Below, in pieces: positions 1-64,000 of a stretch of 64,000 nt of DNA. This stretch comes from Caldilineaceae bacterium (GTDB taxonomy: Bacteria; Chloroflexota; Anaerolineae; Caldilineales; Caldilineaceae): the NCBI GenBank assembly GCA_026645575.1, contig JAPKMW010000051.1:1-64000 (forward strand). The letters run 5' to 3'. Both the position numbers and the translations under genes were made by a program. Under the pieces are notes generated by a model, which saw nothing but the letters and a program-made list of their open reading frames with translations, was not told the DNA's origin and searched no databases. Every line of letters begins with the position of its first letter. Within the stretch, counting starts at the first letter, position 1.

Positions 1-21
1 ATCCTTATAGACAAATCGGAC

Positions 22-71
22 AAAGGTCGCACAAACGAGGCGCCCATGGGCGCCTCGTTTGTGCGACCTTT
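22..71. terminator. 24-bp perfect palindrome downstream of rny
   Basis: Two perfectly complementary 24-nt arms (22-45 and 48-71) are separated by only 2 nt. The minus-strand rny gene stops at 98, so the hairpin lies about 27 bp past its stop. There is no long U-tract, so it could be a 3' mRNA-stabilising hairpin, a terminator, or one of the long intergenic palindromes seen elsewhere in the window. Confidence 0.6.
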
Positions 72-97
72 ATATTATGTATCTTGTGACTTATCGG

Positions 98-1666
98 CTA
101 TTTAGCGTACTCTGTGGAGCGTGTCTCACGGATCACAGTGACGCGAATCTGACCAGGGTATTGCAGATTGTCTTCAATTTTCTTCGCAATCTCCTTGCTG
201 ATCGAAATGGCGGTGAGATCGTCCACATCCTCCGGGCGCACCAGCACACGCACTTCGCGACCGGCTTGGATGGCATAGGTCTGGCTGACGCCAGGGAAGC
301 TATTCCCAATTTCTTCGAGGGCCGTTACCCGTTTGATATAGGTCTCTAAGCTTTCACGGCGGGCGCCGGGACGGGCGCCGCTAATGGCATCGGCGGCGGC
401 CACGATGACCGCTTCAATCGATTGCGGCTCCACCTCGCCATGATGGCTGGCAATACAGTTAACGACCGCATCATTCACACCGTAGCGTTTGGCAATCTCA
501 GCGCCGACGATGGCATGGGGGCCTTCGATCTCATGGCTAACGGCTTTACCTAAGTCATGGAGCAGGCCGCCTAAACGCGCAATGTTGACATTGGCGTGTA
601 ATTCTTGCGCAATCATACCGGCCAAGTGGGAAGTTTCAATCGCATGGAACAATTGGTTCTGACCATAGCTGGTGCGGAATTTGAGCCGTCCCAGAATGCG
701 TTGCACTTCGCGATGCAGCCCTTGCACGCCCGTTTCGATCATGGCGTATTCGCCCGCTTCCATGATCACGCGGTCGATCTCCTGTTGGGCTTTTTCTACT
801 TCTTTTTCAATGCGCGCTGGATGAATGCGCCCATCGGTGATCAACTTACTCAGCGTCATGCGCGCCACTTCGCGGCGGATTGGGTCGAAGCTGCTAATGA
901 TAATCGCTTCCGGCGTATCATCGACAATGAGATCAACGCCTAGCGCCTGCTCAATCGCCCGGATATTACGGCCCTGGCGACCGATGATGCGCCCCTTCAT
1001 CTCATCCGAAGGGAGATCGACGCTGCTGACCGTATACTCAGAGATATGCTCCGAGGCCAGTCGTTCAATCGCCATGGTGATGATACTGCGCGCCCGGCGA
1101 TCGGCTTCTTCATGGGTTTCGGCTTCCACCTCACGAATCAAGCGCGCCATTTCCTGGCGCGTCCCCTTCTCCACTTCTGCTAATAAGACCTGGCGCGCCT
1201 CATCCTGTGACATGTTGGCAATGCGCTGTAATTCGGTCAGCCGCTCTTCTTCCATCGTGCTGATTTTGGCGGCTCGTTGATCCAACTTGCTTTCGCGTTG
1301 GTTCAATTTGCGTTCACGCGTTTCGATCTGTTCCAACCGTCGTTCGGCATTATCGAGACGGTTTTGTAAGCGTTCTTCAATGCGTTCTAATTCTTTGCGG
1401 CGCTTGGTCAGCTCCGCTTCCATCTCATTGCGCTGCTGCACTTCCTCCTCTTTAAGCGCCAGCCGCATCTGTTTTACTTCAGTTTCCGCTTCGCGGATAA
1501 TATGCTCCGCTTGGTCTTCTGCACTCTGCCGCACAGCCGCCTGGCGTTCTTTCTCGGTGGTAACGCCGGCTTGTGCACCGCGTTTGAAGGCAAAATAGGC
1601 GGCAGCCCCTGCACTAATCACGGCAAAGACAATGATTAGGACAATGGTTAAAATCATGTTGCCCAT
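98..1666 (-). CDS. rny: Ribonuclease Y
   Basis: This is a membrane-anchored endoribonuclease that starts bulk mRNA decay. The 522-aa length is normal for the family. The N-terminus is a single hydrophobic segment (about residues 4-27), followed by a long charged Glu/Arg-rich coiled coil to about residue 190. A KH RNA-binding domain follows with the GRIIGRQGRNIRAIE motif. The HD phosphohydrolase domain has LLHDLGKA and a downstream ASHHGE and AAADAISGARPGAR. It is transcribed away from recA, with a recA terminator between them. The family in Firmicutes and Chloroflexota has this same architecture. All catalytic motifs are present. Confidence 0.97.
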   Translation of the reverse strand: MGNMILTIVLIIVFAVISAGAAAYFAFKRGAQAGVTTEKERQAAVRQSAEDQAEHIIREAETEVKQMRLALKEEEVQQRNEMEAELTKRRKELERIEERLQNRLDNAERRLEQIETRERKLNQRESKLDQRAAKISTMEEERLTELQRIANMSQDEARQVLLAEVEKGTRQEMARLIREVEAETHEEADRRARSIITMAIERLASEHISEYTVSSVDLPSDEMKGRIIGRQGRNIRAIEQALGVDLIVDDTPEAIIISSFDPIRREVARMTLSKLITDGRIHPARIEKEVEKAQQEIDRVIMEAGEYAMIETGVQGLHREVQRILGRLKFRTSYGQNQLFHAIETSHLAGMIAQELHANVNIARLGGLLHDLGKAVSHEIEGPHAIVGAEIAKRYGVNDAVVNCIASHHGEVEPQSIEAVIVAAADAISGARPGARRESLETYIKRVTALEEIGNSFPGVSQTYAIQAGREVRVLVRPEDVDDLTAISISKEIAKKIEDNLQYPGQIRVTVIRETRSTEYAK

Positions 1667-1731
1667 AAGCTCAAGTTCCTCGTCAGTGGTAATTCCATCT
1701 TATCACTCGCAAAAGATTGGACAAATATAAA

Positions 1732-1759
1732 CAAAAACGCTGTAGCCGAAGCCACAGCG
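1732..1759 (-). terminator. Rho-independent terminator after recA
   Basis: On the minus strand an 8-bp stem (1738-1759, CGCTGTGG/CTACAGCG type with a TTCG-like loop) is followed directly by TTTTTG (1732-1737). This is a classical intrinsic terminator. It lies about 260 bp past the recA stop and about 70 bp before the rny start, so it insulates rny from recA. Confidence 0.75.
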
Positions 1760-2015
1760 CATCATAAGCGAGTTTGCCTTGCCATCAACGTATGATAGCC
1801 GGCTGTACAAGCACGCGTACAGCCGAAGGCGCGACCCTGCTTATCCACACCAAGCGCTACGCCGCGTTCGCGACGCCACGGCTAGGGCGCCGTGAAACCA
1901 GTGCGCTTGTGATACCTTCTTACGTTGCTTTGGAACAGATCGGCACACTTCGTTTGGCTTATCAATCGTTCGTCGGTGTGTTGATTTTGACAAGCTCAAC
2001 CAACGCACCGATGAA
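1760..2015. other. recA-rny spacer with two hairpins, no gene
   Basis: About 250 bp without a convincing gene. One hairpin has 9-bp arms at 1800-1808 and 1817-1825 (CGGCTGTAC/GTACAGCCG). A second, imperfect stem-loop spans about 1968-2015 immediately after the recA stop and has the arms GTTCGTCGGTG and CACCGATGAAC. Open frames here lack recognisable protein character. Confidence 0.5.
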
Positions 2016-3095
2016 CTACTGCTCAATCGCCAAATCATCCTCGTCGGCTACGGCGTGCTTGTCTGGGGTGTGACTACCATTTAGGAGCGCTTCGCCGCTG
2101 TTGCCCAACAAGCCTGCTCTTGTCCGTATAAGTTGCTCAAGCTCGTCGGCAAGTTGAGGATTGGCCGCCAGATGAGCCTTGCTGGCTTCACGCCCTTGCC
2201 CGATCATCGCATCCTGATAACGGATATAGGCGCCGCGTTTGCTCAAAATGTCATACGCAATTCCCAAATCAAGCAGGTCGCCGATCGTGCTGATCCCTTC
2301 ATTGTACATAATATCAAATTCTGCCACTTTGAAGGGGGCGGCGACTTTATTTTTTTTGACGGTCACGCGCGTCCGGTTGCCAATCACATCATTGCCTTGT
2401 TTGATCGACTCAATCCGGCGAACATCGAGACGAACGCTGGCATAGAACTTTAATGCCAACCCGCCGGTGGTTGTCTCTGGATTGCCAAACATGACGCCGA
2501 TTTTTTGCCGTAGCTGGTTGGTAAAGATCATACAAGCGCCGCTGGATTTCACCGCGCCGGTCAGCTTGCGCAGTGCCTGGCTCATCAAGCGGGCTTGGAG
2601 GCCAACATGGCTATCGCCCATGTCCCCCTCCAACTCGGCACGAGGCACCAGCGCTGCCACACTGTCAATCACCACTACATCCATGGCGCCGGAGCGAATC
2701 AGCGCGTCGGCAATTTCTAATGCCTGTTCGCCTGTATCCGGCTGACTGACGTAAAGGTTATCAACATTGACACCAATTCGGCGGGCATAAGCCGGATCCA
2801 GCGCATGTTCGACATCAATAAAGCCACAGATGCCGCCCTTTTTTTGCGCTTCAGCGATAATGTGCAAGCAGAGGGTTGTCTTACCAGAGCTTTCCGGCCC
2901 ATAGATTTCCACAATCCGCCCGCGCGGCACACCGCCCACGCCCAGCGCAATGTCCAGGCTGAGGCTACCGGTGGGGATAGTGGCGACTTGCAGCCGGGTT
3001 GCTTCCCCTAGCTTCATGACCACCCCTTCACCGTATCGTTTATTAAGGCCAGCCAGGGTTGTTTCCAAGGCTTTCTGGCGACCGTCTATGCTCAT
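2016..3095 (-). CDS. recA: Recombinase RecA
   Basis: RecA is the DNA-dependent ATPase that forms filaments on single-stranded DNA for homologous recombination and SOS co-protease activity. The 359-aa protein is of normal length. It has Walker [10 protein letters not shown] near residue 67, the Walker B region [10 protein letters not shown], and the L2/DNA-binding signature [22 protein letters not shown] split over residues about 195-216. The C-terminus is variable and acidic ([10 protein letters not shown]), as usual. The ATG at 3095 is preceded by a purine-rich GGAGTAAGG site. A likely promoter lies at 3204-3232 and an intrinsic terminator at 1732-1759, so it is probably monocistronic. I saw no convincing LexA operator. 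Confidence 0.99.
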
Positions 3096-3203
3096 GCCTT
3101 ACTCCAGTGCGGCGCTGTTATCTATCCAATCGAGTCGCAAGTCAGATCGCACATCGATCACGAGGTACTGATACGTTCCAATACAATAGTTGCGCTAGGC
3201 TAT

Positions 3204-3232
3204 AGTGTACTGTAGTTGGATTAATATTGCAA
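3204..3232 (-). promoter_or_regulatory. Probable sigma-70 promoter for recA
   Basis: Read on the minus strand, TTGCAA (3227-3232) and TACACT (3204-3209) are separated by exactly 17 bp, about 110 bp upstream of the recA start. This is pattern-based only; no transcript data are available. Confidence 0.45.
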
Positions 3233-3295
3233 ACGGGGTGGAAGGTAGTAACTATCTGCATAGGATTGCATCAGAACAAATCAGAAAAAGTTGAA

Positions 3296-3365
3296 CAGGG
3301 TAGATAGGGAAACAGGGCTTTACCAACAATTCTCTGTTTCCCTGTCTCCCTATCTTCCTGTCTCC
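3296..3365. repeat. Octamer tandem-repeat hairpin abutting the dnaA stop
   Basis: The right arm is a degenerate octamer array (TGTTTCCC, TGTCTCCC, TATCTTCC, TGTCTCCC). The left arm, around 3296-3317, carries the complement (AGATAGGGAAACAGGG). It begins right after the dnaA stop codon at 3366-3368. It can fold into a strong hairpin and may end dnaA transcription. It is one member of the repeat class seen at many gene 3' ends here. Confidence 0.7.
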
Positions 3366-5123
3366 CTAAACAGCGAACGGCACATAAATCTTCTCACGTA
3401 GGGTCGTGATGGCCTGACGCAACGCCTCGTCTTCGTTGAGATCAGCGGCGACTTTTTCGATGCCGTAGCGCACAGTGCTGTGGTCACGGCCACCGAGTTG
3501 ATCACCGATGGCGGGTAGGGAGAGGGCATGTTCTTCGCGCAAGAGGAACATGGCGATCTGCCGAGCATGGGCGATCTCTTTGGTACGTTTGCGCCCGGTC
3601 AGATCATCTGCTTTTAGTTGGAAATGGGTTGCCACCAGGCGCACAAGGGCGCCAGGCGCACAAGGGCTGCGTTCAGGCGCCAGGTTATCAATAATGGCCG
3701 TCGCCAGCGCTAGGTTGAGCGGGCTGTTGACCAGGCGAGCTTGAATGGTCAGGCGATTGAGTGCGCCTTCCAGCTCACGAATATTGCTGTCCACCCGCTC
3801 GGCAATCATCATCAGCACACTGTGGTCAACATTGGCATTCATCCGTTTCGCTTTGCATTGGAGGATAGCAACACGAGTCTCAAAATCGGGTTGGGAAATA
3901 TCGGTCTGCAAACCGCCCTCAAAGCGACTGCGCAGCCGGTCGTCAAGGGTGGCGAGCGCCTTAGGAGGACGGTCACTGCTTAAGACCACTTGTCGTCCTC
4001 CGGCATGAAGATAGTTAAAGGTGTGAAAAAACTCTTCTTGTGTGCTTTCTTTGCCGGCAATAAATTGAATGTCGTCAATTAATAAAATATCGACTTGGCG
4101 GTACTTATTGCGAAATTCATCGGTGTTTTGGTTGCGAATGGCGCCGATCAGCTCGTTGGTAAATTGTTCGGAAGAGCAATAGAGCATCCGGTAGCCCAAC
4201 TGCAAAGCGCGCTGACCAATGGCGTGGAGCAGGTGGGTTTTCCCCAAGCCAACGCCGCCATAAACAAAGAGCGGGTTAAAGCTCTGGCCTGGCCGTTCGG
4301 CGATTGCCTCGGCGGCCGCGTGAGCAAGCTTATTATGACTGCCCACGACAAAGGTTTCAAAAGTATAATAACTATTGAGTTGACTCCGGGCTACCATGCC
4401 CGTTTCTTGCGAGCGCTCTTGTGCTTGGTTGCTATGATTGGTCGCAACGGGTGACGGTGCAGGCTCGCGGCCCGGCATGGTCCGTTCGGTTCGCGTGTTC
4501 GTATAAGCCGATGACTCGTTCTCGTGTGGTTGGTACAGGGGGGTTGGCGCTGCATTGGGCGAGTCGCTGACGGTACGCGGGCAGACGCGAAATTGCACCT
4601 GGACAGAGCGGTGAATCAGCGCACTGAGGACCCGTTTAATCTTGTGGCGTAGCCGGTTTTCCAACCAGTCGCGCGCATACGCATTGGGCAGGCCAATAAT
4701 AAATTCACCATCTTCATAAGCAATTACCCAGGTGTCGCGCACCCAAGTGCTATAGGTGGCGGAGGGCATCTGTAAGGCGAGTTCGCTCAGGAGCATCTGC
4801 CAAATCGCGTGGGGATCGAACTCCTTGCCACTCAGCGCCTCTTCCTCATACTCAGCGGGCGTTTGCACTAACGGCGAATCAATAGTTTTTGTTTTCGTCG
4901 GTTCGCTCTGTCGCTCTGCCGACTTTTCGAGGCGTCCGTCGGTCAATACTTGAGCGGCGCTTTGCTCAAATGTATATTGTCGGCTGAAGGTGCGGCCATA
5001 GTGACTGGCTTGGGTCGCATCGGCGGTTCCGGCTGACAGCGTTTCCTGGCTACGATGCGGAAGGCCCGGCGCGGTGATCGTAGAACGATGAGGGGAACGG
5101 GGCTGTGTTGGATGATAGGTCAC
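3366..5123 (-). CDS. dnaA: Chromosomal replication initiator DnaA
   Basis: DnaA is the AAA+ initiator that binds DnaA boxes and opens the origin. Domain I (helicase-loader interaction) is visible from about residue 100, with SATYSTWV. The AAA+ module has Walker A GGVGLGKTHLLHAIG, Walker B ILLIDDIQFIAGKEST and an arginine-finger region. Domain IV ends with the DNA-binding signature GGRDHSTVRYGIEKV. I place the start at the GTG at 5123 because GGGAGGA lies 6 nt upstream; the longer ATG frame at 5138 would put that site inside the gene. The protein is then 585 aa, with a polar extension of about 95 aa before domain I, longer than usual. A candidate origin lies directly upstream. Confidence 0.98.
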   Translation of the reverse strand: MTYHPTQPRSPHRSTITAPGLPHRSQETLSAGTADATQASHYGRTFSRQYTFEQSAAQVLTDGRLEKSAERQSEPTKTKTIDSPLVQTPAEYEEEALSGKEFDPHAIWQMLLSELALQMPSATYSTWVRDTWVIAYEDGEFIIGLPNAYARDWLENRLRHKIKRVLSALIHRSVQVQFRVCPRTVSDSPNAAPTPLYQPHENESSAYTNTRTERTMPGREPAPSPVATNHSNQAQERSQETGMVARSQLNSYYTFETFVVGSHNKLAHAAAEAIAERPGQSFNPLFVYGGVGLGKTHLLHAIGQRALQLGYRMLYCSSEQFTNELIGAIRNQNTDEFRNKYRQVDILLIDDIQFIAGKESTQEEFFHTFNYLHAGGRQVVLSSDRPPKALATLDDRLRSRFEGGLQTDISQPDFETRVAILQCKAKRMNANVDHSVLMMIAERVDSNIRELEGALNRLTIQARLVNSPLNLALATAIIDNLAPERSPCAPGALVRLVATHFQLKADDLTGRKRTKEIAHARQIAMFLLREEHALSLPAIGDQLGGRDHSTVRYGIEKVAADLNEDEALRQAITTLREKIYVPFAV

Positions 5124-5197
5124 AAAATTTCCTCCCATGCCGAGACAAAACGAGTATAAACTCGGAATAATGGATGTAGATGGCTACTAGTGACAGA

Positions 5198-5228
5198 AAA
5201 GTGAGAGTTTTGATAAAACTCTCACTTT
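5198..5228. promoter_or_regulatory. 14-bp perfect hairpin in the dnaA leader
   Basis: Arms 5198-5211 and 5215-5228 (AAAGTGAGAGTTTT and its complement) flank a 3-nt loop, about 75-105 bp upstream of the dnaA start. On the minus strand it is followed by TTTTCTG, so it could attenuate dnaA transcription or terminate readthrough from upstream. Its function is inferred from position only. Confidence 0.6.
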
Positions 5229-5229
5229 C

Positions 5230-6110
5230 ATCGTCAACTTATTGGGTTAGAAGTTACGTAAGTAAGTTCTAGTCTAAAGCATTGCGCTGCTACGCAGCTT
5301 CACCACAGGGAAAAACTATCCACCACCTCTTTGCGCGGCAAAGAAGGCGTTGCCAAACTCCATAAAATCGATCGCTTACGCTGTTTTGTCAGTCGCTTGG
5401 GCATTGCACGGGCCGCAAGGTGACAAAGAAGTGTGGAAAGAAAGTATCTAGTAGAACAGGAGATGGTAGCAACTTCTGTCGCATTGGAGTGATACAGAAG
5501 TAAGGTAACCAGCTTCCTAAGCATTTTTACTTAGTTGCAATCAGTGTAATGCACCGTTACGTACTAAGCAAAACCATTGAGGATAAGTGTAACAGAACTT
5601 TTTACTTCTGCCAATGTTGATGGGCGTGCAGAAACAACGCTTTTCTGCGGAAATAATGCTGTTTGCAGCCACAGAACTTTCGTTCTACACTAAATCTAGA
5701 AGTGAAAATTTTGTTACAACCTAGATAGCTAGACCCACCCTTGGATCAAAATCCCAATATTTTTAAGGTTATTCCCAAAAAGTACTTTTTATCTTAGAGT
5801 GAGGGTAAAATTTTCCCCATCGCATAGTAGGAGTTTTCCCCTGCTGCGATTAGTTTTCCCCAGAGTTATCCACAGTTGGGAAGAGATTTAAGATCAGCGT
5901 AAATGGATGGTTCTGCGAAGAAGTAACTAGTGAGTATGATTTACTTGAACCCACAAGAGCATTGCTTTATAAATTGTCATATTTTTATGCTGTAATAACA
6001 AAAATAATTATGTAATTTGTAATCATTGGTGATTTTGTTAGGACGTGATCCACGATGGACGAAGCATATTTTTAAATTTTCAATTCACAGTAAATAATTG
6101 AATGATGATA
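5230..6110. other. oriC: Candidate replication origin (oriC) upstream of dnaA
   Basis: This non-coding stretch of about 880 bp lies directly upstream of dnaA. It contains a perfect DnaA box TTATCCACA at 5866-5874 and three same-strand TTTTCCCC motifs just before it. An A+T-dominated tract from about 5935 to 6090 could serve as an unwinding element. Origins next to dnaA are common in bacteria. Only one perfect consensus box was found, so the assignment is likely but not proven. Confidence 0.6.
5811..5874 (+). promoter_or_regulatory. DnaA-box-like array
   Basis: Four same-direction 9-mers occur at 5811 (TTTTCCCCA), 5834 (TTTTCCCCT), 5854 (TTTTCCCCA) and 5866 (TTATCCACA, perfect consensus). Spacings are 23, 20 and 12 bp. 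The first three differ from the consensus mainly by C for A at position 7 and could be low-affinity or lineage-specific DnaA sites. Confidence 0.55.
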
Positions 6111-6115
6111 AAACG

Positions 6116-6961
6116 CTAAGGCGCGGGCGCCGACACAAGCGGAATTTGCCTCAAGGCTTCTTCTGTGGCGAACGGCACATCCACAAATTCGGCGCTGATC
6201 CAACTATCGGTGGGCGCGCCTGGTGGGCAGCAGATGCGCCACCAAGCGCCGGTAGCGTCGCGACCAGTGAGCGTAACGCTGGTCTCTTCATTCACCTGCC
6301 CAACAGTGTTGTAGGTGATAGCCGGCCCGCTCCGCAGGTTGACCAACGCACTATTCACACGTCCTGTCAGGGTTGGACCATTGCCACCCTGACTAGCGAA
6401 ACGTACAAGTGGTTCAGTGGTATGTTGTGTTCCCACAGTATTGGCGACAGCAGCAATCGGTTGTGCCGCCAAGGTAATAAATTCAAGAGCGATCCAACTT
6501 TGCGGTCCCCCGGCGCCCGTTCCTAAGGGGCAGCAGATCTGTAACCAGCTACCATCATTACTGGCCGCCAGAATCGTCACCTGCTCGCCTTCTCTAGCTT
6601 GGCCGACGATATCGCCGGCTAAACTTGGGTAACTGCGTAAGTTGACCAGATCGCTGTTCACCACGCCACGACGCGCAACAGCGGTTGCTGCCGGCGGTGG
6701 GGTCGGTGTTGTTGGTGGCAACGCCGTTGGCGTGGCCGTCGGTAGTACGGTCAGTAGCAGGTTCAGGGTGAGTTCAGCCGATGTCGGCGTGGGCTGGGCT
6801 GCCGCTGCATTGACCTGCATGGATCCGGTAATGGCCACATCCCTGGCTATATCTTTGAGCAAGGGCGTCAATTGGCGGTGGAGCAAGACGAAGACGGCGC
6901 TGGTAACAACCGTGATAAAGAGGCAGATGATCAAGGAGTAGATAACTTTGGGTTGTCGCAT
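6116..6961 (-). CDS. Membrane-anchored protein with two SH3-like domains
   Basis: The 281-aa protein has an uncleaved-type N-terminal hydrophobic segment (about residues 7-27) and then a Pro/Thr-rich linker of about 60 residues (PTATPTALPPTTPTPPP). Two tandem bacterial SH3 (SH3_3-type) repeats follow, at about residues 95-165 and 200-275. Each has the VNLRSxPSxxxxxVGQxxEGExVTxxxxxxxGxWxxICC pattern. Bacterial SH3 domains usually bind peptidoglycan or cell-surface peptides, so an extracytoplasmic wall-associated role is inferred. A GAGGAG-like site precedes the ATG at 6961. It is divergent from the DUF971 gene. The exact substrate is unknown. Confidence 0.85.
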   Translation of the reverse strand: MRQPKVIYSLIICLFITVVTSAVFVLLHRQLTPLLKDIARDVAITGSMQVNAAAAQPTPTSAELTLNLLLTVLPTATPTALPPTTPTPPPAATAVARRGVVNSDLVNLRSYPSLAGDIVGQAREGEQVTILAASNDGSWLQICCPLGTGAGGPQSWIALEFITLAAQPIAAVANTVGTQHTTEPLVRFASQGGNGPTLTGRVNSALVNLRSGPAITYNTVGQVNEETSVTLTGRDATGAWWRICCPPGAPTDSWISAEFVDVPFATEEALRQIPLVSAPAP

Positions 6962-7177
6962 CTACGGTACTCCTCACCAATTCAGCAAAGCTGTGGTATA
7001 ATTGTGACCCATCTCATAAACAGACGACAGGCGCGGCTACTATAATCATATGATTAACAATCTTAGCTTTGGTAGGCATCATAGCCGGTGCTTACGGCAC
7101 TTGTGAAGCGTCAAAGATAAGGTTTTGCCCTGTCTTTTGTCGTACTTTAGCTTAAGACAAAGGATCGAAGAGTAATT

Positions 7178-7540
7178 ATGAATGCACAGCGGCCACGGGA
7201 TATTGCGGTCGACCGCACGGCCCAGCGGCTTACCATTACCTGGCAAGATCAACATAGCAGCGACTTTGCCCTGCGCTGGTTACGCGCCAATTGCCCTTGC
7301 GCAACGTGCCGGGAGGAACGACGGGTTGCGGCTCTGGACACCGACATTTTGAAACTATCCTCCGGTCCACTCCCCAGCAGCCAAATTGCCGGCGCTGAAT
7401 TGGTGGGCAACTATGCCATCCGCTTGCGCTGGACTGATGGTCATGACACCGGCATCTATGCCTTTACCATCTTGCGCGACGCCTGTCCTTGTGTCCAGTG
7501 TCACCCGGAAGGCCCGCCGGCCAAGTTGATTGAGGAATAG
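7178..7540 (+). CDS. DUF971 (GBBH-like N-terminal) domain protein
   Basis: The 120-aa protein matches the DUF971 fold found at the N-terminus of gamma-butyrobetaine hydroxylases and as a stand-alone protein. It has an opening beta-strand segment (RLTITWQDQHSSDFALRWLR), then CPCATC, then the G-N-Y-A-I-R-LRWTDGHDTGIY block, and ends with CPCVQC. The two CPCxxC pairs suggest metal binding. Stand-alone family members have been linked to Fe-S assembly contexts, but no partner is seen here. A tandem-repeat hairpin begins directly after its stop. Confidence 0.85.
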   Translation: MNAQRPRDIAVDRTAQRLTITWQDQHSSDFALRWLRANCPCATCREERRVAALDTDILKLSSGPLPSSQIAGAELVGNYAIRLRWTDGHDTGIYAFTILRDACPCVQCHPEGPPAKLIEE

Positions 7541-7622
7541 TCCAGAGTCTGCAGTCCATAGTCCACAGTCCGTAGTCGGGTGCGATGATTTAGGACTCTG
7601 GACTGCGGACTACGGACTGTAG
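7541..7622. repeat. Heptamer (AGTCCAG-type) repeat hairpin
   Basis: Degenerate 7-mers of the AGTCCAN/AGTCCGT kind (7541-7577) face their complements (GACTCTG, GACTGCG, GACTACG, GACTGT; 7594-7620). This forms a hairpin of roughly 25-30 bp between the DUF971 stop and the next ribosome binding site. The same monomer type recurs near 25500 and 47370-47483. Confidence 0.8.
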
Positions 7623-7640
7623 CATAAACAAGGAGTTCTT

Positions 7641-8825
7641 GTGGGAACCTCAGCGACGCTGTTCAAAGTATTCGATATTGAAGTGCGGGTTCACTGGTCA
7701 TTTGTCTTGATCCTGGTCTATGGCGCTTTCTATAGCACTGGCGCCAGCAATCCACTGATCGGCGCGCTTTACGGAATCCTACTCATTTTGTTGCTCTTTG
7801 CCTGTGTAACCTTGCATGAATTTGGTCATGCTCTGGTTGCTAAATATTTCAAGATCAACGTTCCCCATATTACCTTGTTGCCGATTGGCGGTGTAGCCAG
7901 CCTGGAGCGGATGCCGGACAAGCCGTTGCAAGAGTTTTTTATCGCCATTGCCGGGCCGTTAGTCAACTTTGTGATTGCCGGGGTGCTGCTGCCGGTGTTG
8001 CTACTCTTTGGCAATTTGTCAAATAACTGGTTCAATCTCTACACCATTCAGCGGCTGTTGAGCCAGATGCAGACGCCCGGCTTGACCAACCTGTTGACCT
8101 ATCTAGTCGTGACCAATATCGGTCTGGGCATTTTCAATCTGTTGCCGGCCTTCCCGATGGATGGCGGGCGGGTGTTGCGGGCGCTCCTGGCGTTGGGCAT
8201 TTCCTATGTCGATGCGACGCGAGCCGCTGTCTTTGTGGGGCGGCTCATGGCGGCGCTCTTTGCCTTGTGGGGCATTGTTGATATCAATATCTTTATGCTT
8301 CTCATCGCCTTCTTTATTTATGTCGGTGGCGGCTCAGAGCGTGAAGCAGTGGAAAGCAAAGCAGTGCTGCGCAATATTTTGGCCGAACAGGCGTTAACGC
8401 ACAATGCCGTCAATCTCTATACCAGCGAACGCGCCGATCGTGCTGTTGATCTGATCATGAACAGCTATCAGACTGACTACCCGGTGCTTGACCTGGCGGG
8501 TCGCTTTGTTGGCGTCTTAACCAGAGCGCGCCTGATCTATGCCCTCAAGGAGATTGGCCCTGATGCACGCATTGTCGATGTGATGCACAAGGCGGAGGAG
8601 ATCCCGGTCTGTGCGCCAAACCAAGATCTATCTGTAGTCTGGGAGATGATGGCGACAGGAGGCAGCCGCGTAGTGGCGGTCAAGCGGGGACAGGAATTTC
8701 TGGGTCTGTTAACCCTGGATGATATTACGGAAGTCTTCCAGGTCTACGGCGCCAAATTGGCCGGGCCAGGCCGCGCCGCGGTGACAACAGTCTATCAACC
8801 GAAACCGGAGGGTGTCGATGCCTGA
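7641..8825 (+). CDS. Site-2 protease-like zinc membrane protease with CBS domains
   Basis: This 394-aa M50-family intramembrane metalloprotease has the active-site HEFGH motif in the second hydrophobic helix. The second metal-binding motif, FPMDGGR, is near residue 173. Several transmembrane helices cover about residues 15-230. The C-terminal half carries two CBS motifs (about 255-300 and 310-375, ending [15 protein letters not shown]), which usually sense adenosyl ligands. The GTG start at 7641 is supported by AAGGAG seven bases upstream. It overlaps the next gene, indicating translational coupling. Targets are probably membrane regulators, but none is identifiable here. Confidence 0.92.
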
Positions 8826-9597
8826 GTTTGTCACCGCCACCGGCGCAATATTCTATGAGGTGATTCCACCGACGGGTGATGGCGCCCAACCGCCGACCTT
8901 AACCCTCTTGCACAATTTTATGAGTACGGGGCGCAGCGCTTGGGGGCCGTTACTCGAAAAATTAGCGCAGCGCTTTCGGCTCCTGCTCCCCGATCTGCCG
9001 GGGCATGGGCGCTCGCAGGGCTATCCCCCCGGTTTTCACTATGGCGCAATGGCCGAACAAGTCGCTGCGCTCATACACGCCGAAGGGGCGGACCAGGGGC
9101 ACTTGGCTGGCTGTAGCGCCGGTGGCATGATTGCCCAGTTGCTGGTGCAGCAACGGTTGGTGCAACCTGCCAGCTTAACTTTAGTCAGTACAACCTATAG
9201 CATGGCGCCCCAAGTGACAGGGCAAAGCCAAAGTCTCAAACCGGAGAATTTTCAGGCCGGACGACGCTGGATGGCGGCGACGGCGCAATTGCATGACCCC
9301 CATCACTACCCCGGCTATTATGCGGAAGTGTTGTTGGCCCACTTTCGCCGTCTGGAGCCAGCCGCCAGTATTGATCTGTCGCTAGAGGCTCTGCGTACCT
9401 GGCTGTTGCCCGTCTGTCTGATCCACGGCGCTGACGATGAGTTCTTTCCGCCGATGATTGTGGAGCAGATGGCGGCGACGCTGCCAAATGCAGAAGTGCA
9501 TCTGCTGCCGGGACAGCCCCACGCTTTGATCTTTCGCCAACCCTGGAAGGTTGCCGAGTTGATGGCAACCTTTCTCCATCGCATTACTCAGCAATAG
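8818..9597 (+). CDS. Alpha/beta-fold hydrolase
   Basis: The 259-aa hydrolase has the fold hallmarks. The [10 protein letters not shown] strand-loop comes early, then the nucleophile elbow GCSAGG (Ser near residue 103), an acidic residue in [12 protein letters not shown], and the catalytic His in [12 protein letters not shown] choose the ATG at 8818 over the in-frame GTG at 8812 because the GGAGG site (8807-8811) would abut the GTG. The gene overlaps the upstream protease gene by 8 bp, so the two are likely co-expressed with rpe downstream. The substrate cannot be told; esterase, lactonase or haloperoxidase-like activities all fit. Confidence 0.9.
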
Positions 9598-9627
9598 CGC
9601 AGCACGCATTGGAAAGGAAAAGCTTGT

Positions 9628-10302
9628 ATGCGTATACCACAACCAACTAAACTGGCGCCTTCGATCCTCACGGCAGACTGGGGGCAACTGGCGACTCAAA
9701 TTCAAGCGGCCGAAGCCGGCGGCGCTGACACCATTCATCTCGATGTGATGGATGGCATGTTCGTCCCCAATATTACCTTTGGGCCGTTGGTGGTGGCGGC
9801 AGTACGCAAAATCACGACGCTACCGCTGGATGTTCACTTAATGGTGCATGAACCGGATCGTTACCTGAACGATTTTGTGGAGGCTGGCGCCAACCATCTG
9901 ACCGTGCATGTCGAAGCTTGTTTGCACCTGAACCGCACCGTGCAACGCATCACCGAACTGGGCTGCACCGTTGGTGTGGCGCTCAATCCAGCTACCCCAA
10001 TTGAGTCGGTGCGCGAGATCATGCCCTTTGTCGATCTGGTCTTGGTAATGAGCGTCAACCCTGGCTTTGGCGGTCAGCGCTTTATTGAAACCAGCACCAG
10101 CAAGCTACGCCGAATGCGCCGGTTGCAGGAAGAACTCAACCCCACCTGCGATTTACAGGTCGATGGCGGGATCAATGCCCACAATATCAATGATGTCGTG
10201 CGGTCCGGGGCCAATGTGATTGTGGTCGGCAGTGCGGTTTACAATAACGAAGCAGCGCCAGCCGAGAATCTGGCCCGGCTGCGTGGGGCAATTGAGGTGT
10301 AA
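9628..10302 (+). CDS. rpe: Ribulose-phosphate 3-epimerase
   Basis: It interconverts D-ribulose 5-phosphate and D-xylulose 5-phosphate in the pentose phosphate pathway. The 224-aa TIM barrel has the family signatures [29 protein letters not shown] (catalytic Asp and metal-binding His), [23 protein letters not shown] and LQVDGGI, and ends with the phosphate-binding [18 protein letters not shown] precedes the ATG. It is the last gene of a plus-strand group and converges on cdsA. Confidence 0.98.
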
Positions 10303-10305
10303 ACA

Positions 10306-10434
10306 GGTAGGAAAGACTAATGAGAGTTGTGAAAATAAAACGGTAAAACCGTAGGCACGATTTCTGTACCTGTACGCATGACACGAAGGGTTCGCCGTAC
10401 CCTGGAAAACGCAGCTGTATTAGTCTTTACTACC
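10306..10434. repeat. 129-bp element with 16-bp terminal inverted repeats
   Basis: GGTAGGAAAGACTAAT (10306-10321) and ATTAGTCTTTACTACC (10419-10434) match as inverted repeats at 15 of 16 positions. They bound almost the entire convergent gap between rpe and cdsA, and the right end covers the cdsA stop codon. It may be a MITE-like insertion or a long-arm structure. No coding sequence is inside. Confidence 0.55.
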
Positions 10435-11242
10435 AATGCAATGTGACGCCTTCCACGCGTTGGGACAACCAAAAGGCGACCTGATAGACAAAAGGCAGCA
10501 CAAAGAGCGCGCTATCCAAGCGATCCAACATCCCGCCATGACCGGGGAAAAGCTTGCCGGCATCTTTGACGCCGACCTGCCGTTTGAGGACGCTGATGGA
10601 GAGATCGCCTAGCAAGCCTAACATGCTGCCGATAGCGCCAATCACTATGCCTTGCCAGATGGGAATGGGAAGGGGCAGTAGGTAAACGCATAGGCCGCCA
10701 AAGAGGGCGCCAAAGAACCAGCCCCCCAATGTCCCTTCCCAGGTTTTTTTGGGGCTGATGCGGGGCCAAAGTTTATGTCGTCCTAGCGTCACGCCGACAA
10801 AGTAGGCGGCGGCGTCGTTGGCCCAGGTTATCAACAGCCCCAACGTCAGCCACCAGAAGCCATCGGGTAAATAGCGTAACGCCACCATTTGCCCCACCAT
10901 CACGCCCAGATAGAGCGCACCAATGGCAGTGGCAAGCCAGATGCTAACGGGCTCGTGATGTTGAAAAAAGACGTAGACGTAGGTTGCCATCAAGCCAAAG
11001 GTAATGATGGGCAGCAAGAGGGGCATTCCTGGCTGTAGGCCGGTAAGCGTGAGGGCGGCCATCCAGAGCAAACCCACGGACAGCGCAGGGTGGTAGCCGC
11101 CGGCGGTTAAGAGTTTATAAAATTCGTAACCGCCGGAGAGGACAATGACCAGCGCCAGGAGGGCAAACGAAATGCCGCCGAACCAGATCGGCAGAACAAC
11201 CAACGGTAGGGCAATTAACGCGACGACGGTGCGTGTAATCAC
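10430..11242 (-). CDS. cdsA: Phosphatidate cytidylyltransferase
   Basis: It makes CDP-diacylglycerol from phosphatidate and CTP, the branch point for phospholipid head groups, in the inner membrane. The 270-aa protein is very hydrophobic with about eight membrane segments. It contains the CDS signature block NDAAAYFVGVTLGRHKL, then SPKKTWEGTLGGWF and LGDLSISVLKRQVGVKDAGKLFPGHGGMLDRLDS (quoted in part; key Asp and Lys residues present). The start is a GTG at 11242. It is the last gene of the rpsB-tsf-pyrH-frr-uppS-cdsA series, a conserved bacterial order; dxr, often next, is not present. Confidence 0.97.
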   Translation of the reverse strand: MITRTVVALIALPLVVLPIWFGGISFALLALVIVLSGGYEFYKLLTAGGYHPALSVGLLWMAALTLTGLQPGMPLLLPIITFGLMATYVYVFFQHHEPVSIWLATAIGALYLGVMVGQMVALRYLPDGFWWLTLGLLITWANDAAAYFVGVTLGRHKLWPRISPKKTWEGTLGGWFFGALFGGLCVYLLPLPIPIWQGIVIGAIGSMLGLLGDLSISVLKRQVGVKDAGKLFPGHGGMLDRLDSALFVLPFVYQVAFWLSQRVEGVTLHW

Positions 11243-11302
11243 AAATCGGCTCGGCTTCTTTGTGCGATGACAGTTTTAGGTTAGGTCTATTCTCTGTTAG
11301 GG

Positions 11303-12091
11303 CTACGCTTTTTCTAGTACCCGACCAAAGCGCCGTTCCCGGCGCGCAAACTCGGCTAACGCTTTATCCAATTCAGTTTCATCAAAATCAGGCCAGTAGG
11401 TTGGCGTGGTGTAATATTCGGCGTAGGCGGCCTGCCAGATCAAGAAATTGCTCAAGCGCCATTCGCCGCCGGTGCGGATAATCAGATCCGGGTCGGGCAA
11501 GTTGCCGGTGTAGAGGTAGCGGCTGAAGCGCTCCTCAGTCAACTCTTGTGGTTTAATGCCGTCGGCCAGCGCTTGGCGCATGGCATCGAGAATTTCGGCG
11601 CGACCGCCATAATTGAAGGCGACGTTGAGGGTAATGCGCGTATTGTGCTGCGTGACTTCAATCGCCCGACGAATCTGGGTTTGCAAATGGGGGCTGATTT
11701 CGTCCAACCGGCCACTGTGGACAATCCGTACGCCATTTTTGTGCAGATCGTTCAACTCACGCTGAATGGTTAAGCCCAACAGACGCATGAGACCATTGAC
11801 CTCATCAATGGGACGCTGCCAGTTTTCGGTGGAAAAGGCGTAGATGGTCAGCACTTTGATCCCATATTCGGCGGATTTTTTCAAAATGCGTCTGACATTT
11901 TCAACACCAGCGTGGTGACCGGCAATGCGTGGCAGACCGCGCTCAGTTGCCCAGCGACCGTTACCATCCATAATAATGCCGATATGCTTGGGGAAAACAA
12001 GCGGGAGTCCACGATTGGCTTGCTGTTCGCGCCCGTTGAGGTCGCCCTTAAACGTTGTATGACCATTGACATATTCAATCTGCACTGGCAT
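11303..12091 (-). CDS. uppS: Isoprenyl (undecaprenyl) diphosphate synthase
   Basis: This cis-prenyltransferase condenses isopentenyl diphosphate to make the C55 lipid carrier for cell-wall precursors. The 262-aa protein has the diagnostic [13 protein letters not shown] (catalytic Asp), [10 protein letters not shown] and [12 protein letters not shown] motifs, and ends with [20 protein letters not shown] and YWPDF. The N-terminus has about 25 extra residues before the core, so an internal start is possible. It lies 60 bp upstream of cdsA on the same strand. Confidence 0.97.
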
Positions 12092-12128
12092 GTTTATTTC
12101 CTACTGAACCATCATCACTCATACGAAA

Positions 12129-12200
12129 GGTAACTGCTTCACTCCTAGCCGCACCGACAAGGCGACCGGTGACCCGCTAGGAGCAAATTATGCAGTTACC
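12129..12200. repeat. TAGCC-type intergenic palindrome
   Basis: Nested inverted arms are visible: the outer GGTAACTGC (12129-12137) with GCAGTTACC (12192-12200), and the inner CTCCTAGC (12142-12149) with GCTAGGAG (12176-12183). It sits just upstream of uppS. It shares CTCCTAGCC with several other palindromes in the window but has a less perfect centre. Confidence 0.65.
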
Positions 12201-12290
12201 GAAAAATAAGGGGTGAGCGCCGACTCACCCCCCTCGCTGTATCTCAGTATACCACACTGTGCGGTTGTCTGTCTTGCACTCAAGATCAGT

Positions 12291-12342
12291 CTAATAGCTA
12301 ATGGAAAACAATTAACAATTAATTATTTTCCATTAGCTATTC
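12291..12342. repeat. Inverted repeat with CAATTAA heptamers after frr
   Basis: ATAGCTAATGGAAAA and its complement TTTTCCATTAGCTAT flank two CAATTAA heptamers. The structure lies directly after the frr stop, where it could act as terminator or 3' stabiliser. Confidence 0.6.
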
Positions 12343-12343
12343 A

Positions 12344-12901
12344 TCAGATCGTCATGATGTCTTTTTCTTTGTCTTGAATGATCTCATCGACCTTCTTGAT
12401 GTGTGCGTTGGTCTTGTCCTGGATTTGATCTTGCCCGCGGCGCAAATCATCTTCGGAGATCAGTTTCTCTTTTTCCAGATCGCGTAAATCGTTGATGGCA
12501 TCACGTCGTACATTGCGAATAGCGACACGCGCTTCTTCGCCCCGTTTGGATACCACCTTTGTCAAGTCACGCCGTCGCTCTTGGGTTAAGGCGGGAATGG
12601 TGATGCGGATATTTTGCCCGTCATCCTGGGGGTTTAGATTCAGGTCAGAATTCGCAATGGCCTTTTTGATGGCGCCGATGTCGCTGGCGGTATAAGGGCG
12701 AATTTGCAACAGCCGGGCGTCAGGAACCGTGATGGTTGCAATCTGCTGGATCGGGGTTGGCGTGCCATAATAATCAACCTGGACACGATCAAGCAGCGCC
12801 GGTGAGGCGCGGCCAACGCTAATTGAGTTGAGATCAACGCGCAGGGATTCAATGGTTTTGTGCATTCGATCATCAGTATCGGCTAGGACTTCGTTAATCA
12901 T
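12344..12901 (-). CDS. frr: Ribosome recycling factor
   Basis: RRF splits post-termination ribosomes together with EF-G. The 185-aa length is exact for the family. Typical segments include [28 protein letters not shown] near the N-terminus (quoted here only as a region), [16 protein letters not shown], and [19 protein letters not shown]. The C-terminal helix contains the [12 protein letters not shown] ending. The gene follows pyrH by 136 bp in the conserved translation operon. Confidence 0.98.
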
Positions 12902-13037
12902 AAGCCCTCTTCTCCTTCTGGAAAATGGGGTTAGGCTACTTGGTGTTCGACAAAACTAGGTTCTATTGTAGCAAATGATTCAGTAACATAAAAAAAACTT
13001 ACAGACGTATACGTCAATCATAGCCGGTTCGTCGCGT

Positions 13038-13757
13038 CTACGCTGTAATCAGCGTCCCTACCGCTTCACCGCAAACGACCCGTTCGAGGACACCTTCGTG
13101 CCAGAGATTCAAAACACAAATTGGTAAATTGTTATCCATACACATCGCCATGGCTGTGCTATCCATTACGCCGACGCGCATATTAAGCGCATCAATATAG
13201 GTCAAGCGGTCAAAACGTTTGGCATCGGCATTGCGTTTGGGATCGCTGTCATAAACGGCATCAACTTTCGTGGCTTTGATTAAGATTTCGGCATCGATTT
13301 CCATAGCGCGTAAGGAAGCAGCGGTATCGGTAGTAAAATAGGGGTTGCCGGTGCCGGCGCCAAAAATGACCGCCCGACCCTTTTCCAAATGGCGCACAGC
13401 GCGCCGTTGAATGTAGGGTTCGGCTACAGCGCGTACTTCGATACCGGTCATAACGCGTGTGGGAATGCCTTGCCGCTCCAGAGCGTCTTGCAGCGCCAGC
13501 GCATTCATTACCGTCGCCAACATGCCCATGTGATCGGCGGTGACCCGCTCCATCCCATGATCCAGGCCATCTTGTTTGCCGCGCCACAGATTGCCACCGC
13601 CGATGACCAATGCTACTTGCACGCCTAGATTGATCACACTAACGACCTTCTGGGCCAAAAAATTGGCATGTTCCGGGTTGATGCCAAAGCCGCCTTCTCC
13701 TGCCAATGCCTCGCCGCCAAGTTTGAGCAAAATCCGGCGGTATTTCAACTCTGCCAT
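13038..13757 (-). CDS. pyrH: UMP kinase
   Basis: It phosphorylates UMP to UDP in pyrimidine biosynthesis and is a hexameric amino-acid-kinase fold enzyme. The 239-aa protein starts with [14 protein letters not shown] and has [13 protein letters not shown], the [15 protein letters not shown] segment, [15 protein letters not shown] and a C-terminal [18 protein letters not shown] block. A GGAGGAGGAAG site precedes the ATG. It lies between tsf and frr in the usual order. Confidence 0.98.
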
Positions 13758-13782
13758 TCTCTCTCTTCCTCCTCCTGGATAC

Positions 13783-13860
13783 AGGAAATAAGAATAAAGA
13801 ATATGGAATTAGACGCTTACTACTTAATTCCTTATTCCTTAGTTCTTTATTCTTACTTCC
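13783..13860. repeat. AT-rich 7/8-mer repeat hairpin between tsf and pyrH
   Basis: The left arm (GGAAATAAGAATAAAGAATATGGAATTA) faces a right arm built from TTAATTCC, TTATTCC, TTAGTTC, TTTATTC. It is a degenerate tandem array with a complementary arm, located just upstream of the pyrH ribosome binding site and past the tsf terminator. Confidence 0.65.
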
Positions 13861-13876
13861 CACTGCTTTACCATAC

Positions 13877-13908
13877 AAGAATGCCCAGCCAACCGGCTGG
13901 GCATTCTT
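13877..13908. terminator. tsf terminator hairpin
   Basis: Two perfectly complementary 14-nt arms (AAGAATGCCCAGCC / GGCTGGGCATTCTT) with a 4-nt loop begin 3 bp after the tsf stop codon. The last bases of the arm give a short T-run on the minus strand. It would at least partly separate rpsB-tsf from pyrH-frr. Confidence 0.75.
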
Positions 13909-13910
13909 GC

Positions 13911-14507
13911 TTATTCACCAATGGCAATCCGGGCGAAGCGATTTACCTTAATATTTTCGCCTAACTTCGCAATCGCTTGCGTTAACAGTTGTTGGATGTT
14001 GGTGTCAGGGTCTTTGACAAAGCCTTGTTCCAGCAAGCAGACTTCCGAATACCACTTGTCCAGTTTGCCCTCGATAATTTTTTCCAGCACATGAGCTGGC
14101 TTGCCGCTGTTTGCCATCTGCTCGCCGTAGATCTCTTTTTCCCGCGCCACGTCAGCAGCAGGAACATCTTCCCGGCGCAGATAGAGTGGCCGCGCAGCAA
14201 CGATATGCATGGCTAAATCTCTGGCCAATGTCTGGAACTCGTCGGTGCGGGCGACAAAGTCGGTTTCGCAATTCAATTCCACCAAGCTAGCTTGTTTGCT
14301 CCCGGCGTGAATATAATGACCAACAATGCCTTCGTTCGTCTCACGGCTGGCCTTCTTGGCCGCGCTTGCCAACCCCTTTTTGCGCAAAAATTCAACCGCC
14401 TGGTCAAAGTTGCCATTCGATTCAGCCAACGCCTTTTTGCAGTCGAGAATACCAGCATTGGTGGCCTCGCGCAGTTCTTTTACCAGTTGGGCGCTAATTT
14501 CCGCCAT
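13911..14507 (-). CDS. tsf: Translation elongation factor Ts
   Basis: EF-Ts is the nucleotide exchange factor for EF-Tu. The 198-aa protein is the short form seen in Chloroflexota, Thermus and cyanobacteria, with one dimerisation-core repeat. The N-terminal UBA-like module [19 protein letters not shown] is present, as is the contact motif [19 protein letters not shown] lies upstream of the ATG at 14507. It is followed by a strong hairpin and preceded by rpsB. Confidence 0.98.
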
Positions 14508-14574
14508 AATTTTTTACTCCTGGGTGCTCTATAAAGTACCGCTTTTATCAATCTACTAACGCATTTCGTCGTGT

Positions 14575-14650
14575 ATACTCAAGTCACAATGAAAGCCGGA
14601 TTTTTCGTAGGCGCCCAGGAAAAATCCGCTTCTCAATTTGATTTCAGTAT
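14575..14650 (+). repeat. ATACTCA element, copy 1
   Basis: A segment of about 76 bp in the rpsB-tsf gap begins ATACTCAAG and ends CAGTAT. It contains CGGATTTTT / AAAAATCCG arms around GTAGGCGCC. A related sequence in the opposite orientation lies at 35574-35624 and shares the ends, the CGGA-TTTTT block and GTAGGCGCC. This suggests a small dispersed non-coding repeat. Confidence 0.55.
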
Positions 14651-14727
14651 AGCAATCGTCTATTAAGTCGTCGTCACCTTCTGTAGAGAGTCCTACATAA
14701 GGTGACGACATCAACAGTGATTGTTTC

Positions 14728-15666
14728 TTATTCTTCTTCGTCGTCTTTGACAACCGCAAAGGCGGCAAAGGCTTCCGCTTCGTCCTCGGTCTCAAATTCG
14801 TATTCTTCGTAATCGTCAGCTTCATCCTCATCGGTGGCGGCGACTTCATCATCATCACCTTCAAAGGACTCGAAATCCTGCACGGTGGCCTTCAACTTAG
14901 CCAGGGTGCTGGGGCCAAGATATTGTTCCTGCTCGGCTAACGCGGCTTTACTCACCTGACCCAGATCGGCCATATCCACTTCACGAATGCGGGCGCCATC
15001 TTCGACAGCGTCGGCAATGGCACTCACAATTAGCTTGACAGCGCGAATGGCGTCATCGTTGCTTGGAATCACATAGTCCACCAGATCCGGGTTGCTATTG
15101 GTGTCTACCATCGCCAGCGTGGGGATGCGCAATTTGTTTGCTTCCATCACAGCCAGGTCTTCGGTGTTAATATCGACGATAAAGATCAACTCCGGCAGAC
15201 GGCGCATAGTCTTCAGACCGCCGATGCGGCGATTCAGCTTTTCGATCTCGCGCTGAATGCCTAGTTGTTCCTTCTTGGAGAGGGTGCGGAATTCGCCGGC
15301 GTCAAAGCGGCGTTCGATCTGCAAGAGATAGTCGATCCGCTGTTTGATCGTGATCCAGTTGGTCAAGGTGCCGCCCAACCAACGCTGGTTGATGTAGGGC
15401 ATTCCACAGCGATCCGCTTCCTGCTGCACCGTGGCTTGCGCCTGGCGCTTGGTGCCGACAAAGAGAATCGTGCCGCCACGGGCGACGATTTCCCGGATCA
15501 TGCCGGCATATTCGTTCAGCCGTTGCATCGTCTGTTGCAGATCGATGATATGAATCCCACTGCGCTCGGTAAAGATATAGGGGCGCATCTTGGGATTCCA
15601 ACGGCGAGTACGGTGTCCGAAGTGGACACCGGCCTCCAACAGTTCTTTCATAGAAACAGCAGCCAT
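14728..15666 (-). CDS. rpsB: 30S ribosomal protein S2
   Basis: S2 is a small-subunit surface protein needed for S1 binding. The start is the ATG at 15666 ([19 protein letters not shown]), with AAGGAG 8 nt upstream; an upstream in-frame ATG at 15711 lacks a site. The 312-aa protein includes the core to about residue 230 ([49 protein letters not shown]). It then carries an unusually acidic tail of about 70 residues rich in Asp and Glu. It is the first gene of the rpsB-tsf-pyrH-frr-uppS-cdsA order. Confidence 0.98.
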
Positions 15667-15887
15667 TACTTTCACTCCTTGGTGTTGGGCGACAAAGCCC
15701 ATGGGTTTCAACCTCCGTTTCGTTCATCCCTCAAGCGAACGTTACATCGAACGCACCCAGCTTGTTGGTCCCGAAACGTGTTTGCTAAAATAAAAACAAC
15801 TGGCGCCGAATGGACACCAATCGTTGATGATACCATAAACGTTCAGCATTGGGAAATTGGGGGACAGGCGGGGTGTATTTCAAGTTA

Positions 15888-15938
15888 ATTGCGGGTTGCT
15901 CCCGGCGAGTCCATGACTCGCCGGGAGCAACCCGCAAT
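15888..15938. repeat. 24-bp perfect intergenic palindrome
   Basis: Arms 15888-15911 and 15915-15938 are perfectly complementary with a 3-nt loop. The centre (GAGTCCATGACTC) and GCTCC resemble the TAGCC-type palindromes at 21308 and 45004, but with paired changes in both arms. It lies just past the truncated response-regulator/queA remnant. Confidence 0.75.
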
Positions 15939-15950
15939 AACCTGTCAAAA

Positions 15951-16079
15951 TCAGATGGCTACCCCAAATTCATGCCAGCGATAGCCATGTTCGACAGCCA
16001 CCCGGTAGCTATCCTGAATGGCATCCCGACCAGCCACGGCATAGAGTATGGCAAGATGGCTGGCAAGTGGGTCATGAAA
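15951..16079 (-). pseudogene. 3' remnant of queA (tRNA ribosyltransferase-isomerase)
   Basis: In a frame different from the response regulator, these 43 codons read FHDPLASHLAILYAVAGRD, then AIQDSYRVAVEHGYRWHEFG, then VAI and stop. This closely resembles the C-terminal region of QueA-type S-adenosylmethionine:tRNA ribosyltransferase-isomerases (pattern ..HEPxASHLxMLxAxAGR..LxxxYxxAxxHGYxWHEFGD). The homology begins at about 16080, exactly where the response regulator stops looking like one. The final residues after WHEFG are also lost, next to the palindrome at 15888-15938. The rest of queA is absent. Assignment is by memory of the family pattern, not a search. Confidence 0.6.
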
Positions 16080-16363
16080 GGCACGGCTTCGACAATCTGG
16101 TCGTCGGTATCAAAGGCGGTGAAGATGATCACCCGCGCCGTCGCGCCGATTTCGGCTAATCTTTGCAAAGTGGTGACCCCATCACCGTCGGGCATCTCCA
16201 AATCCAGCAGCAGAATGTCGGGCTGTAGCGCGGCGACTTGCGCTAAAACCTGCACGCCCCTGTCCGCTTCCCCAACCACAGTAAAATCAGGTTGGGTGCT
16301 TAGGACAGCGCGCAAGCCATCGCACACAATGGGATGGTCGTCGGCAAGTAAAATGCGAATCAT
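15959..16363 (-). pseudogene. Truncated NarL-type response regulator (receiver domain only)
   Basis: Residues 1-94 are a NarL/FixJ receiver domain: LLADDHPIVCDGL with the acidic pair, the phospho-acceptor Asp in DILLLDLEMPDGDG, and VIIFTAFDTDDQIVEA. The conserved segment after alpha-4 (normally a Gly-rich turn and Lys) and the whole LuxR-type helix-turn-helix are missing. The last 40 residues are an out-of-frame reading of a queA remnant. The partner kinase gene follows upstream at 16461. With no output domain it is probably non-functional, or at most a phosphate sink. Confidence 0.8.
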
Positions 16364-16384
16364 AGTAGTGAGTTGCCATTCTTG

Positions 16385-16460
16385 GAGATAAAGAGATAGA
16401 GAGATTATGTAAGGCTGAATCTCTCAATCTCTCAATCTCTCAATCTCTCAATCTCTATCA
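16385..16460. repeat. AATCTCTC octamer array abutting the kinase stop
   Basis: Four to five direct copies of an AATCTCTC octamer (about 16418-16457) lie right after the kinase stop (16461). A short complementary GAGATAAAGAGATAGAGAGATTA segment sits at 16385-16408. The same octamer is used in the array at 22404-22474. Confidence 0.8.
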
Positions 16461-17627
16461 TCAAAACTTATTGTTCAAAGGTACTGTAACCACCACTATG
16501 GTTCCCGCACCGGGTGTACTTTGGATCTGTAACTGGCCGCCCAGAAGCCGCACCCGCTCATTCATTCCGGTTAACCCGTAGCGATTGGGTGTCATGGTGT
16601 CTGGTTCAAACCCACAGCCATAGGTGTCTGGTTCAAACCCACAGCCATAATCGTGAATTGTCAACTGGATGCTTTGGCGCGTCACCAGCAGATGTAGATC
16701 GGATCTAGTCGCATGGGCGTGGCTGACAATGTTGGTGAGCGCCTCTTGTGTAACCCGATAAAGGCCGGCCTCAATCGCGACAGGCAGGGGTTGATGGGCG
16801 CCGACTACCTGAAAGTTAACGGCTAGCGCGGCTTTGGCGGTCACTTCCTGCACCAATTGGTTGACCGCTTCGGCCAAGGTGCGCCCTTCCAGTGGCGCGG
16901 CGCGTAGATCAAGCACAGAGCGACGCGCCTCGTCCAGATTGGTGCGGGCTAGCTGTAACGCTTGTTGGAGCGCGCGTTGAATGCGTTCCGGCTCGCGTGC
17001 GCTTTCGAGCAATGCGTCAGCGGTTTCAAGTTGCAGTGCAATGGCGGATAAGCCCTGCGCTAGGGTGTCGTGGATCTCACGGGCCAGACGATTGCGTTCT
17101 TCGACGGCGCCCACTTCGGCGCTATGGGCATAGAGGCGGGCGCGTTCAATGGCGATGCTCAACAGGTCGCCCACGGTATAGAGCAGCCGTAGATCATCGG
17201 CGGACAATTCGCGCCAATCAGTGCTGGCCAGGTTGAGAACGCCCAACTCTTTACCGTGGGCGTAGAGCGGGATGCTGGCATGGTAACGCAACCCGTCCGT
17301 GCCCTGCACCAGGTTTTTGAGCCGGGTGCACGTGATGACATTGACATTGGCCGCGCCTTCTAAATCACCCTCTTCATAAGATTCCAGGCAATAACACCAT
17401 CCCTCCATGCGCGCCGGGTTGTCCGCCAGGGCAGGGGGCAGGTTTTGAGCGGCGGCCAGATAAAACTCATTTGTCCGTTCATTGCGCAGCCAGATCCAAC
17501 CCGTGTGCAGATCAAAGAGCGCCGCCATCTGCGCCAGCGTCGTCTGCAAGGCCGCGTCCAAATCGATAGAGCGGTTTAAGGCTTGGGCGATTTCGTTGAG
17601 GATGAGAAGTTCGCGATCAGTGCTCAT
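16461..17627 (-). CDS. GAF-domain sensor histidine kinase (NarX/DegS type)
   Basis: The 388-aa cytoplasmic kinase has no transmembrane segment. A GAF-like sensor domain occupies about residues 15-165. The HisKA_3 phospho-acceptor motif ERNRLAREIHDTLAQGLSAI follows, then a HATPase domain with the N box QEALTNIVSHA and C-terminal GLTGMNERVRLLGG. The G1 box is abnormal: YGCGFEPDT occurs twice in a row because of an exact 27-bp tandem duplication (16596-16649). This inserts nine residues at the ATP-binding loop. The neighbouring response regulator is truncated, so the pair is probably decaying. The ligand of the GAF domain is unknown. Confidence 0.88.
   Translation of the reverse strand: MSTDRELLILNEIAQALNRSIDLDAALQTTLAQMAALFDLHTGWIWLRNERTNEFYLAAAQNLPPALADNPARMEGWCYCLESYEEGDLEGAANVNVITCTRLKNLVQGTDGLRYHASIPLYAHGKELGVLNLASTDWRELSADDLRLLYTVGDLLSIAIERARLYAHSAEVGAVEERNRLAREIHDTLAQGLSAIALQLETADALLESAREPERIQRALQQALQLARTNLDEARRSVLDLRAAPLEGRTLAEAVNQLVQEVTAKAALAVNFQVVGAHQPLPVAIEAGLYRVTQEALTNIVSHAHATRSDLHLLVTRQSIQLTIHDYGCGFEPDTYGCGFEPDTMTPNRYGLTGMNERVRLLGGQLQIQSTPGAGTIVVVTVPLNNKF
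16596..16649. repeat. Exact 27-bp tandem duplication within the kinase gene
   Basis: Units 16596-16622 and 16623-16649 are identical and keep the reading frame. They encode a repeated YGCGFEPDT at the DxGxG ATP-binding motif of the histidine kinase. Confidence 0.95.
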
Positions 17628-17655
17628 AGAATGTTGTTAAGGGCTGCTCTATAGA

Positions 17656-18486
17656 TTAAGGCGACGCCTTGAAATGAGTTGCTTCAAATTCAGCAATAAT
17701 CCCATCCTTCTGCAAAATTAGCAACCGTTCCGCCACCGCCGCCTGCAACTCATGCGCCCTGACCGGCATGGCAATCACAAACGGGTTGCTCTCCAGCGCC
17801 GACCCAACGGTGATGAGCGGCGCCCCCTGCACTTGGGCAATACGTAGGGTCACATGGTCGATCAGGATGGCGTCAACCGTGCGTTCATCGATCAAGGCTG
17901 TAATGGCAGCGGTGGGGGTATCGAACGGCTTGAGTTGTAGACCCGGTGTCGCCTTTTGTAACCGCCGCCCCACCATGTCCCCCATGCTGCCCCACTCCAC
18001 GCCGACGGTGTGGTTTGCCAATGCTTCTGTCCCTGTTAGGACGCTATCAGCACGGATAGCAAGAAAAATACCGGCCTCAAAATAGGGCGCCGAATAAGCG
18101 ACATCTTTGGTCAGCCGCTCGTCGTAGGGCAGGGCGCTGATGACGCTGTCCACTTTGCCGGCTTGCAGCGCATCAAGCAGACTGTCGAAACCGATGGGGA
18201 CGAGTTCCACCCTCATTCCCCAAGACGCAGCGATGGCTTCGGCTAGGGCGGCATCAAAGCCGACGATCTGACCAGCGTCATCCAGCGTCTCAAAGGGGGG
18301 AAAGCTAGGGTCCATGCCGACGCGCCAGACGCCGTTGGTTTGCATCGTGCGCCAGGTGGTGTCGATGCGCAGGAAGGGTAGCGTCCCTGGCGCCAGCCAT
18401 ACCACTACAGTGCCGACGATCAGCGCCGCTAACAACACCCCGCCGGTAATGAACCATAAATGACGAGAACCACTGGGGCAATTCAT
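17656..18486 (-). CDS. Family 3 extracellular solute-binding protein
   Basis: The 276-aa protein has an N-terminal hydrophobic anchor or signal (about residues 11-32, no obvious lipobox Cys). A periplasmic-type binding domain of the amino-acid ABC transporter family follows. Typical blocks are WRVGMDPSFPPFETLDDAG, VGFDAALAEAIAASWGM, FDSLLDALQAGKVDSVIS, and DERLTKDVAYSAPYFEAGI. It overlaps the glycoside hydrolase gene by 4 bp (ATGA), so the two are co-translated. No permease or ATPase gene is adjacent, which is odd for an uptake system; a sensory role is possible. Confidence 0.88.
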   Translation of the reverse strand: MNCPSGSRHLWFITGGVLLAALIVGTVVVWLAPGTLPFLRIDTTWRTMQTNGVWRVGMDPSFPPFETLDDAGQIVGFDAALAEAIAASWGMRVELVPIGFDSLLDALQAGKVDSVISALPYDERLTKDVAYSAPYFEAGIFLAIRADSVLTGTEALANHTVGVEWGSMGDMVGRRLQKATPGLQLKPFDTPTAAITALIDERTVDAILIDHVTLRIAQVQGAPLITVGSALESNPFVIAMPVRAHELQAAVAERLLILQKDGIIAEFEATHFKASP

Positions 18487-19643
18487 GGCGCACCACCCGC
18501 CGCATACTGTTGCACCTCCAGATAGATCGGCTTTGGCTCAAAGTCGGTGCGGACAAAGGTGTAGTAATCTTGGTAGCTTTTGGCGTCCCACGGATAGCGG
18601 AAGGCCCAGAGGCAGACCGCTTGCAACCAGGGCCACTCTTGCTGCGCCAGTTCATAGGCGCGCAGAGTGTAAGCAACCCGTTGACCGGGACGCACAGCGC
18701 GTGTCCAACGGGGGTGGTCATTCCAGCCCCCTTCGGTGATCATGGCGCCTTTGGCTTCATCGCCATTTTGCACCATCAAATCACGCAACAGTTCCGACCG
18801 GCGAAAATTGACCACATCGGCGGCGGGCGCTTCGTCGGGTTCCGAGTACCAGCCATAGGCATGAATCGATAGCAGGTCAAAATAGGGCGCGGCGCCGGCG
18901 TCATACATGGCTTGGAGAAAGGTCAGATCGTTCATGCCGTCGGGGCTGCCGGGGGGCGCCAAGGTGGGGGCCAGGGCGCCGGCCAAGACCTGAACTTCCG
19001 GGTTGGCCGCTTTGATCGCCGGGTAGACGGTGCGCAACATGGCGACATACTTTTCCGGCGACACCGGTTCATAGCCCCATTCCAGGCTCAGGTTGGGTTC
19101 ATTCCAGATAATGACGTAGCGCACCTTGCCGGCATAACGCTCCACAAACTGGGCGGCAAAGTTGGCAAAATCGGGAAAGTGTTTTTCATCAAGATAGAGG
19201 GGCGTACTATCCTTCGGTCGCGCCCACTCCGGCACAAAACCGAGACGGGCAATTACTGTTAAGCCCTGGCGCGTGGCATGATCGATGACCAGATCATGGT
19301 GCGACCAATCGTAGCGTCCCGGCGTTGGCTCGGCATAGGCCCAGGGGAAATATTCGACAATCCACGGCGCGCCCATCGCCCGCACCATCTCCAGCGTGCG
19401 TTTGATCTTCCACGGCTCCACCTCATCCGTCAAGCGGGTGTGGACGCCGATCTTGGGGTTGCCGGTGACAACACTCTGCTGCGGGCCAAGCGGAACGGTA
19501 TCGCGATAGGCGCGCCAAAGCTCCCAGATTCCCCAACTGATAGCAATCAGCGCGACCAATAACAGCACTATGCGTATTATCAACAAGCCCCACAGTTGCT
19601 TGGCAACGCTGCGGAGCAATTGGCGTATCCCGTCAATCGTCAT
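18483..19643 (-). CDS. Membrane-anchored glycoside hydrolase-like protein (clan A)
   Basis: The 386-aa protein has an N-terminal membrane segment (about residues 20-40). A TIM-barrel domain follows, resembling GH39/GH5-type enzymes. IVEYFPWAYAEPTPG and ARLGFVPEWARPKDS precede the acid/base motif VIIWNEPNLS. The second Glu is likely in MITEGGWND. The fold and the NEP motif fit a retaining clan A glycosidase, but many such Chloroflexota proteins are uncharacterised. It is the first gene of a two-gene unit with the solute-binding protein. Substrate unknown. Confidence 0.8.
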   Translation of the reverse strand: MTIDGIRQLLRSVAKQLWGLLIIRIVLLLVALIAISWGIWELWRAYRDTVPLGPQQSVVTGNPKIGVHTRLTDEVEPWKIKRTLEMVRAMGAPWIVEYFPWAYAEPTPGRYDWSHHDLVIDHATRQGLTVIARLGFVPEWARPKDSTPLYLDEKHFPDFANFAAQFVERYAGKVRYVIIWNEPNLSLEWGYEPVSPEKYVAMLRTVYPAIKAANPEVQVLAGALAPTLAPPGSPDGMNDLTFLQAMYDAGAAPYFDLLSIHAYGWYSEPDEAPAADVVNFRRSELLRDLMVQNGDEAKGAMITEGGWNDHPRWTRAVRPGQRVAYTLRAYELAQQEWPWLQAVCLWAFRYPWDAKSYQDYYTFVRTDFEPKPIYLEVQQYAAGGAP

Positions 19644-19734
19644 GGCGGCATTATAGCGAACAGGACGCTAGATTGGGAAAACTGGAAGGTTGATTGTTGT
19701 TTGTTCGTTTAACCATGCTTTATAATAAACTACC

Positions 19735-20433
19735 ATGATTAACACATTTCGCGCTCGCTGGAATACTCTTACTCGCAATCAACAGTTGGTCATCGCGGCC
19801 ATTGGCGCGGTGGTGCTGTTGGGTTTACTCTTTAGTGGCACCTTTGCGCCCTCCCGTCTGCTGGCGGTGGCGGCGGTCATGTTGGTAGCGTTGCCGGTTC
19901 ATGAATTTGCCCATGCCGCAATGGCTGTACGATTGGGCGATAATACCCCTAAGTGGCAGGGACGTTATACGCTCAACCCGTTAGTACACCTAGATCCGGT
20001 GGGTGCGCTACTGATTCTCTTTACTGGTTTTGGCTGGGCGCGCCCAGTGCAATGGAACCCGCGCAACGTGGACACCGATGAGCGCACCGCCTCGATCCTG
20101 GTGTCGCTGGCGGGGCCGGTCAGCAATTTGCTACTGGCAATTCTGGCGCTGCTGCTCATTCGCATGGGGCTATTGCCCGGCGCCTTTCTAACTGGCTTTG
20201 CGCAGGCGTTTGCCTTTATCAACGTGGCGCTCTTTGTCTTTAACTTGATCCCGGTGCCGCCGTTGGATGGGTCGCATATACTCTTTGCACTCTGGCCGGA
20301 TATGAACTATCAGGTGCGCAGCATTTTGAACCAATATGGCTTTCTGATCCTCTTTGCGATCATTATCTTAGCCAGTTGGCTTATCAGTGTGCCGGTAGAG
20401 CTTGTCTGGCGAACGTTGAACTTTATTATCTAG
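19735..20433 (+). CDS. Site-2 protease family protein (compact M50)
   Basis: The 232-aa membrane metalloprotease has HEFAHA in a hydrophobic helix near residue 58, then the [15 protein letters not shown] segment. The metal-binding second motif is [14 protein letters not shown] near residue 175. It lacks PDZ and CBS domains, matching the minimal family. Four to six transmembrane helices are evident. It is followed after 12 bp by an HD-domain gene, suggesting an operon. It is divergent from the glycosidase gene. Confidence 0.92.
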
Positions 20434-20445
20434 CCCCCGCTTGCC

Positions 20446-21003
20446 GTGGTAAAGATAAGCATTTGGCGCACTGGCTATTACCGGCTGCGCCAATTTTGGA
20501 CTGGTTGGTTTGCCGCCGTTGATCCGGTGGAGTTGAGCGCTGCGCTTGCTTATCTGCCAACGACGGCGCAGGCTCGGTTCCAGACATTACCAATCGACGC
20601 TCAACGGCATAGTCTGAATGTGCTGAAAACCTTGCAACAGCGCAGCGCTATTCCCGATGATCTAGCTGCGGCAGCGTTGTTGCATGATATTGGTAAACTA
20701 GCCGCCGATGAAGCGGGCTTGCGGATCAACTTGTGGGTACGCGGCCCGCTGGTGTTGTTAGAAAAGCTGGCCCCGCATCGGCTGGAACGCTGGGCTTCCG
20801 CCGAGACAACACAAGGGTGGCGTTATTTGCTTTATGTACACCTGCGGCACCCGACGATTGGCGCACAGTGGGCGGCGGCGTGGGGCTGTACGCCGCTGAC
20901 TTGTTGGTTGATAGCACATCATCAGGACCAGTTACCTGTTGAACCTAGTAATGAAGCAGAGCGGTTGCTGGTCTTGTTGCAATGGGCAGATGCGCTGAAT
21001 TAG
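20446..21003 (+). CDS. HD-domain phosphohydrolase-like protein
   Basis: The 185-aa protein contains a compact HD module: RHSLNVLKTLQQ supplies the first His, ALLHDIGKLA the HD pair, and LIAHHQDQLP the distal His-His-x-Asp. This is the arrangement found in predicted metal-dependent nucleotide or RNA phosphohydrolases. The GTG start at 20446 lies 12 bp after the protease stop. The substrate cannot be inferred. Confidence 0.85.
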   Translation: MVKISIWRTGYYRLRQFWTGWFAAVDPVELSAALAYLPTTAQARFQTLPIDAQRHSLNVLKTLQQRSAIPDDLAAAALLHDIGKLAADEAGLRINLWVRGPLVLLEKLAPHRLERWASAETTQGWRYLLYVHLRHPTIGAQWAAAWGCTPLTCWLIAHHQDQLPVEPSNEAERLLVLLQWADALN

Positions 21004-21027
21004 AGCGAGGGCCAAATAGCCAATCTT

Positions 21028-21077
21028 CCGGGAAGGGTAGAGCGGACGCCAGGGTTGACAAAGATGACCTTCCCGGT
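21028..21077. repeat. Short inverted repeat after the HD gene
   Basis: CCGGGAAGG and CCTTCCCGG flank about 30 bp downstream of the HD-domain gene. This could be a weak terminator or part of a degraded repeat. Confidence 0.4.
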
Positions 21078-21125
21078 AGATGGTTAGAGCGCTCTGTGTT
21101 TCAGTAGAACTATTATGATATTGTT

Positions 21126-21299
21126 GAAAAATTCAGACTCTATGTTGTGCTGGGGATTCGCTCCTGCTGGTTGGTTGAGCCGGTGTTGCAAACGGTGACG
21201 GTCTATTCAGCGAGTAACCAGTGGCGGACCTTCACGACTGGCGCTGTGGTGGATGAGATGTTGAATATCCAGCTTGCGCTTGACGAACTATTTATTTAA
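21126..21299 (+). pseudogene. 3' remnant of a Uma2-family (DUF820) endonuclease gene
   Basis: These 58 in-frame codons read EKFRLYVVLGIRSCWLVEPV, then LQTVTVYSASNQWRTFTTG, and end LALDELFI and stop. This matches the C-terminal third of Uma2-family putative restriction endonucleases (KxxxYxxxGIxEYWLVDPxxxxVxVY). No start or catalytic N-terminal region is present; a stop lies 21 bp upstream. It sits between an HD gene and a palindrome, so it is a degraded leftover. Confidence 0.75.
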
Positions 21300-21307
21300 T
21301 CGCCCGC

Positions 21308-21370
21308 CTGCTCATAGCCAGTCCGTGACTGGCGGTTCTCCACTGCCAGTCACGGACTGGCTATGAGCAG
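21308..21370. repeat. 26-bp perfect TAGCC-type palindrome
   Basis: Arms 21308-21333 and 21345-21370 are perfectly complementary with an 11-nt loop. The arm begins CTGCTCATAGCCAGTCCGTG. Relative to the copy at 45004, changes in one arm are matched in the other (GCTCAT/ATGAGC versus GCTCCT/AGGAGC). Confidence 0.8.
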
Positions 21371-21402
21371 ACTTGGTGTTACCTTAACGAAAGATTGTGT
21401 GC

Positions 21403-22398
21403 ATGGCAAAACCAAAGATCACGATTATCGGGTTGGGCGTCATTGGCGCCAGTATCGGATTAGGCTTACAGCGGGAGCCGGGCAATTTTGAGATTGTCGG
21501 CCATGATCGCAATGCCGATCATACGGCACGCGCCCGTGACCGCAAAGCGGTTCACCGCACGGACTGGAATCTGCACAACGCCTGTGAGGGAGCCGAGTTG
21601 ATTATTCTCAATCTCTCGTTGCCCGAACTGGAAGAAAACCTGCCTCACATTCGTGAAGATTTGCGCCCGGAAACGTTGCTCTTTACCGTGACCAATGTCA
21701 TGCAACCGGCGGTGGAACTAGCCCGCAACTTGTTGCCGGCGGAAACCCATTTTGTCGCCGCTCATCCGATCCTCACCGGCATTGGCGCGCCACTGACCGT
21801 GCGGGCCGACCTCTTTGACGAAGTAACCTTTGGCCTCGCCCCTGGGCACCAGACCGATCCGACAGCGGTGCAGTTAGCCAGCGATTTTGTCGAGCGGCTA
21901 GGCGCTAAGCCCCTTTTTGTCGATGCACAGGAACATGACGGCATTATTGCCGGCGTCGAACATCTACCTCAGTTGCTGGCGACAGCACTTATGCGTTCCA
22001 GCGCCGACAATCCGGGCTGGCGGGAGGCGCGACGGTTGGCCGGTCGCACCTTTGCCCAGGCGACCGAGTTGGATGGTAACGCCAAGGAACTGCTGGGCGC
22101 CTTTCTCAGCAATCGTGACAATCTGCGGCTGCGCATTGAGCAGTTGCAAACGGAACTGGCCCATTGGCATGACTTACTAGACGCCAATCCGCCCGCTGAT
22201 GAAAAACATCCGCTCCTGACCGTTCTCGAAGGGGTCGTCGCCCAGCGGGAACAGTGGGAAGCGCAAGCCTTTTTGAAACGCTGGGATGATCCCGTCACCA
22301 CGCCCAACCAGCCCCCTGCCGAAAGCCGCAACATGCTCCGCCAGATGTTCTTTGGCAATCTGGGTGGGCGCCGCGGCGAACAAAAAAAGAAATCTTAA
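21403..22398 (+). CDS. Prephenate dehydrogenase-like NAD(P)-binding protein
   Basis: The 331-aa protein has an N-terminal Rossmann fold (KITIIGLGVIGASIGLGLQ) and the TyrA-like HPILTGIGAP segment. A C-terminal helical dimer domain has EHDGIIAGVEHLPQLLATAL, as in prephenate dehydrogenases acting in tyrosine synthesis. It lacks obvious ACT or chorismate mutase domains, and no aromatic pathway genes are near, so another 2-hydroxyacid-like substrate is possible. I prefer the ATG at 21403 to the GTG at 21397. An octamer array follows the stop. Confidence 0.82.
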   Translation: MAKPKITIIGLGVIGASIGLGLQREPGNFEIVGHDRNADHTARARDRKAVHRTDWNLHNACEGAELIILNLSLPELEENLPHIREDLRPETLLFTVTNVMQPAVELARNLLPAETHFVAAHPILTGIGAPLTVRADLFDEVTFGLAPGHQTDPTAVQLASDFVERLGAKPLFVDAQEHDGIIAGVEHLPQLLATALMRSSADNPGWREARRLAGRTFAQATELDGNAKELLGAFLSNRDNLRLRIEQLQTELAHWHDLLDANPPADEKHPLLTVLEGVVAQREQWEAQAFLKRWDDPVTTPNQPPAESRNMLRQMFFGNLGGRRGEQKKKS

Positions 22399-22403
22399 TC
22401 GCC

Positions 22404-22474
22404 ACAAATCTCTCAATCTCTCAATCTCTTTATCTCTTCAGATAGAAATTGAGAGGTTGAGAGGTTGAGAGATG
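22404..22474. repeat. AATCTCTC octamer repeat hairpin
   Basis: AATCTCTC repeats (22407-22435) face TTGAGAGG repeats (22447-22472), giving a hairpin with about 25-bp arms directly after the prephenate dehydrogenase-like stop and just before the GT2 start. The octamer is the same as at 16385-16460. Confidence 0.85.
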
Positions 22475-22487
22475 CTTTGAACTTCTT

Positions 22488-23432
22488 GTGAAACTCATCA
22501 TCCAAATTCCCTGTTACAACGAAGAGAAGACGCTGCCGCAGACAGTCGCTGATCTGCCGACGCAGCTTGATGGGATTGATACCATCGAGCTTTTGGTGAT
22601 TGATGACGGCAGTCGCGATGAGACGGTGGCCGTGGCGCAGGCGTTGGGGGTTCACCATATTATCAAACATCCGCGCAATTTAGGGCTGGCGCGCGCCTTT
22701 GCCACTGGGTTGGAAGCAGCGCTGATGCGTGGCGCGGACATCATTGTCAATACGGATGCCGACAATCAATATAGGGGGACAGAGATTGGGCGCCTGGTGG
22801 CGCCAATCCTGGCCGGTCGAGCGCAAATGGTAGTCGGGGATCGCGGCGTCGGGCAACTGGCGCTCTTCTCGCCAATCAAACGCGTCCTGCAACAACTGGG
22901 CAGTTGGGTGGTCTCGCAAGCAGCGGCCATGAGCATTCCCGACGCCACCAGCGGTTTTCGCGCCTTTACACGCGAAGTTGCCATGCGCACAATGGTGTTA
23001 AGCAACTATTCCTACACCTTGGAGACACTCATTCAGGCCGGCGCGCAACAGGTTGCCATTGAGTTTGTGCCAATTCGTACCAATGCCCCAACGCGTCCAT
23101 CACGATTAATGCGCAACCTGCCCCATTTCCTATCGCATTCTGCCGTCACGATTCTGCGTGCTTACACGCTCTACCGCCCGCTGCGCGCCTTTTCAACGAT
23201 TGGCGGCTGTGCCATCGCAGCAGGGCTGCTCCTGGGCACCCGCTTTCTCTACTTTTATATGATCGGGGAAGGTAACGGGCATGTCCAGTCACTGATTTTG
23301 ACCGCGATTCTACTCATTGTCGGCTTCCAGGTGATCATGCTTGGGGTGCTGGCCGATCTGATGGGGTTTAACCGCAAGATTCAAGAAGAGACGCTCTACC
23401 GTCTGCGCAAAACACAACTGGATGGCCGTTAA
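22488..23432 (+). CDS. Family 2 glycosyltransferase with C-terminal membrane helices
   Basis: The 314-aa enzyme has the GT2 fold: [20 protein letters not shown] at the start, [17 protein letters not shown], and the metal-binding motif [28 protein letters not shown] is typical of dolichol/undecaprenyl-phosphate sugar transferases. Two hydrophobic helices lie at about residues 235-290. It starts with GTG and its stop overlaps the methyltransferase ATG by 1 bp. With the following methyltransferase and GT4 it looks like a small glycan or glycolipid assembly unit. Confidence 0.93.
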
Positions 23433-24334
23433 TGGCAATGGCAACCAATGAACCGCCCGCTGCGTCCGGCGTCCCTGTCCCCTTTGTGCGTGAGCAAGTG
23501 CAGTGCGCCCTGTGTGGAGCTGATCAGACTCGCCTTCTCTATACCATTCCCTTACAGACCAAGCTTTTATCCACCATTTGGGTGAAGGGTGAACAGATCG
23601 CCCTGCATGAGACAGCGACCGTGGTTGCTTGTGTGCGCTGCGGGTTACAATATGTCAACCCACGCTATCAATTTGACGATACCGTCATGGCCTATACTGA
23701 CGCGATGGAGGAGCGTTACTTTGCGGCGACTTATGCCGCTCGGCAGCAAACCTATGGCGCCTTTGTCCGCCGCTTGCCCCAATGGCTTGGGCGCGATGTA
23801 CAGCATTTGCTGGATGTTGGCTGTGGCGATGGCGTTTTGTTGGAAGCCGCCGCTAGCGCCGGCATCACCTGTGTCGGCGTTGAACAGAGCAAAACGTTGC
23901 AGCAGCGGTTGCGGGAAAAGTACCAGGCGCGGATCATCATTGCGGATGCCGTCGAAACACTCCCGGCTACTCATTTTGATGTCATTACGTTACTCAATGT
24001 AATTGAACATGTGGCGGCCCCCCATGAATTGTTGGCGCTGCTCTGGACAAAACTTAGCCCGGGCGGCATTCTCTTTGTTCATACCCCCAATGCTGGCGGT
24101 TTGCCAGCGCGCTGGCAGCGCGCACAGTGGTCGCAAATCGAACCGCTCGGCCATTTATATTACTTTTCCGCCCAAACGCTAGGGGCGCTGCTGCAAAAGA
24201 GTGGTTTTGATCCCATAGGCCGCTTTCATTTGGCGGTTTCAGGTAGGCTCAAAGGGCTGATTCAAGCCGGTTTGGGGCGGCTGGGCATCTACGTCGATAA
24301 TGGGTTGGGTGTCGTCGCACGCCGTAAGGGGTAA
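23432..24334 (+). CDS. Class I SAM-dependent methyltransferase
   Basis: The 300-aa protein begins with a zinc-ribbon-like region (QCALCGADQ and CVRCGLQYVNPR). A Methyltransf_11/23-type domain follows, with SAM motif I LLDVGCGDGVLLEAA, FDVITLLNVIEHV, and LSPGGILFVHTPN. This arrangement is common in sugar or glycan methyltransferases located among glycosyltransferases. Start and stop are coupled to the GT2 gene upstream; the GT4 gene follows after 14 bp. Confidence 0.92.
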   Translation: MAMATNEPPAASGVPVPFVREQVQCALCGADQTRLLYTIPLQTKLLSTIWVKGEQIALHETATVVACVRCGLQYVNPRYQFDDTVMAYTDAMEERYFAATYAARQQTYGAFVRRLPQWLGRDVQHLLDVGCGDGVLLEAAASAGITCVGVEQSKTLQQRLREKYQARIIIADAVETLPATHFDVITLLNVIEHVAAPHELLALLWTKLSPGGILFVHTPNAGGLPARWQRAQWSQIEPLGHLYYFSAQTLGALLQKSGFDPIGRFHLAVSGRLKGLIQAGLGRLGIYVDNGLGVVARRKG

Positions 24335-24348
24335 ACGCAACAAGAAAG

Positions 24349-25446
24349 ATGCGGATCACTTTTCTCCTATCGTCGTTGTGGCTATCGGGCGGTGTGCTAT
24401 TGGTTGTTGATTATGCCAATCGCCTACAGCAACGCGGCCATCAGGTCACACTGGTAATCCCCGGCGGCGCGCTTGATCCGGCTGTCTGCCAGAAGCTGTT
24501 CGCCGGCGTCCAGATTATCGAAGGCAAATTGCCGTTACCCAGGCTAACTTCCACCAGGACGTTGGCCTGGTGGAAGTTAGCCTGGTATGTCGTGGATCTG
24601 GTTCGTATCACACCCCGTTCGGATGTGGTCATTGCCACGCATACGCCAACGACGATCCCGGCATGGTTGCTGCGGTTGCTGCGAAAGGCGCGGCAGTTGG
24701 CCTGGCTCTATATGGATTATGACGAAATGTTTCGCCAACGTCCGCTTGAGCGTTTTCTTCTCCACTGGATGCCCCGTTGCTTCGATCTGCTCATGACCAT
24801 TTCGCAACCCCTGGCCGATCACGTTCGGGGCCGAACCAAGGGAGCAGTGGTTGTTACCGGCTCCGGTCTGGCGCGCCAGGAACATTTTTCGACCCCCACC
24901 GCGCCGAAAATGCGTGACAGCAAGTTTCGTGTTTTATATGTCGGTGATACGCGCCCCCGCAAAGGGTTACGCGAATTTTTAGCGGCAATGGCGCCAGTCT
25001 ACCAGCAAGTACCCAATCTCGAACTGCTCATTGTCTCCAAGGAGCCGGTTGCGATTGACACCGCTGTCCCTTATCAACTCCATATCTACCCCACCGATGA
25101 AGCATTGGTTGCGCTGTACAGCCACTGTGACCTCTTTGTCTCTTGTTCCTGGGGGGAAGGTTTGGGTTATCCGCCGTTGGAAGCGATGGCTTGCGGCGCC
25201 CCCGTCGTGTTGACGGATTCGGTTGGTGTGCGCGACTATGCCTGGCATGAGATCAATTGTTTGATTGTGCCGCCGCGCGAGCCAGCAGCGATTGCCGCCG
25301 CCACCCTGCGCCTAGCGCAAGATCCAGCACTTGCCCAACGATTGATCGAACAGGGCAAAGCAACGATACGCCACTATCAATGGGACCGTGTGATTGATCG
25401 CGTCGAAACGGCACTCACAAGTCTGGTAAAAGATAGCAGTCGCTAG
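24349..25446 (+). CDS. Family 4 glycosyltransferase
   Basis: The 365-aa GT-B enzyme has an N-terminal acceptor domain (LSGGVLLVVDYANRLQQRGH). The C-terminal donor-binding domain has FRVLYVGDTRPRKGLREFL, FVSCSWGEGLGYPPLEAMAC and GAPVVLTDSVGVRDYA. The EX7E-like Glu pair lies around EGLGYPPLE. Inside the gene, codons for PRLTSTRTLAWWKLAW are formed by a perfect 20-bp inverted repeat (24539-24585). It ends the GT2-methyltransferase-GT4 unit and converges on moaB. Confidence 0.92.
   Translation: MRITFLLSSLWLSGGVLLVVDYANRLQQRGHQVTLVIPGGALDPAVCQKLFAGVQIIEGKLPLPRLTSTRTLAWWKLAWYVVDLVRITPRSDVVIATHTPTTIPAWLLRLLRKARQLAWLYMDYDEMFRQRPLERFLLHWMPRCFDLLMTISQPLADHVRGRTKGAVVVTGSGLARQEHFSTPTAPKMRDSKFRVLYVGDTRPRKGLREFLAAMAPVYQQVPNLELLIVSKEPVAIDTAVPYQLHIYPTDEALVALYSHCDLFVSCSWGEGLGYPPLEAMACGAPVVLTDSVGVRDYAWHEINCLIVPPREPAAIAAATLRLAQDPALAQRLIEQGKATIRHYQWDRVIDRVETALTSLVKDSSR
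24539..24585. repeat. 20-bp perfect inverted repeat inside the GT4 gene
   Basis: CCAGGCTAACTTCCACCAGG (24539-24558) and its complement (24566-24585) flank 7 bp. The frame stays open across it. It resembles the intergenic hairpins in size, which suggests an in-frame insertion or a chance structure preserved in coding sequence. Confidence 0.8.
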
Positions 25447-25492
25447 CCCGTCCCTGCAATTTTCAGTAGACCGCAACACACCCGCCAGCACA

Positions 25493-25542
25493 CAGACTGA
25501 CTCTGGACTACGCGACTACATGACTGCAGACTACTGACTATC
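25493..25542. repeat. Degenerate GACTNNN heptamer array
   Basis: Successive units such as GACTCTG, GACTACG, GACTACA, GACTGCA and GACTACT lie in the convergent gap between GT4 and moaB. The monomer matches the arrays at 7541 and 47368. No clear complementary arm is present. Confidence 0.6.
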
Positions 25543-25552
25543 CTATATCCTT

Positions 25553-26059
25553 TTACCGAATCAACTCCCAGGCCAAATGCTGAATCTCCGGTAGAATTAA
25601 TTTTTCCACGGCCAGCCGCACAGCATCGGGAGAGCCGGGCGTGCTGAAGATCACTTTGTTGCGATAGACGCCGGCGGTGGCGCGACTGAGCATGGCGGCA
25701 GCGCCCACCTGCTCGTAACTTAACATGCGAAAGATTTCGCCAAAGCCGGGCAGGGTCTTTTCCAGTTTGCGGCTGATGACATCATAGGTGCGGTCGCGCT
25801 GGCTGATGCCGGTGCCGCCGTTAAAGATAATCAGCCGCGCTTCGCTCTTGGTAAATTCCTCTAAGGCTTCTTCCACCTGCACTGGTTCATCCTTGACAAT
25901 GCGATGACCCACCACGCGATGGCCGGCGGCTTCGGCCAGCGTGCGAATGATCTGGCCGCTGGTGTCGGTTTCCGGGGTGCGCGTATCGCTGACGGTGACA
26001 ATGGCAATCGCGACACTGCCCTGACTTTCGGCTTTGTGTCGATGTTCTTCTGCGCTCAT
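25553..26059 (-). CDS. moaB: MoaB/MogA-family molybdenum cofactor protein
   Basis: The 168-aa protein is of the MoaB/Mog family, which adenylates molybdopterin before molybdate insertion. Visible are [18 protein letters not shown] near the N-terminus, the [16 protein letters not shown] motif that contacts the cofactor, and a [17 protein letters not shown]-terminal block. No other moa/moe gene is nearby. It overlaps the upstream subtilase stop by 1 bp (TAATG). Confidence 0.93.
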
Positions 26060-28548
26060 TAGTAGAGATCCTCCTGTGCATTAAAGACCAATGATTGATG
26101 GGGCGCCGGCAGATAACCAATCTGGATGGCGCCGGTATTGCAGGTAACCTGATTGTAGAAAAGCCCATCGCGCGCTTCGACCCCAACCGTCACCACCGGC
26201 GTCTGTTTGAGTTCCGTTGGCACATCCAGATAATTCAAATAAATGTCGCCACTGCGGTAGAGGACGATCTGAAAGGAGACACGGTACTCAGGCGCCACCC
26301 CTGCTGCCGGGACATTGTCAAACTCGACCACAAAGCGATCCGCTGCCGGCGAGAAGGTCGAAACGCGCGCACCACTGCCACCAGGGTTGAGATCCGCCCA
26401 CCAGCCATAGATCGCTTGTGCCGGCTGCGCCAGGTTGGGCATACAGCGCATCGGTAACGTCTCGCTCACAACGTTGTCGGGGAAGCTGACAAAACCCTCG
26501 GAAGAGATACGCGCCGTCGTATAGGCGCGGTTACGCAGGGTGAAGGTAAAGGGTAGCGTAATCGCGAGATTGGCATTGTCCGTCATGCCATAAGTTGTGC
26601 GATCCTGTGGGCTGGCCGGGGTTTCCCACTGGAATGAAGTGGTGGTCACCAACTTGGGTGTACCTTGAATGAGTAAGGGGAAAAAGAAGAAATGCGCCGG
26701 CTGTGGACCAATGGCAAGGTTAATGTCGACAAAGTTGGATGCCTGTACTGCACCGGCATTGAGCTGATCGATGCGCAAGGTTGCTACATAACTGCCGGTG
26801 ATTAAGTGCGTTGGCGTGATAGTCAATGAAACATAACTCGGTTGACCATAGACCACATTCCCTGACAGCACCGTGGTATTGGTTGCCGGCGTTGTGTTGT
26901 TGATGCGCACCCATTCCTGGCTGTTGAGCAAGGTGGCCCGCCATTGCATCGATTGCAAACTAGGGTTGTCCAGTCGCAAGGCAGCCGTATAGGGCGCTGT
27001 CGCCGGTGTGGTGCGCTTGAAAAAGCTTTTAGTCGAGAATTCCAGGCGACCAGGCAACAGGGTGCGTAAGGCCGTGTGAATATCCAAACGCCCACTGCCC
27101 ACCAATGTCGCGCTTTCACTTAATGGGGTCGTCGTATTGCGTAGGAGCTGGCGGATCTGTTCTGCTGTATAATCAGATCGCACACTTTTGATCAACGCTG
27201 CGGCCCCGCTCACAATCGCCGCCGCCATGCTGGTGCCTTCGGATGTGCAATAGTCACTCTGCGCTACCACTGCTGCTTTGTCGCGACATTTGACGCCACC
27301 AGGCCAGGTGCTGAGGATCGACAACGCGCGTTCTCCGCCCGGCGCCGCCAATTCGACCTGACTGCCGGCATTGCTATAGGTGGCATGTTTGTCATTGTAA
27401 TTGGTGGCGGCGACGGCGATCACTTCAGTATAAGCCGCCGGCCAACTGACAGGCGAGGGGTAGAAGTTCCCAGCGGCGGCAATCAGCAGCGCCCCTTTAC
27501 TGTAGGCATACTTGACCGCCGCCTCCATTGTCGGATTGGGGGCCGACGATTCCAGGCTGAGGTTGATAATCTCGGCGCCGCTGTCCGCCGCTTCCCGAAT
27601 TGCTCTGGAAACATTGCTGATGGTGCCGCTGCCCTGACTGTTCAACACTTTCCGCGCATCAATGCGCACTTTGGGCGCCACCCCGGCAATCCCGCTGGCA
27701 TTATTGGCCACGGCGCCCAACAGACCAGCGACATGGGTGCCATGACCGTAATCATCAACCGGCGGCGCACCAGGGGCCAGATAGTTGTACCCGGTCATCA
27801 GCCGCCCACGAAATTCAGGGTGATTGACATCGATCCCGCTGTCGATAATGGCGACCTGTACCGTCCCCAGGTTGCCGGCAAAACCATCCCCATTATAGGT
27901 CAATGACCAGGCGCGGCTGGCATTGATCCGTTGTAGATACCATTGATCCGCTTCGTAGCGGGGATCATTGACGGGAAAAGGCTGTTCCGGCGCGGCAATA
28001 GCGGCATCGGCATTTTCTGCGCTTATCTCTTCTGTTCGTGGTGTGGCGGCAAAGACCAACCAGTTAGGCGTCACAAAGGCAACATTAGGCGCCTGGAGCA
28101 GTTGCTCCATCACCACCCATTCCTGTCCTTCCGGTACTGCTAGCAGATATCCACTGATCCCGTTATCGCCAGTGGCGCCATCCAGCCCGCGCAGATCCAG
28201 CCGCTCTATCGCTTCAGCGCCAAAGGTGGAAAGGGTTGTTGTTGCTGAACGCATCCCTTCTTCACCATGAAAGCCGACCAGCAATTCACCTGGGGCAAAA
28301 GGAACATTCCGGTATGGTTCCAGGCTGCCGGGCAGTTGCCAGATCAAGTGATCAGCCGTTGGCTCGGCTTGGGCTTGGCTGGGGAAGGCCGTACGTAAGC
28401 CTAAAGTCAACCCGGCAATGGTGATCAACAGCATCCACATGGATATACGCCACCAGCGTACTATCTTGTGAACCGCTGACGGTTGCTGGCTCTTGCCTGA
28501 CCCAGGCGTTGCTTTCCGCCAAATACACAAGCCTTGTAATCTATTCAT
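26059..28548 (-). CDS. Secreted subtilisin-like (S8) serine protease
   Basis: I place the start at the ATG at 28548 (MNRLQGLC) because CGGAG lies 5-6 nt upstream; the longer frame to 28596 would overlap the HD gene. The product is then 829 aa. A hydrophobic signal (about residues 33-55 of this form) is followed by a pro-region ([12 protein letters not shown]...). The S8 domain has [15 protein letters not shown] (Asp), [16 protein letters not shown] (His), AAAGNF (oxyanion Asn) and [17 protein letters not shown] (Ser). About 330 C-terminal residues look like beta-sandwich domains. It is likely an extracellular degradative protease. Coupled to moaB only by overlap. Confidence 0.92.
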
Positions 28549-28585
28549 AAGCGCTCCGTTGGAAAACATACACTGAATGCTGCAT

Positions 28586-29254
28586 TTACGTGCCAAACGT
28601 TTGACGCATTTCGGTGTCTAATTGTTCATAGAAGGCAACCATAAAAGCATGACGTTGCTCACCGATCTGGTGGGCGGTGGGGGTGTGTAAGGTTGCCAGC
28701 AGTCGTTGTAGTTTGTAGACAAATTCGTGAACGGGGGTGTAGTCAGCCCCACCCGGTTTGGCTGTTACCGGCGGCGTCGCCGAAACTGGTTCTGTCCATA
28801 GCCGATTACCATGCGCCCCGGCAAAGGAAAAGGCACGCGCCACGCCAATGGCGCCGATACTGTCCAGCTTGTCGGCATCATACAGGCACTGGGCTTCCAA
28901 CGTTTGAGGTCGCAACGATTGGTCGCGAAAACGATGGGCCGCAATACAATGAACGATATTGTCAATACGTTTTGATGTCATGCCACGTTGCGTCAAGTAT
29001 TGACGGGCAAAGTCAGCGGCGGCGTGATGATGAGCGGTGCGCGCTGCGGCATGGTGGTCCACGGGTACATCATGCAGCAAAGCAGCCAGCAGCACCACTT
29101 CTACATCGGCTCCTTCGGCGTGTGCAATCTGCACCGCCAAATGGGCCACCCGCTGGACATGATCAAAATCATGGGCCGCGTCACCCTGCTGGTAGAGTTG
29201 CCTGGCCTGGCTCTCGGTTAGATAAGCGCTATCTACTTGCAATCGTTCATTCAC
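28586..29254 (-). CDS. HD-domain hydrolase (YedJ-like)
   Basis: The 222-aa protein matches predicted HD hydrolases of the YedJ type. [17 protein letters not shown] gives the first His, [14 protein letters not shown] the HD pair, and then [11 protein letters not shown] and [20 protein letters not shown] (distal Asp). Substrate unknown; phosphohydrolase activity is inferred. It is followed closely by the S8 protease gene. Confidence 0.88.
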
Positions 29255-29350
29255 AAGCTTTATTCCATTTCTTGTAATGCTCTTATCATTTCAGAAAGTA
29301 TACTGACAATGTTTGCTTTTGCTAAATTCGATCCATGTACAAAAGAAAAA

Positions 29351-29525
29351 ACTCATCGTCGGCTGTCCGTAGTCTACCACAGGCGCAGTAGAGCAAAGCA
29401 CAGGTCAAACGATGAGTGCGCATCCAACCTTTATCCTGTTGTTGGTAACTACTCTACTCCTAGCCGCCCCCGACGGAGTTCCCGGCGACCGGCGTTTGGG
29501 CCGCCGGTCACGGACCGGCTAGGAG
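29351..29525. repeat. Spacer with a hairpin and an imperfect TAGCC palindrome
   Basis: The gap of about 280 bp between the flippase-like and HD genes has no ORF of note. It contains ACTCATCGT (29351-29359) paired with ACGATGAGT (29409-29417). It also holds a TAGCC-type palindrome with CTCCTAGCC (29457-29465) and GGCTAGGAG (29517-29525). The right half is identical over 20+ bp to the copy at 45004, while the left half has diverged. Confidence 0.7.
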
Positions 29526-29537
29526 CGGGCTGCGTCG

Positions 29538-30584
29538 TTACTGTGTCTGTTGCACCGTTGGCGTCTCCGGCGGTAAGACAGCCGTTGGCGGCGCAACCGT
29601 CCGCTTATGGGTCAACCAGAGAAAACCGCCGGGTAGACTAACGACATACCCAATCAATTGTTGGAGCAGACCAACCGCTCCGCCCAAAGTCGAACTGGCT
29701 CCCATCAAATGAAAGAGACCGGCAAAGGAGAGTTGTCGCACCCCCAGCCCCCCTGGCGCCAATGGCACAACGACCAAGGCAAAGACGATGATGGGATTGA
29801 TCGCCAACACTTCCCAGAGTGAGATCGCTTGCGGTGTGACGGCGCGGGCAATCAACCAGATGTTAATGCTGGTCAGAATCACGATCAGCGCGCTGCCCAA
29901 CGCTGTCCAGAGTAAAGCGGCCGGATGCGCTCGGTAAACATGAAAGGCGACTGCCAGCTTTTGCCAAATGGGCAGGGTATGGGAAGCAAGCGGCAGTTTC
30001 CCAAGAAGCTGTTCAAATCGTTGCTTGAGCGTGCGACTCAGCAGCGCAGCAATCATCACCAACAAGAGCAAGCTCACGCCGCTGCTGCCCAGCGCCGCTA
30101 CGCGCAAAAAGAGCAGGCTTTCCGCCTCAAACGCCTGCCCATTGGGGCGGCCCAGGAGCAACATGCTGACAGCAGCAATCGCGGCGGCAACCATAAAGAC
30201 CATAAGACCAATAAAGCGGTCGATCAAAACGCTGGCGGCCGCATCAGCGGCGCGCCGGGTATCGCTGGCCAGGGCATAACCACGCATCACATCGCCACCC
30301 ACCTGCGCCGGCAGAAAATTATTGAAGAATTCAGCCATCCACTGATACTGGAGAAGGCGCGGCGTTGCGACAGATAAACCGGCAGCGCGCAAGAGAATCC
30401 CCCATTTGATGCCGCTCAAAGCCACCGCGGTTGAATAGCAGATCAGCCCCAGCAAGAGCAGCCGCTTGTCTGCTTCGACCAACTTACGCCAATACTCGGC
30501 TGGGTCGCCCAGTTTAACAAAAAGGTAATAAAGCAACCCCAAACTGAGCGCTAGCTTTATGATCGTTGTAACTTGATTACGCAT
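29538..30584 (-). CDS. Flippase-like lysylphosphatidylglycerol synthase TM-family protein
   Basis: This highly hydrophobic protein of about 348 aa (start chosen at the ATG at 30584; an in-frame ATG at 30611 lies inside a repeat) belongs to the UPF0104/LPG-synthase membrane family. Signatures are WMAEFFNNFLPAQVGGDVMR near residue 90, RAADAAASVLIDRFIGL, and PLAPGGLGVRQLSF. It has about eight transmembrane helices. Members move or modify lipid-linked substrates next to glycosyltransferases, and a GT2 gene lies directly upstream. Confidence 0.9.
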   Translation of the reverse strand: MRNQVTTIIKLALSLGLLYYLFVKLGDPAEYWRKLVEADKRLLLLGLICYSTAVALSGIKWGILLRAAGLSVATPRLLQYQWMAEFFNNFLPAQVGGDVMRGYALASDTRRAADAAASVLIDRFIGLMVFMVAAAIAAVSMLLLGRPNGQAFEAESLLFLRVAALGSSGVSLLLLVMIAALLSRTLKQRFEQLLGKLPLASHTLPIWQKLAVAFHVYRAHPAALLWTALGSALIVILTSINIWLIARAVTPQAISLWEVLAINPIIVFALVVVPLAPGGLGVRQLSFAGLFHLMGASSTLGGAVGLLQQLIGYVVSLPGGFLWLTHKRTVAPPTAVLPPETPTVQQTQ

Positions 30585-30595
30585 AAAGTGTATTT

Positions 30596-30665
30596 GTAGA
30601 TAGAGAGACATGAGACACGAGATTGTCGATTTCTTGTCTCCCTGTCTTCTTGTCTTCCTGCCTAC
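30596..30665. repeat. TCTTGTC/TCTCCCTG 7/8-mer repeat hairpin
   Basis: A left arm GTAGATAGAGAGACATGAGACACGAGA faces a right array of TTGTCTC, CCTGTCT, TCTTGTC, TTCCTGCC units. It lies directly after the GT2 stop (30666) and overlaps the alternative start of the flippase gene. Confidence 0.65.
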
Positions 30666-31613
30666 CTATTTCCCAACAACATACTCACTCGCCTGGGAGC
30701 CGGCGCCATTCCGACGGATCGTCTGCACATCTTGCTTTTGCGTCCAAGCCATATTCCAGACAACGTGGCGATCCCGTTTGATGGCGAAATCGTACCAGCC
30801 CAAGACCCGGCTCCACCCTTCCAATACAGCCAGGAGGAAGAGTACCCAGATCAAGAGCAGTACGCCCCACAGTTCCTTCAAGGCAATGCGCATCACCCGG
30901 CTGTTCTGGATGCTGCTAACCTTGTAGCCATACTTGTGTTTCAGATACAGATGCCCGGCATGGTTGCGGCGGCGTTGGCGAACAAAATCACTAATCGTTG
31001 TGGGGCCAACATTATAGACCACGGCATCAGGGGCGTATTTCACCGACAACCCCAGCTTGATCACCAGCGCTTCGACAAAGGCTTCATCCATTGCCACGTC
31101 GGGCGGAATACGGTCAAAGACTTTGCGAAAGGCGATCATCTCGCCCAGGCGAGGGATTTCGAGGCAGAGTTCATGTTCCATACGCAGACGCAGATGGCTC
31201 AATAGACCGACAATGTGTTCCGGCGTATTGACCGCCATCTTCTGCGCGCCCACCATGCCCACCTGCGGGTCAGCAAACATACGCACCAAATGTTCGACGG
31301 CATACTCATGGGGAATGGTGTCGCCGCTTTCCAAGACGCAAATTTCGCTCTGTGCTTCGGCCAAGAAGAGGTTGACGGCACTGGTCTTACCCTCGCGGCG
31401 CTCCTGTTCGATCAACTTGACCCGACGATCCCGTTCCATAAATTGGCGAATAATCGGCACCGTCTGATCGGTGCAGGCGCTGGCAACGACGATAATCTCG
31501 GCGATCTCGACCCGGTGGAGATGTTGGTCAAGCAACGCTTCTAATAAGTGGGCAATGTTTTCCTCTTCGTTATAAGCGGTGACGCCCACACTACAGACTA
31601 AGCTTTCCCCCAT
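30666..31613 (-). CDS. Family 2 glycosyltransferase
   Basis: The 315-aa enzyme begins VCSVGVTAYNEEENIAHLLEAL and has IIVVASACTDQTVPIIRQF, the metal site region ICVLESGDTIPHEYA, and a C-terminal RQRRRNHAGHLYLKHKYGY segment like the Q/RXXRW motif of processive GT2 enzymes. Two hydrophobic stretches near residues 235-275 suggest membrane association. It is upstream of the flippase-like gene in the same direction, so both may act on a lipid-linked glycan. Confidence 0.9.
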   Translation of the reverse strand: MGESLVCSVGVTAYNEEENIAHLLEALLDQHLHRVEIAEIIVVASACTDQTVPIIRQFMERDRRVKLIEQERREGKTSAVNLFLAEAQSEICVLESGDTIPHEYAVEHLVRMFADPQVGMVGAQKMAVNTPEHIVGLLSHLRLRMEHELCLEIPRLGEMIAFRKVFDRIPPDVAMDEAFVEALVIKLGLSVKYAPDAVVYNVGPTTISDFVRQRRRNHAGHLYLKHKYGYKVSSIQNSRVMRIALKELWGVLLLIWVLFLLAVLEGWSRVLGWYDFAIKRDRHVVWNMAWTQKQDVQTIRRNGAGSQASEYVVGK

Positions 31614-31626
31614 AAGGTTTCCGATT

Positions 31627-31695
31627 TTGGATATTGGATAGTGGATAGTGGATAGTGGCTCGCGTTAGGCGCAACTCACTATCCACTATCCACTA
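31627..31695. repeat. GGATAGT heptamer repeat hairpin abutting mutS2
   Basis: Three to four GGATAGT units (31628-31657) face ACTATCC units (31678-31697) around a 20-nt loop. The array begins right after the mutS2 stop codon (31696). Confidence 0.9.
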
Positions 31696-34167
<2,472 letters not shown>

Positions 34168-34210
34168 GGTTGGTTTTTGTGAATTTTACGCTAAATGAAC
34201 AAACGTTGTC

Positions 34211-34300
34211 ATTGGTATTGAATATTAGGTATTGAATATTAGATATTGGCAAAGACGCCTAAAGCGAGTACCCAATATCTAATACCCAATATCTAATATG
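34211..34300. repeat. TATTGAATATTAG-type repeat hairpin
   Basis: The left array (ATTGGTATTGAATATTAGG, repeated) faces the right array (CCCAATATCTAATA, repeated) around a GC-richer loop. It lies in the era-mutS2 gap, upstream of mutS2. Confidence 0.85.
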
Positions 34301-34406
34301 ATTTCTTTTCTACCAAACGTTGTAATGCTTTGCCGATCATATCACAGATTATCTTAACTTCCATAAAAATTTGATTGCAATCTGCTCAATCGACCGATAA
34401 CCGGTT

Positions 34407-34459
34407 CACGCAACACGAATCACGCAACACGAATCACGCAACACGAATCACGCAACACG
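34407..34459. repeat. CACGCAACACGAAT tandem array after era
   Basis: Almost four copies of the 14-mer CACGCAACACGAAT, itself two related heptamers (CACGCAA, CACGAAT), end 3 bp before the era stop codon. No complementary arm is seen. Confidence 0.9.
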
Positions 34460-34462
34460 TTC

Positions 34463-35452
34463 TCACTTCTCCATTGCGTAGCCCAGTTGCCGCAACATGC
34501 CGGCCCGTGTGCGCCACTTTTCCCACACTTTGACCCAAAGCTCCAGGTAGACGCGGGTGCCGACCAGTTCTTCGATGGCAGGCCGGGCCGCTTGGCCGAT
34601 GGCTTTGATCATGCGCCCGTTTTCGCCCAGGATAATCGGCTTCTGGCTCTGACGCTCGACATAGATGACGGCAGAGATGTAGGTCATCTTTTCGTTGCGT
34701 TCGCTAAATTCATCAACCTCAACGGCGATGCCGTGGGGCACTTCCTGGTCGAGCAGGTTAAGCGCCTGTTCGCGGATCAATTCAGCCACGATAAAGCGGG
34801 TCTGCATATCGGTGACTTGGTCTTCGGGGTAGTAACGCGGCCCCAGGGGAAGCTGTTCGCGCAACGTCGCCAACAACTGGTCGATGTTAGCGCCGGTTTG
34901 CGCGCTAAAGGTGAGCGCGCTGACGGGCTGCTCCGAAGCAGCAGGCGGTTGATACCAGGTGAGGAGTTGCCGGTAGGCGTCAATCCGTTCTGCCGTCACA
35001 GCAGCGTCCCTTGACCAGCGGTCGCTTTGGTTGAGACCCAATAGCAGGGGCGGCAACGGTTCGTGGCTGTGCAATTCTTGCAACAGCAGGGCGATGGCCT
35101 GGTCTTCTTCGGTAGGGGGGACGTTGATGTCCACCAGCCACAACACCAGATCGGCGTTGCGGATTGTTTCTGACGCCACGGCGACCATGTACTCGCCCAG
35201 TTTGTGCTTGGGCTTATGGATGCCGGGGGTGTCCAAAAACATGATTTGGGCATGATCCTCCGTGAGGATGCCCAGCAACTGTTCACGGGTGGTCTGCGGC
35301 TTGGGGCTGGTGATCGCTAGCTTTTGCCCCAGCAGCCGGTTCAATAGGGTTGACTTGCCGACGTTGGGCCGCCCAATGACGGCAACAAAGCCGCTGCGAT
35401 GGTCGGCGGGTAGATCAGTGGAAGGCTCAAGCGAGCTGATGATGGTATCCAT
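34463..35452 (-). CDS. era: GTPase Era
   Basis: Era is a ribosome-assembly GTPase that binds the 3' end of 16S rRNA. The 329-aa protein has G1 GRPNVGKSTLLN, the effector region KPQTTREQLLG, G3 DTPGIHKPKHKLGEYM and G4-like LNQSD. The C-terminal KH domain has ILGENGRMIKAIGQAARPAIEEL and VYLELWVKVWEKW. I choose the ATG at 35452 (MDTIISS), which has AGGTG upstream, over the in-frame ATG at 35470. It stands alone. Confidence 0.97.
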   Translation of the reverse strand: MDTIISSLEPSTDLPADHRSGFVAVIGRPNVGKSTLLNRLLGQKLAITSPKPQTTREQLLGILTEDHAQIMFLDTPGIHKPKHKLGEYMVAVASETIRNADLVLWLVDINVPPTEEDQAIALLLQELHSHEPLPPLLLGLNQSDRWSRDAAVTAERIDAYRQLLTWYQPPAASEQPVSALTFSAQTGANIDQLLATLREQLPLGPRYYPEDQVTDMQTRFIVAELIREQALNLLDQEVPHGIAVEVDEFSERNEKMTYISAVIYVERQSQKPIILGENGRMIKAIGQAARPAIEELVGTRVYLELWVKVWEKWRTRAGMLRQLGYAMEK

Positions 35453-35541
35453 AGAACACCTATCATACACGGAAATTGGTCCCGGACCAAGTGTTCAATG
35501 GTGCAATAGGTGAATTGACACAGTCGGTAAATTTGTAACTA

Positions 35542-35690
35542 CTCAGTCACCCCCCTCCTAACCTCTCCCTGCCATACTCAGGTCAGAATGAATGGCGCCT
35601 ACAAAAATTCCGCATCTTGAGTATAAGGGGAGGGAACTGCTGAGCGGACAGCGGTTCCCCTTCTCAGGGGAGGGGTGAGCCGTTACAGTG
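35542..35690. repeat. Nested repeat: CCCCTCC palindrome carrying an ATACTCA element
   Basis: An outer imperfect palindrome has a left end rich in CACCCCCCTCCTAACC and a right end AGGGGAGGGGTGAG, with an inner GGGAACTGCT / AGCGGTTCCC hairpin. It is interrupted at 35574-35624 by an ATACTCA...GAGTAT segment related, in reverse orientation, to 14575-14650. This fits insertion of one small element into another, in the 350-bp era-recF gap. Confidence 0.65.
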
Positions 35691-35823
35691 ACAAACCCGC
35701 TTGCCCTGCGCTCAGCTTTGTGCTACAATTCACGAAAGTGGCACGGCATGACCCAGTCAGCGATGAACCATGCTGTTTTGCTCTGTTGATCCGACTACCG
35801 TGTAAAGAGCCTGGCTGTTTCCC

Positions 35824-37083
35824 ATGTACTTATCGCATTTGTCGCTGACACATTACCGCAATTATCAGCATCTGGCGTTGGATTTCACGCAGCCGATTGC
35901 GCTCTTGCAGGGGCAGAACGCCCAAGGCAAAACCAATCTGCTCGAAGCGATCTACTTTCTCTCCACCACCAAACCCGTCCACGCCCAACATGAACGCGAC
36001 GTGGTCGATTGGCAGGCGCAAGACGAGCCAATCCCCTACAGCCGCGTCGCCGCCGAGGTGCAGAGCCAAGGGCGCACCCTCCACCTGGAAATTGTCATGA
36101 GCGCCCGTGGCGATGGCGTCAACTTTACCAAGCAGATCAAAATCAATGGTGTGAGCAAGCGCAGTATGGATCTGCTGGGCATTATGCCCTCTGTCCTTTT
36201 TTTGCCGGCGGACATTCGCCTGGTGGACGGGGGGCCAGGCGAACGGCGGCGTTATTACGATATTGCTCTCTGCCAAATTGATCGCGACTATTGCCGGGCC
36301 TTGTCTGAATTTCAAAAGGTGTTAAATCAGCGCAATAGCTTGTTGCGCAATCTGCGCGACCAGCCCGTGCGCCCTTCTGCTGACAGCATTGAGGCGCAAC
36401 TGGGCTTTTGGGATGAGAAGCTGGTGGACCATGGCAGTTTAGTGATGGCGCGACGCCATAACTTTACCCTGGAACTGGAAACCATCGCCCACGAACGCCA
36501 TGCCGCCCTTAGCGACACGCGAGAACAACTCGCACTCTATTACACACCCAGTTTCAACCCCGGCCACTTGACTGAACTGGAATTTGTGCAACTGCGGGAC
36601 AGCCAGCTTTTGGACGGCCTCAGCGCCAGCGTCCGCACTCCGTTGACGGCGACGGCGGTGGCCGACTGTTATCTGGCGAAGCTGCGCAGTCGGCGCAGTC
36701 GCGAACTCAGCGCCGGTAACACACTCTATGGCCCGCACCGGGATGATCTGCGCATTGTCGCCAACCAGCGCGATCTGCGCACCTTTGGCAGTCGCGGGCA
36801 ACAGCGCACCGCCGCGCTGGCGCTCAAACTGGCTGAATTGCAAGTTAGCACACGCGCCACCGGCGCGGCGCCCCTTCTGCTGCTGGATGATGTGATGAGT
36901 GAACTCGACGCCCAACGGCGCAGCACGCTGCTGCGCGCGCTAGCCGGTGTGGAGCAGGCAATTGTGACAACAACCGACTGGGCTGATTTTGCGCCCGAGT
37001 TTCGGCAGCAGGCGCAGCTTTTTCATGTTCATGCGGGACAAGTTTCCCCTGTGGCTGCCCAAACAATTGCTATGACAGATTAA
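35824..37083 (+). CDS. recF: DNA replication and repair protein RecF
   Basis: RecF is an SMC-like ATPase that helps load RecA at gaps. The 419-aa protein has the N-terminal LTHYRNYQHLALDF, Walker A LQGQNAQGKTNLLEAIYFLS, the ABC-signature region FGSRGQQRTAALALKLAEL and Walker B LLLLDDVMSELDAQRR. It is somewhat longer than E. coli RecF. Here it is not beside dnaA or dnaN. A TAGCC palindrome follows it. Confidence 0.97.
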   Translation: MYLSHLSLTHYRNYQHLALDFTQPIALLQGQNAQGKTNLLEAIYFLSTTKPVHAQHERDVVDWQAQDEPIPYSRVAAEVQSQGRTLHLEIVMSARGDGVNFTKQIKINGVSKRSMDLLGIMPSVLFLPADIRLVDGGPGERRRYYDIALCQIDRDYCRALSEFQKVLNQRNSLLRNLRDQPVRPSADSIEAQLGFWDEKLVDHGSLVMARRHNFTLELETIAHERHAALSDTREQLALYYTPSFNPGHLTELEFVQLRDSQLLDGLSASVRTPLTATAVADCYLAKLRSRRSRELSAGNTLYGPHRDDLRIVANQRDLRTFGSRGQQRTAALALKLAELQVSTRATGAAPLLLLDDVMSELDAQRRSTLLRALAGVEQAIVTTTDWADFAPEFRQQAQLFHVHAGQVSPVAAQTIAMTD

Positions 37084-37168
37084 TTTTCTTCTTAAGGAAA
37101 GAGTAATTACATCATTAGTAGATAGTTGTAGTATAATTCTCATACGTCGATCCTTTTGTCGTTTATCT

Positions 37169-37221
37169 GTAATTACTCAGTTCCTAGCCAGTTATGGACT
37201 GGCTAGGAACTAAGTAATTAC
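37169..37221. repeat. 24-bp TAGCC-type palindrome after recF
   Basis: Arms GTAATTACTCAGTTCCTAGC(CAGT) at 37169-37192 and the complement at 37198-37221 match except one position and enclose a 5-nt loop. It contains the TCCTAGCC core shared with four other palindromes. Confidence 0.8.
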
Positions 37222-37237
37222 GTTTGTCTATTGTTGT

Positions 37238-40200
37238 ATGGCGCCTTATCGGTTACTCAAGCACAAAGATTATGAGCGTACCGTTGCCAATTTACCAACC
37301 GCGATCCGCCGCAAGGCGGTTTGGGCGCAGGTTTTATTGGGTACGCGTGGCCGCACGCCTAGTGTCAAAGGCACGAATGGCTTTAACGCGCGCTGGCGCC
37401 GCACGCCTGTCCAGGGCAACCATTATTACATGTGGTGGATTCCCGGCAGTGAAAGCGGCCTGACCGACGCTCCCAACGACCGGCAAGACGACCATACCAT
37501 TCTCGTCCACTCCATTCGCCACCACGACGAGACCGACGATCCCATCTATCCGGGAGCGCTCACCGACTACGAAGAGGTCGCTATTGAGGCGCTCGACCCC
37601 CGCTACGAAGAACAGATCGAAGTCAGTGATCAAGTGCAACGCGATCAGGTTGCCCTGGCCACCATCAAGGGCTTGCCCGGCAGCGGTAAGACGATCTCGC
37701 TGCTCTACTTGGCGCGCGACCTGGCGGAGCGGCCCGACCTGCAACAGATTCTCTATATCACCTACACGCGCCGGCTCAAGCGGGCGGCCCAGGAATTCCT
37801 GCAAGGACAGGGTGACCCCATTTTTCAGAAGATTCGGGTGGCGACGTTGGGCGAGATCGAACAGCAACTTACTGATCTGCCGGCGCAACAGGAACCGTTT
37901 GGCGAGCTGCCCAACTTTCTGCGTTTCTTAGAATTTCAAAGCGCAGCGACCCTTGGCCCCTGGCGGCGTTACCCGCAGACGCTCTTTACCGAAATTCGCG
38001 CCCACCTGCTGGGGAAACTCTTCCCGGCTGAATATGAATTGCCCGATGCCCGTTTGAATGATTTGGTGCTATACCATGCCGGGCTGGATCCACGCACCTA
38101 TGCCGCCAATCGCGGGTTGGATTATCAAGCCGCCGAGGTCGCTTGTCGTCTGGCTGAACGGGCGCAGGAGAATCTGCTCTTCCAGGATCAAAAGGCGGCG
38201 CATGTTGCCATCCAACGGTTGCAAAAAGGCAAAAGCCCCCGCTGGGTTGCCAACCTTGATGCATTGGTGATTGACGAAGTGCAAGACCTCACCCTGCTCC
38301 AAATTGCTGTCTTGGGCGAACTGGTGCGCGAACGAATGCGCCGCCGTCCCGATACGCCGTTTGCCTTTGTCGTCGCCGGTGATGAATCGCAGATTGTCCA
38401 GCCCAGCGGCTTTGACTGGGGCGCCACCAAAGACCTACTGGGTGAGCAGGTGGGCATCTGGCCCGATGAATTTGAGTTCCATTACCAACGGCGCTCCCCA
38501 CGCAACCTGGCCCAGTTGATCGACAGCACCTGGAACTTTTACGGCAATCTGCCCCGTGGCCTGCGCCCCAGTGCGCGGCGCCAGGCCTTTGCCTATGAGA
38601 CCGTCGGCGACAACGCTACCGATGAAGGCAACGGTCAGGTCTTTCTCTGTTTGCCCAACCATGCCCCCGGCGCCGGCGCCGCCCAACAGGAGTGGCAGGC
38701 AGTGATCGACGAATTGGTGGATAAACCGGGCCGCGTCATCATCGATCTCACCGAAACCCTGCGCGCCACGCTGGCAACCCATTTAGGCTTTACCAACAGC
38801 GACGAGGTGATCTTTCTACCGCGTGAGATCAAGGGGTTGGAGCGCACCACGGTTCTGGTCTATGGCTTAAACGAACTTTATGAACGCGCACTGCGCTTTT
38901 GTCAGGAGAGCAGCGACAACATCGCCCGCTTTGAGGCGCGGCGGATCTTTGACGAAATTCGGGTAGCCCTTAGCCGTTCCACCGAGCGACTTATCTTGTT
39001 GGAAGCCGCCGACGCGCCGGTGCTGGCGGCGCTCAACGTGACTCAAATCCCAGGCATTCTCACCATCCGCTGGCCTGATCTGTTGGAGACGCTGCAAACT
39101 GAAGAGCTTTCTGCGCTGGAAGTGGTCGAAGGTTATTTGGACGAAGTTGATGATCTGTGGGAGCGGGGGCTGTGGGAACAGGGGTATCGGCGCAACCGGC
39201 GCGCCTATGACCTGGCTGTCCAGCTAGATGATTATGCGTTGCAACGGGAAGCGCAAGAGCAATATATTCTGGGTCATTTGCAGGAAGCCGAAAATTTGGT
39301 AGCGGCCCAGCAATGGCACGCTGCCCACGAGCGCAATCGTCAGGCCGCTCAGTTGACCGACGCCTTTGGTGATCCGCTCCTCCAAGATCAGGTGGAGGAT
39401 CAATATGCCGAACTGGGCCATGCCATTGCCGCTTATGTCGCCGGTCAACTCCAGGGAATTACGCAACAACTGAGTACGGGCCAATACCGCGCCGCCCATG
39501 GCGCTATTCAGCAAGTCCGCACGCTAGCTGCGTTCACCAATGAGCGCACCTTGCTCACGCAAGTGGATGAAAATGTGACCCGGATCGCCTGGCAGTGGGC
39601 GGCGCAGTTGCTCGATCAACCGGCGACGCCGGAAGTGGCCGAACGGGTCGCAACCCTCTTTAGCGAGGCGGGCCAAGCGTTGCTACGACAAGATGACGAC
39701 CTGGGTGCGCAAGTGTTGCGCCTCCTGGCCACGCGCTATCGCGAATTGCCGCCGCAGGAACGCTTCACCAGCCCGCAGATCGAAAATCTGTTGCAACGTA
39801 CACAGGCTTACCTGGCCCTGGTCAAACCGTTGCACTTAGAAGCGGATGCCTATATCTATGTCCGGCGCTGGTTGGATGAAGCCTTCCATCATCTCCCCCG
39901 TTACCCGATGCTCTACTACCGCTGGGCGATCATTGCCCAGGATTTTGCCGCCCGTAGTGACTACCTGCTTCTGGATGAACATCTGTGGGAACTGGAAAAC
40001 TATCTGGCGCTACAAGGGGGGCAGGGGCGCCAACCGGATGAAGAACGCGAAACCAAGCGCTTCCAAGCCTTTATTGCGGCCTATAATGAAACCCCGGCGC
40101 AGGCGTCCTTGCTCTGGGAAGAATTGGGCGAAATGGAACTGGCGATTACCAACGCCAGAGCCGCCGGCGACCTGGAACGGGCCTATGCGCTCCTGCGCCA

Positions 40201-40384
40201 AACCAAATCACCGATCCCCGAAGATCTGGCCGTAGCCGTAAAAACATTGCGCTTATTGCAACAGTTGACGCAAAAATACCAGGCGCTGCTACCGGCGGAA
40301 CGCCAAACTTTGCTGGCGGAGTTGACCAAAGTGAGCCAAGCAGTTGCCCAAGCAGACCAAACGGTTGAGGCAGAATTGTTATAA
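37238..40384 (+). CDS. Superfamily 1 helicase with RelE/ParE-like N-terminus
   Basis: The 1048-aa protein has three parts. Residues 1-100 resemble a RelE/ParE toxin fold: YRLLKHKDYERTVANLP, an Arg/Lys-rich middle, GNHYYMWWIP and ILVHSIRHHDET. Residues about 125-600 form a UvrD/Rep-like ATPase with Walker A KGLPGSGKTISLLYLA, Walker B LVIDEVQDLTLLQ, AGDESQI, YQRRSPRNLAQL and motif VI VALSRSTERLIL. The remaining about 440 residues are helical and TPR-like. Helicases fused to toxin-like N-termini are known in cyanobacteria and relatives. A repair or defence role is inferred; no partner gene is evident. Confidence 0.85.
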   Translation: MAPYRLLKHKDYERTVANLPTAIRRKAVWAQVLLGTRGRTPSVKGTNGFNARWRRTPVQGNHYYMWWIPGSESGLTDAPNDRQDDHTILVHSIRHHDETDDPIYPGALTDYEEVAIEALDPRYEEQIEVSDQVQRDQVALATIKGLPGSGKTISLLYLARDLAERPDLQQILYITYTRRLKRAAQEFLQGQGDPIFQKIRVATLGEIEQQLTDLPAQQEPFGELPNFLRFLEFQSAATLGPWRRYPQTLFTEIRAHLLGKLFPAEYELPDARLNDLVLYHAGLDPRTYAANRGLDYQAAEVACRLAERAQENLLFQDQKAAHVAIQRLQKGKSPRWVANLDALVIDEVQDLTLLQIAVLGELVRERMRRRPDTPFAFVVAGDESQIVQPSGFDWGATKDLLGEQVGIWPDEFEFHYQRRSPRNLAQLIDSTWNFYGNLPRGLRPSARRQAFAYETVGDNATDEGNGQVFLCLPNHAPGAGAAQQEWQAVIDELVDKPGRVIIDLTETLRATLATHLGFTNSDEVIFLPREIKGLERTTVLVYGLNELYERALRFCQESSDNIARFEARRIFDEIRVALSRSTERLILLEAADAPVLAALNVTQIPGILTIRWPDLLETLQTEELSALEVVEGYLDEVDDLWERGLWEQGYRRNRRAYDLAVQLDDYALQREAQEQYILGHLQEAENLVAAQQWHAAHERNRQAAQLTDAFGDPLLQDQVEDQYAELGHAIAAYVAGQLQGITQQLSTGQYRAAHGAIQQVRTLAAFTNERTLLTQVDENVTRIAWQWAAQLLDQPATPEVAERVATLFSEAGQALLRQDDDLGAQVLRLLATRYRELPPQERFTSPQIENLLQRTQAYLALVKPLHLEADAYIYVRRWLDEAFHHLPRYPMLYYRWAIIAQDFAARSDYLLLDEHLWELENYLALQGGQGRQPDEERETKRFQAFIAAYNETPAQASLLWEELGEMELAITNARAAGDLERAYALLRQTKSPIPEDLAVAVKTLRLLQQLTQKYQALLPAERQTLLAELTKVSQAVAQADQTVEAELL

Positions 40385-40439
40385 GCCAGCGTTTCGGCCA
40401 TTTTGGGAAGCAAGTGTACTTTATACAGTGAGAGAGGGA

Positions 40440-41546
40440 TCAAACAACCTCAATTCCGATCCCGTTAATCACCTCGCCGATCTCCCAACACGCTTGTTTA
40501 CCGGCGGCGCAATGGTTGCGAAAGGTCGTCACTTCACCATCTGGCACGGCCAACAGTAAGCCGCCACTCGTCTCCGCTTCCCATAGAATCGTGCGTTGGG
40601 CCGCTGTGACCGACGCAGCAAAATGGACACCCTGACCAAAATGGGCTGGGTTACGGGTGCTGCCACGGGTCAAATAACCGGCGGTCAGGTAATCCCACAC
40701 CCCAGGTAAGACCGGCACATCCGCCGCCCGAATGCGAAAACCGATGCCCTGTTCACGACTACCGGCGACCATCTCACTGCCATGGCCCAGGAGACCAAAG
40801 CCGGTAATATCGGTAGCCGCTGGCACGCTGGCCGCCCGTGCCGCTTGGGCCGCCACCCGGTTGAGTCGCAGCATCGACTGAATGGCCGCATCGAGGTGTT
40901 GACCGTTGAGGTCTGGTTTGCCTTGGGCGCGACGCGCCAGTCGGTGCGCCATTGTTTCGCCGCTGCCGGTCAGCTTGGCCGCCGTGGTGATCACCCCGGT
41001 GCCCAAGGGTTTGGTGAGAAAAAGGCGATCACCGGGACGGGCGCCGCCCTTGCGCATAATGCGGTCAGGATGGATCAGACCGGTGACGCTCAAGCCGTAG
41101 AAGGGTTCCGGGTTGGTGACTGTATGTCCACCCGCAATGGCCGCGCCGGCCTCACGCACCTTCGCCGCACCGCCGGCCAAAATCTGGACAATGGTTTCAG
41201 GGGCCAGCTCTTCAGGAAAGCCGGCAATGTTCAGGCAGAAGATCACCTCGCCGCCCATAGCATAGACATCGCTCATGGCATTGGTGGCGGCAATGGCGCC
41301 ATAAGTCCACGGATCATCAACGATAGGCGTAAAGAAATCTGTGGTTTTGATGAGCGCGCGCTCACTATCCAGCCGATAGACGGCGGCGTCGTCCGGTTCC
41401 CCCAGCCCCACCAACACATTGGGATATTCAGTTGCCGGGAATAACCCGGCCAGTTGTCGCACGACCTGCGATAATGTCCCCGGCGGGAGCTTGGAGGCTC
41501 AACCCGCGCAGGCGACCATCGCGGTCAAAGGTTGTTGATTGGTCAT
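40440..41546 (-). CDS. selD: Selenide, water dikinase SelD, selenocysteine-containing
   Basis: SelD makes selenophosphate from selenide and ATP. The open part (from 41462) has LVGLGEPDDAAVYRL, TTDFFTPIVDDPW, NAMSDVYAMGG and AGGHTVTNPEPFYG, all SelD hallmarks, but lacks the catalytic N-terminus. Extending upstream in frame gives MTNQQPLTAMVACAG, then TGA (41499-41501), then ASKLPPGTLSQVV. SelD proteins have Cys or Sec followed by xxK at exactly this position, so the TGA is read as selenocysteine. The full product is 368 aa from the ATG at 41546 (an ATG at 41552 is also in frame). A small hairpin (UCCC/GGGA around a 4-nt loop) lies 14-25 nt into the message after the UGA, where a bacterial SECIS is expected. 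A tRNA-Sec gene is 6 kb away. Confidence 0.93.
41499..41501 (-). other. In-frame UGA selenocysteine codon of selD
   Basis: TGA on the minus strand sits between CAG (Cys-Ala-Gly context ACAG) and ASKLPPGTL. In SelD this position is the redox-active Cys or Sec, with the conserved Lys three residues later present. Reading it as a stop would remove the catalytic N-terminus while leaving the frame open and conserved on both sides. Confidence 0.9.
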
Positions 41547-41556
41547 GCCCATAATA

Positions 41557-41608
41557 ATAGCGCAGATTTCCCGGCGCACCAACTGCGCCACTGTGAAATC
41601 TGCGCTAT
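41557..41608. promoter_or_regulatory. 14-bp hairpin immediately upstream of selD
   Basis: ATAGCGCAGATTTC (41557-41570) pairs perfectly with 41595-41608; the loop holds an inner GGCGCA/TGCGCC stem. On the plus strand it is followed by ATTTTTTG and looks like a terminator. On the minus strand it would form in the selD leader 5-10 nt before the start codon, where it could occlude translation. Which role applies is unknown. Confidence 0.65.
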
Positions 41609-41638
41609 ATTTTTTGTAACTTTTTGTATGCCTACTTA

Positions 41639-41700
41639 GCTCCTAGCCGCGCCTAAAAGGCAAATGGGAGACCGGTTGCCTTTTAGGCGCGGCTAGGAGC
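41639..41700. repeat. 25-bp perfect TAGCC-type palindrome
   Basis: Arms GCTCCTAGCCGCGCCTAAAA(GGCAA) at 41639-41663 and the complement at 41676-41700 enclose a 12-nt loop. It lies after the stop of the small secreted protein gene, between it and selD. Confidence 0.85.
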
Positions 41701-41725
41701 GGGTGAGCAACGTCACGAATCGCAT

Positions 41726-42157
41726 TTACCGCAACGCCATCGGCATGAAAATCTGATGTCCGACAATCGACAGATCGGCCCGTACTACTGGTGTAACATC
41801 ATCAATAGTGACGACTAGCAGAAAGACCGCATCCGTGTCATGCTCCGTCCAAACTTGGTAGGTGCCAGCCGGCAGGCCTTCGGCGCTATACCCACCCACT
41901 TCATCGGTATAGACAACTAGGGTCATGGCAAAGTCGGGTTCGTCAATGCGTTGAATGTAAACCGGAATGTTCGCCAATGGTGATTCCTGCCCGTCCGGAT
42001 CGCCACTGCCATTGAAATCTACCCAAACCCGTCCCGTGATCATGTTTGGCACTTGGGTAAAGATCGGATCGGCGGCAAAGGCGCTCATGGGTATGGTGTT
42101 TATTAACGCAACCGTTAAGGTGAGTAACAGCAGTGTACGGGCAAAAATGCTTTTCAT
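41726..42157 (-). CDS. Small secreted protein with SdrD-B/carboxypeptidase-regulatory-like domain
   Basis: The 143-aa protein starts with a clear signal peptide (about residues 1-29, ending MSAFAA). One beta-sandwich domain follows with ITGRVWVDFNGSGDPDGQES, a Ca-binding-like Asp-rich loop, then DEVGGYSAEGLPAGTYQV, as in SdrD B-like repeats. It ends with a hydrophobic IFMPMALR tail, a style often seen on secreted Chloroflexota proteins. Surface or secreted structural function is inferred. Confidence 0.78.
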   Translation of the reverse strand: MKSIFARTLLLLTLTVALINTIPMSAFAADPIFTQVPNMITGRVWVDFNGSGDPDGQESPLANIPVYIQRIDEPDFAMTLVVYTDEVGGYSAEGLPAGTYQVWTEHDTDAVFLLVVTIDDVTPVVRADLSIVGHQIFMPMALR

Positions 42158-42350
42158 GGTATTCCTCGATTCCGATCGTTAGTCAAATCAGTTTTTACTG
42201 GATAGGGCGTTGGCGTTCTGTACTTCCGTTCTGTACAGCGTGTCGGCCTTTTATCCTAGAATACCACGGGTTCCGTGTAAGGATCCTGTCAAAAGTGTGA
42301 CCGAATTTCTACGTTTGCGGATTTTGTTTTGGCAGGATGAGAGGAGGGCA
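42158..42350. other. Upstream region of the secreted-protein gene, no gene seen
   Basis: About 190 bp between the secreted protein and the AAGGTGAC array. It probably carries the promoter of the minus-strand secreted-protein gene. No ORF or strong structure was found, apart from a short TTCTGTACTTCCGTTCTGTAC direct repeat near 42215-42237. Confidence 0.4.
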
Positions 42351-42456
42351 AGACAAGGTGACAAGGTGAAGGGGTGACAAGGTGAAGGGGTGACAAGGTG
42401 AAGGGGTGATATAATCGTCAAATTCACCTTGTCACCTTGTCACCCCTTCACCTTGT
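42351..42456. repeat. AAGGTGAC/AGGGGTGA octamer repeat hairpin
   Basis: About seven octamer units (ACAAGGTGA and AGGGGTGA alternating; 42353-42409) face CACCTTGT and CACCCCTT units (42424-42456) around an AT-rich loop. It ends exactly at the ATP-grasp gene stop (42457). It is the largest repeat of this class in the window. Confidence 0.9.
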
Positions 42457-43398
<942 letters not shown>

Positions 43399-43451
43399 AC
43401 CAGATCCTTCTGCAAGTGTGGATGGGATGATTAGATTGAGAAACGCTTGTT

Positions 43452-44186
43452 TTATGCCCCATTTTCAGATGCGTCGTCATCATGCCAGACGTTTGCTTCT
43501 GATGGAATGGCGCCCGCTACGGGTGTATGAGCGGCAATCCAGGTTTCCAGTTCTTCAAGGGTGCTGATGTCAAAAATTTGGGGAAACAGCGCCTGGAGAC
43601 TTGTCAGGTCTAACCGTTTCAACTCATGGTTGATACTTTCCGTCAATTCATCGGGAAGTGCAAATTTGCGGCGAATCTGTTGTGTAAGCAGCGCTACCCG
43701 ATCAGCTTTAAGCAAGCCCTGCCCGCTAATCGTTTCGGCTAATGGCGTTAATCGGATCATTTTACTTATCTCCTCATAGGTCAATTGACGAAACTTCTGT
43801 TCGATCAACTGTGACATCACCGTGACCAGCTTTTCTTCCGTACTTGCGTCCAAGTCCGGCGTTTGGCGAATGTTTGTGACCCATTGTACCACATTTTCGC
43901 GAACCTCGCGCTCATTGGTAACCAATAGTGGGCGTAGAACATTCAATGCGAGCGATGTTTCAGGTAATTTCCGCAGCAATTCGATCAGATCCAGTGTAAG
44001 CAGCCGTGGCTTGGGTTTACGAGCCAATAGACGTAACGTGCCAAAACCAGGATCGTCACTTTTGTTCAACCAGAGAACAGCAGCCTGCCATTCGTTGTCC
44101 TTTACTGCGGGACGCTGTTCGAGATAGGTGGAAACTTCACGCATGGCACGGAAATAGATCACATCAAAGAGCGTATCTGTTTTCAT
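43452..44186 (-). CDS. Rpn/DUF2887-like protein lacking its nuclease core
   Basis: The 244-aa protein starts MKTDTLF, the usual opening of DUF2887/Rpn-family proteins. It then jumps within a few residues to the later region (FRAMREVSTYLEQRP, NEWQAAVLWL). The intervening segment of about 60-70 residues that carries the PD-(D/E)XK-like catalytic Asp, Glu and Gln is missing. The C-terminal part is intact: RENVVQWVTNIRQTP, LTYEEISKMI, and FALPDELTESINHELK with STLEELETWI. Internal in-frame deletion is inferred. It may keep a regulatory or binding role but should not cleave DNA. Confidence 0.65.
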   Translation of the reverse strand: MKTDTLFDVIYFRAMREVSTYLEQRPAVKDNEWQAAVLWLNKSDDPGFGTLRLLARKPKPRLLTLDLIELLRKLPETSLALNVLRPLLVTNEREVRENVVQWVTNIRQTPDLDASTEEKLVTVMSQLIEQKFRQLTYEEISKMIRLTPLAETISGQGLLKADRVALLTQQIRRKFALPDELTESINHELKRLDLTSLQALFPQIFDISTLEELETWIAAHTPVAGAIPSEANVWHDDDASENGA

Positions 44187-44239
44187 CGAAACTCGGTTCT
44201 ATCTGAGGGATGGCTTGTCTGATGATTGTAAAGATGCCC

Positions 44240-44959
44240 TTAATCATGCCCATGAATGTACAAGCGCGCCATCTGTTTCCAATAGGGCCAGTCATGGCTC
44301 CAACCGTCCCATTCGCGATAGGCGTGGCCGATGCCTTTGTTCCAGAGTGCGCCGCTCAGGGCGCGATTGTTTTCGATGTTGGGATCGTCCTTGCCCACGG
44401 CGATGATCAGGTCGATCTGGCGGATGGCGTCGATCTGACCACCATCATTCAGGTTGGGGACATAGTGGCTGGGGGTGTGGAAGTAGATGTCGTTGTCGTA
44501 GTAGCCGCTAAAGAAGTTGCTCATGTCATACTTGCCACTCAGGGCGACGACCCGCTTGAAGCGGTGGGGATGGCGCAGGGCAAAGTTGAGGGCGTGATAG
44601 GCGCCAAAGCTGCACCCGTGGGTAATCAAGTATGGATTGCCGTTTTTTTGCTGAATGAGTGGCAGCACTTCGTTCAAGATGTACGCTTCAAATTGCATGT
44701 GCCGCTCAATTCGGCCACGGGGGTGCGCCCAGCCACAGTAGAAGCTCTCCATATCAACGCTATCGACACAGTAGAGTTGAAACCAGCCCTGGTCGATATA
44801 ATCCCCCAAGTTGGCGACCATGCCGCGATCTTCATATTCAAAGAAACGCCCCCCGCTGGTGGGAAAAACAATCACCGGCGCGCCGGCGTGACCATGAACC
44901 AACAATTCCATATCGCGTTGTAACCGTGGGCTGTACCAACGGTGATGTTCTCGGTGCAT
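44240..44959 (-). CDS. Putative esterase (alpha/beta hydrolase)
   Basis: The 239-aa protein is of the esterase D/antigen-85-like superfamily. REHHRWYSPRLQRDMELLVHG is at the N-terminus, and VIVFPTSGGRFFEYEDRG follows. The nucleophile elbow is THGCSFGAYHALNFA (GxSxG, Ser near residue 117), the acid is likely in IIAVGKDDPN, and the His is in DGWSHDWPYW. No signal peptide is seen. Adjacent Rpn-like and ATP-grasp genes lie on the same strand. Confidence 0.85.
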   Translation of the reverse strand: MHREHHRWYSPRLQRDMELLVHGHAGAPVIVFPTSGGRFFEYEDRGMVANLGDYIDQGWFQLYCVDSVDMESFYCGWAHPRGRIERHMQFEAYILNEVLPLIQQKNGNPYLITHGCSFGAYHALNFALRHPHRFKRVVALSGKYDMSNFFSGYYDNDIYFHTPSHYVPNLNDGGQIDAIRQIDLIIAVGKDDPNIENNRALSGALWNKGIGHAYREWDGWSHDWPYWKQMARLYIHGHD

Positions 44960-45003
44960 AAGTGATCCGTGATTCGTGATTAGGTGCTTCGTGTGTAAAG
45001 ACT

Positions 45004-45060
45004 GCTCCTAGCCGGTCCGTGACCGGCGAACCAGTCGCCGGTCACGGACCGGCTAGGAGC
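45004..45060. repeat. 26-bp perfect TAGCC-type palindrome
   Basis: Arms GCTCCTAGCCGGTCCGTGAC(CGGCGA) at 45004-45029 and the complement at 45035-45060 enclose a 5-nt loop. This is the best representative of the family. It lies between the S8 protease stop and the esterase start. Confidence 0.9.
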
Positions 45061-45076
45061 CAAAAGCTCGGTAGTG

Positions 45077-46942
45077 TTACTCGATCACCAGCAGGCTATG
45101 ACTGGTCTGATAACCGCTTTCGCTGCGGTTTGGATTTTCGGGATCGGGCAGCCAATGGGTTTGGGGAGATGATCCGGTTTCCACCCAGAAGCGATAAGGA
45201 TAGCGACCGACGGGTAACTGGAAGCAGCCATGCCACCACCCTTGCGCTGTCGGTTGTAAGGATTGCTGATTCGGCTGCCAGCCATTCCAGGCGCCGACGA
45301 CGCTGACCCGCTGGGCGCCAGGGGCATAAAGGCCGAGGTAGACCACGGTCGTTCCCAACACGCCGGCCAGGTTCGGCGTTTGCCATAGCGGTACTTTACC
45401 CTGGGGCAGCCATTTTTGCAATTCAGCGCCGCGCAGAAGTGTGCCGCTCTGGGGATAGCCGACCAATGGCCCGCCGCCCGTGCGCAACGCCGCCGCAACG
45501 GCAGCATACGGTTGGAGCAACCCGGCGCCGGTCAGATGCGCCGGGTGATCGGGCAGAGGCAAGGCCGTTTCTTGCAGGATTGCGCGAATGTGCGTCACGG
45601 TCAACTGGGGATTGGCTTCGACCATCTGCGCGGCCACGGCTGATACTTGCGCCACCGCTACGCTGGTGCCATCGACATGTTGATAATAGGGGTGAATCCA
45701 CTTGTGGGCGTTCATGCGCCGGCGCACCGCTTGCCAGACCTCCGGCATCCAGGTGGGTGGGCTATAGTCGTCGGTTGCGGTCGGCGTTGCTATCCCGTCA
45801 AACGTATATTCATCATAGCCCAGCAACACTCGCCGTAAATCACCCAACGCCGCCACTTCGCGAAAGATGGCGCTGACGGGCAAAATCGGCGCCGGCAACC
45901 ACCGCCCCAACGCCAGCAGCTCCGGTTTGCGGAGCGTCTTGCGTTTATCGATCACCGTCCCGTAGTTGTGGTGATAAAGACCAAGTCCCAGACGCATGGC
46001 CCGCGTCGGTTCGGTCCAGAGTCGGTTGTAATCATCCACGCCACCGACCGTCATCACCGCTGGCGTTTGGGCCGGCGCTTTTAATTCGGCTTTGCCGCTG
46101 TTGCCCGCCGCCGCCGCAATCAGGACACCCCGTTCCGCCAAGGCCGCCGCAGCACGACAGACCGGGTTGGCCTGCCACTCCTGGACAAAGTCGCCGCCCA
46201 CACTGACGTTGAGGACACGCACGTTGTAGCGCGCCCAGTTTTCATCGCGCAGCAGCCATGCCAGCCCACGCAAAATATCTTCTTCGGGAATCCGCCCGCC
46301 GCCCCGCCCGATTTTGATCGGCAATAGGGTCGCGCCGGATGCGTAGCCACGATAGCGCCCGCCACTCAATAAGCCATTGCCGGCCACAAGCGTCGAGGTC
46401 ATCTGGCCGTGCCAGCTATCGCCTGCGCCGTCCCACAAACTGGGTTGGCGCAGGCCAACACGCTCTTGGTCGTCAGTCAAATCAATGTAATCATCCAGCC
46501 GCATTTCGATTGATTCTAGCTGGATCTGCCATTGGGCTGGCGTCAACTGTGACCAGATGGGCGGGGTTCCCGGCCAACTTGGCGACTGGCTCAGATCGGG
46601 ATGCGGATAGTAGCCGCTATCCAGAAAGGCAACAGTCACGCCACGCCCGCTGAAGGTGGCATAATCGGGCAAGCGTTCGGCTTGGCTCAAAACAGTCTCT
46701 TCGGCGGGGTGGTGGTAGGGAAAAGTGGTGTGCGGGTCGGTGGTTGTGTGCAACGATTGGGCGCGCCGTTGACTGGCAAACGCGTCCGCATAATGAGCGA
46801 CACAATCCGGGCACAGTCCCGTTGGCGGTTGCCAGCCAGGGTTGTCAGCGGCGATCAAGCGGGCAATGGGCGGACGGAGTTCCTGGGTATAGGCCAGAAG
46901 CTGTGGATCACACAGGGCGCCACAGCGGGGGCAACGCATCAC
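45077..46942 (-). CDS. Cytoplasmic-type S8 protease with zinc ribbon and CBM48-like domain
   Basis: The 621-aa protein has no signal peptide. It begins with a four-Cys zinc-ribbon pattern (MRCPRCGALC and LCPDCVAHY). The subtilase domain has VTVAFLDSGYYPHPDL (Asp), DSWHGQMTSTLVAG (His, in a non-standard WHGQM context), AAAAGNSG (oxyanion) and HVDGTSVAVAQVSAVAAQM (Ser). The last about 90 residues look like a CBM48/AMPK glycogen-binding E-set domain (VSVVGAWNGWQPN, LPVGRYPYRFWVETG). It is preceded by a 138-aa gene ending 7 bp upstream, so the two are probably one operon. Targets unknown. Confidence 0.85.
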   Translation of the reverse strand: MMRCPRCGALCDPQLLAYTQELRPPIARLIAADNPGWQPPTGLCPDCVAHYADAFASQRRAQSLHTTTDPHTTFPYHHPAEETVLSQAERLPDYATFSGRGVTVAFLDSGYYPHPDLSQSPSWPGTPPIWSQLTPAQWQIQLESIEMRLDDYIDLTDDQERVGLRQPSLWDGAGDSWHGQMTSTLVAGNGLLSGGRYRGYASGATLLPIKIGRGGGRIPEEDILRGLAWLLRDENWARYNVRVLNVSVGGDFVQEWQANPVCRAAAALAERGVLIAAAAGNSGKAELKAPAQTPAVMTVGGVDDYNRLWTEPTRAMRLGLGLYHHNYGTVIDKRKTLRKPELLALGRWLPAPILPVSAIFREVAALGDLRRVLLGYDEYTFDGIATPTATDDYSPPTWMPEVWQAVRRRMNAHKWIHPYYQHVDGTSVAVAQVSAVAAQMVEANPQLTVTHIRAILQETALPLPDHPAHLTGAGLLQPYAAVAAALRTGGGPLVGYPQSGTLLRGAELQKWLPQGKVPLWQTPNLAGVLGTTVVYLGLYAPGAQRVSVVGAWNGWQPNQQSLQPTAQGWWHGCFQLPVGRYPYRFWVETGSSPQTHWLPDPENPNRSESGYQTSHSLLVIE

Positions 46943-46948
46943 AAAGGC

Positions 46949-47365
46949 TTACTCCTGGCTCCGGCCCTGGCGGAATTCATCCCAATCCACGCCCATGCCA
47001 AAGCCAGGCTCGCGCGCGTCCGGGTTGCGAAATTCGAGCAGCAGGTCAAATTCCTGGCGGTCGATGACAGTGGGCGTTTCGGTCAACCCCAGCGAGAGGA
47101 TGGCAATCACATGATAGGTGGCGCCGGGTTGCGGGTTGCGCAAGTGCAACGTCGTATCCAGCTTCTGTTCGGCGTGCGCCAGTAGAAAGACACTGGTGTT
47201 CTCCGTGCCGTTGGGGTTCAGGATGACGATTTCAATGTTCGGCTTTTCGTCCTGCGCCGCCGTCAACCAGGCCCGCATCCAGATGCGCTTCAAATCCGGG
47301 TAAGGATAGAGGACAATCCGCTCAAAGCGCAACGGCTCATCCGCCTGAAAGAGTGAAATTTCCAT
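46949..47365 (-). CDS. Conserved-type hypothetical protein paired with the S8 protease
   Basis: I do not recognise this 138-aa protein. The ATG at 47365 (MEISLFQ) is preferred because the upstream in-frame ATG at 47383 lies inside the heptamer repeat. It looks beta-rich: ERIVLYPYPDLKRIWMRAWL, NIEIVILNPNGTEN, TTLHLRNPQPGATYHVI, and then an acidic end (VDWDEFRQG). It stops 7 bp before the protease start. The fixed spacing suggests a chaperone, inhibitor or adaptor for that protease, which is inference. Confidence 0.7.
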   Translation of the reverse strand: MEISLFQADEPLRFERIVLYPYPDLKRIWMRAWLTAAQDEKPNIEIVILNPNGTENTSVFLLAHAEQKLDTTLHLRNPQPGATYHVIAILSLGLTETPTVIDRQEFDLLLEFRNPDAREPGFGMGVDWDEFRQGRSQE

Positions 47366-47367
47366 GT

Positions 47368-47483
47368 CAAGTCCAGAGTCCAAAGTCCGAAGTCCAAAGT
47401 CCAGAGTCCAAAGTCATATCGTCGTGATTGTGGATTACGCAACGCTGCAACCACACGACTCTGGACTCTGGACTTCGGACTGT
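47368..47483. repeat. AGTCCAA/AGTCCAG heptamer repeat hairpin after selC
   Basis: At least seven AGTCCAR/AGTCCGA heptamers (47370-47413) face GACTCTG, GACTCTG, GACTTCG, GACTGTA (47457-47483) around a loop of about 45 nt. It lies just past the tRNA-Sec 3' end, where it could terminate the tRNA transcript. Confidence 0.85.
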
Positions 47484-47491
47484 ATTCCAAG

Positions 47492-47587
47492 CGGGAAGGC
47501 GTGGGAGTCGAACCCACCGACGCCGACTCAGCGCCGCCGTCCACCAATTTTGAAGACTGGGACAGCCACCGGGCCATATCCCCTCCC
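47492..47587 (-). tRNA. selC: tRNA-Sec (anticodon UCA)
   Basis: This is the tRNA that decodes UGA as selenocysteine. Read on the minus strand, the acceptor strand GGGAGGGG (47587-47580) pairs with GCCTTCCC (7 of 8 pairs, G-G at the last). The D arm is ATGGCC-CGGT-GGCTGT, a 6-bp stem with a 4-nt loop, which is unique to tRNA-Sec. The anticodon stem is CCAGT/ATTGG with loop CTTCAAA, giving anticodon UCA (47553-47551). A long variable arm of about 25 nt follows, then T arm GTGGG-TTCGACT-CCCAC. The discriminator is G and CCA is not encoded. The acceptor plus T stems total 13 positions, as in bacterial tRNA-Sec. The exact ends could shift by 1-2 nt. Confidence 0.93.
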
Positions 47588-47795
47588 GCTGGGTATTGTA
47601 GCATAACTGTTGTTTCTTGGGTAGATTGGGGGCGCCCAATCACCATATCCATACCGGCTGTCCACAGGAATCGTAAGCTATCGGGGATATTTTTGTGATA
47701 ATTGGGATAGTCTGTTGTAATATTGGGTATAGAAAAATGACTGAAATGTTGATATACTATGGTTCCTGATTTGTTGGTGGAAAGGAGGTAGAAAC

Positions 47796-48233
47796 ATGGT
47801 AAGTGCGCTAGATGTAGCCAAATATTTACTGACCCAGGTCAACGAAGAAGAAGGCGACTTGATGTCGAACCTTAAGTTGCAAAAACTCCTGTACTATGTG
47901 CAAGGCTATCACTTAGCGATCTATGGCGAACCGTTGTTTTACGAAGAAATTCGCGCTTGGACATATGGGCCGGTTGTACCAGAAGTGTATCACGCCTATA
48001 AGCATCATGGCCGTTCCGCCATCCCGGCTCCAGAGGAAGCAGATTTCAGTATGTTGTCGCAGGCCGCGCGCAAGTTAATTACAGAAATATATGAAGAATA
48101 TGGTAAGTATGAGGCCTCGGTTCTGATGCACTTCACCCATGAAGAACCCCCTTGGCAAAGCACCGACCGCGATGCCGTGATTACCCATGAAAAACTAACC
48201 TGCTACTTCAAGACGCAACTTGTCCATGCCTAA
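47796..48233 (+). CDS. Panacea-domain antitoxin (SocA-like)
   Basis: The 145-aa protein is a Panacea (DUF4065/SocA-like) domain protein: ALDVAKYLLTQVNEE, SNLKLQKLLYYVQGYHLA, PLFYEEIRAWTYGPVVPEVY and the late EEPPWQSTDRD. These domains act as antitoxins to many unrelated toxins. GGAAAGGAGG precedes the ATG. It overlaps the next ORF by 8 bp, the usual antitoxin-toxin layout, and borders the BREX-like island. Confidence 0.9.
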   Translation: MVSALDVAKYLLTQVNEEEGDLMSNLKLQKLLYYVQGYHLAIYGEPLFYEEIRAWTYGPVVPEVYHAYKHHGRSAIPAPEEADFSMLSQAARKLITEIYEEYGKYEASVLMHFTHEEPPWQSTDRDAVITHEKLTCYFKTQLVHA

Positions 48234-48639
48234 GAAACAGATTAAATCTCCTGAGCCGCCCCAAGGCAAGTTTTCGCGCACACACGAGAGCAGAGTATCA
48301 ACCAACCAAGATAAGCCACTGTTTGGTTTGGAGTATCTAGATGCAACCTATAGTCTGAAAGCTTGCACCCAACTCGAAAAAGCTGCCTTTAGTGATACTT
48401 TAGCCAAGTTAGGTCAACTGACTTGGCAAGAGATCATGAACGCCCATCGGCATGGTGTTGGTTGTGAAATTATTCCCCAAGAGCAAATTCATGGTTCAAT
48501 CCCACGGCATGTAACGCCAGATGTACGAATGCTTGCGTTTCGCTTTTGTGGTAAGGCGCCTATGGTTGGTTACCGTGAAGATCGAATTTTCTATGTCATT
48601 TGGCTTGACAGAGACTTTACCTTGTATAATCACGGGTAG
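48226..48639 (+). CDS. Putative toxin partner of the Panacea antitoxin
   Basis: The 137-aa protein has a polar N-terminus of about 30 residues and a compact domain with LEYLDATYSLKACTQLEKAAF, a basic middle (NAHRHGVGCEI) and a C-terminal MLAFRFCGKAPMVGYREDRIFYVIWLDRDFTLYNHG-like region (quoted as MLAFRFCGKAPMVGY and FYVIWLDRDFTLY). That ending resembles RelE-like mRNA interferases. I prefer the ATG at 48226 to the TTG at 48220. Toxicity is inferred from the pairing. Confidence 0.72.
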   Translation: MPKKQIKSPEPPQGKFSRTHESRVSTNQDKPLFGLEYLDATYSLKACTQLEKAAFSDTLAKLGQLTWQEIMNAHRHGVGCEIIPQEQIHGSIPRHVTPDVRMLAFRFCGKAPMVGYREDRIFYVIWLDRDFTLYNHG

Positions 48640-48691
48640 CTGTCGGTTGGATGAAGCGGATACCGATGGCGTCATCGCCTCTTCACTCACG

Positions 48692-49444
48692 TTAAGAAAA
48701 GGCAGGGGAAAGCACTGGCACATTGACGACATTCACCATATCCCACCCCATGCCCTGACGATGTACCTCAAACCAGTGCGAGCGACGAAGGTGATCAACA
48801 GAGATAGTAAATTTCAGCGGGAAGAGTTCCGGCAAGCGTAGCAGATCGGAAAAAGGCATAGCTTCGGCACTGTGCGCTGTGGCGGCCACGGCCAACAGCC
48901 ATTCTTCAATGGCCAGCGACGAAGCCGTAAACGCCCGCCGTTGGGGGGCATAGGTCGCTGGTTGACCGGTGTCGGTTAAAACACCCCAGTCCCGCAGCGA
49001 GAAGAGAATGCGTTCGGTGGCCTTTTCCAGCGCGCCTAACTCGCCCAACTCGGCGATCATGCGCTTCTTGACATCCTTGGGCGTAAGCGTATCACAAAAG
49101 CGGCTCAATTGGCCGATGACAACCAGCCCTTGGCGGAAGAAGTCATAGGTCAGCATGGTCATGCCATAGTGCAACCAAAGGCGATCCGTCTGATTTTCGG
49201 TCTTTCGATAAAGGGCCAGCGCTTGCTGATGGAGTTGGGGATATGTCTCACCACTAGTGGCCCAAATCGTAAGTAGGATTTTTATGGCCACTTGGCGATT
49301 CTCCAGGCTTTTGACCTGCTGCTCGACCAGCACGTCTAGGCGTGTGCGGATGGTCTCTAGATCGTCGGTTTCGGTACGATAGGCAGCGACAGCGTCCATC
49401 CACGCCAGGTAGATGTTCCGGCGAAACCCAATGTGCTTTTCCAA
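48692..49444 (-). CDS. BREX-associated winged-helix accessory protein (brxA-like position)
   Basis: I do not firmly recognise this 250-aa protein. It is helical, with a block DRLWLHYGMTMLTYDFFRQG, then LTPKDVKKRMIAELGELGAL and ATERILFSLRDWGVLTD. The last resembles the small winged-helix BrxA (DUF1819)-type accessory proteins of BREX systems. It starts 20 bp after pglZ stops and is the last gene of the operon. It converges on the Panacea pair. The function inside BREX is inferred from position and pattern. Confidence 0.6.
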   Translation of the reverse strand: MEKHIGFRRNIYLAWMDAVAAYRTETDDLETIRTRLDVLVEQQVKSLENRQVAIKILLTIWATSGETYPQLHQQALALYRKTENQTDRLWLHYGMTMLTYDFFRQGLVVIGQLSRFCDTLTPKDVKKRMIAELGELGALEKATERILFSLRDWGVLTDTGQPATYAPQRRAFTASSLAIEEWLLAVAATAHSAEAMPFSDLLRLPELFPLKFTISVDHLRRSHWFEVHRQGMGWDMVNVVNVPVLSPAFS

Positions 49445-49463
49445 GAGTGGTATCCTTTATTTC

Positions 49464-51425
49464 CTACTTGCGCTGAATGATTACCAGCGGTGTCACCATC
49501 TCTTCAATGGTTAAGCCACCGTGGCTAACGACCTGTTGGCCGTTCAACGCAAAGGCGCCGTCTGTTTTGGGCAGTAAGACCCAACGGTCGGGAGGAAGCA
49601 GACCATCGTCATGCCACAAGATGGTATCAGGATACTGCGATTGGACATTGGATGCAAATTGCAGATTGCTATAAATGCGTGCTCGTTTACTGCGGCTTTC
49701 GACGGTGACACCCTCCTGTGGCACACCAATACCTACCGCATTGACGTGGCCGTGGTCACTGGCGATAACGACAGCATACTGTTCGCTCAGGAGCCGGTCA
49801 ATCAACCCCTCTAGCCAGGCTGAACCAGGGCGATCCGGCATTTGGTTGTGGAGCCAGATCGCGACCGAGGCATGAACATCAGCCAAACCCTGTGTCGCGC
49901 CATGCACCATCTCATCAATCACCGGCGTTACCAGACAGAGCGCCCGCATGGTGCGTTGGTCAAGCATCGCCGGATAGGCTTGTCCACTACGGTTAGGCAG
50001 CAGCGTATAGGCAATGCGGCGCGCGTCAAGCTCTTTCTGCATCCAAAACGTTTGCCACTGCTGCGCTTCCTGGCGATTGGTGGTTAATGTATCGCCAAAG
50101 CCGGCGGGTGGCAACCCGCTGATCAGCGCTTGGCGGGAAACTGCCGTGATGCTGGGAATTTGCGCCAGCAGTAACCGCTCGGTTAAGGCCCACGCGCCAC
50201 GACGCGCTTGCCACACCGGCTTGATCTGAAGCCAGGTAGCCAGGCTCATGCCATCCATGACCAGCAGAGCGACGCGCTGTTGCGGGGTCAGCAAGGTGGC
50301 CAGGTAACCGGGGACATGGAAAAGATGATGGGGCGTGGGCAGCCGTGAGCCGGCCAGGTGGCTATAGGCCATCTTGAGCCAACTGGCAAAAGCCGCGTTT
50401 AGCGCCAGTTGTTGCTGATAAAATTGGTTGTGGAGTGGCGAATTAGCCGAGAGCAGCGCACCGGTGTAATAACCCAGGGTCAACTGCGCCCAACGCCAGG
50501 CGATGGCTTGCCAATCCGACCAGCGCAGGTTGTTTGCCTGGAGCCGTTCCGTGATGTCCTGCAAGCCTTCGTCCAGTTCAACCGTTTGGGCCGCAGTGGC
50601 ATCGTAGGCGATGGCCGGGGCGGCCCAAGCCGGCGTTTCGGCAAGCCGGCGAACGGTGGCCGTTGGCTTAAGAATGCCCAGTCGCACCAGGCGTGGTATG
50701 GCATCTTGCAACAGGGTATCGGTGGCAAAGGCGAGCATGGGGGGCATTGTTTGATAAACAGGTTGTCCACTCAGTTCGGCCAGGTACGCTTGCCACGCCG
50801 ACTGCACAAAGCGGTAGAAGCTTTCCCGCTCTGTGAGCAGATCAGCCAGCGGCCATCCAGCAAAGGCAGCCGCCGGTGTTACCTGTTGCCGCCAATAAGT
50901 CGCCAGCACAGTGGGCATGGTTTCATGGTGCGCATGGTACTCAGCCAGCCAACTGATCAAGGCGCTGGCGGTTTGTAGCTCGGTAGGTACACAAGCAAAG
51001 AGATGGCGAAGCAAATAGTCACAGGTGGCGTGTACGGAGAGGGGCTGGCGCACTGGCGTCTGCGCCAGGGCGGCCGCCAGCCGACTGCGTTGCGCGGGTG
51101 CGAGTGTTTTGATCGTTGGGTAATCGAGATTGGGGAAGAGACGGTGTAACGCCAGTTCGACATGATGGGCCTGTTGCCAGAGGTCATAGGGGGCGCGGTT
51201 GAGTTCGTCGGCAATGACAACCACGAGCGGCGCGGCTATCGTAACCGGTTGCGTGCGGCTGTAGCCATAGCGCAGCGCCACCGGGTCGCTTGCCACCAGC
51301 AGGCGAAAGCCACGGGTGTACAGGGCCGCCGTAACCGCTTCATCGGCCAGCAGACCGTCGGGATCGGCGACCAGGGTCAACGCATGGGTGTGTGGCGGGA
51401 AATGGTGGAGAAGCTGATCAAGCAT
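49464..51425 (-). CDS. pglZ: BREX system phosphatase-like protein PglZ
   Basis: The 653-aa protein has the PglZ/alkaline-phosphatase domain in its C-terminal half. VALLVMDGMSLATWLQIKP carries the metal-binding Asp and nucleophile region, SITAVSRQALISGLPP follows, and YAVVIASDHGHVNAVG gives the Asp-His-His metal site. The N-terminal 350 residues are helical. I take the ATG at 51425 (MLDQLLHH); the in-frame TTG at 51440 is an alternative. PglZ is the defining protein of BREX anti-phage systems. It lies between HicA and the accessory gene. Confidence 0.88.
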   Translation of the reverse strand: MLDQLLHHFPPHTHALTLVADPDGLLADEAVTAALYTRGFRLLVASDPVALRYGYSRTQPVTIAAPLVVVIADELNRAPYDLWQQAHHVELALHRLFPNLDYPTIKTLAPAQRSRLAAALAQTPVRQPLSVHATCDYLLRHLFACVPTELQTASALISWLAEYHAHHETMPTVLATYWRQQVTPAAAFAGWPLADLLTERESFYRFVQSAWQAYLAELSGQPVYQTMPPMLAFATDTLLQDAIPRLVRLGILKPTATVRRLAETPAWAAPAIAYDATAAQTVELDEGLQDITERLQANNLRWSDWQAIAWRWAQLTLGYYTGALLSANSPLHNQFYQQQLALNAAFASWLKMAYSHLAGSRLPTPHHLFHVPGYLATLLTPQQRVALLVMDGMSLATWLQIKPVWQARRGAWALTERLLLAQIPSITAVSRQALISGLPPAGFGDTLTTNRQEAQQWQTFWMQKELDARRIAYTLLPNRSGQAYPAMLDQRTMRALCLVTPVIDEMVHGATQGLADVHASVAIWLHNQMPDRPGSAWLEGLIDRLLSEQYAVVIASDHGHVNAVGIGVPQEGVTVESRSKRARIYSNLQFASNVQSQYPDTILWHDDGLLPPDRWVLLPKTDGAFALNGQQVVSHGGLTIEEMVTPLVIIQRK

Positions 51426-51466
51426 AGGTAAAGCTGACAATGGCTTGGTCGCTCATGGAAAAGTGT

Positions 51467-51691
51467 TTAAAGGTTGTCTTGCAATTCTTCACGAGAAAGT
51501 TCGCAGTCACGCAGAATCTGCGCCAGTAACCCCCGACCAATGGTTTCACCACGATGTACCGGCACAACTGTACTTCGTCCATCTGCATGACGTAGGAAAT
51601 GATGACTTCCTTTGATTCGGATCACCTCAAAGCCTACTTTACGCAAGGTCTTGATTAATTGCGCACCGGTTATGGCAGGAAAGGTACTCAT
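51467..51691 (-). CDS. hicA: HicA-family mRNA interferase toxin
   Basis: The 74-aa protein matches HicA: PAITGAQLIKTLRKVGFEVI, the catalytic His in RIKGSHHFLRH, STVVPVHRGETIGRG and a C-terminal ILRDCELSREEL. HicA is a double-stranded-RNA-binding-fold RNase that cleaves mRNA. Its ATG overlaps the hicB stop by 4 bp. It sits inside the BREX-like operon, between pglX and pglZ. Confidence 0.93.
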   Translation of the reverse strand: MSTFPAITGAQLIKTLRKVGFEVIRIKGSHHFLRHADGRSTVVPVHRGETIGRGLLAQILRDCELSREELQDNL

Positions 51692-51897
51692 GCCGTGACC
51701 GCCACCCGCTGGACGCCAACGAACTCGCTCGTCACTGGCTCTTCAACTTCCAGGCAAAGCTCAATGGCTTCCTTGATTCGTTTCATCAAGAGATCCAAGG
51801 AGCGCGCTTGGGTGTGACAGCCACGTAAGGCCGGCACCCACGCGACAAAGTACCCATCTTCATCTTTCTCAATCACCACACTAAATTCGCGTGTCAT
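51688..51897 (-). CDS. hicB: HicB-family antitoxin
   Basis: The 69-aa protein has the HicB partial RNase-H fold: FSVVIEKDEDGYFVAWVPAL, RGCHTQARSLDLLMKRIKEAIEL and VEEPV. It neutralises HicA. No DNA-binding C-terminal domain is present in this short form. It lies 140 bp after pglX and overlaps hicA by 4 bp. Confidence 0.92.
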   Translation of the reverse strand: MTREFSVVIEKDEDGYFVAWVPALRGCHTQARSLDLLMKRIKEAIELCLEVEEPVTSEFVGVQRVAVTA

Positions 51898-52040
51898 TTT
51901 GCCTGCCTTTCGGACACTTTGCTCTACTTGTGGTCATTCTTAAATCATAGCACAAGTGCAGCCTTTGTGCTAGAAACCGTCTTGCCTCACCCTAATGAGG
52001 CACACCGAGCTTACATATACCAATCTTTGTCTAGCCTTTC

Positions 52041-54743
52041 TTACCCCACCCGCAAACTGGCGTTATCATAATACATCAACAATTCAGGGTCTTCCTGCAA
52101 GACCTGTTCGGGCAGGCGTTCGGCGACTTCGACGATGGTGGCGTAGTCGCGTTCGTGCCAGGCATGGGAGAAGCCGGCGCGCACGGCTTCGCTGCGGAAT
52201 TGGCGCAATTTCTTCTTGCTTTCCTTGTACTGGGCAAATTCACGCAAGAGGCCACGCAGCCGCAGTTTCTCCAAGTCCCCGGCACGGTCGGGATCGGGGA
52301 CATACCAGCGCCCCTCGTCATCCGGCAAAAAGTTTTGTTCCAGCAGCACCCGCAAATCGGGCAGATCCTCGTGGCGGGCCTGGTGTAACTCTTGGAGAAA
52401 GCGAGGTTGGATCTGTTGGAAGCTTTGCGGTTCAGCCTGTAGTTGGTGACGCAGCCAGGTAATGGCGCTCTTTTCGTCGTTGACAAAGAGGCTCAGTTGG
52501 GCGACGGCTCCCAGTTCCGCCCGTGCTTTTTCATATTGGGCGATCTGGTCAGGCAAGAAGTACATGCCATCCGCTTTGGCAAAATATTGATCCAGTCCAG
52601 CATAAAATTGGGCTGCCCCCATCGGCACGGCGATCCCACGCTGAATGTGATAGGCGACCATGCGATCAAAGAGCAGGTAGTTCTGCCGTTCGGCCACCGT
52701 CTCCAATATCCCATTGTTCACCACCACTGGCGGCACCTGGGCCAGATGTTGCCGGACAAAGTCCCAAACGCCCGTCGTTGTACCGGCATGAGAGAGAAAT
52801 TGTTGCTCAAAGGCTGTGGTCGGTTTATAGGCAGAGATAATCAGATCCTGCTTTGCCGCGTCAGAAGTAACCTGCCGGTATGAACCTTGTTGTTTATCTA
52901 ATGTACGCACATCCGCAACTACAAAACCAACGGACATAAGGGCTTCTTGAATAGCGCGCCAAACACTGTCATGGCTGTTGTGGAATTCTACCGTCATCCA
53001 ACGTCCTGGTTTTAAGGCGGTGTAATAGCATTGAAAGCAGGCGCGCATCAAGGTTTGGTATTCATACAGTCGCTTCTTCTTCATCCGATCAATAATGGCT
53101 TCAGACACGCTGTTGGTCCAAATTCGGTGCCATGATTCCACAAGATAATTCAGATCGGCATAGTAAATATTTTCTCCAAAAGGCGGATCAGTAAAGATGT
53201 AATCAAGGCTATTGGCAGGCAATTGCACTGCGGTTGTGGATTGAGTCGTTGTGATTGTGGCGACATGTTGAGTTTTCAAATAGCCAAATGCTTTTATAAG
53301 TCGTTCAGACTTGCCATCTAAAATATACCAAGGCGATACTTCGGCAATCTGCGATCCAACATAATAAACGCCGCTCAAATAACGATTAACTTGTGAAAAG
53401 TGAGTGGGACCGTACCGATTGAGCAACGACATTCCCCATATAGCTTGCTCAAAGGCAAAAAAGAGCATATTCCGTAATCGATAAAGATTTACATTGGACG
53501 CCTTTGTCCATAACGTATTCAGCGAATGCAGTGGCCGCTTGAGGAAAAGGTGATGGATATGAGTAAATCCTTTGGGAGCAAGGCGAGAGCCATGATACAT
53601 TTTCTCAATTGGAAACGAATTAGTAGGGAAACCATCTGGCAAACTTAGCTCATTGATCTGTCGAAGAATAGAAAGATCTGATTCGTTCAATTCATGTTGT
53701 TGTTTACGATCTTGAATCGAATAATTTACAAAGCATGGTACAAACTTAATACGCTGATGTGTTTGATAAAGATAATGGTCAAGGTATGTCTCAAAGGATC
53801 TGTCCAAACTACGCTTATCTTGTAACGCGCCACATTGTTTACACTGAAATTCGCCTGCCACCTTCAGCGCATCTAGGTCTAATGCCTCTTCAACAAAAAT
53901 GATCTCATGCCCACACGATGAACAGGTAAAAACCTCACTCCAAACTGTATAGTCAATCCGCGCTTTTGTCTTGCCATCTGTATGTTGAGTCTCATACATC
54001 CACCCACACTCATCCTCGACCTCCTGCAAAATGCGCTTGGCTTCGCGCTCAAAGGCCGCCACGTCAACCGGCGTGTTGTAGTTATAGGCAATAAAGGTGG
54101 CGGCGGGTGACAGGTCATTGAGTACGGCTTTGCGCGCGCCCAGGCGGGCAATTGCCTTGCCGTTGTCGTAGATCGTGCCATCGGCAGCGACCTGATAACC
54201 CAGACTCTCCACCGTCTTGCGGTCGCCACAAAGTTGGGCAGCCACACCGGTCATCCCCGTGCCGCAGAAGCCATCAAAGACAATGTCGCCCGGCTCGGTG
54301 TAGTGGAGGATGTAGCGCATGATCGCCTTATGCGGCACCTTGGTGTGGTAGGAATGGGCGTTGTAGATGGGATCATTTTTGCCTTCGGAGACATCGGCGG
54401 CAAAGGGTTCGCGGTGATAAGTTTCGTCACTTAATCCCAAGTTGGCATGGCGCGCCGCCCGTTCGGCTTGCCACTCGGCCATAATCTGGGGCAAAAAGGG
54501 ATTGGGGCAGGCGGTGTAATAAGGCGGGTCGGAGAGGGCCAGAATATCTTCATCGGCGCCAAGGGGAAAGCCTTCAATGGCACGGAATGTCGGATCTTGT
54601 AAATATTCGCGCAACCGGGCTGTGAAGTAAGCCCGACGTTCTGCTTCGTCGGCAAAGGTCAGGCCGAGACAAGTCATGGGGCCGCTATGAATGGTAGTTC
54701 CGGCTGTGCGCAGCAGTTCCGGTTGGATGAGCGTTTCCGTCAT
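52041..54743 (-). CDS. pglX: BREX-type adenine-specific DNA methyltransferase
   Basis: The 900-aa protein has SAM motif I DIVFDGFCGTGMTGVAA near residue 150 and catalytic motif IV DYIFTDPPFGENIYYADL near residue 510, an order typical of large N6-adenine/DUF1156-like methyltransferases (PglXI class of BREX type 3). A zinc-binding insert with FTCSSCGHEI and FQCKQCGALQ lies around residues 275-305. It should mark host DNA so that BREX does not act on it. It is flanked by two toxin-antitoxin pairs within the operon. Confidence 0.88.
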   Translation of the reverse strand: MTETLIQPELLRTAGTTIHSGPMTCLGLTFADEAERRAYFTARLREYLQDPTFRAIEGFPLGADEDILALSDPPYYTACPNPFLPQIMAEWQAERAARHANLGLSDETYHREPFAADVSEGKNDPIYNAHSYHTKVPHKAIMRYILHYTEPGDIVFDGFCGTGMTGVAAQLCGDRKTVESLGYQVAADGTIYDNGKAIARLGARKAVLNDLSPAATFIAYNYNTPVDVAAFEREAKRILQEVEDECGWMYETQHTDGKTKARIDYTVWSEVFTCSSCGHEIIFVEEALDLDALKVAGEFQCKQCGALQDKRSLDRSFETYLDHYLYQTHQRIKFVPCFVNYSIQDRKQQHELNESDLSILRQINELSLPDGFPTNSFPIEKMYHGSRLAPKGFTHIHHLFLKRPLHSLNTLWTKASNVNLYRLRNMLFFAFEQAIWGMSLLNRYGPTHFSQVNRYLSGVYYVGSQIAEVSPWYILDGKSERLIKAFGYLKTQHVATITTTQSTTAVQLPANSLDYIFTDPPFGENIYYADLNYLVESWHRIWTNSVSEAIIDRMKKKRLYEYQTLMRACFQCYYTALKPGRWMTVEFHNSHDSVWRAIQEALMSVGFVVADVRTLDKQQGSYRQVTSDAAKQDLIISAYKPTTAFEQQFLSHAGTTTGVWDFVRQHLAQVPPVVVNNGILETVAERQNYLLFDRMVAYHIQRGIAVPMGAAQFYAGLDQYFAKADGMYFLPDQIAQYEKARAELGAVAQLSLFVNDEKSAITWLRHQLQAEPQSFQQIQPRFLQELHQARHEDLPDLRVLLEQNFLPDDEGRWYVPDPDRAGDLEKLRLRGLLREFAQYKESKKKLRQFRSEAVRAGFSHAWHERDYATIVEVAERLPEQVLQEDPELLMYYDNASLRVG

Positions 54744-54760
54744 GAATATGCTTTCGTTGC

Positions 54761-55132
54761 TTATCGGGCAAGGAGGGGTAAGCGGCGCATCCGCTGCCGT
54801 TGTTCATCCACGGTCACCACCGCCCCTAATTCTAATTCTTCGCTCCACGCTCCCATCACAGTGATCAGCAGCGCAACCAGGGCATCGGCTTTCAACCCTT
54901 CCCGCCGGATGCGCACCACGGAAGGCGCTTGCGCACCGGATAAGGCCAGGAGAGCATGAAAATCGGCATCCAGGGTAACGATGACCCGTTGGTCGGTACG
55001 GCCGCGTGCCAAAATTTCAAGATCCTCAGCCATCGCCATCCCGATATCGCCCACATGCAGCGTATCAATCCCCAGGGTGGTTAACTGTGTCGCCGCCGAG
55101 CGCGGTAGACCTTGATCGAGGAGCAATTTCAT
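54761..55132 (-). CDS. DUF5615 PIN-like toxin
   Basis: The 123-aa protein has the PIN-like layout: KLLLDQGLPRSAATQLTTLG at the N-terminus (first Asp), DTLHVGDIGMAMAEDLEIL, and VIVTLDADFHALLALSG (central Asp pair). DUF5615 proteins are predicted RNases paired with DUF433 antitoxins. Its ATG overlaps the DUF433 stop by 4 bp. It lies 17 bp before pglX in the same direction, inside the BREX-like operon. Confidence 0.9.
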   Translation of the reverse strand: MKLLLDQGLPRSAATQLTTLGIDTLHVGDIGMAMAEDLEILARGRTDQRVIVTLDADFHALLALSGAQAPSVVRIRREGLKADALVALLITVMGAWSEELELGAVVTVDEQRQRMRRLPLLAR

Positions 55133-55353
55133 GAGGCGAGGACAACACTGCGATCTTCTAGATAGGAAGCAACATAGGCCAACGCCTGGCGAATATCTTC
55201 CTCTTCCAATTCAGGATATTCGCGTTGCAATTCAGCACGGTCCGGGTAGGCGGACAACAACTCGATGACACGCCGCACGGTCAAACGTAGATTGCGGATA
55301 CAAGGCTGCCCATTCATGCGCGCTGGATTGATGGTAATGCGGTCGAATTTCAT
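55129..55353 (-). CDS. DUF433 antitoxin
   Basis: The 74-aa protein is a DUF433 member: FDRITINPARMNGQPCIRNL, LTVRRVIELLSAYPDR, YPELEEEDIRQALAYVASYLE. The ATG at 55353 is fixed by a strong GGAGGTGAT 5 nt upstream; an in-frame start at 55446 would overlap the brxC end and has no site. It pairs with the DUF5615 toxin and sits between brxC and pglX. Confidence 0.92.
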   Translation of the reverse strand: MKFDRITINPARMNGQPCIRNLRLTVRRVIELLSAYPDRAELQREYPELEEEDIRQALAYVASYLEDRSVVLAS

Positions 55354-55442
55354 AAGATCACCTCCCCGTGCATTCTCGCATAGATTGCCCTGTTCGTCAA
55401 CGCATGGCGGCATTTCGGCGGGTTTAAACTGCTCAATTCTGG

Positions 55443-58400
55443 TCATTCCTCGATCATCAGGCGCGTGTTGACCTCGTCATGGCCGCGCATTTGCTGCTGG
55501 ATATAGCGCCGGAAGCGACTTTCCAATTCATGGACAGTGCAGGGTAGCCCGCCATGCTTGAGCGCCGCCAGCAAGTCGGTGACGACAAGCCGCTCCGTCT
55601 GTAACCCACGCAAAACCTGGTTCGCGGCTGGCACAAGGCCCGTTGGCAGGGTGCTTTGGGCCGGCTCGGCTAACGCCAAATAGTCATCTAATGGCTTGCG
55701 CTCTCTTGGGGTCATGGCCGCCATACTTTGCCGTGCTGTATCGCTGGCCAGGGCCGCGCGCAGACCGCCATGCCATTGGTCGGCCAGGGTTTGTAACCGA
55801 TTGCTCAATACGGCCAACCGCTCGGCTGCCGGCTGTGTCCCCGCACCAATGGCCCGTAGCCGACAATGGGGACAGGTGGGAGTATTGGCTAACAAGCCGG
55901 CATGAAATTCGGCACAGGTTGGTATCGTATTGATCGCACCCTCCCAAGCGGTTAACTCGTTTGCATTGAGAATGTCGATTTGAGCGAGTTGGCGGAGGTG
56001 GGCATAGGGCAGCGAACGCTTCAGTTGCGCAATCGTGTCAATCCCCTCCGGCCCTAAGACAAGCTGCTGGTGATACGCCACATAGTGGGTGCTATAGCGC
56101 TGCTTCAGTTGCTCCAGGGTTCGTTGCCAATCGGCAATGGCCCCTGTACCTGACGGGGTGGCATCCCCTTTCGCCATCGCCCGCAATTCATTGAGTAACT
56201 GCTCTTTGCGCTTTTGGGCTTCCTGCACCCACTCATGCTCTGGCGGCAGATTGGCGCTGCCTTCACTCAGGTAGCCGGTAATGGACTGTAACTGGGCGAC
56301 GGCCTCAACGACACCCCTAATCCGCTGGACGGCCTTGCGATAGGTCAGCGCCTCCTGAATATCCAGCGCCGTCAGGGCCAAATTGCGTAGCTTGCCGGCG
56401 CGGTCATAGCGACTGAGCTTCTCCAAAAAATCTTTGGTGGCCCGCAAGGCCGGCAGTAGATCGGTTGTACTGAGGCTGACGGCAGCCAACGGCGAGTGAC
56501 TGACGACGGCACCACTTTGGGTGCGCAGTTCAAGCCGGTCGGTAAAGAGGGGACTATTCCACAGGGTAAAGCCCCGTTGGACGCTATCCTGCAAGGTCAC
56601 AACCTCGCGCACCTCACGCTGTACCAACTGTAATAAGTCACGCACTGCTTGGTCACGCGTACTCTCTTCACGGATCAAGCTGCTCTGTAAGCCCAGACCA
56701 TCAAAAATCTGCTGCCAAAGGGCGAGGGGCAGCCCACGCGGGCGTTTGTAGAAACGGAACTCGCACAGATCTTCAATCGCACGGGTGCTGGCCCGCTCGA
56801 CGGTGGCGGCATCCAGTTCATCCGTACCCCCCAGGCTAAGGACAAGTTGGCCATCATAGACCAAAGCCACTAGCAGCACCGCGACCCACTCTGGCTCCAA
56901 TTGGAAGTGCGGCTCCTTGTAAATCGGCGTTAGTCCACCGGCCACTTGGATCAACACTTCGCTATAATTGACGACTTGCGTTTCACCCTTGGCTAGCAGC
57001 AGTTGCAGCAACTGTGCGGCGTAGGGCGAGGCGAGGGGTTTCACCCGTTCGTCGCTGTCCAGCAACTGCAAGCCCTGTAAGATATTGATCGCCATGTTGG
57101 TGCGTTGGCGTCCGGCGATCAACCGAATGGCCTCCATTGCATTGACCGGACGCGCTCTTTCACTAATCGGTTCACGCACATTGGTAAAGGCGGGGTAGTT
57201 CGGGTACTTATCACCAAAATTCGGTTCCAACAGATGGGCGGCAATCAGGCGCAACACTTCCTGAATGCCTTGGCTGGCGCTACTACGTGTGGCGGCCAAC
57301 ACTTCGGGAAAGGTGTGCGTCACCCCGCGGTAGGTCACTCGCATCCGACTGGCGCTGTTTTCCTCCAGCCAGCGGCGTAATCGGCGGGCATAGCCGTCGG
57401 CTTTATCCTCGTAATCGTGGGCGTGGACGGGCGACTGCTGGGCCATTGCCTTCGCGCCCCCATAGTTGCGGACCAGCCCTTCCATCTCGCTGTCGATGCC
57501 AGCCAAGTGGTAAATTAGATCATCCGGTTCGATCCCGTCATTGCGTAAATCGATGGGGAGTGTGCCAGGCGTACTAAAAGGGGGCAGCATATACAGATAA
57601 AAATCGAGCGGCGGTTGGGCTGTGCTGCGCTCATTCGGCAAGCCAAAGAAGAGATAGCCCGGTCGGGTGACATTCTTGGGCAACCACGGCAGTTCATAGG
57701 GCCAAATCCGATAGCCGGGAACATGGGTGCTTGCCGGCAATTCCGTAAAGATCTGGCGCAACACCTCAAAAAAGTACCGGTTGAGATCGTCTTTATCCAG
57801 GAATTCACCGCGCCGGGCAATATTGGCATCAAAGTCAATGGTCTTTTTTAGGTCGAGGTAATATTGGCCATTGTCTTCATTGAGTGAAATGTATTGGCCG
57901 CTGACCGTGCGCATGATCTCGCGTAACGCCACTTGAACCGTGCTTGCCAGGAATTGGGCATCGGCCTCCGGTAACATTGTCCAGAGGCAAAGCTTGTCGC
58001 GCAATTCTTCAATGGTCATCCCCAGGGGCGTGTTAATGTCACTGGTGGTGAGACGATGCACACTGAGGGCATAGATAATCCGTTGAGCCAGAGACATTAA
58101 ATTGCGGCGTGTATAAGCGCTCTCAACCCGTCCTGCCAACACATTGCTCTTCTCGACTACATCAACAACGCCGGGCAGGGTGCGCAGGCTGGGGTTCTCT
58201 TTGATCATGCCCCAGTAATGATCAAAGGAGATCAGCCCGGTCTGATCGGTTGGCACCTCCTGCTCCAAAACCCCACGGATGGCCGTTTCAAAGGTTTTGA
58301 GCACCTCACGTTGCTCGGCAATGTAGACCTGCTCAAAGGTTTCAATATAGGCCGGATGAATGGGGAAAAGCCGGGCATAGCTGTCGAGGTTATCGGCCAA

Positions 58401-59252
58401 GAGCGGATAAAGGGGGGTAAAGCGCCGGAGATGGTCGGTAATGCGCGCCAGTTGCCAATCGGTCTTGCGCAGTAACCGTTCTGCGACGACAAAGGCAATA
58501 TCTTCACGGGCAATGCGTACCTGCTCAAAGCGGTCGCGCACCCGGCGCAATTGGTCTGCCACAAAGGCAAAGCGTGGGCTATCAAAGAGCGATTCCTGTA
58601 CGCCGCTAATAAAGCGAAAGGCGGTTAATTCCGTCACTTCCCCCAGTTCCCGCAGAAAGCCCAGATCCAGGATTAAGGCCCGTTCATCGCGTGAACGCAG
58701 GTAATCCAGCAATTCATCCAGCACAAAGAGGATACCTTGCCCTGGATAGCGTTGCCGAAAGCCATCCACCGCGGCAATCAGCGCATCTTTGTTATTGGTC
58801 ACCTGATCGGCGCTGGGGAAGGGATAGGGTGTCCCCACTTCCTCCAGAAACAGTTCCAACTGCTCCAGCACACTGTCACGCAACGGCCGCGTGCCGCCGC
58901 CAAGCTCAGTGCGCACGACTTTGAAGGTGCCGGCGACAGGTTGTAAGGCGCGCCGCACTCGTTCATTTTTCAACTCTTCGACCAGGTCTGCGTGTTCGGC
59001 GACGGCAGACAGGACGGACATTAAATGCGACTTCCCTGTGCCGTAATTGCCGACCACCATAATCCCTTTATTATCGGTGGGCCGATCCAAGCGCAAGTGG
59101 GGAATCACAACTTCGGCTAGCTTCTCAGCCATCCGTTCCGAGACTACATAGGTCTCGACCAGGTGGCGCGCCTTCTGCTTATCGCTGACTTCGCGTAGCT
59201 GGATAATTGTTTCCAGCGGTTCATAGGTGACTAATTCACGATAGCGCATCAT
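55443..59252 (-). CDS. brxC: BREX ATPase BrxC/PglY-like (DUF6079)
   Basis: The 1269-aa P-loop ATPase has an N-terminal VTYEPLETIIQLREVSDK, then Walker A MVVGNYGTGKSHLMSVLSAV near residue 68 and a Walker B-like ILFVLDELLDYLRS near residue 180. Long helical regions follow. A CPHC/C zinc motif (TCAEFHAG and TPTCPHCRLR) lies near residue 1115. It matches the BrxC/PglY large ATPases of BREX type 3. It starts 15 bp after brxF stops. Confidence 0.9.
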   Translation of the reverse strand: MMRYRELVTYEPLETIIQLREVSDKQKARHLVETYVVSERMAEKLAEVVIPHLRLDRPTDNKGIMVVGNYGTGKSHLMSVLSAVAEHADLVEELKNERVRRALQPVAGTFKVVRTELGGGTRPLRDSVLEQLELFLEEVGTPYPFPSADQVTNNKDALIAAVDGFRQRYPGQGILFVLDELLDYLRSRDERALILDLGFLRELGEVTELTAFRFISGVQESLFDSPRFAFVADQLRRVRDRFEQVRIAREDIAFVVAERLLRKTDWQLARITDHLRRFTPLYPLLADNLDSYARLFPIHPAYIETFEQVYIAEQREVLKTFETAIRGVLEQEVPTDQTGLISFDHYWGMIKENPSLRTLPGVVDVVEKSNVLAGRVESAYTRRNLMSLAQRIIYALSVHRLTTSDINTPLGMTIEELRDKLCLWTMLPEADAQFLASTVQVALREIMRTVSGQYISLNEDNGQYYLDLKKTIDFDANIARRGEFLDKDDLNRYFFEVLRQIFTELPASTHVPGYRIWPYELPWLPKNVTRPGYLFFGLPNERSTAQPPLDFYLYMLPPFSTPGTLPIDLRNDGIEPDDLIYHLAGIDSEMEGLVRNYGGAKAMAQQSPVHAHDYEDKADGYARRLRRWLEENSASRMRVTYRGVTHTFPEVLAATRSSASQGIQEVLRLIAAHLLEPNFGDKYPNYPAFTNVREPISERARPVNAMEAIRLIAGRQRTNMAINILQGLQLLDSDERVKPLASPYAAQLLQLLLAKGETQVVNYSEVLIQVAGGLTPIYKEPHFQLEPEWVAVLLVALVYDGQLVLSLGGTDELDAATVERASTRAIEDLCEFRFYKRPRGLPLALWQQIFDGLGLQSSLIREESTRDQAVRDLLQLVQREVREVVTLQDSVQRGFTLWNSPLFTDRLELRTQSGAVVSHSPLAAVSLSTTDLLPALRATKDFLEKLSRYDRAGKLRNLALTALDIQEALTYRKAVQRIRGVVEAVAQLQSITGYLSEGSANLPPEHEWVQEAQKRKEQLLNELRAMAKGDATPSGTGAIADWQRTLEQLKQRYSTHYVAYHQQLVLGPEGIDTIAQLKRSLPYAHLRQLAQIDILNANELTAWEGAINTIPTCAEFHAGLLANTPTCPHCRLRAIGAGTQPAAERLAVLSNRLQTLADQWHGGLRAALASDTARQSMAAMTPRERKPLDDYLALAEPAQSTLPTGLVPAANQVLRGLQTERLVVTDLLAALKHGGLPCTVHELESRFRRYIQQQMRGHDEVNTRLMIEE

Positions 59253-59267
59253 TCATTTCGTTTCGGG

Positions 59268-59732
59268 TTAAGAAATCACTCCGATACAACCCTCTTGCAC
59301 TTCTGGCCGGAACCAGGTGCGGTAGTGCCGGTGGGTTTGGGCGCCATAGGCCAAGATGTTATCACGGAAGCTGCCCGGCCAAAGAATAATCAACGGTGTC
59401 TGACGGCTACAGGAACGCAGTAGCAAGAGTGGATCTTGGGCTAACTTCGGTTCAAACAAGAGATCAATTTCTGTGCAAAGTACAGGGCCGCCTTGCCGTT
59501 GGCCTAAAGCACTCAGCAGTACGGATTGCACACGCCCTGGCCGTCGTTGTTCTGGTACATGCAACAAGGCTTCACTAAGTAAAAGACCGATGTCTAGTGG
59601 CGCTTGGGCCAATTCCGCCGTTAATTGCTGCCTGATCTGATGTAGTTGGCGAATCTCCTCGTGAACCAATAGGAGACATGGCGAACGGAGTTGCCTATCT
59701 AAACAGCGGCTCAGCAGGTGAGAGATTTCCAT
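59268..59732 (-). CDS. brxF: BREX-3 BrxF-like protein without an evident P-loop
   Basis: The 154-aa protein (ATG at 59732; a longer in-frame start at 59801 is less likely) aligns by pattern with BrxF of BREX type 3. Shared are LDIGLLLSEALLHVPEQRRP, VLCTEIDLLFEPKLAQDPL and TPLIILWPGSFRDNILAYG. BrxF proteins are described as P-loop proteins, but here the expected Walker A (GxxGxGKT) region reads CLLLVHEEIRQLHQIRQQL. It is the first gene of the operon, so the promoter should lie around 59733-59850. Confidence 0.8.
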   Translation of the reverse strand: MEISHLLSRCLDRQLRSPCLLLVHEEIRQLHQIRQQLTAELAQAPLDIGLLLSEALLHVPEQRRPGRVQSVLLSALGQRQGGPVLCTEIDLLFEPKLAQDPLLLLRSCSRQTPLIILWPGSFRDNILAYGAQTHRHYRTWFRPEVQEGCIGVIS

Positions 59733-59953
59733 GATTGTATAAAATAAAACCCTCGGCGACAAGCGCTGAGAGCATCCGCAACATAAAGCGATGGCTGGCA
59801 ATGGAAGTCTACTGTTGGGGCCTCAGCCGGAAAACGCGAAGGTTTCCCGCCTAGGGGGAGGAGTATACATCACACATTGCCGGATTGGGAAATTGGACAT
59901 CAGGATTTCGTAAGTTTTTGGATGGTAGCCGAGCGCTATTTTCTTTAGAGCCT

Positions 59954-60000
59954 ATCCGAAAATTCGGTTGTAGCCCAGCAGGAAGAGAGAATTTTCGGAT
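59954..60000. terminator. Hairpin between the TPR-peptidase gene and brxF
   Basis: ATCCGAAAATTC (59954-59965) pairs perfectly with GAATTTTCGGAT (59989-60000), loop 23 nt, ending 6 bp before the stop of the TPR-metallopeptidase frame (60007, minus strand). It likely terminates that transcript before the BREX-like operon promoter. Confidence 0.6.
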
Positions 60001-60006
60001 GAATAC

Positions 60007-61690
60007 TTAGTCCATATCTGCATCATAAAGCGTAAGGGCGTCTTTGTAGGCATCCTCTAACGGAATACCGCTATCCACACCCGGCTGCACCCGCTTGAAG
60101 CCCACATACATCAAGCACATCATTTGCAAGCCGGAGAAGCTTTCGCCGGGCAGAAAGCGCAAGGTGTACTTTGGCTCATTGGAGGCATAGTCCAAGCCTG
60201 TGTAGCCCACCAGGGCAATTTCACCAACAATCTGGTAGACCTGAGCATCACTCATCTGGGCAAAGCGTTTCATAGCGCTGACCATATACATCGTGGCGGC
60301 CATTTGTACCGCTGGATCTTGCAGCAATCGGGGATTGGTGGGGCCGCCTTCGTCGCCGACCGGTCGGGTGCTGCTTGCATAGCCCTGTGGCAAGTCATCG
60401 GTATCGGGCAACCATTTGTACCAATCGGTTAGTTTCAATTCGCGGGCGAAGGCATCCACCAGAAGATATTCGTCACCGGGCCGGAAGTTCTTCATGGCCT
60501 GTTGCCAAAGGGCATAGAGACGCTGACCGGTGGATAAGAGGCCGGTGGCGCGATAATGGGCTGCTAAATCGGTGGCGCCGTTGAACAAATCATCCACAAA
60601 CAGCACGACCGCCGCATTCATGACCACATTGGCTTGATAAATTTTCTTGGGCGCGATGCTGCGGATGGCGGTGTCGGTCAACACTGCCAGATTCCGCTCG
60701 TGTTCATCGGCCAGCCAGGTGAATTCACTGTCGTGCAAGAAGGGGTACTTCTCGTGAACACGACTGTCGATGATCATATCGAGCGGCGCATTATAGAGTT
60801 GGTTGCATAGGCCACGCACCAGGCGCTGAATCACTTCATCAATCATCTGCGGGCTAAGATCCCGGCGCTTGTGGAGATGGCGAATATCTTTGTCAAGGAT
60901 GGCGTAGACCACCCGCTCGGTGTTCTGGTCGGTGGCAAAGTGGAGATTGCGCTGGGCTGCTCGCGCCTCTTGGGCAAGGAGGGCGTGTTCAAATTCATGG
61001 GCAATCAGATATGGCAAGCCAACAGCGTTTTTATCGGTGTTATACCGGATCACATGGGCGGCACGGCCATAGCGCCAGGCTAACTCAATTTTTGCCGTGG
61101 TTTCAAGGCTACGGTCTTCTTGTAGCCGCACCTGATAACCGCTTGCCTTGCTGTAGGCAACCAAAACTTGACGCATCTGTACCATGAGTGGCTCATGGTT
61201 CTGCTCAGCCCGTCGCCGTCGAATGTTGCGGTAGAGGGAGCGGGCTTGCTGATAGACCGGCTGATGCCGTGGATCTTCGGATTCAGGGGATGCAAATAAC
61301 CCTTCCAGCAGCGCCAGGGCTTCGTCCAGTTCACCCAGTTGCTGGTGAATCAGCGCCAAGCCGTGCTGGGCGTTGGGGAATGGGGCGCCTGTTCAAGCGC
61401 TTTGGTCAGCAAGGCCCGCGCCCGATCATACTCGCCGCGCATCCCTTCCACACCACCATAGCTCGTGAGGACATAAGGGTCATTCGGCGCCAAGTCCAGC
61501 GCACTTTCAAAGTAGCGCGCGGCTGAACCTAAATCCTTTTCCGCCTGGGCATAGAGGTTGCCCATGATCAGGTAAGCCCACGCATCATTGGGGTCTAGCT
61601 GCATCACACGAATGAGTTGCTTTTTAGCGGCGGCGGCGCTGCCGGTCTCCATCAGGGCCATCGCCAGTTCACGGCGGGCCTCGGTAAGGA
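60007..61690 (-). pseudogene. TPR-containing zinc metallopeptidase-like gene, frameshifted and 5'-truncated
   Basis: The larger frame (60007-61359) encodes a TPR end, then a domain with GLPYLIAHEFEHALLAQEAR (HEFEH zinc-protease motif). About 300 further residues include a second possible metal-ligand region (DMIIDSRVHEKYPFLHD). The preceding TPR repeats (LDPNDAWAYLIMGNLYAQAE, LAPNDPYVLTSYGGVEG) lie in another frame ending around 61370. Adding one base in the GGGG run at 61382-61385 would join ALEQAP to FPNAQHGLALIHQQLGEL. The 5' end is replaced at about 61690 by the Rpn-like ORF. Two lesions make it a likely pseudogene; a sequencing error could explain the first. Confidence 0.75.
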
Positions 61691-61698
61691 GCGAAGTT

Positions 61699-61971
61699 AT
61701 GGAAACATTAGCCCAAAAATGGATCAAGGAAGGCGTCGGAAAAGGCGTCGAGAAAGGTGTCGAAGCTCAACGGCAGACTTTACTACGATTAGCCAAGTGG
61801 CGCTTTGCCCTATCAGTGGCCGCAGAGCAGCGCTATGCCCAACAGTTGGCACAGATTCGCAACTTAGACCACTTACTGCACCTGGTCGATCAATTGCTTA
61901 TCACCGAAGACGTTGCCGATTTTGACCAGGCGCTCCGCGCCTACCTGCCGCCCGCTGAAGCCAGCCGCTAA
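61699..61971 (+). CDS. Rpn-family C-terminal-domain-like small ORF
   Basis: The 90-aa product METLAQKWIKEGVGKGVEKG... then QTLLRLAKWRFALSVAAEQR and ending RAYLPPAEASR resembles the C-terminal helical region of Rpn (PDDEXK) recombination-promoting nucleases, including the GxxxGxxxG heptad run. AAGGAG lies 7 nt before the ATG, so it can be translated on its own. No nuclease domain is present upstream. It could be a remnant, or a small stand-alone regulator like the internal C-terminal products known for Rpn genes. Confidence 0.65.
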   Translation: METLAQKWIKEGVGKGVEKGVEAQRQTLLRLAKWRFALSVAAEQRYAQQLAQIRNLDHLLHLVDQLLITEDVADFDQALRAYLPPAEASR

Positions 61972-62051
61972 ACTACGGTCTTCCTGCACACCGGGAAGCC
62001 TTCGTTGACCCAGATCAAGGTGGCGTAAAGTAAGAATGGTTGCAGCCTTTC

Positions 62052-62942
62052 TTATTCCCGCAGCCGCGGATCCAGCGCATCGCGCAAGCCATCACCCAAA
62101 AAATTAAACGCCAGCACCGTCACCATAATCGCCAGCCCCGGAAAGATCGCCAGACCGGGTGATAGCTCCATAAACTTGCGCCCCTGACTGAGCATTAACC
62201 CCCAGGCGGCATCGGGGGGCTGGGTGCCTAGCCCCAGAAAGCTGAGACCGGCTTCGGCCAGGATCGCCAGCGACAGCGAGAGGGTCGCCAGCACAATCAG
62301 CGGGGCCAGGATGTTGGGCAGCACATGGCGCAGGATGATATGACGCTGCTTGCCGCCGACGACATGGGCCGCCTCAATGTACGCCTCATTTTTGACCGTC
62401 AACACCGCGCCGCGGGCCACCCGTGCAAAAGTCGGTGAGTAGACCACGCCAATCGCCAACATGGCATTGGTCAGGCTGGGGCCAAGCAGACCGGTGATGA
62501 CAATCGCCAGCACCAGGGTGGGAAAGGCAAAGAGAATATCCATGAAACCGACCATCACACTATCAAAGCGGCCCCCAATGTAACCGGCTAGCACCCCCGC
62601 CGTCACCCCCAGCACAATCGCCAGGCTGACCGACAACAGCCCGACATAGAGCGAGGTACGGGACGCAAAGACAACGCGCGAAAAGACATCGCGCCCCAGT
62701 TCATCGGTCCCCATCAGATGATCGGCGCTGGGGGGCAAGAGCCGTTTCGCCTCTTGCGCCGCCGGGTCATGGGTAGCGACCTGGGGCGCAAGGATCGCCA
62801 TGAGGATCACAAAGACGACAATGGCGGCGCCCAGCGCGCCAATCGGGTGACGGCGAATATTGCGTAGCACGCTCGTGAGCAATCCTGGCTTGGCGCGCGC
62901 GGTTGCCGCAACGGGAGGGGCGATAGCTGCTGATTGGCTCAT
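62052..62942 (-). CDS. Dpp/Opp-type ABC transporter permease (DppC/OppC)
   Basis: The 296-aa inner-membrane permease has a cytoplasmic N-terminus, then the OppC_N-like RRHPIGALGAAIVVFVILMA and HLMGTDELGRDVFSRV signatures. The EAA loop is EAAHVVGGKQRHIILRHVLPNILAPL, and WGLMLSQGR lies near the end. It imports peptides, nickel or similar oligomeric solutes with a partner permease, encoded at 63141. The ATPase and binding-protein genes are outside the window. Confidence 0.95.
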   Translation of the reverse strand: MSQSAAIAPPVAATARAKPGLLTSVLRNIRRHPIGALGAAIVVFVILMAILAPQVATHDPAAQEAKRLLPPSADHLMGTDELGRDVFSRVVFASRTSLYVGLLSVSLAIVLGVTAGVLAGYIGGRFDSVMVGFMDILFAFPTLVLAIVITGLLGPSLTNAMLAIGVVYSPTFARVARGAVLTVKNEAYIEAAHVVGGKQRHIILRHVLPNILAPLIVLATLSLSLAILAEAGLSFLGLGTQPPDAAWGLMLSQGRKFMELSPGLAIFPGLAIMVTVLAFNFLGDGLRDALDPRLRE

Positions 62943-63052
62943 AACTCACTCCATACTTGTTCCGCTTACCAGCAATCGAACGCCCCTGGTTGAACCGGTT
63001 GTCGCTGATAAGCTGGGGTTACCTAGTTTTCGTTGCGAAACGCAATGTTTAC

Positions 63053-63115
63053 CGCAAAGCACACGAAGAGCGCAAAGGGTCGCGTAAGGTTTTCTTGGCG
63101 GCCTTTGCGACCTTG
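63053..63115. repeat. CGCAAAG repeat hairpin between permease genes
   Basis: Left units CGCAAAGC, ACGAAGAG, CGCAAAGG face CCTTTGCG and ACCTTGG on the right. It is a degenerate 7/8-mer array with a complementary arm, in the 200-bp gap between the two permease genes. Confidence 0.5.
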
Positions 63116-63140
63116 GCAGTGATTATTTTCTAAACAAGAA

Positions 63141-64000
63141 CTAACTATATTTGATTCTGGGATCAAGAAACGCATAGGTCAGATCGACCAGCAGATTGAT
63201 CACAACAAAAATCACCGCCAGGAAGAGACTCGCAGCCTGCACTACTGGGTAATCGCGGTTAAAAATAGCCTGAATCATCGTCCAGCCGATGCCGGGCAGG
63301 CCAAAGATCTGTTCAATGATAATCGAGCCGCCCATGAGCGCGCCCAACTGGATGCCGATAATAGTGATGACCGGGATAAAGGCGTTCTTCAAGCCGTGGC
63401 GCACGAGGATCATGCGTTCATTCAGCCCTTTGGCGCGCGCCGTGCGAATGTAATCCTGGCGCAACACTTCCAGCAGTGACGAGCGCACCATGCGCATCTC
63501 TACCGCCATCAGTTGCACCGAAAGGGCCAGCGCCGGCAGCAACATCTGCAATAGGTTGCGCGGCAGATCTTCCAGCGGCGAGACCCAGATTACTGAGGGC
63601 GTCCAGCGGAAGACGAGCGAGGTGAAGAGCAGAAAGAGTGTCGCCAACCAAAAACTAGGCATCGACAAGCCGATCAACCCCGTCACCCGCGCCCAGAGAT
63701 CGATGGGGCCATTTTGGCGCACCGCCGAAAGAATGCCCAACGGCACCGCCACCACCAGCGAAAGGAGAATGGCAAAGAGCGCCAGTTGAATGGTAATCGG
63801 CAGGGCGCGCACCAAGTGGTCAGCAATCGGTTCGCGACTGCGGAAGGAAAGGCCCAGATCCCCTTGGAAGATGCCGCCCACCCATTTAATATATTGCACC
63901 GGCCAGGGATCGTTGAGGCCAAAGCTGGCGCGCAACTCAAATTTCTGTTCTTCAGTGATGGTCGGGTCCATGCCCACCAGCGCGTCGACAATGTCGCCGG
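63141..64000 (-). CDS. Dpp/Opp-type ABC transporter permease (DppB/OppB), 5' end beyond window
   Basis: The visible 286 residues lack the first transmembrane helix: the frame stays open to the edge, reading (D)IVDALVGMDPTITEEQK, so the ATG at 63977 is internal. Family marks are LGLSFRSREPIADHLVRALP, AVRQNGPIDLWARVTGLIGL, MPSFWLATLFLL, the EAA loop TARAKGLNERMILVRHGLKN and GSIIIEQIFGLPGIGW. It is co-directional with the DppC-like gene. Confidence 0.95.
   Translation of the reverse strand, partial: GDIVDALVGMDPTITEEQKFELRASFGLNDPWPVQYIKWVGGIFQGDLGLSFRSREPIADHLVRALPITIQLALFAILLSLVVAVPLGILSAVRQNGPIDLWARVTGLIGLSMPSFWLATLFLLFTSLVFRWTPSVIWVSPLEDLPRNLLQMLLPALALSVQLMAVEMRMVRSSLLEVLRQDYIRTARAKGLNERMILVRHGLKNAFIPVITIIGIQLGALMGGSIIIEQIFGLPGIGWTMIQAIFNRDYPVVQAASLFLAVIFVVINLLVDLTYAFLDPRIKYS

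Follow-up and report, generated by a model that had tools for sequence, protein, structure and literature searches.

A predicted selenocysteine-containing SelD in a Caldilineaceae-like Chloroflexota genome, and two positions of a SECIS-type hairpin among its relatives

Introduction

Within the window (the whole stretch of 64,000 nucleotides that was analysed), the minus-strand frame 41546..40440 runs from an ATG to a terminal TGA over 369 codons, stop included, and contains one internal stop only, a TGA at codon 16 (41501-41499). The locus raises the question of whether this TGA ends or precedes a gene, or is instead a codon read as selenocysteine (Sec) within selD, the gene for selenide, water dikinase (selenophosphate synthetase). 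An initial annotation of the same DNA had proposed the latter; its observation was confirmed here, and its interpretation is supported. We conclude that selD of this Caldilineaceae-like Chloroflexota genome almost certainly encodes a Sec-containing SelD, with the UGA read by way of SelB, tRNA-Sec and a hairpin in the mRNA.

Results and Discussion

The selD frame and its in-frame TGA

When read through, selD (40440..41546, minus strand, ATG at 41546) encodes 368 residues with a predicted Sec at residue 16. The product matches TIGR00476 at 353 bits (cut-off 125) and NF002098 at 322.3 bits (cut-off 299), contains the AIRS and AIRS_C domains by profile match, and has the selenide, water dikinase 3u0o as its best solved structure (E 2.9e-67). 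The start at 41546 is supported by the relative L004, whose lead, MSRQKPLTAQVACAGU, is of equal length, and in the relatives L001, L002, L003 and L005 an ATG likewise lies no more than a few codons away from it. The open reading frame listed under translation table 11 is 41462..40440, with a GTG start and 340 aa. As the initial annotation had stated, this GTG at 41462 is the first start codon after the TGA, 28 residues in.

The TGA (41499..41501, minus strand) stands at the catalytic Cys/Sec position of SelD in the context VACAG-U-ASKLPPG, which bears out the earlier claim about its place. Its counterparts in solved structures are the first Cys of AGCGCK (3u0o) and the Cys of GCAAK (2yye), such that U-A-S-K of the window corresponds to C-G-C-K and C-A-A-K, respectively, in the N-terminal loop. 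A Cys or Sec, followed by a Lys, are the residues with a role in this loop of SelD. Alignment of the extended N-terminus had been proposed as a check, and the extended part does align with solved SelD as well as with 61 other loci.

Across 62 Chloroflexota selD loci (the window, 12 relatives, 29 loci from a search of the phylum and 20 fetched by place, with L043 left out as the same gene as L001), 51 show TGA at the aligned codon, 11 encode Cys there, and no third residue occurs; 10 of the 20 loci fetched by place were picked for having no TGA, and hence 10 of the 11 Cys genes were selected in this way. A codon that is only ever TGA or Cys in 62 loci argues that the TGA is not there by chance. 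Among the 12 relatives, which were obtained by a scan of genome contigs, 11 have TGA at the aligned codon and one (L011) has Cys. The five closest of them (L001-L005), in records named Caldilineaceae or Litorilinea, share 67-76% identity with the window protein in the best segment. The placement of the window's genome as Caldilineaceae-like is based on its SelD only. The frame upstream of the TGA had been described as open and conserved, and over 12 codons it is indeed conserved as protein in these close relatives: L003 has three third-position changes relative to the window and zero residue changes, while the other four vary from it by 2-4 residues.

A SECIS-type hairpin downstream of the UGA

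A predicted bacterial SECIS hairpin, UCGCA-GGUCG-UGCGA, is located at 41457..41471 (minus strand). It starts 28 nt after the TGA, at positions 31-45 counted from the U of the UGA, and its pair probabilities are 0.945-0.991. Its spacing of 32 nt from UGA to loop, its loop GGUCG and its 5-bp stem fit the published rule for bacterial SECIS elements, which in the available portion of PMC13188914 places the loop 16-37 nt after the UGA with a G among the first two loop positions, and asks for at least 4 bp. The hairpin has an energy of -5.2 kcal/mol, or -5.8 kcal/mol as the best fold of 25 nt, while the corresponding hairpins of L001 and L003 reach -11.6 and -9.5 kcal/mol. It is weak because a synonymous TTA (TTG or CTG in L001-L005) gives an A.C mismatch in the stem. 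Taken by itself, the hairpin (-5.2 to -5.8 kcal/mol) would miss a SECIS energy cut-off of -7.5 kcal/mol; the 55-nt fold is at -16 kcal/mol.

Folding of the sequence after the UGA had also been proposed as a check: the fold of the single sequence is nothing unusual, and the hairpin is supported by comparison across relatives. Single-sequence folding was accordingly set aside as proof of a SECIS, with stretches of 55 nt (z 0.07) and 70 nt (z 1.30) folding no better than shuffles. A 140-nt stretch around the TGA does fold better than shuffles (z -2.9), but as another structure.

For the comparison, 1000 synonymous recodings with pooled codon use served as the control. All five distal pairs are present in 28 of the 51 TGA genes, compared to 4.6 +/- 2.0 (maximum 12) in recodings, and 22 of the 51 are without two or more of the five pairs; among the Cys genes, the complete hairpin is found in 0 of 11, with 0.26 expected. 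When paired cells are counted over seven columns, the TGA genes have 243 of 357 against 179 +/- 7 in recodings, and sliding the partner by 1-3 columns yields 102-188. The Cys genes have 46 of 77 paired cells against 39.3 +/- 3.1 (maximum 49), a weak excess, meaning that they are not wholly free of hairpin signal and that their contrast with the TGA genes is not clean. Every one of the six genes in the clade that includes the window has a complete distal hairpin, against 0.36 +/- 0.58 in recodings. The stems UCGCA/UGCGA, GCGCA/UGCGC and CUGCA/UGCAG vary on both sides with pairing kept. The best hairpin in range beats 95% of recodings in 36 of the 51 TGA genes and in two of the 11 Cys genes (L011 and L074; p 0.0017 between groups), with the window, at 0.057, below that 95% mark; related genes are non-independent, so the recoding tests overstate significance. 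A SECIS-type hairpin is thus favoured by synonymous codon choice.

If Sec is inserted, the working SECIS of the window could instead be a weak proximal hairpin, UCCC-GCCG-GGGA (41477..41488, minus strand). At -5.3 kcal/mol it is the best unbroken hairpin in a scan of the window (unbroken stems, loops of 3-8 nt, spacings of 13-37 nt), and all TGA genes of one related clade carry a proximal hairpin. We consider it unlikely to be the working element here, as only 14 nt separate its loop from the UGA, below the minimum of 16 nt in the 16-37 nt range given in the available portion of PMC13188914, and 0.057 of recodings produce a hairpin as good. The distal hairpin, by comparison, is complete in 6/6 genes of the window's own clade, far above recodings. 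The proximal hairpin of the window would be largely set by the LPPG codons, and the distal hairpin remains our candidate SECIS for this gene.

Two hairpin positions among Chloroflexota selD genes

A complete five-pair proximal hairpin (columns 15-19/25-29), of the type GGGGC-CGGGU-GCCCU and with a UGA-loop spacing of 16 nt, is present in 17 of the 51 TGA genes compared to 3.9 +/- 1.8 (maximum 11) in recodings. Only one of these 17, L071, has the distal hairpin complete as well. A clade of 15 selD genes (support 99) consists of 14 TGA genes and the Cys gene L074; the proximal hairpin is found in 14/14 of its TGA genes (1.7 +/- 1.2, maximum 7, in recodings) and the distal hairpin in none. In L074 (genome G241), which encodes a Cys-SelD, the proximal stem is kept and the loop reads CAGGC in place of CGGGC, so that its first G is gone. 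Judged from its sequence, the L074 hairpin is possibly a fossil SECIS; the accessible part of PMC1794560 describes SECIS-like remnants in Cys homologues belonging to other families.

On the selD tree, a quick one in which 17 of 59 inner branches are open, the two hairpin classes require 2 changes if the remaining genes are disregarded; in this labelling, done by hand for 16 proximal genes, seven TGA genes belong to neither class. We favour, with some reservation, the explanation that the SECIS of Chloroflexota selD changed place, its loop lying 32 nt after the UGA in many lineages and 16 nt after it in one clade. A change of place around one fixed UGA would mean that SECIS elements can arise and disappear while the reading frame stays the same. 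No relocation of a SECIS inside selD was found in the literature searched, which included the available portions of PMC13188914, PMC4561486, PMC1794560 and PMC12013277, and one may be in print.

Selenocysteine machinery and other selenoproteins

A tRNA-Sec gene with anticodon TCA is located at 47491..47588 (minus strand), 5.9 kb from selD, as identified by ARAGORN and by Rfam RF01852 (63.6 bits, E 1.3e-10). In the proposed mechanism, SelB would bind the mRNA hairpin 28-42 nt after the UGA and, so recruited, bring the tRNA-Sec that decodes UGA codon 16 as selenocysteine. The Sec would then be part of the selenide-handling N-terminal loop and be used in catalysis. The predicted product is selenophosphate, the selenium donor for SelA, and SelD would in this way require Sec for its own synthesis while making what Sec requires.

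Neither selA nor selB was found among the window ORFs scanned against NCBIfam (a selection from ORFs of at least 180 aa). In the genomes of the 12 relatives, selB is over cut-off in 11, the miss being G004, and selA likewise in 11 (G011 included), the miss being G008, in which a fragment ends at a contig edge. The Rfam cut-off for tRNA-Sec is passed in 11 of the 12 and ARAGORN confirms 10, calling the Rfam match of G009 a tRNA-Ser and the best candidate of G004 a tRNA-Leu; by Rfam and ARAGORN together, tRNA-Sec was not found in G004 (a 3.1-Mb assembly) or in G009. The selA model also passes in 20/20 further TGA-selD genomes searched (of 39) and in 9/10 Cys-selD genomes (L073-L082). We infer that the strain from which the window derives carries selA and selB.

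A role of SelD in serving tRNA selenouridine was considered and rejected, as no MnmH was over cut-off in 22 genomes (12 relatives and 10 Cys-selD genomes), five of which have weak matches below it, in line with the accessible part of PMC1794560, where the Chloroflexi then sequenced are reported to be without the selenouridine trait.

For 9 of the 12 relatives, the matches listed include members of the formate dehydrogenase family that contain a single internal TGA. Four such genes (L093, L094, L097 and L098) have the internal TGA in the context CR[AT]-U-HAP, which we take to resemble that of Sec-containing formate dehydrogenase. These four likely encode further selenoproteins, and genomes of this kind thus probably have others besides SelD. 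In the gap around tRNA-Sec of the window, with TGA read as Sec, inspection by eye revealed no clear second selenoprotein. A 2006 count for Chloroflexi, as given in the available text of PMC1794560, was three selenoproteins in three families.

Database annotation and the shorter reading of selD

The initial annotation had predicted that automatic gene calls would miss the active end of this protein, and the mis-call is real. The protein database search scored 7999 candidates, and all figures given here rest on the best 120 of these. Among the best 120 of 7999, 119 proteins begin beyond the TGA and are 324-350 aa long, and 108 have their start at the codon corresponding to the GTG of the window. 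The sole full-length protein among the best 120, P0082 (371 aa), carries Cys. Two entries that NCBI names 'selenide, water dikinase SelD [Caldilineaceae bacterium]' (P0024 and P0039) both start after the TGA. The GTG chosen as start by gene callers (41460..41462, minus strand) yields a 340-residue SelD without the active-site loop, and the predicted SECIS loop ends on the first base of this codon. According to the available portion of PMC4561486, misannotation is the usual fate of selenoprotein genes. With 119 of the best 120 proteins lacking the active end, surveys of predicted proteins miss Sec use here.

These 119 of the best 120 of 7999 entries in effect assume that the TGA is a real stop and that a shorter 340-residue SelD is made from the GTG at 41462, which is preceded by an AGG, though only 2 nt away. 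Such a protein would lack both the Cys/Sec residue and the loop around it, the codons preceding the TGA show conservation at the protein level, and 11 relatives with Cys instead of TGA read straight through; we regard the shorter product as very improbable. Even less credible is the view that TGA is reassigned (e.g., to Trp or Gly), that the sequence is in error or that the gene has recently lost its function; this view has nothing in its favour beyond the TGA itself and is opposed by the use of TGA as terminal codon in 6 of 28 window genes checked, by TGA or Cys but never Trp or Gly at 61 other loci, and by the tRNA-Sec in the window. The six genes for which TGA is an ordinary stop include selD, as well as frr and mutS2, both of which match their family models to the end; that the other 27 window genes are without an internal stop is true by construction of the ORF listing and is no evidence. 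Decoding of the internal TGA as Sec is thus the reading that we retain.

Sec-SelD and Cys-SelD in the phylum

Of 400 genomes sampled from the phylum to which G001 belongs, 360 gave matches at E <= 0.001, many of which are weak. In the best 150 selD matches listed, exactly one TGA is present in 140 and none in 10, a split that was counted by eye, with the TGA position checked in 40 of the 140 and G312 present twice. The 150 are ranked by likeness to the window query and this favours genes like it, so Cys-SelD is probably under-counted and the true TGA share may be lower. As far as these sequences indicate, Chloroflexota looks rich in Sec-SelD; among SelD genes detected in reference prokaryotes, 19% encode Sec, always at the same position, according to the available part of Mariotti 2015 (PMC4561486).

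The Cys-SelD genes of Chloroflexota (L011 and L073-L082) represent the same gene; they have a Cys codon where the window has the predicted Sec in the alignment, and unlike the window gene they are all without a complete distal hairpin. Sec and Cys require 6 changes on the selD tree, of which 5 are forced by well-supported branches. The TGA gene L086 falls within a clade of Cys genes (L075, L076, L077 and L080) with support 100 and open inner forks. This placement may reflect several losses of Sec or one regain from Cys.

Surroundings of selD and tRNA-Sec

Between the gene ending at 41726 and selD lies a perfect 25-bp inverted repeat with a 12-nt gap (41639-41700, minus strand), around which 76 nt fold at -54 kcal/mol (z -8.9) with no T run after. 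An exact search with 21 nt of one arm did not find it in 104 loci; a copy of the arm with 3 mismatches is present at 12142-12162. A second hairpin (41557-41608, minus strand; 14-bp perfect arms and an inner stem; -33 kcal/mol, z -6.9) ends 10 nt upstream of the selD ATG, an interval that contains no clear ribosome-binding site. Its arm was likewise not found in 104 loci by exact search, and it could be a regulator of selD or a repeat.

A 1048-aa ORF between recF and selD (37238-40384, plus strand) has marginal helicase-like PADLOC hits (E 8e-4) and no NCBIfam match; by eye it resembles a P-loop helicase. About 1.1 kb from tRNA-Sec are BREX-type defence genes (48692-59252, minus strand) encoding BrxA, PglZ (NF033449, BREX-3, 458 bits), a PglX/PglXI methyltransferase and BrxC/DUF6079. 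For a 450-aa ORF beside them (60007-61359, minus strand), NCBIfam, Pfam and PADLOC all gave no match at E 0.001.

Comparison with known systems

Sec-containing SelD/SPS proteins of Pasteurellales and Clostridia, and eukaryotic SPS2, are the same enzyme as that of the window, with the same Sec position and UGA codon. In bacterial Sec-SelD the SECIS is in frame just downstream of the UGA, as in the window; lineage, hairpin spacing and hairpin strength differ. The SECIS of E. coli fdhF, which we take to contain a GCAGGUC core with a GGU loop, has both of these in common with the window hairpin. The fdhF hairpin is nearer to its UGA. The 32 nt between UGA and loop in the window is near the upper end of the 16-37 nt given in the available portion of PMC13188914. 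Bacterial SECIS elements of Sec-SelD genes are reported in the supplement of PMC4561486, according to the part of that paper available.

Conclusions

Sec-containing SelD is already well known, and the window selD adds a Chloroflexota instance. Three matters are worth following: the frequency of TGA-containing selD in the phylum, the shortened database entries and the apparent move of the SECIS. Routine annotation loses the active end of this protein, and the two hairpin positions in selD amount to a natural experiment on SECIS movement.
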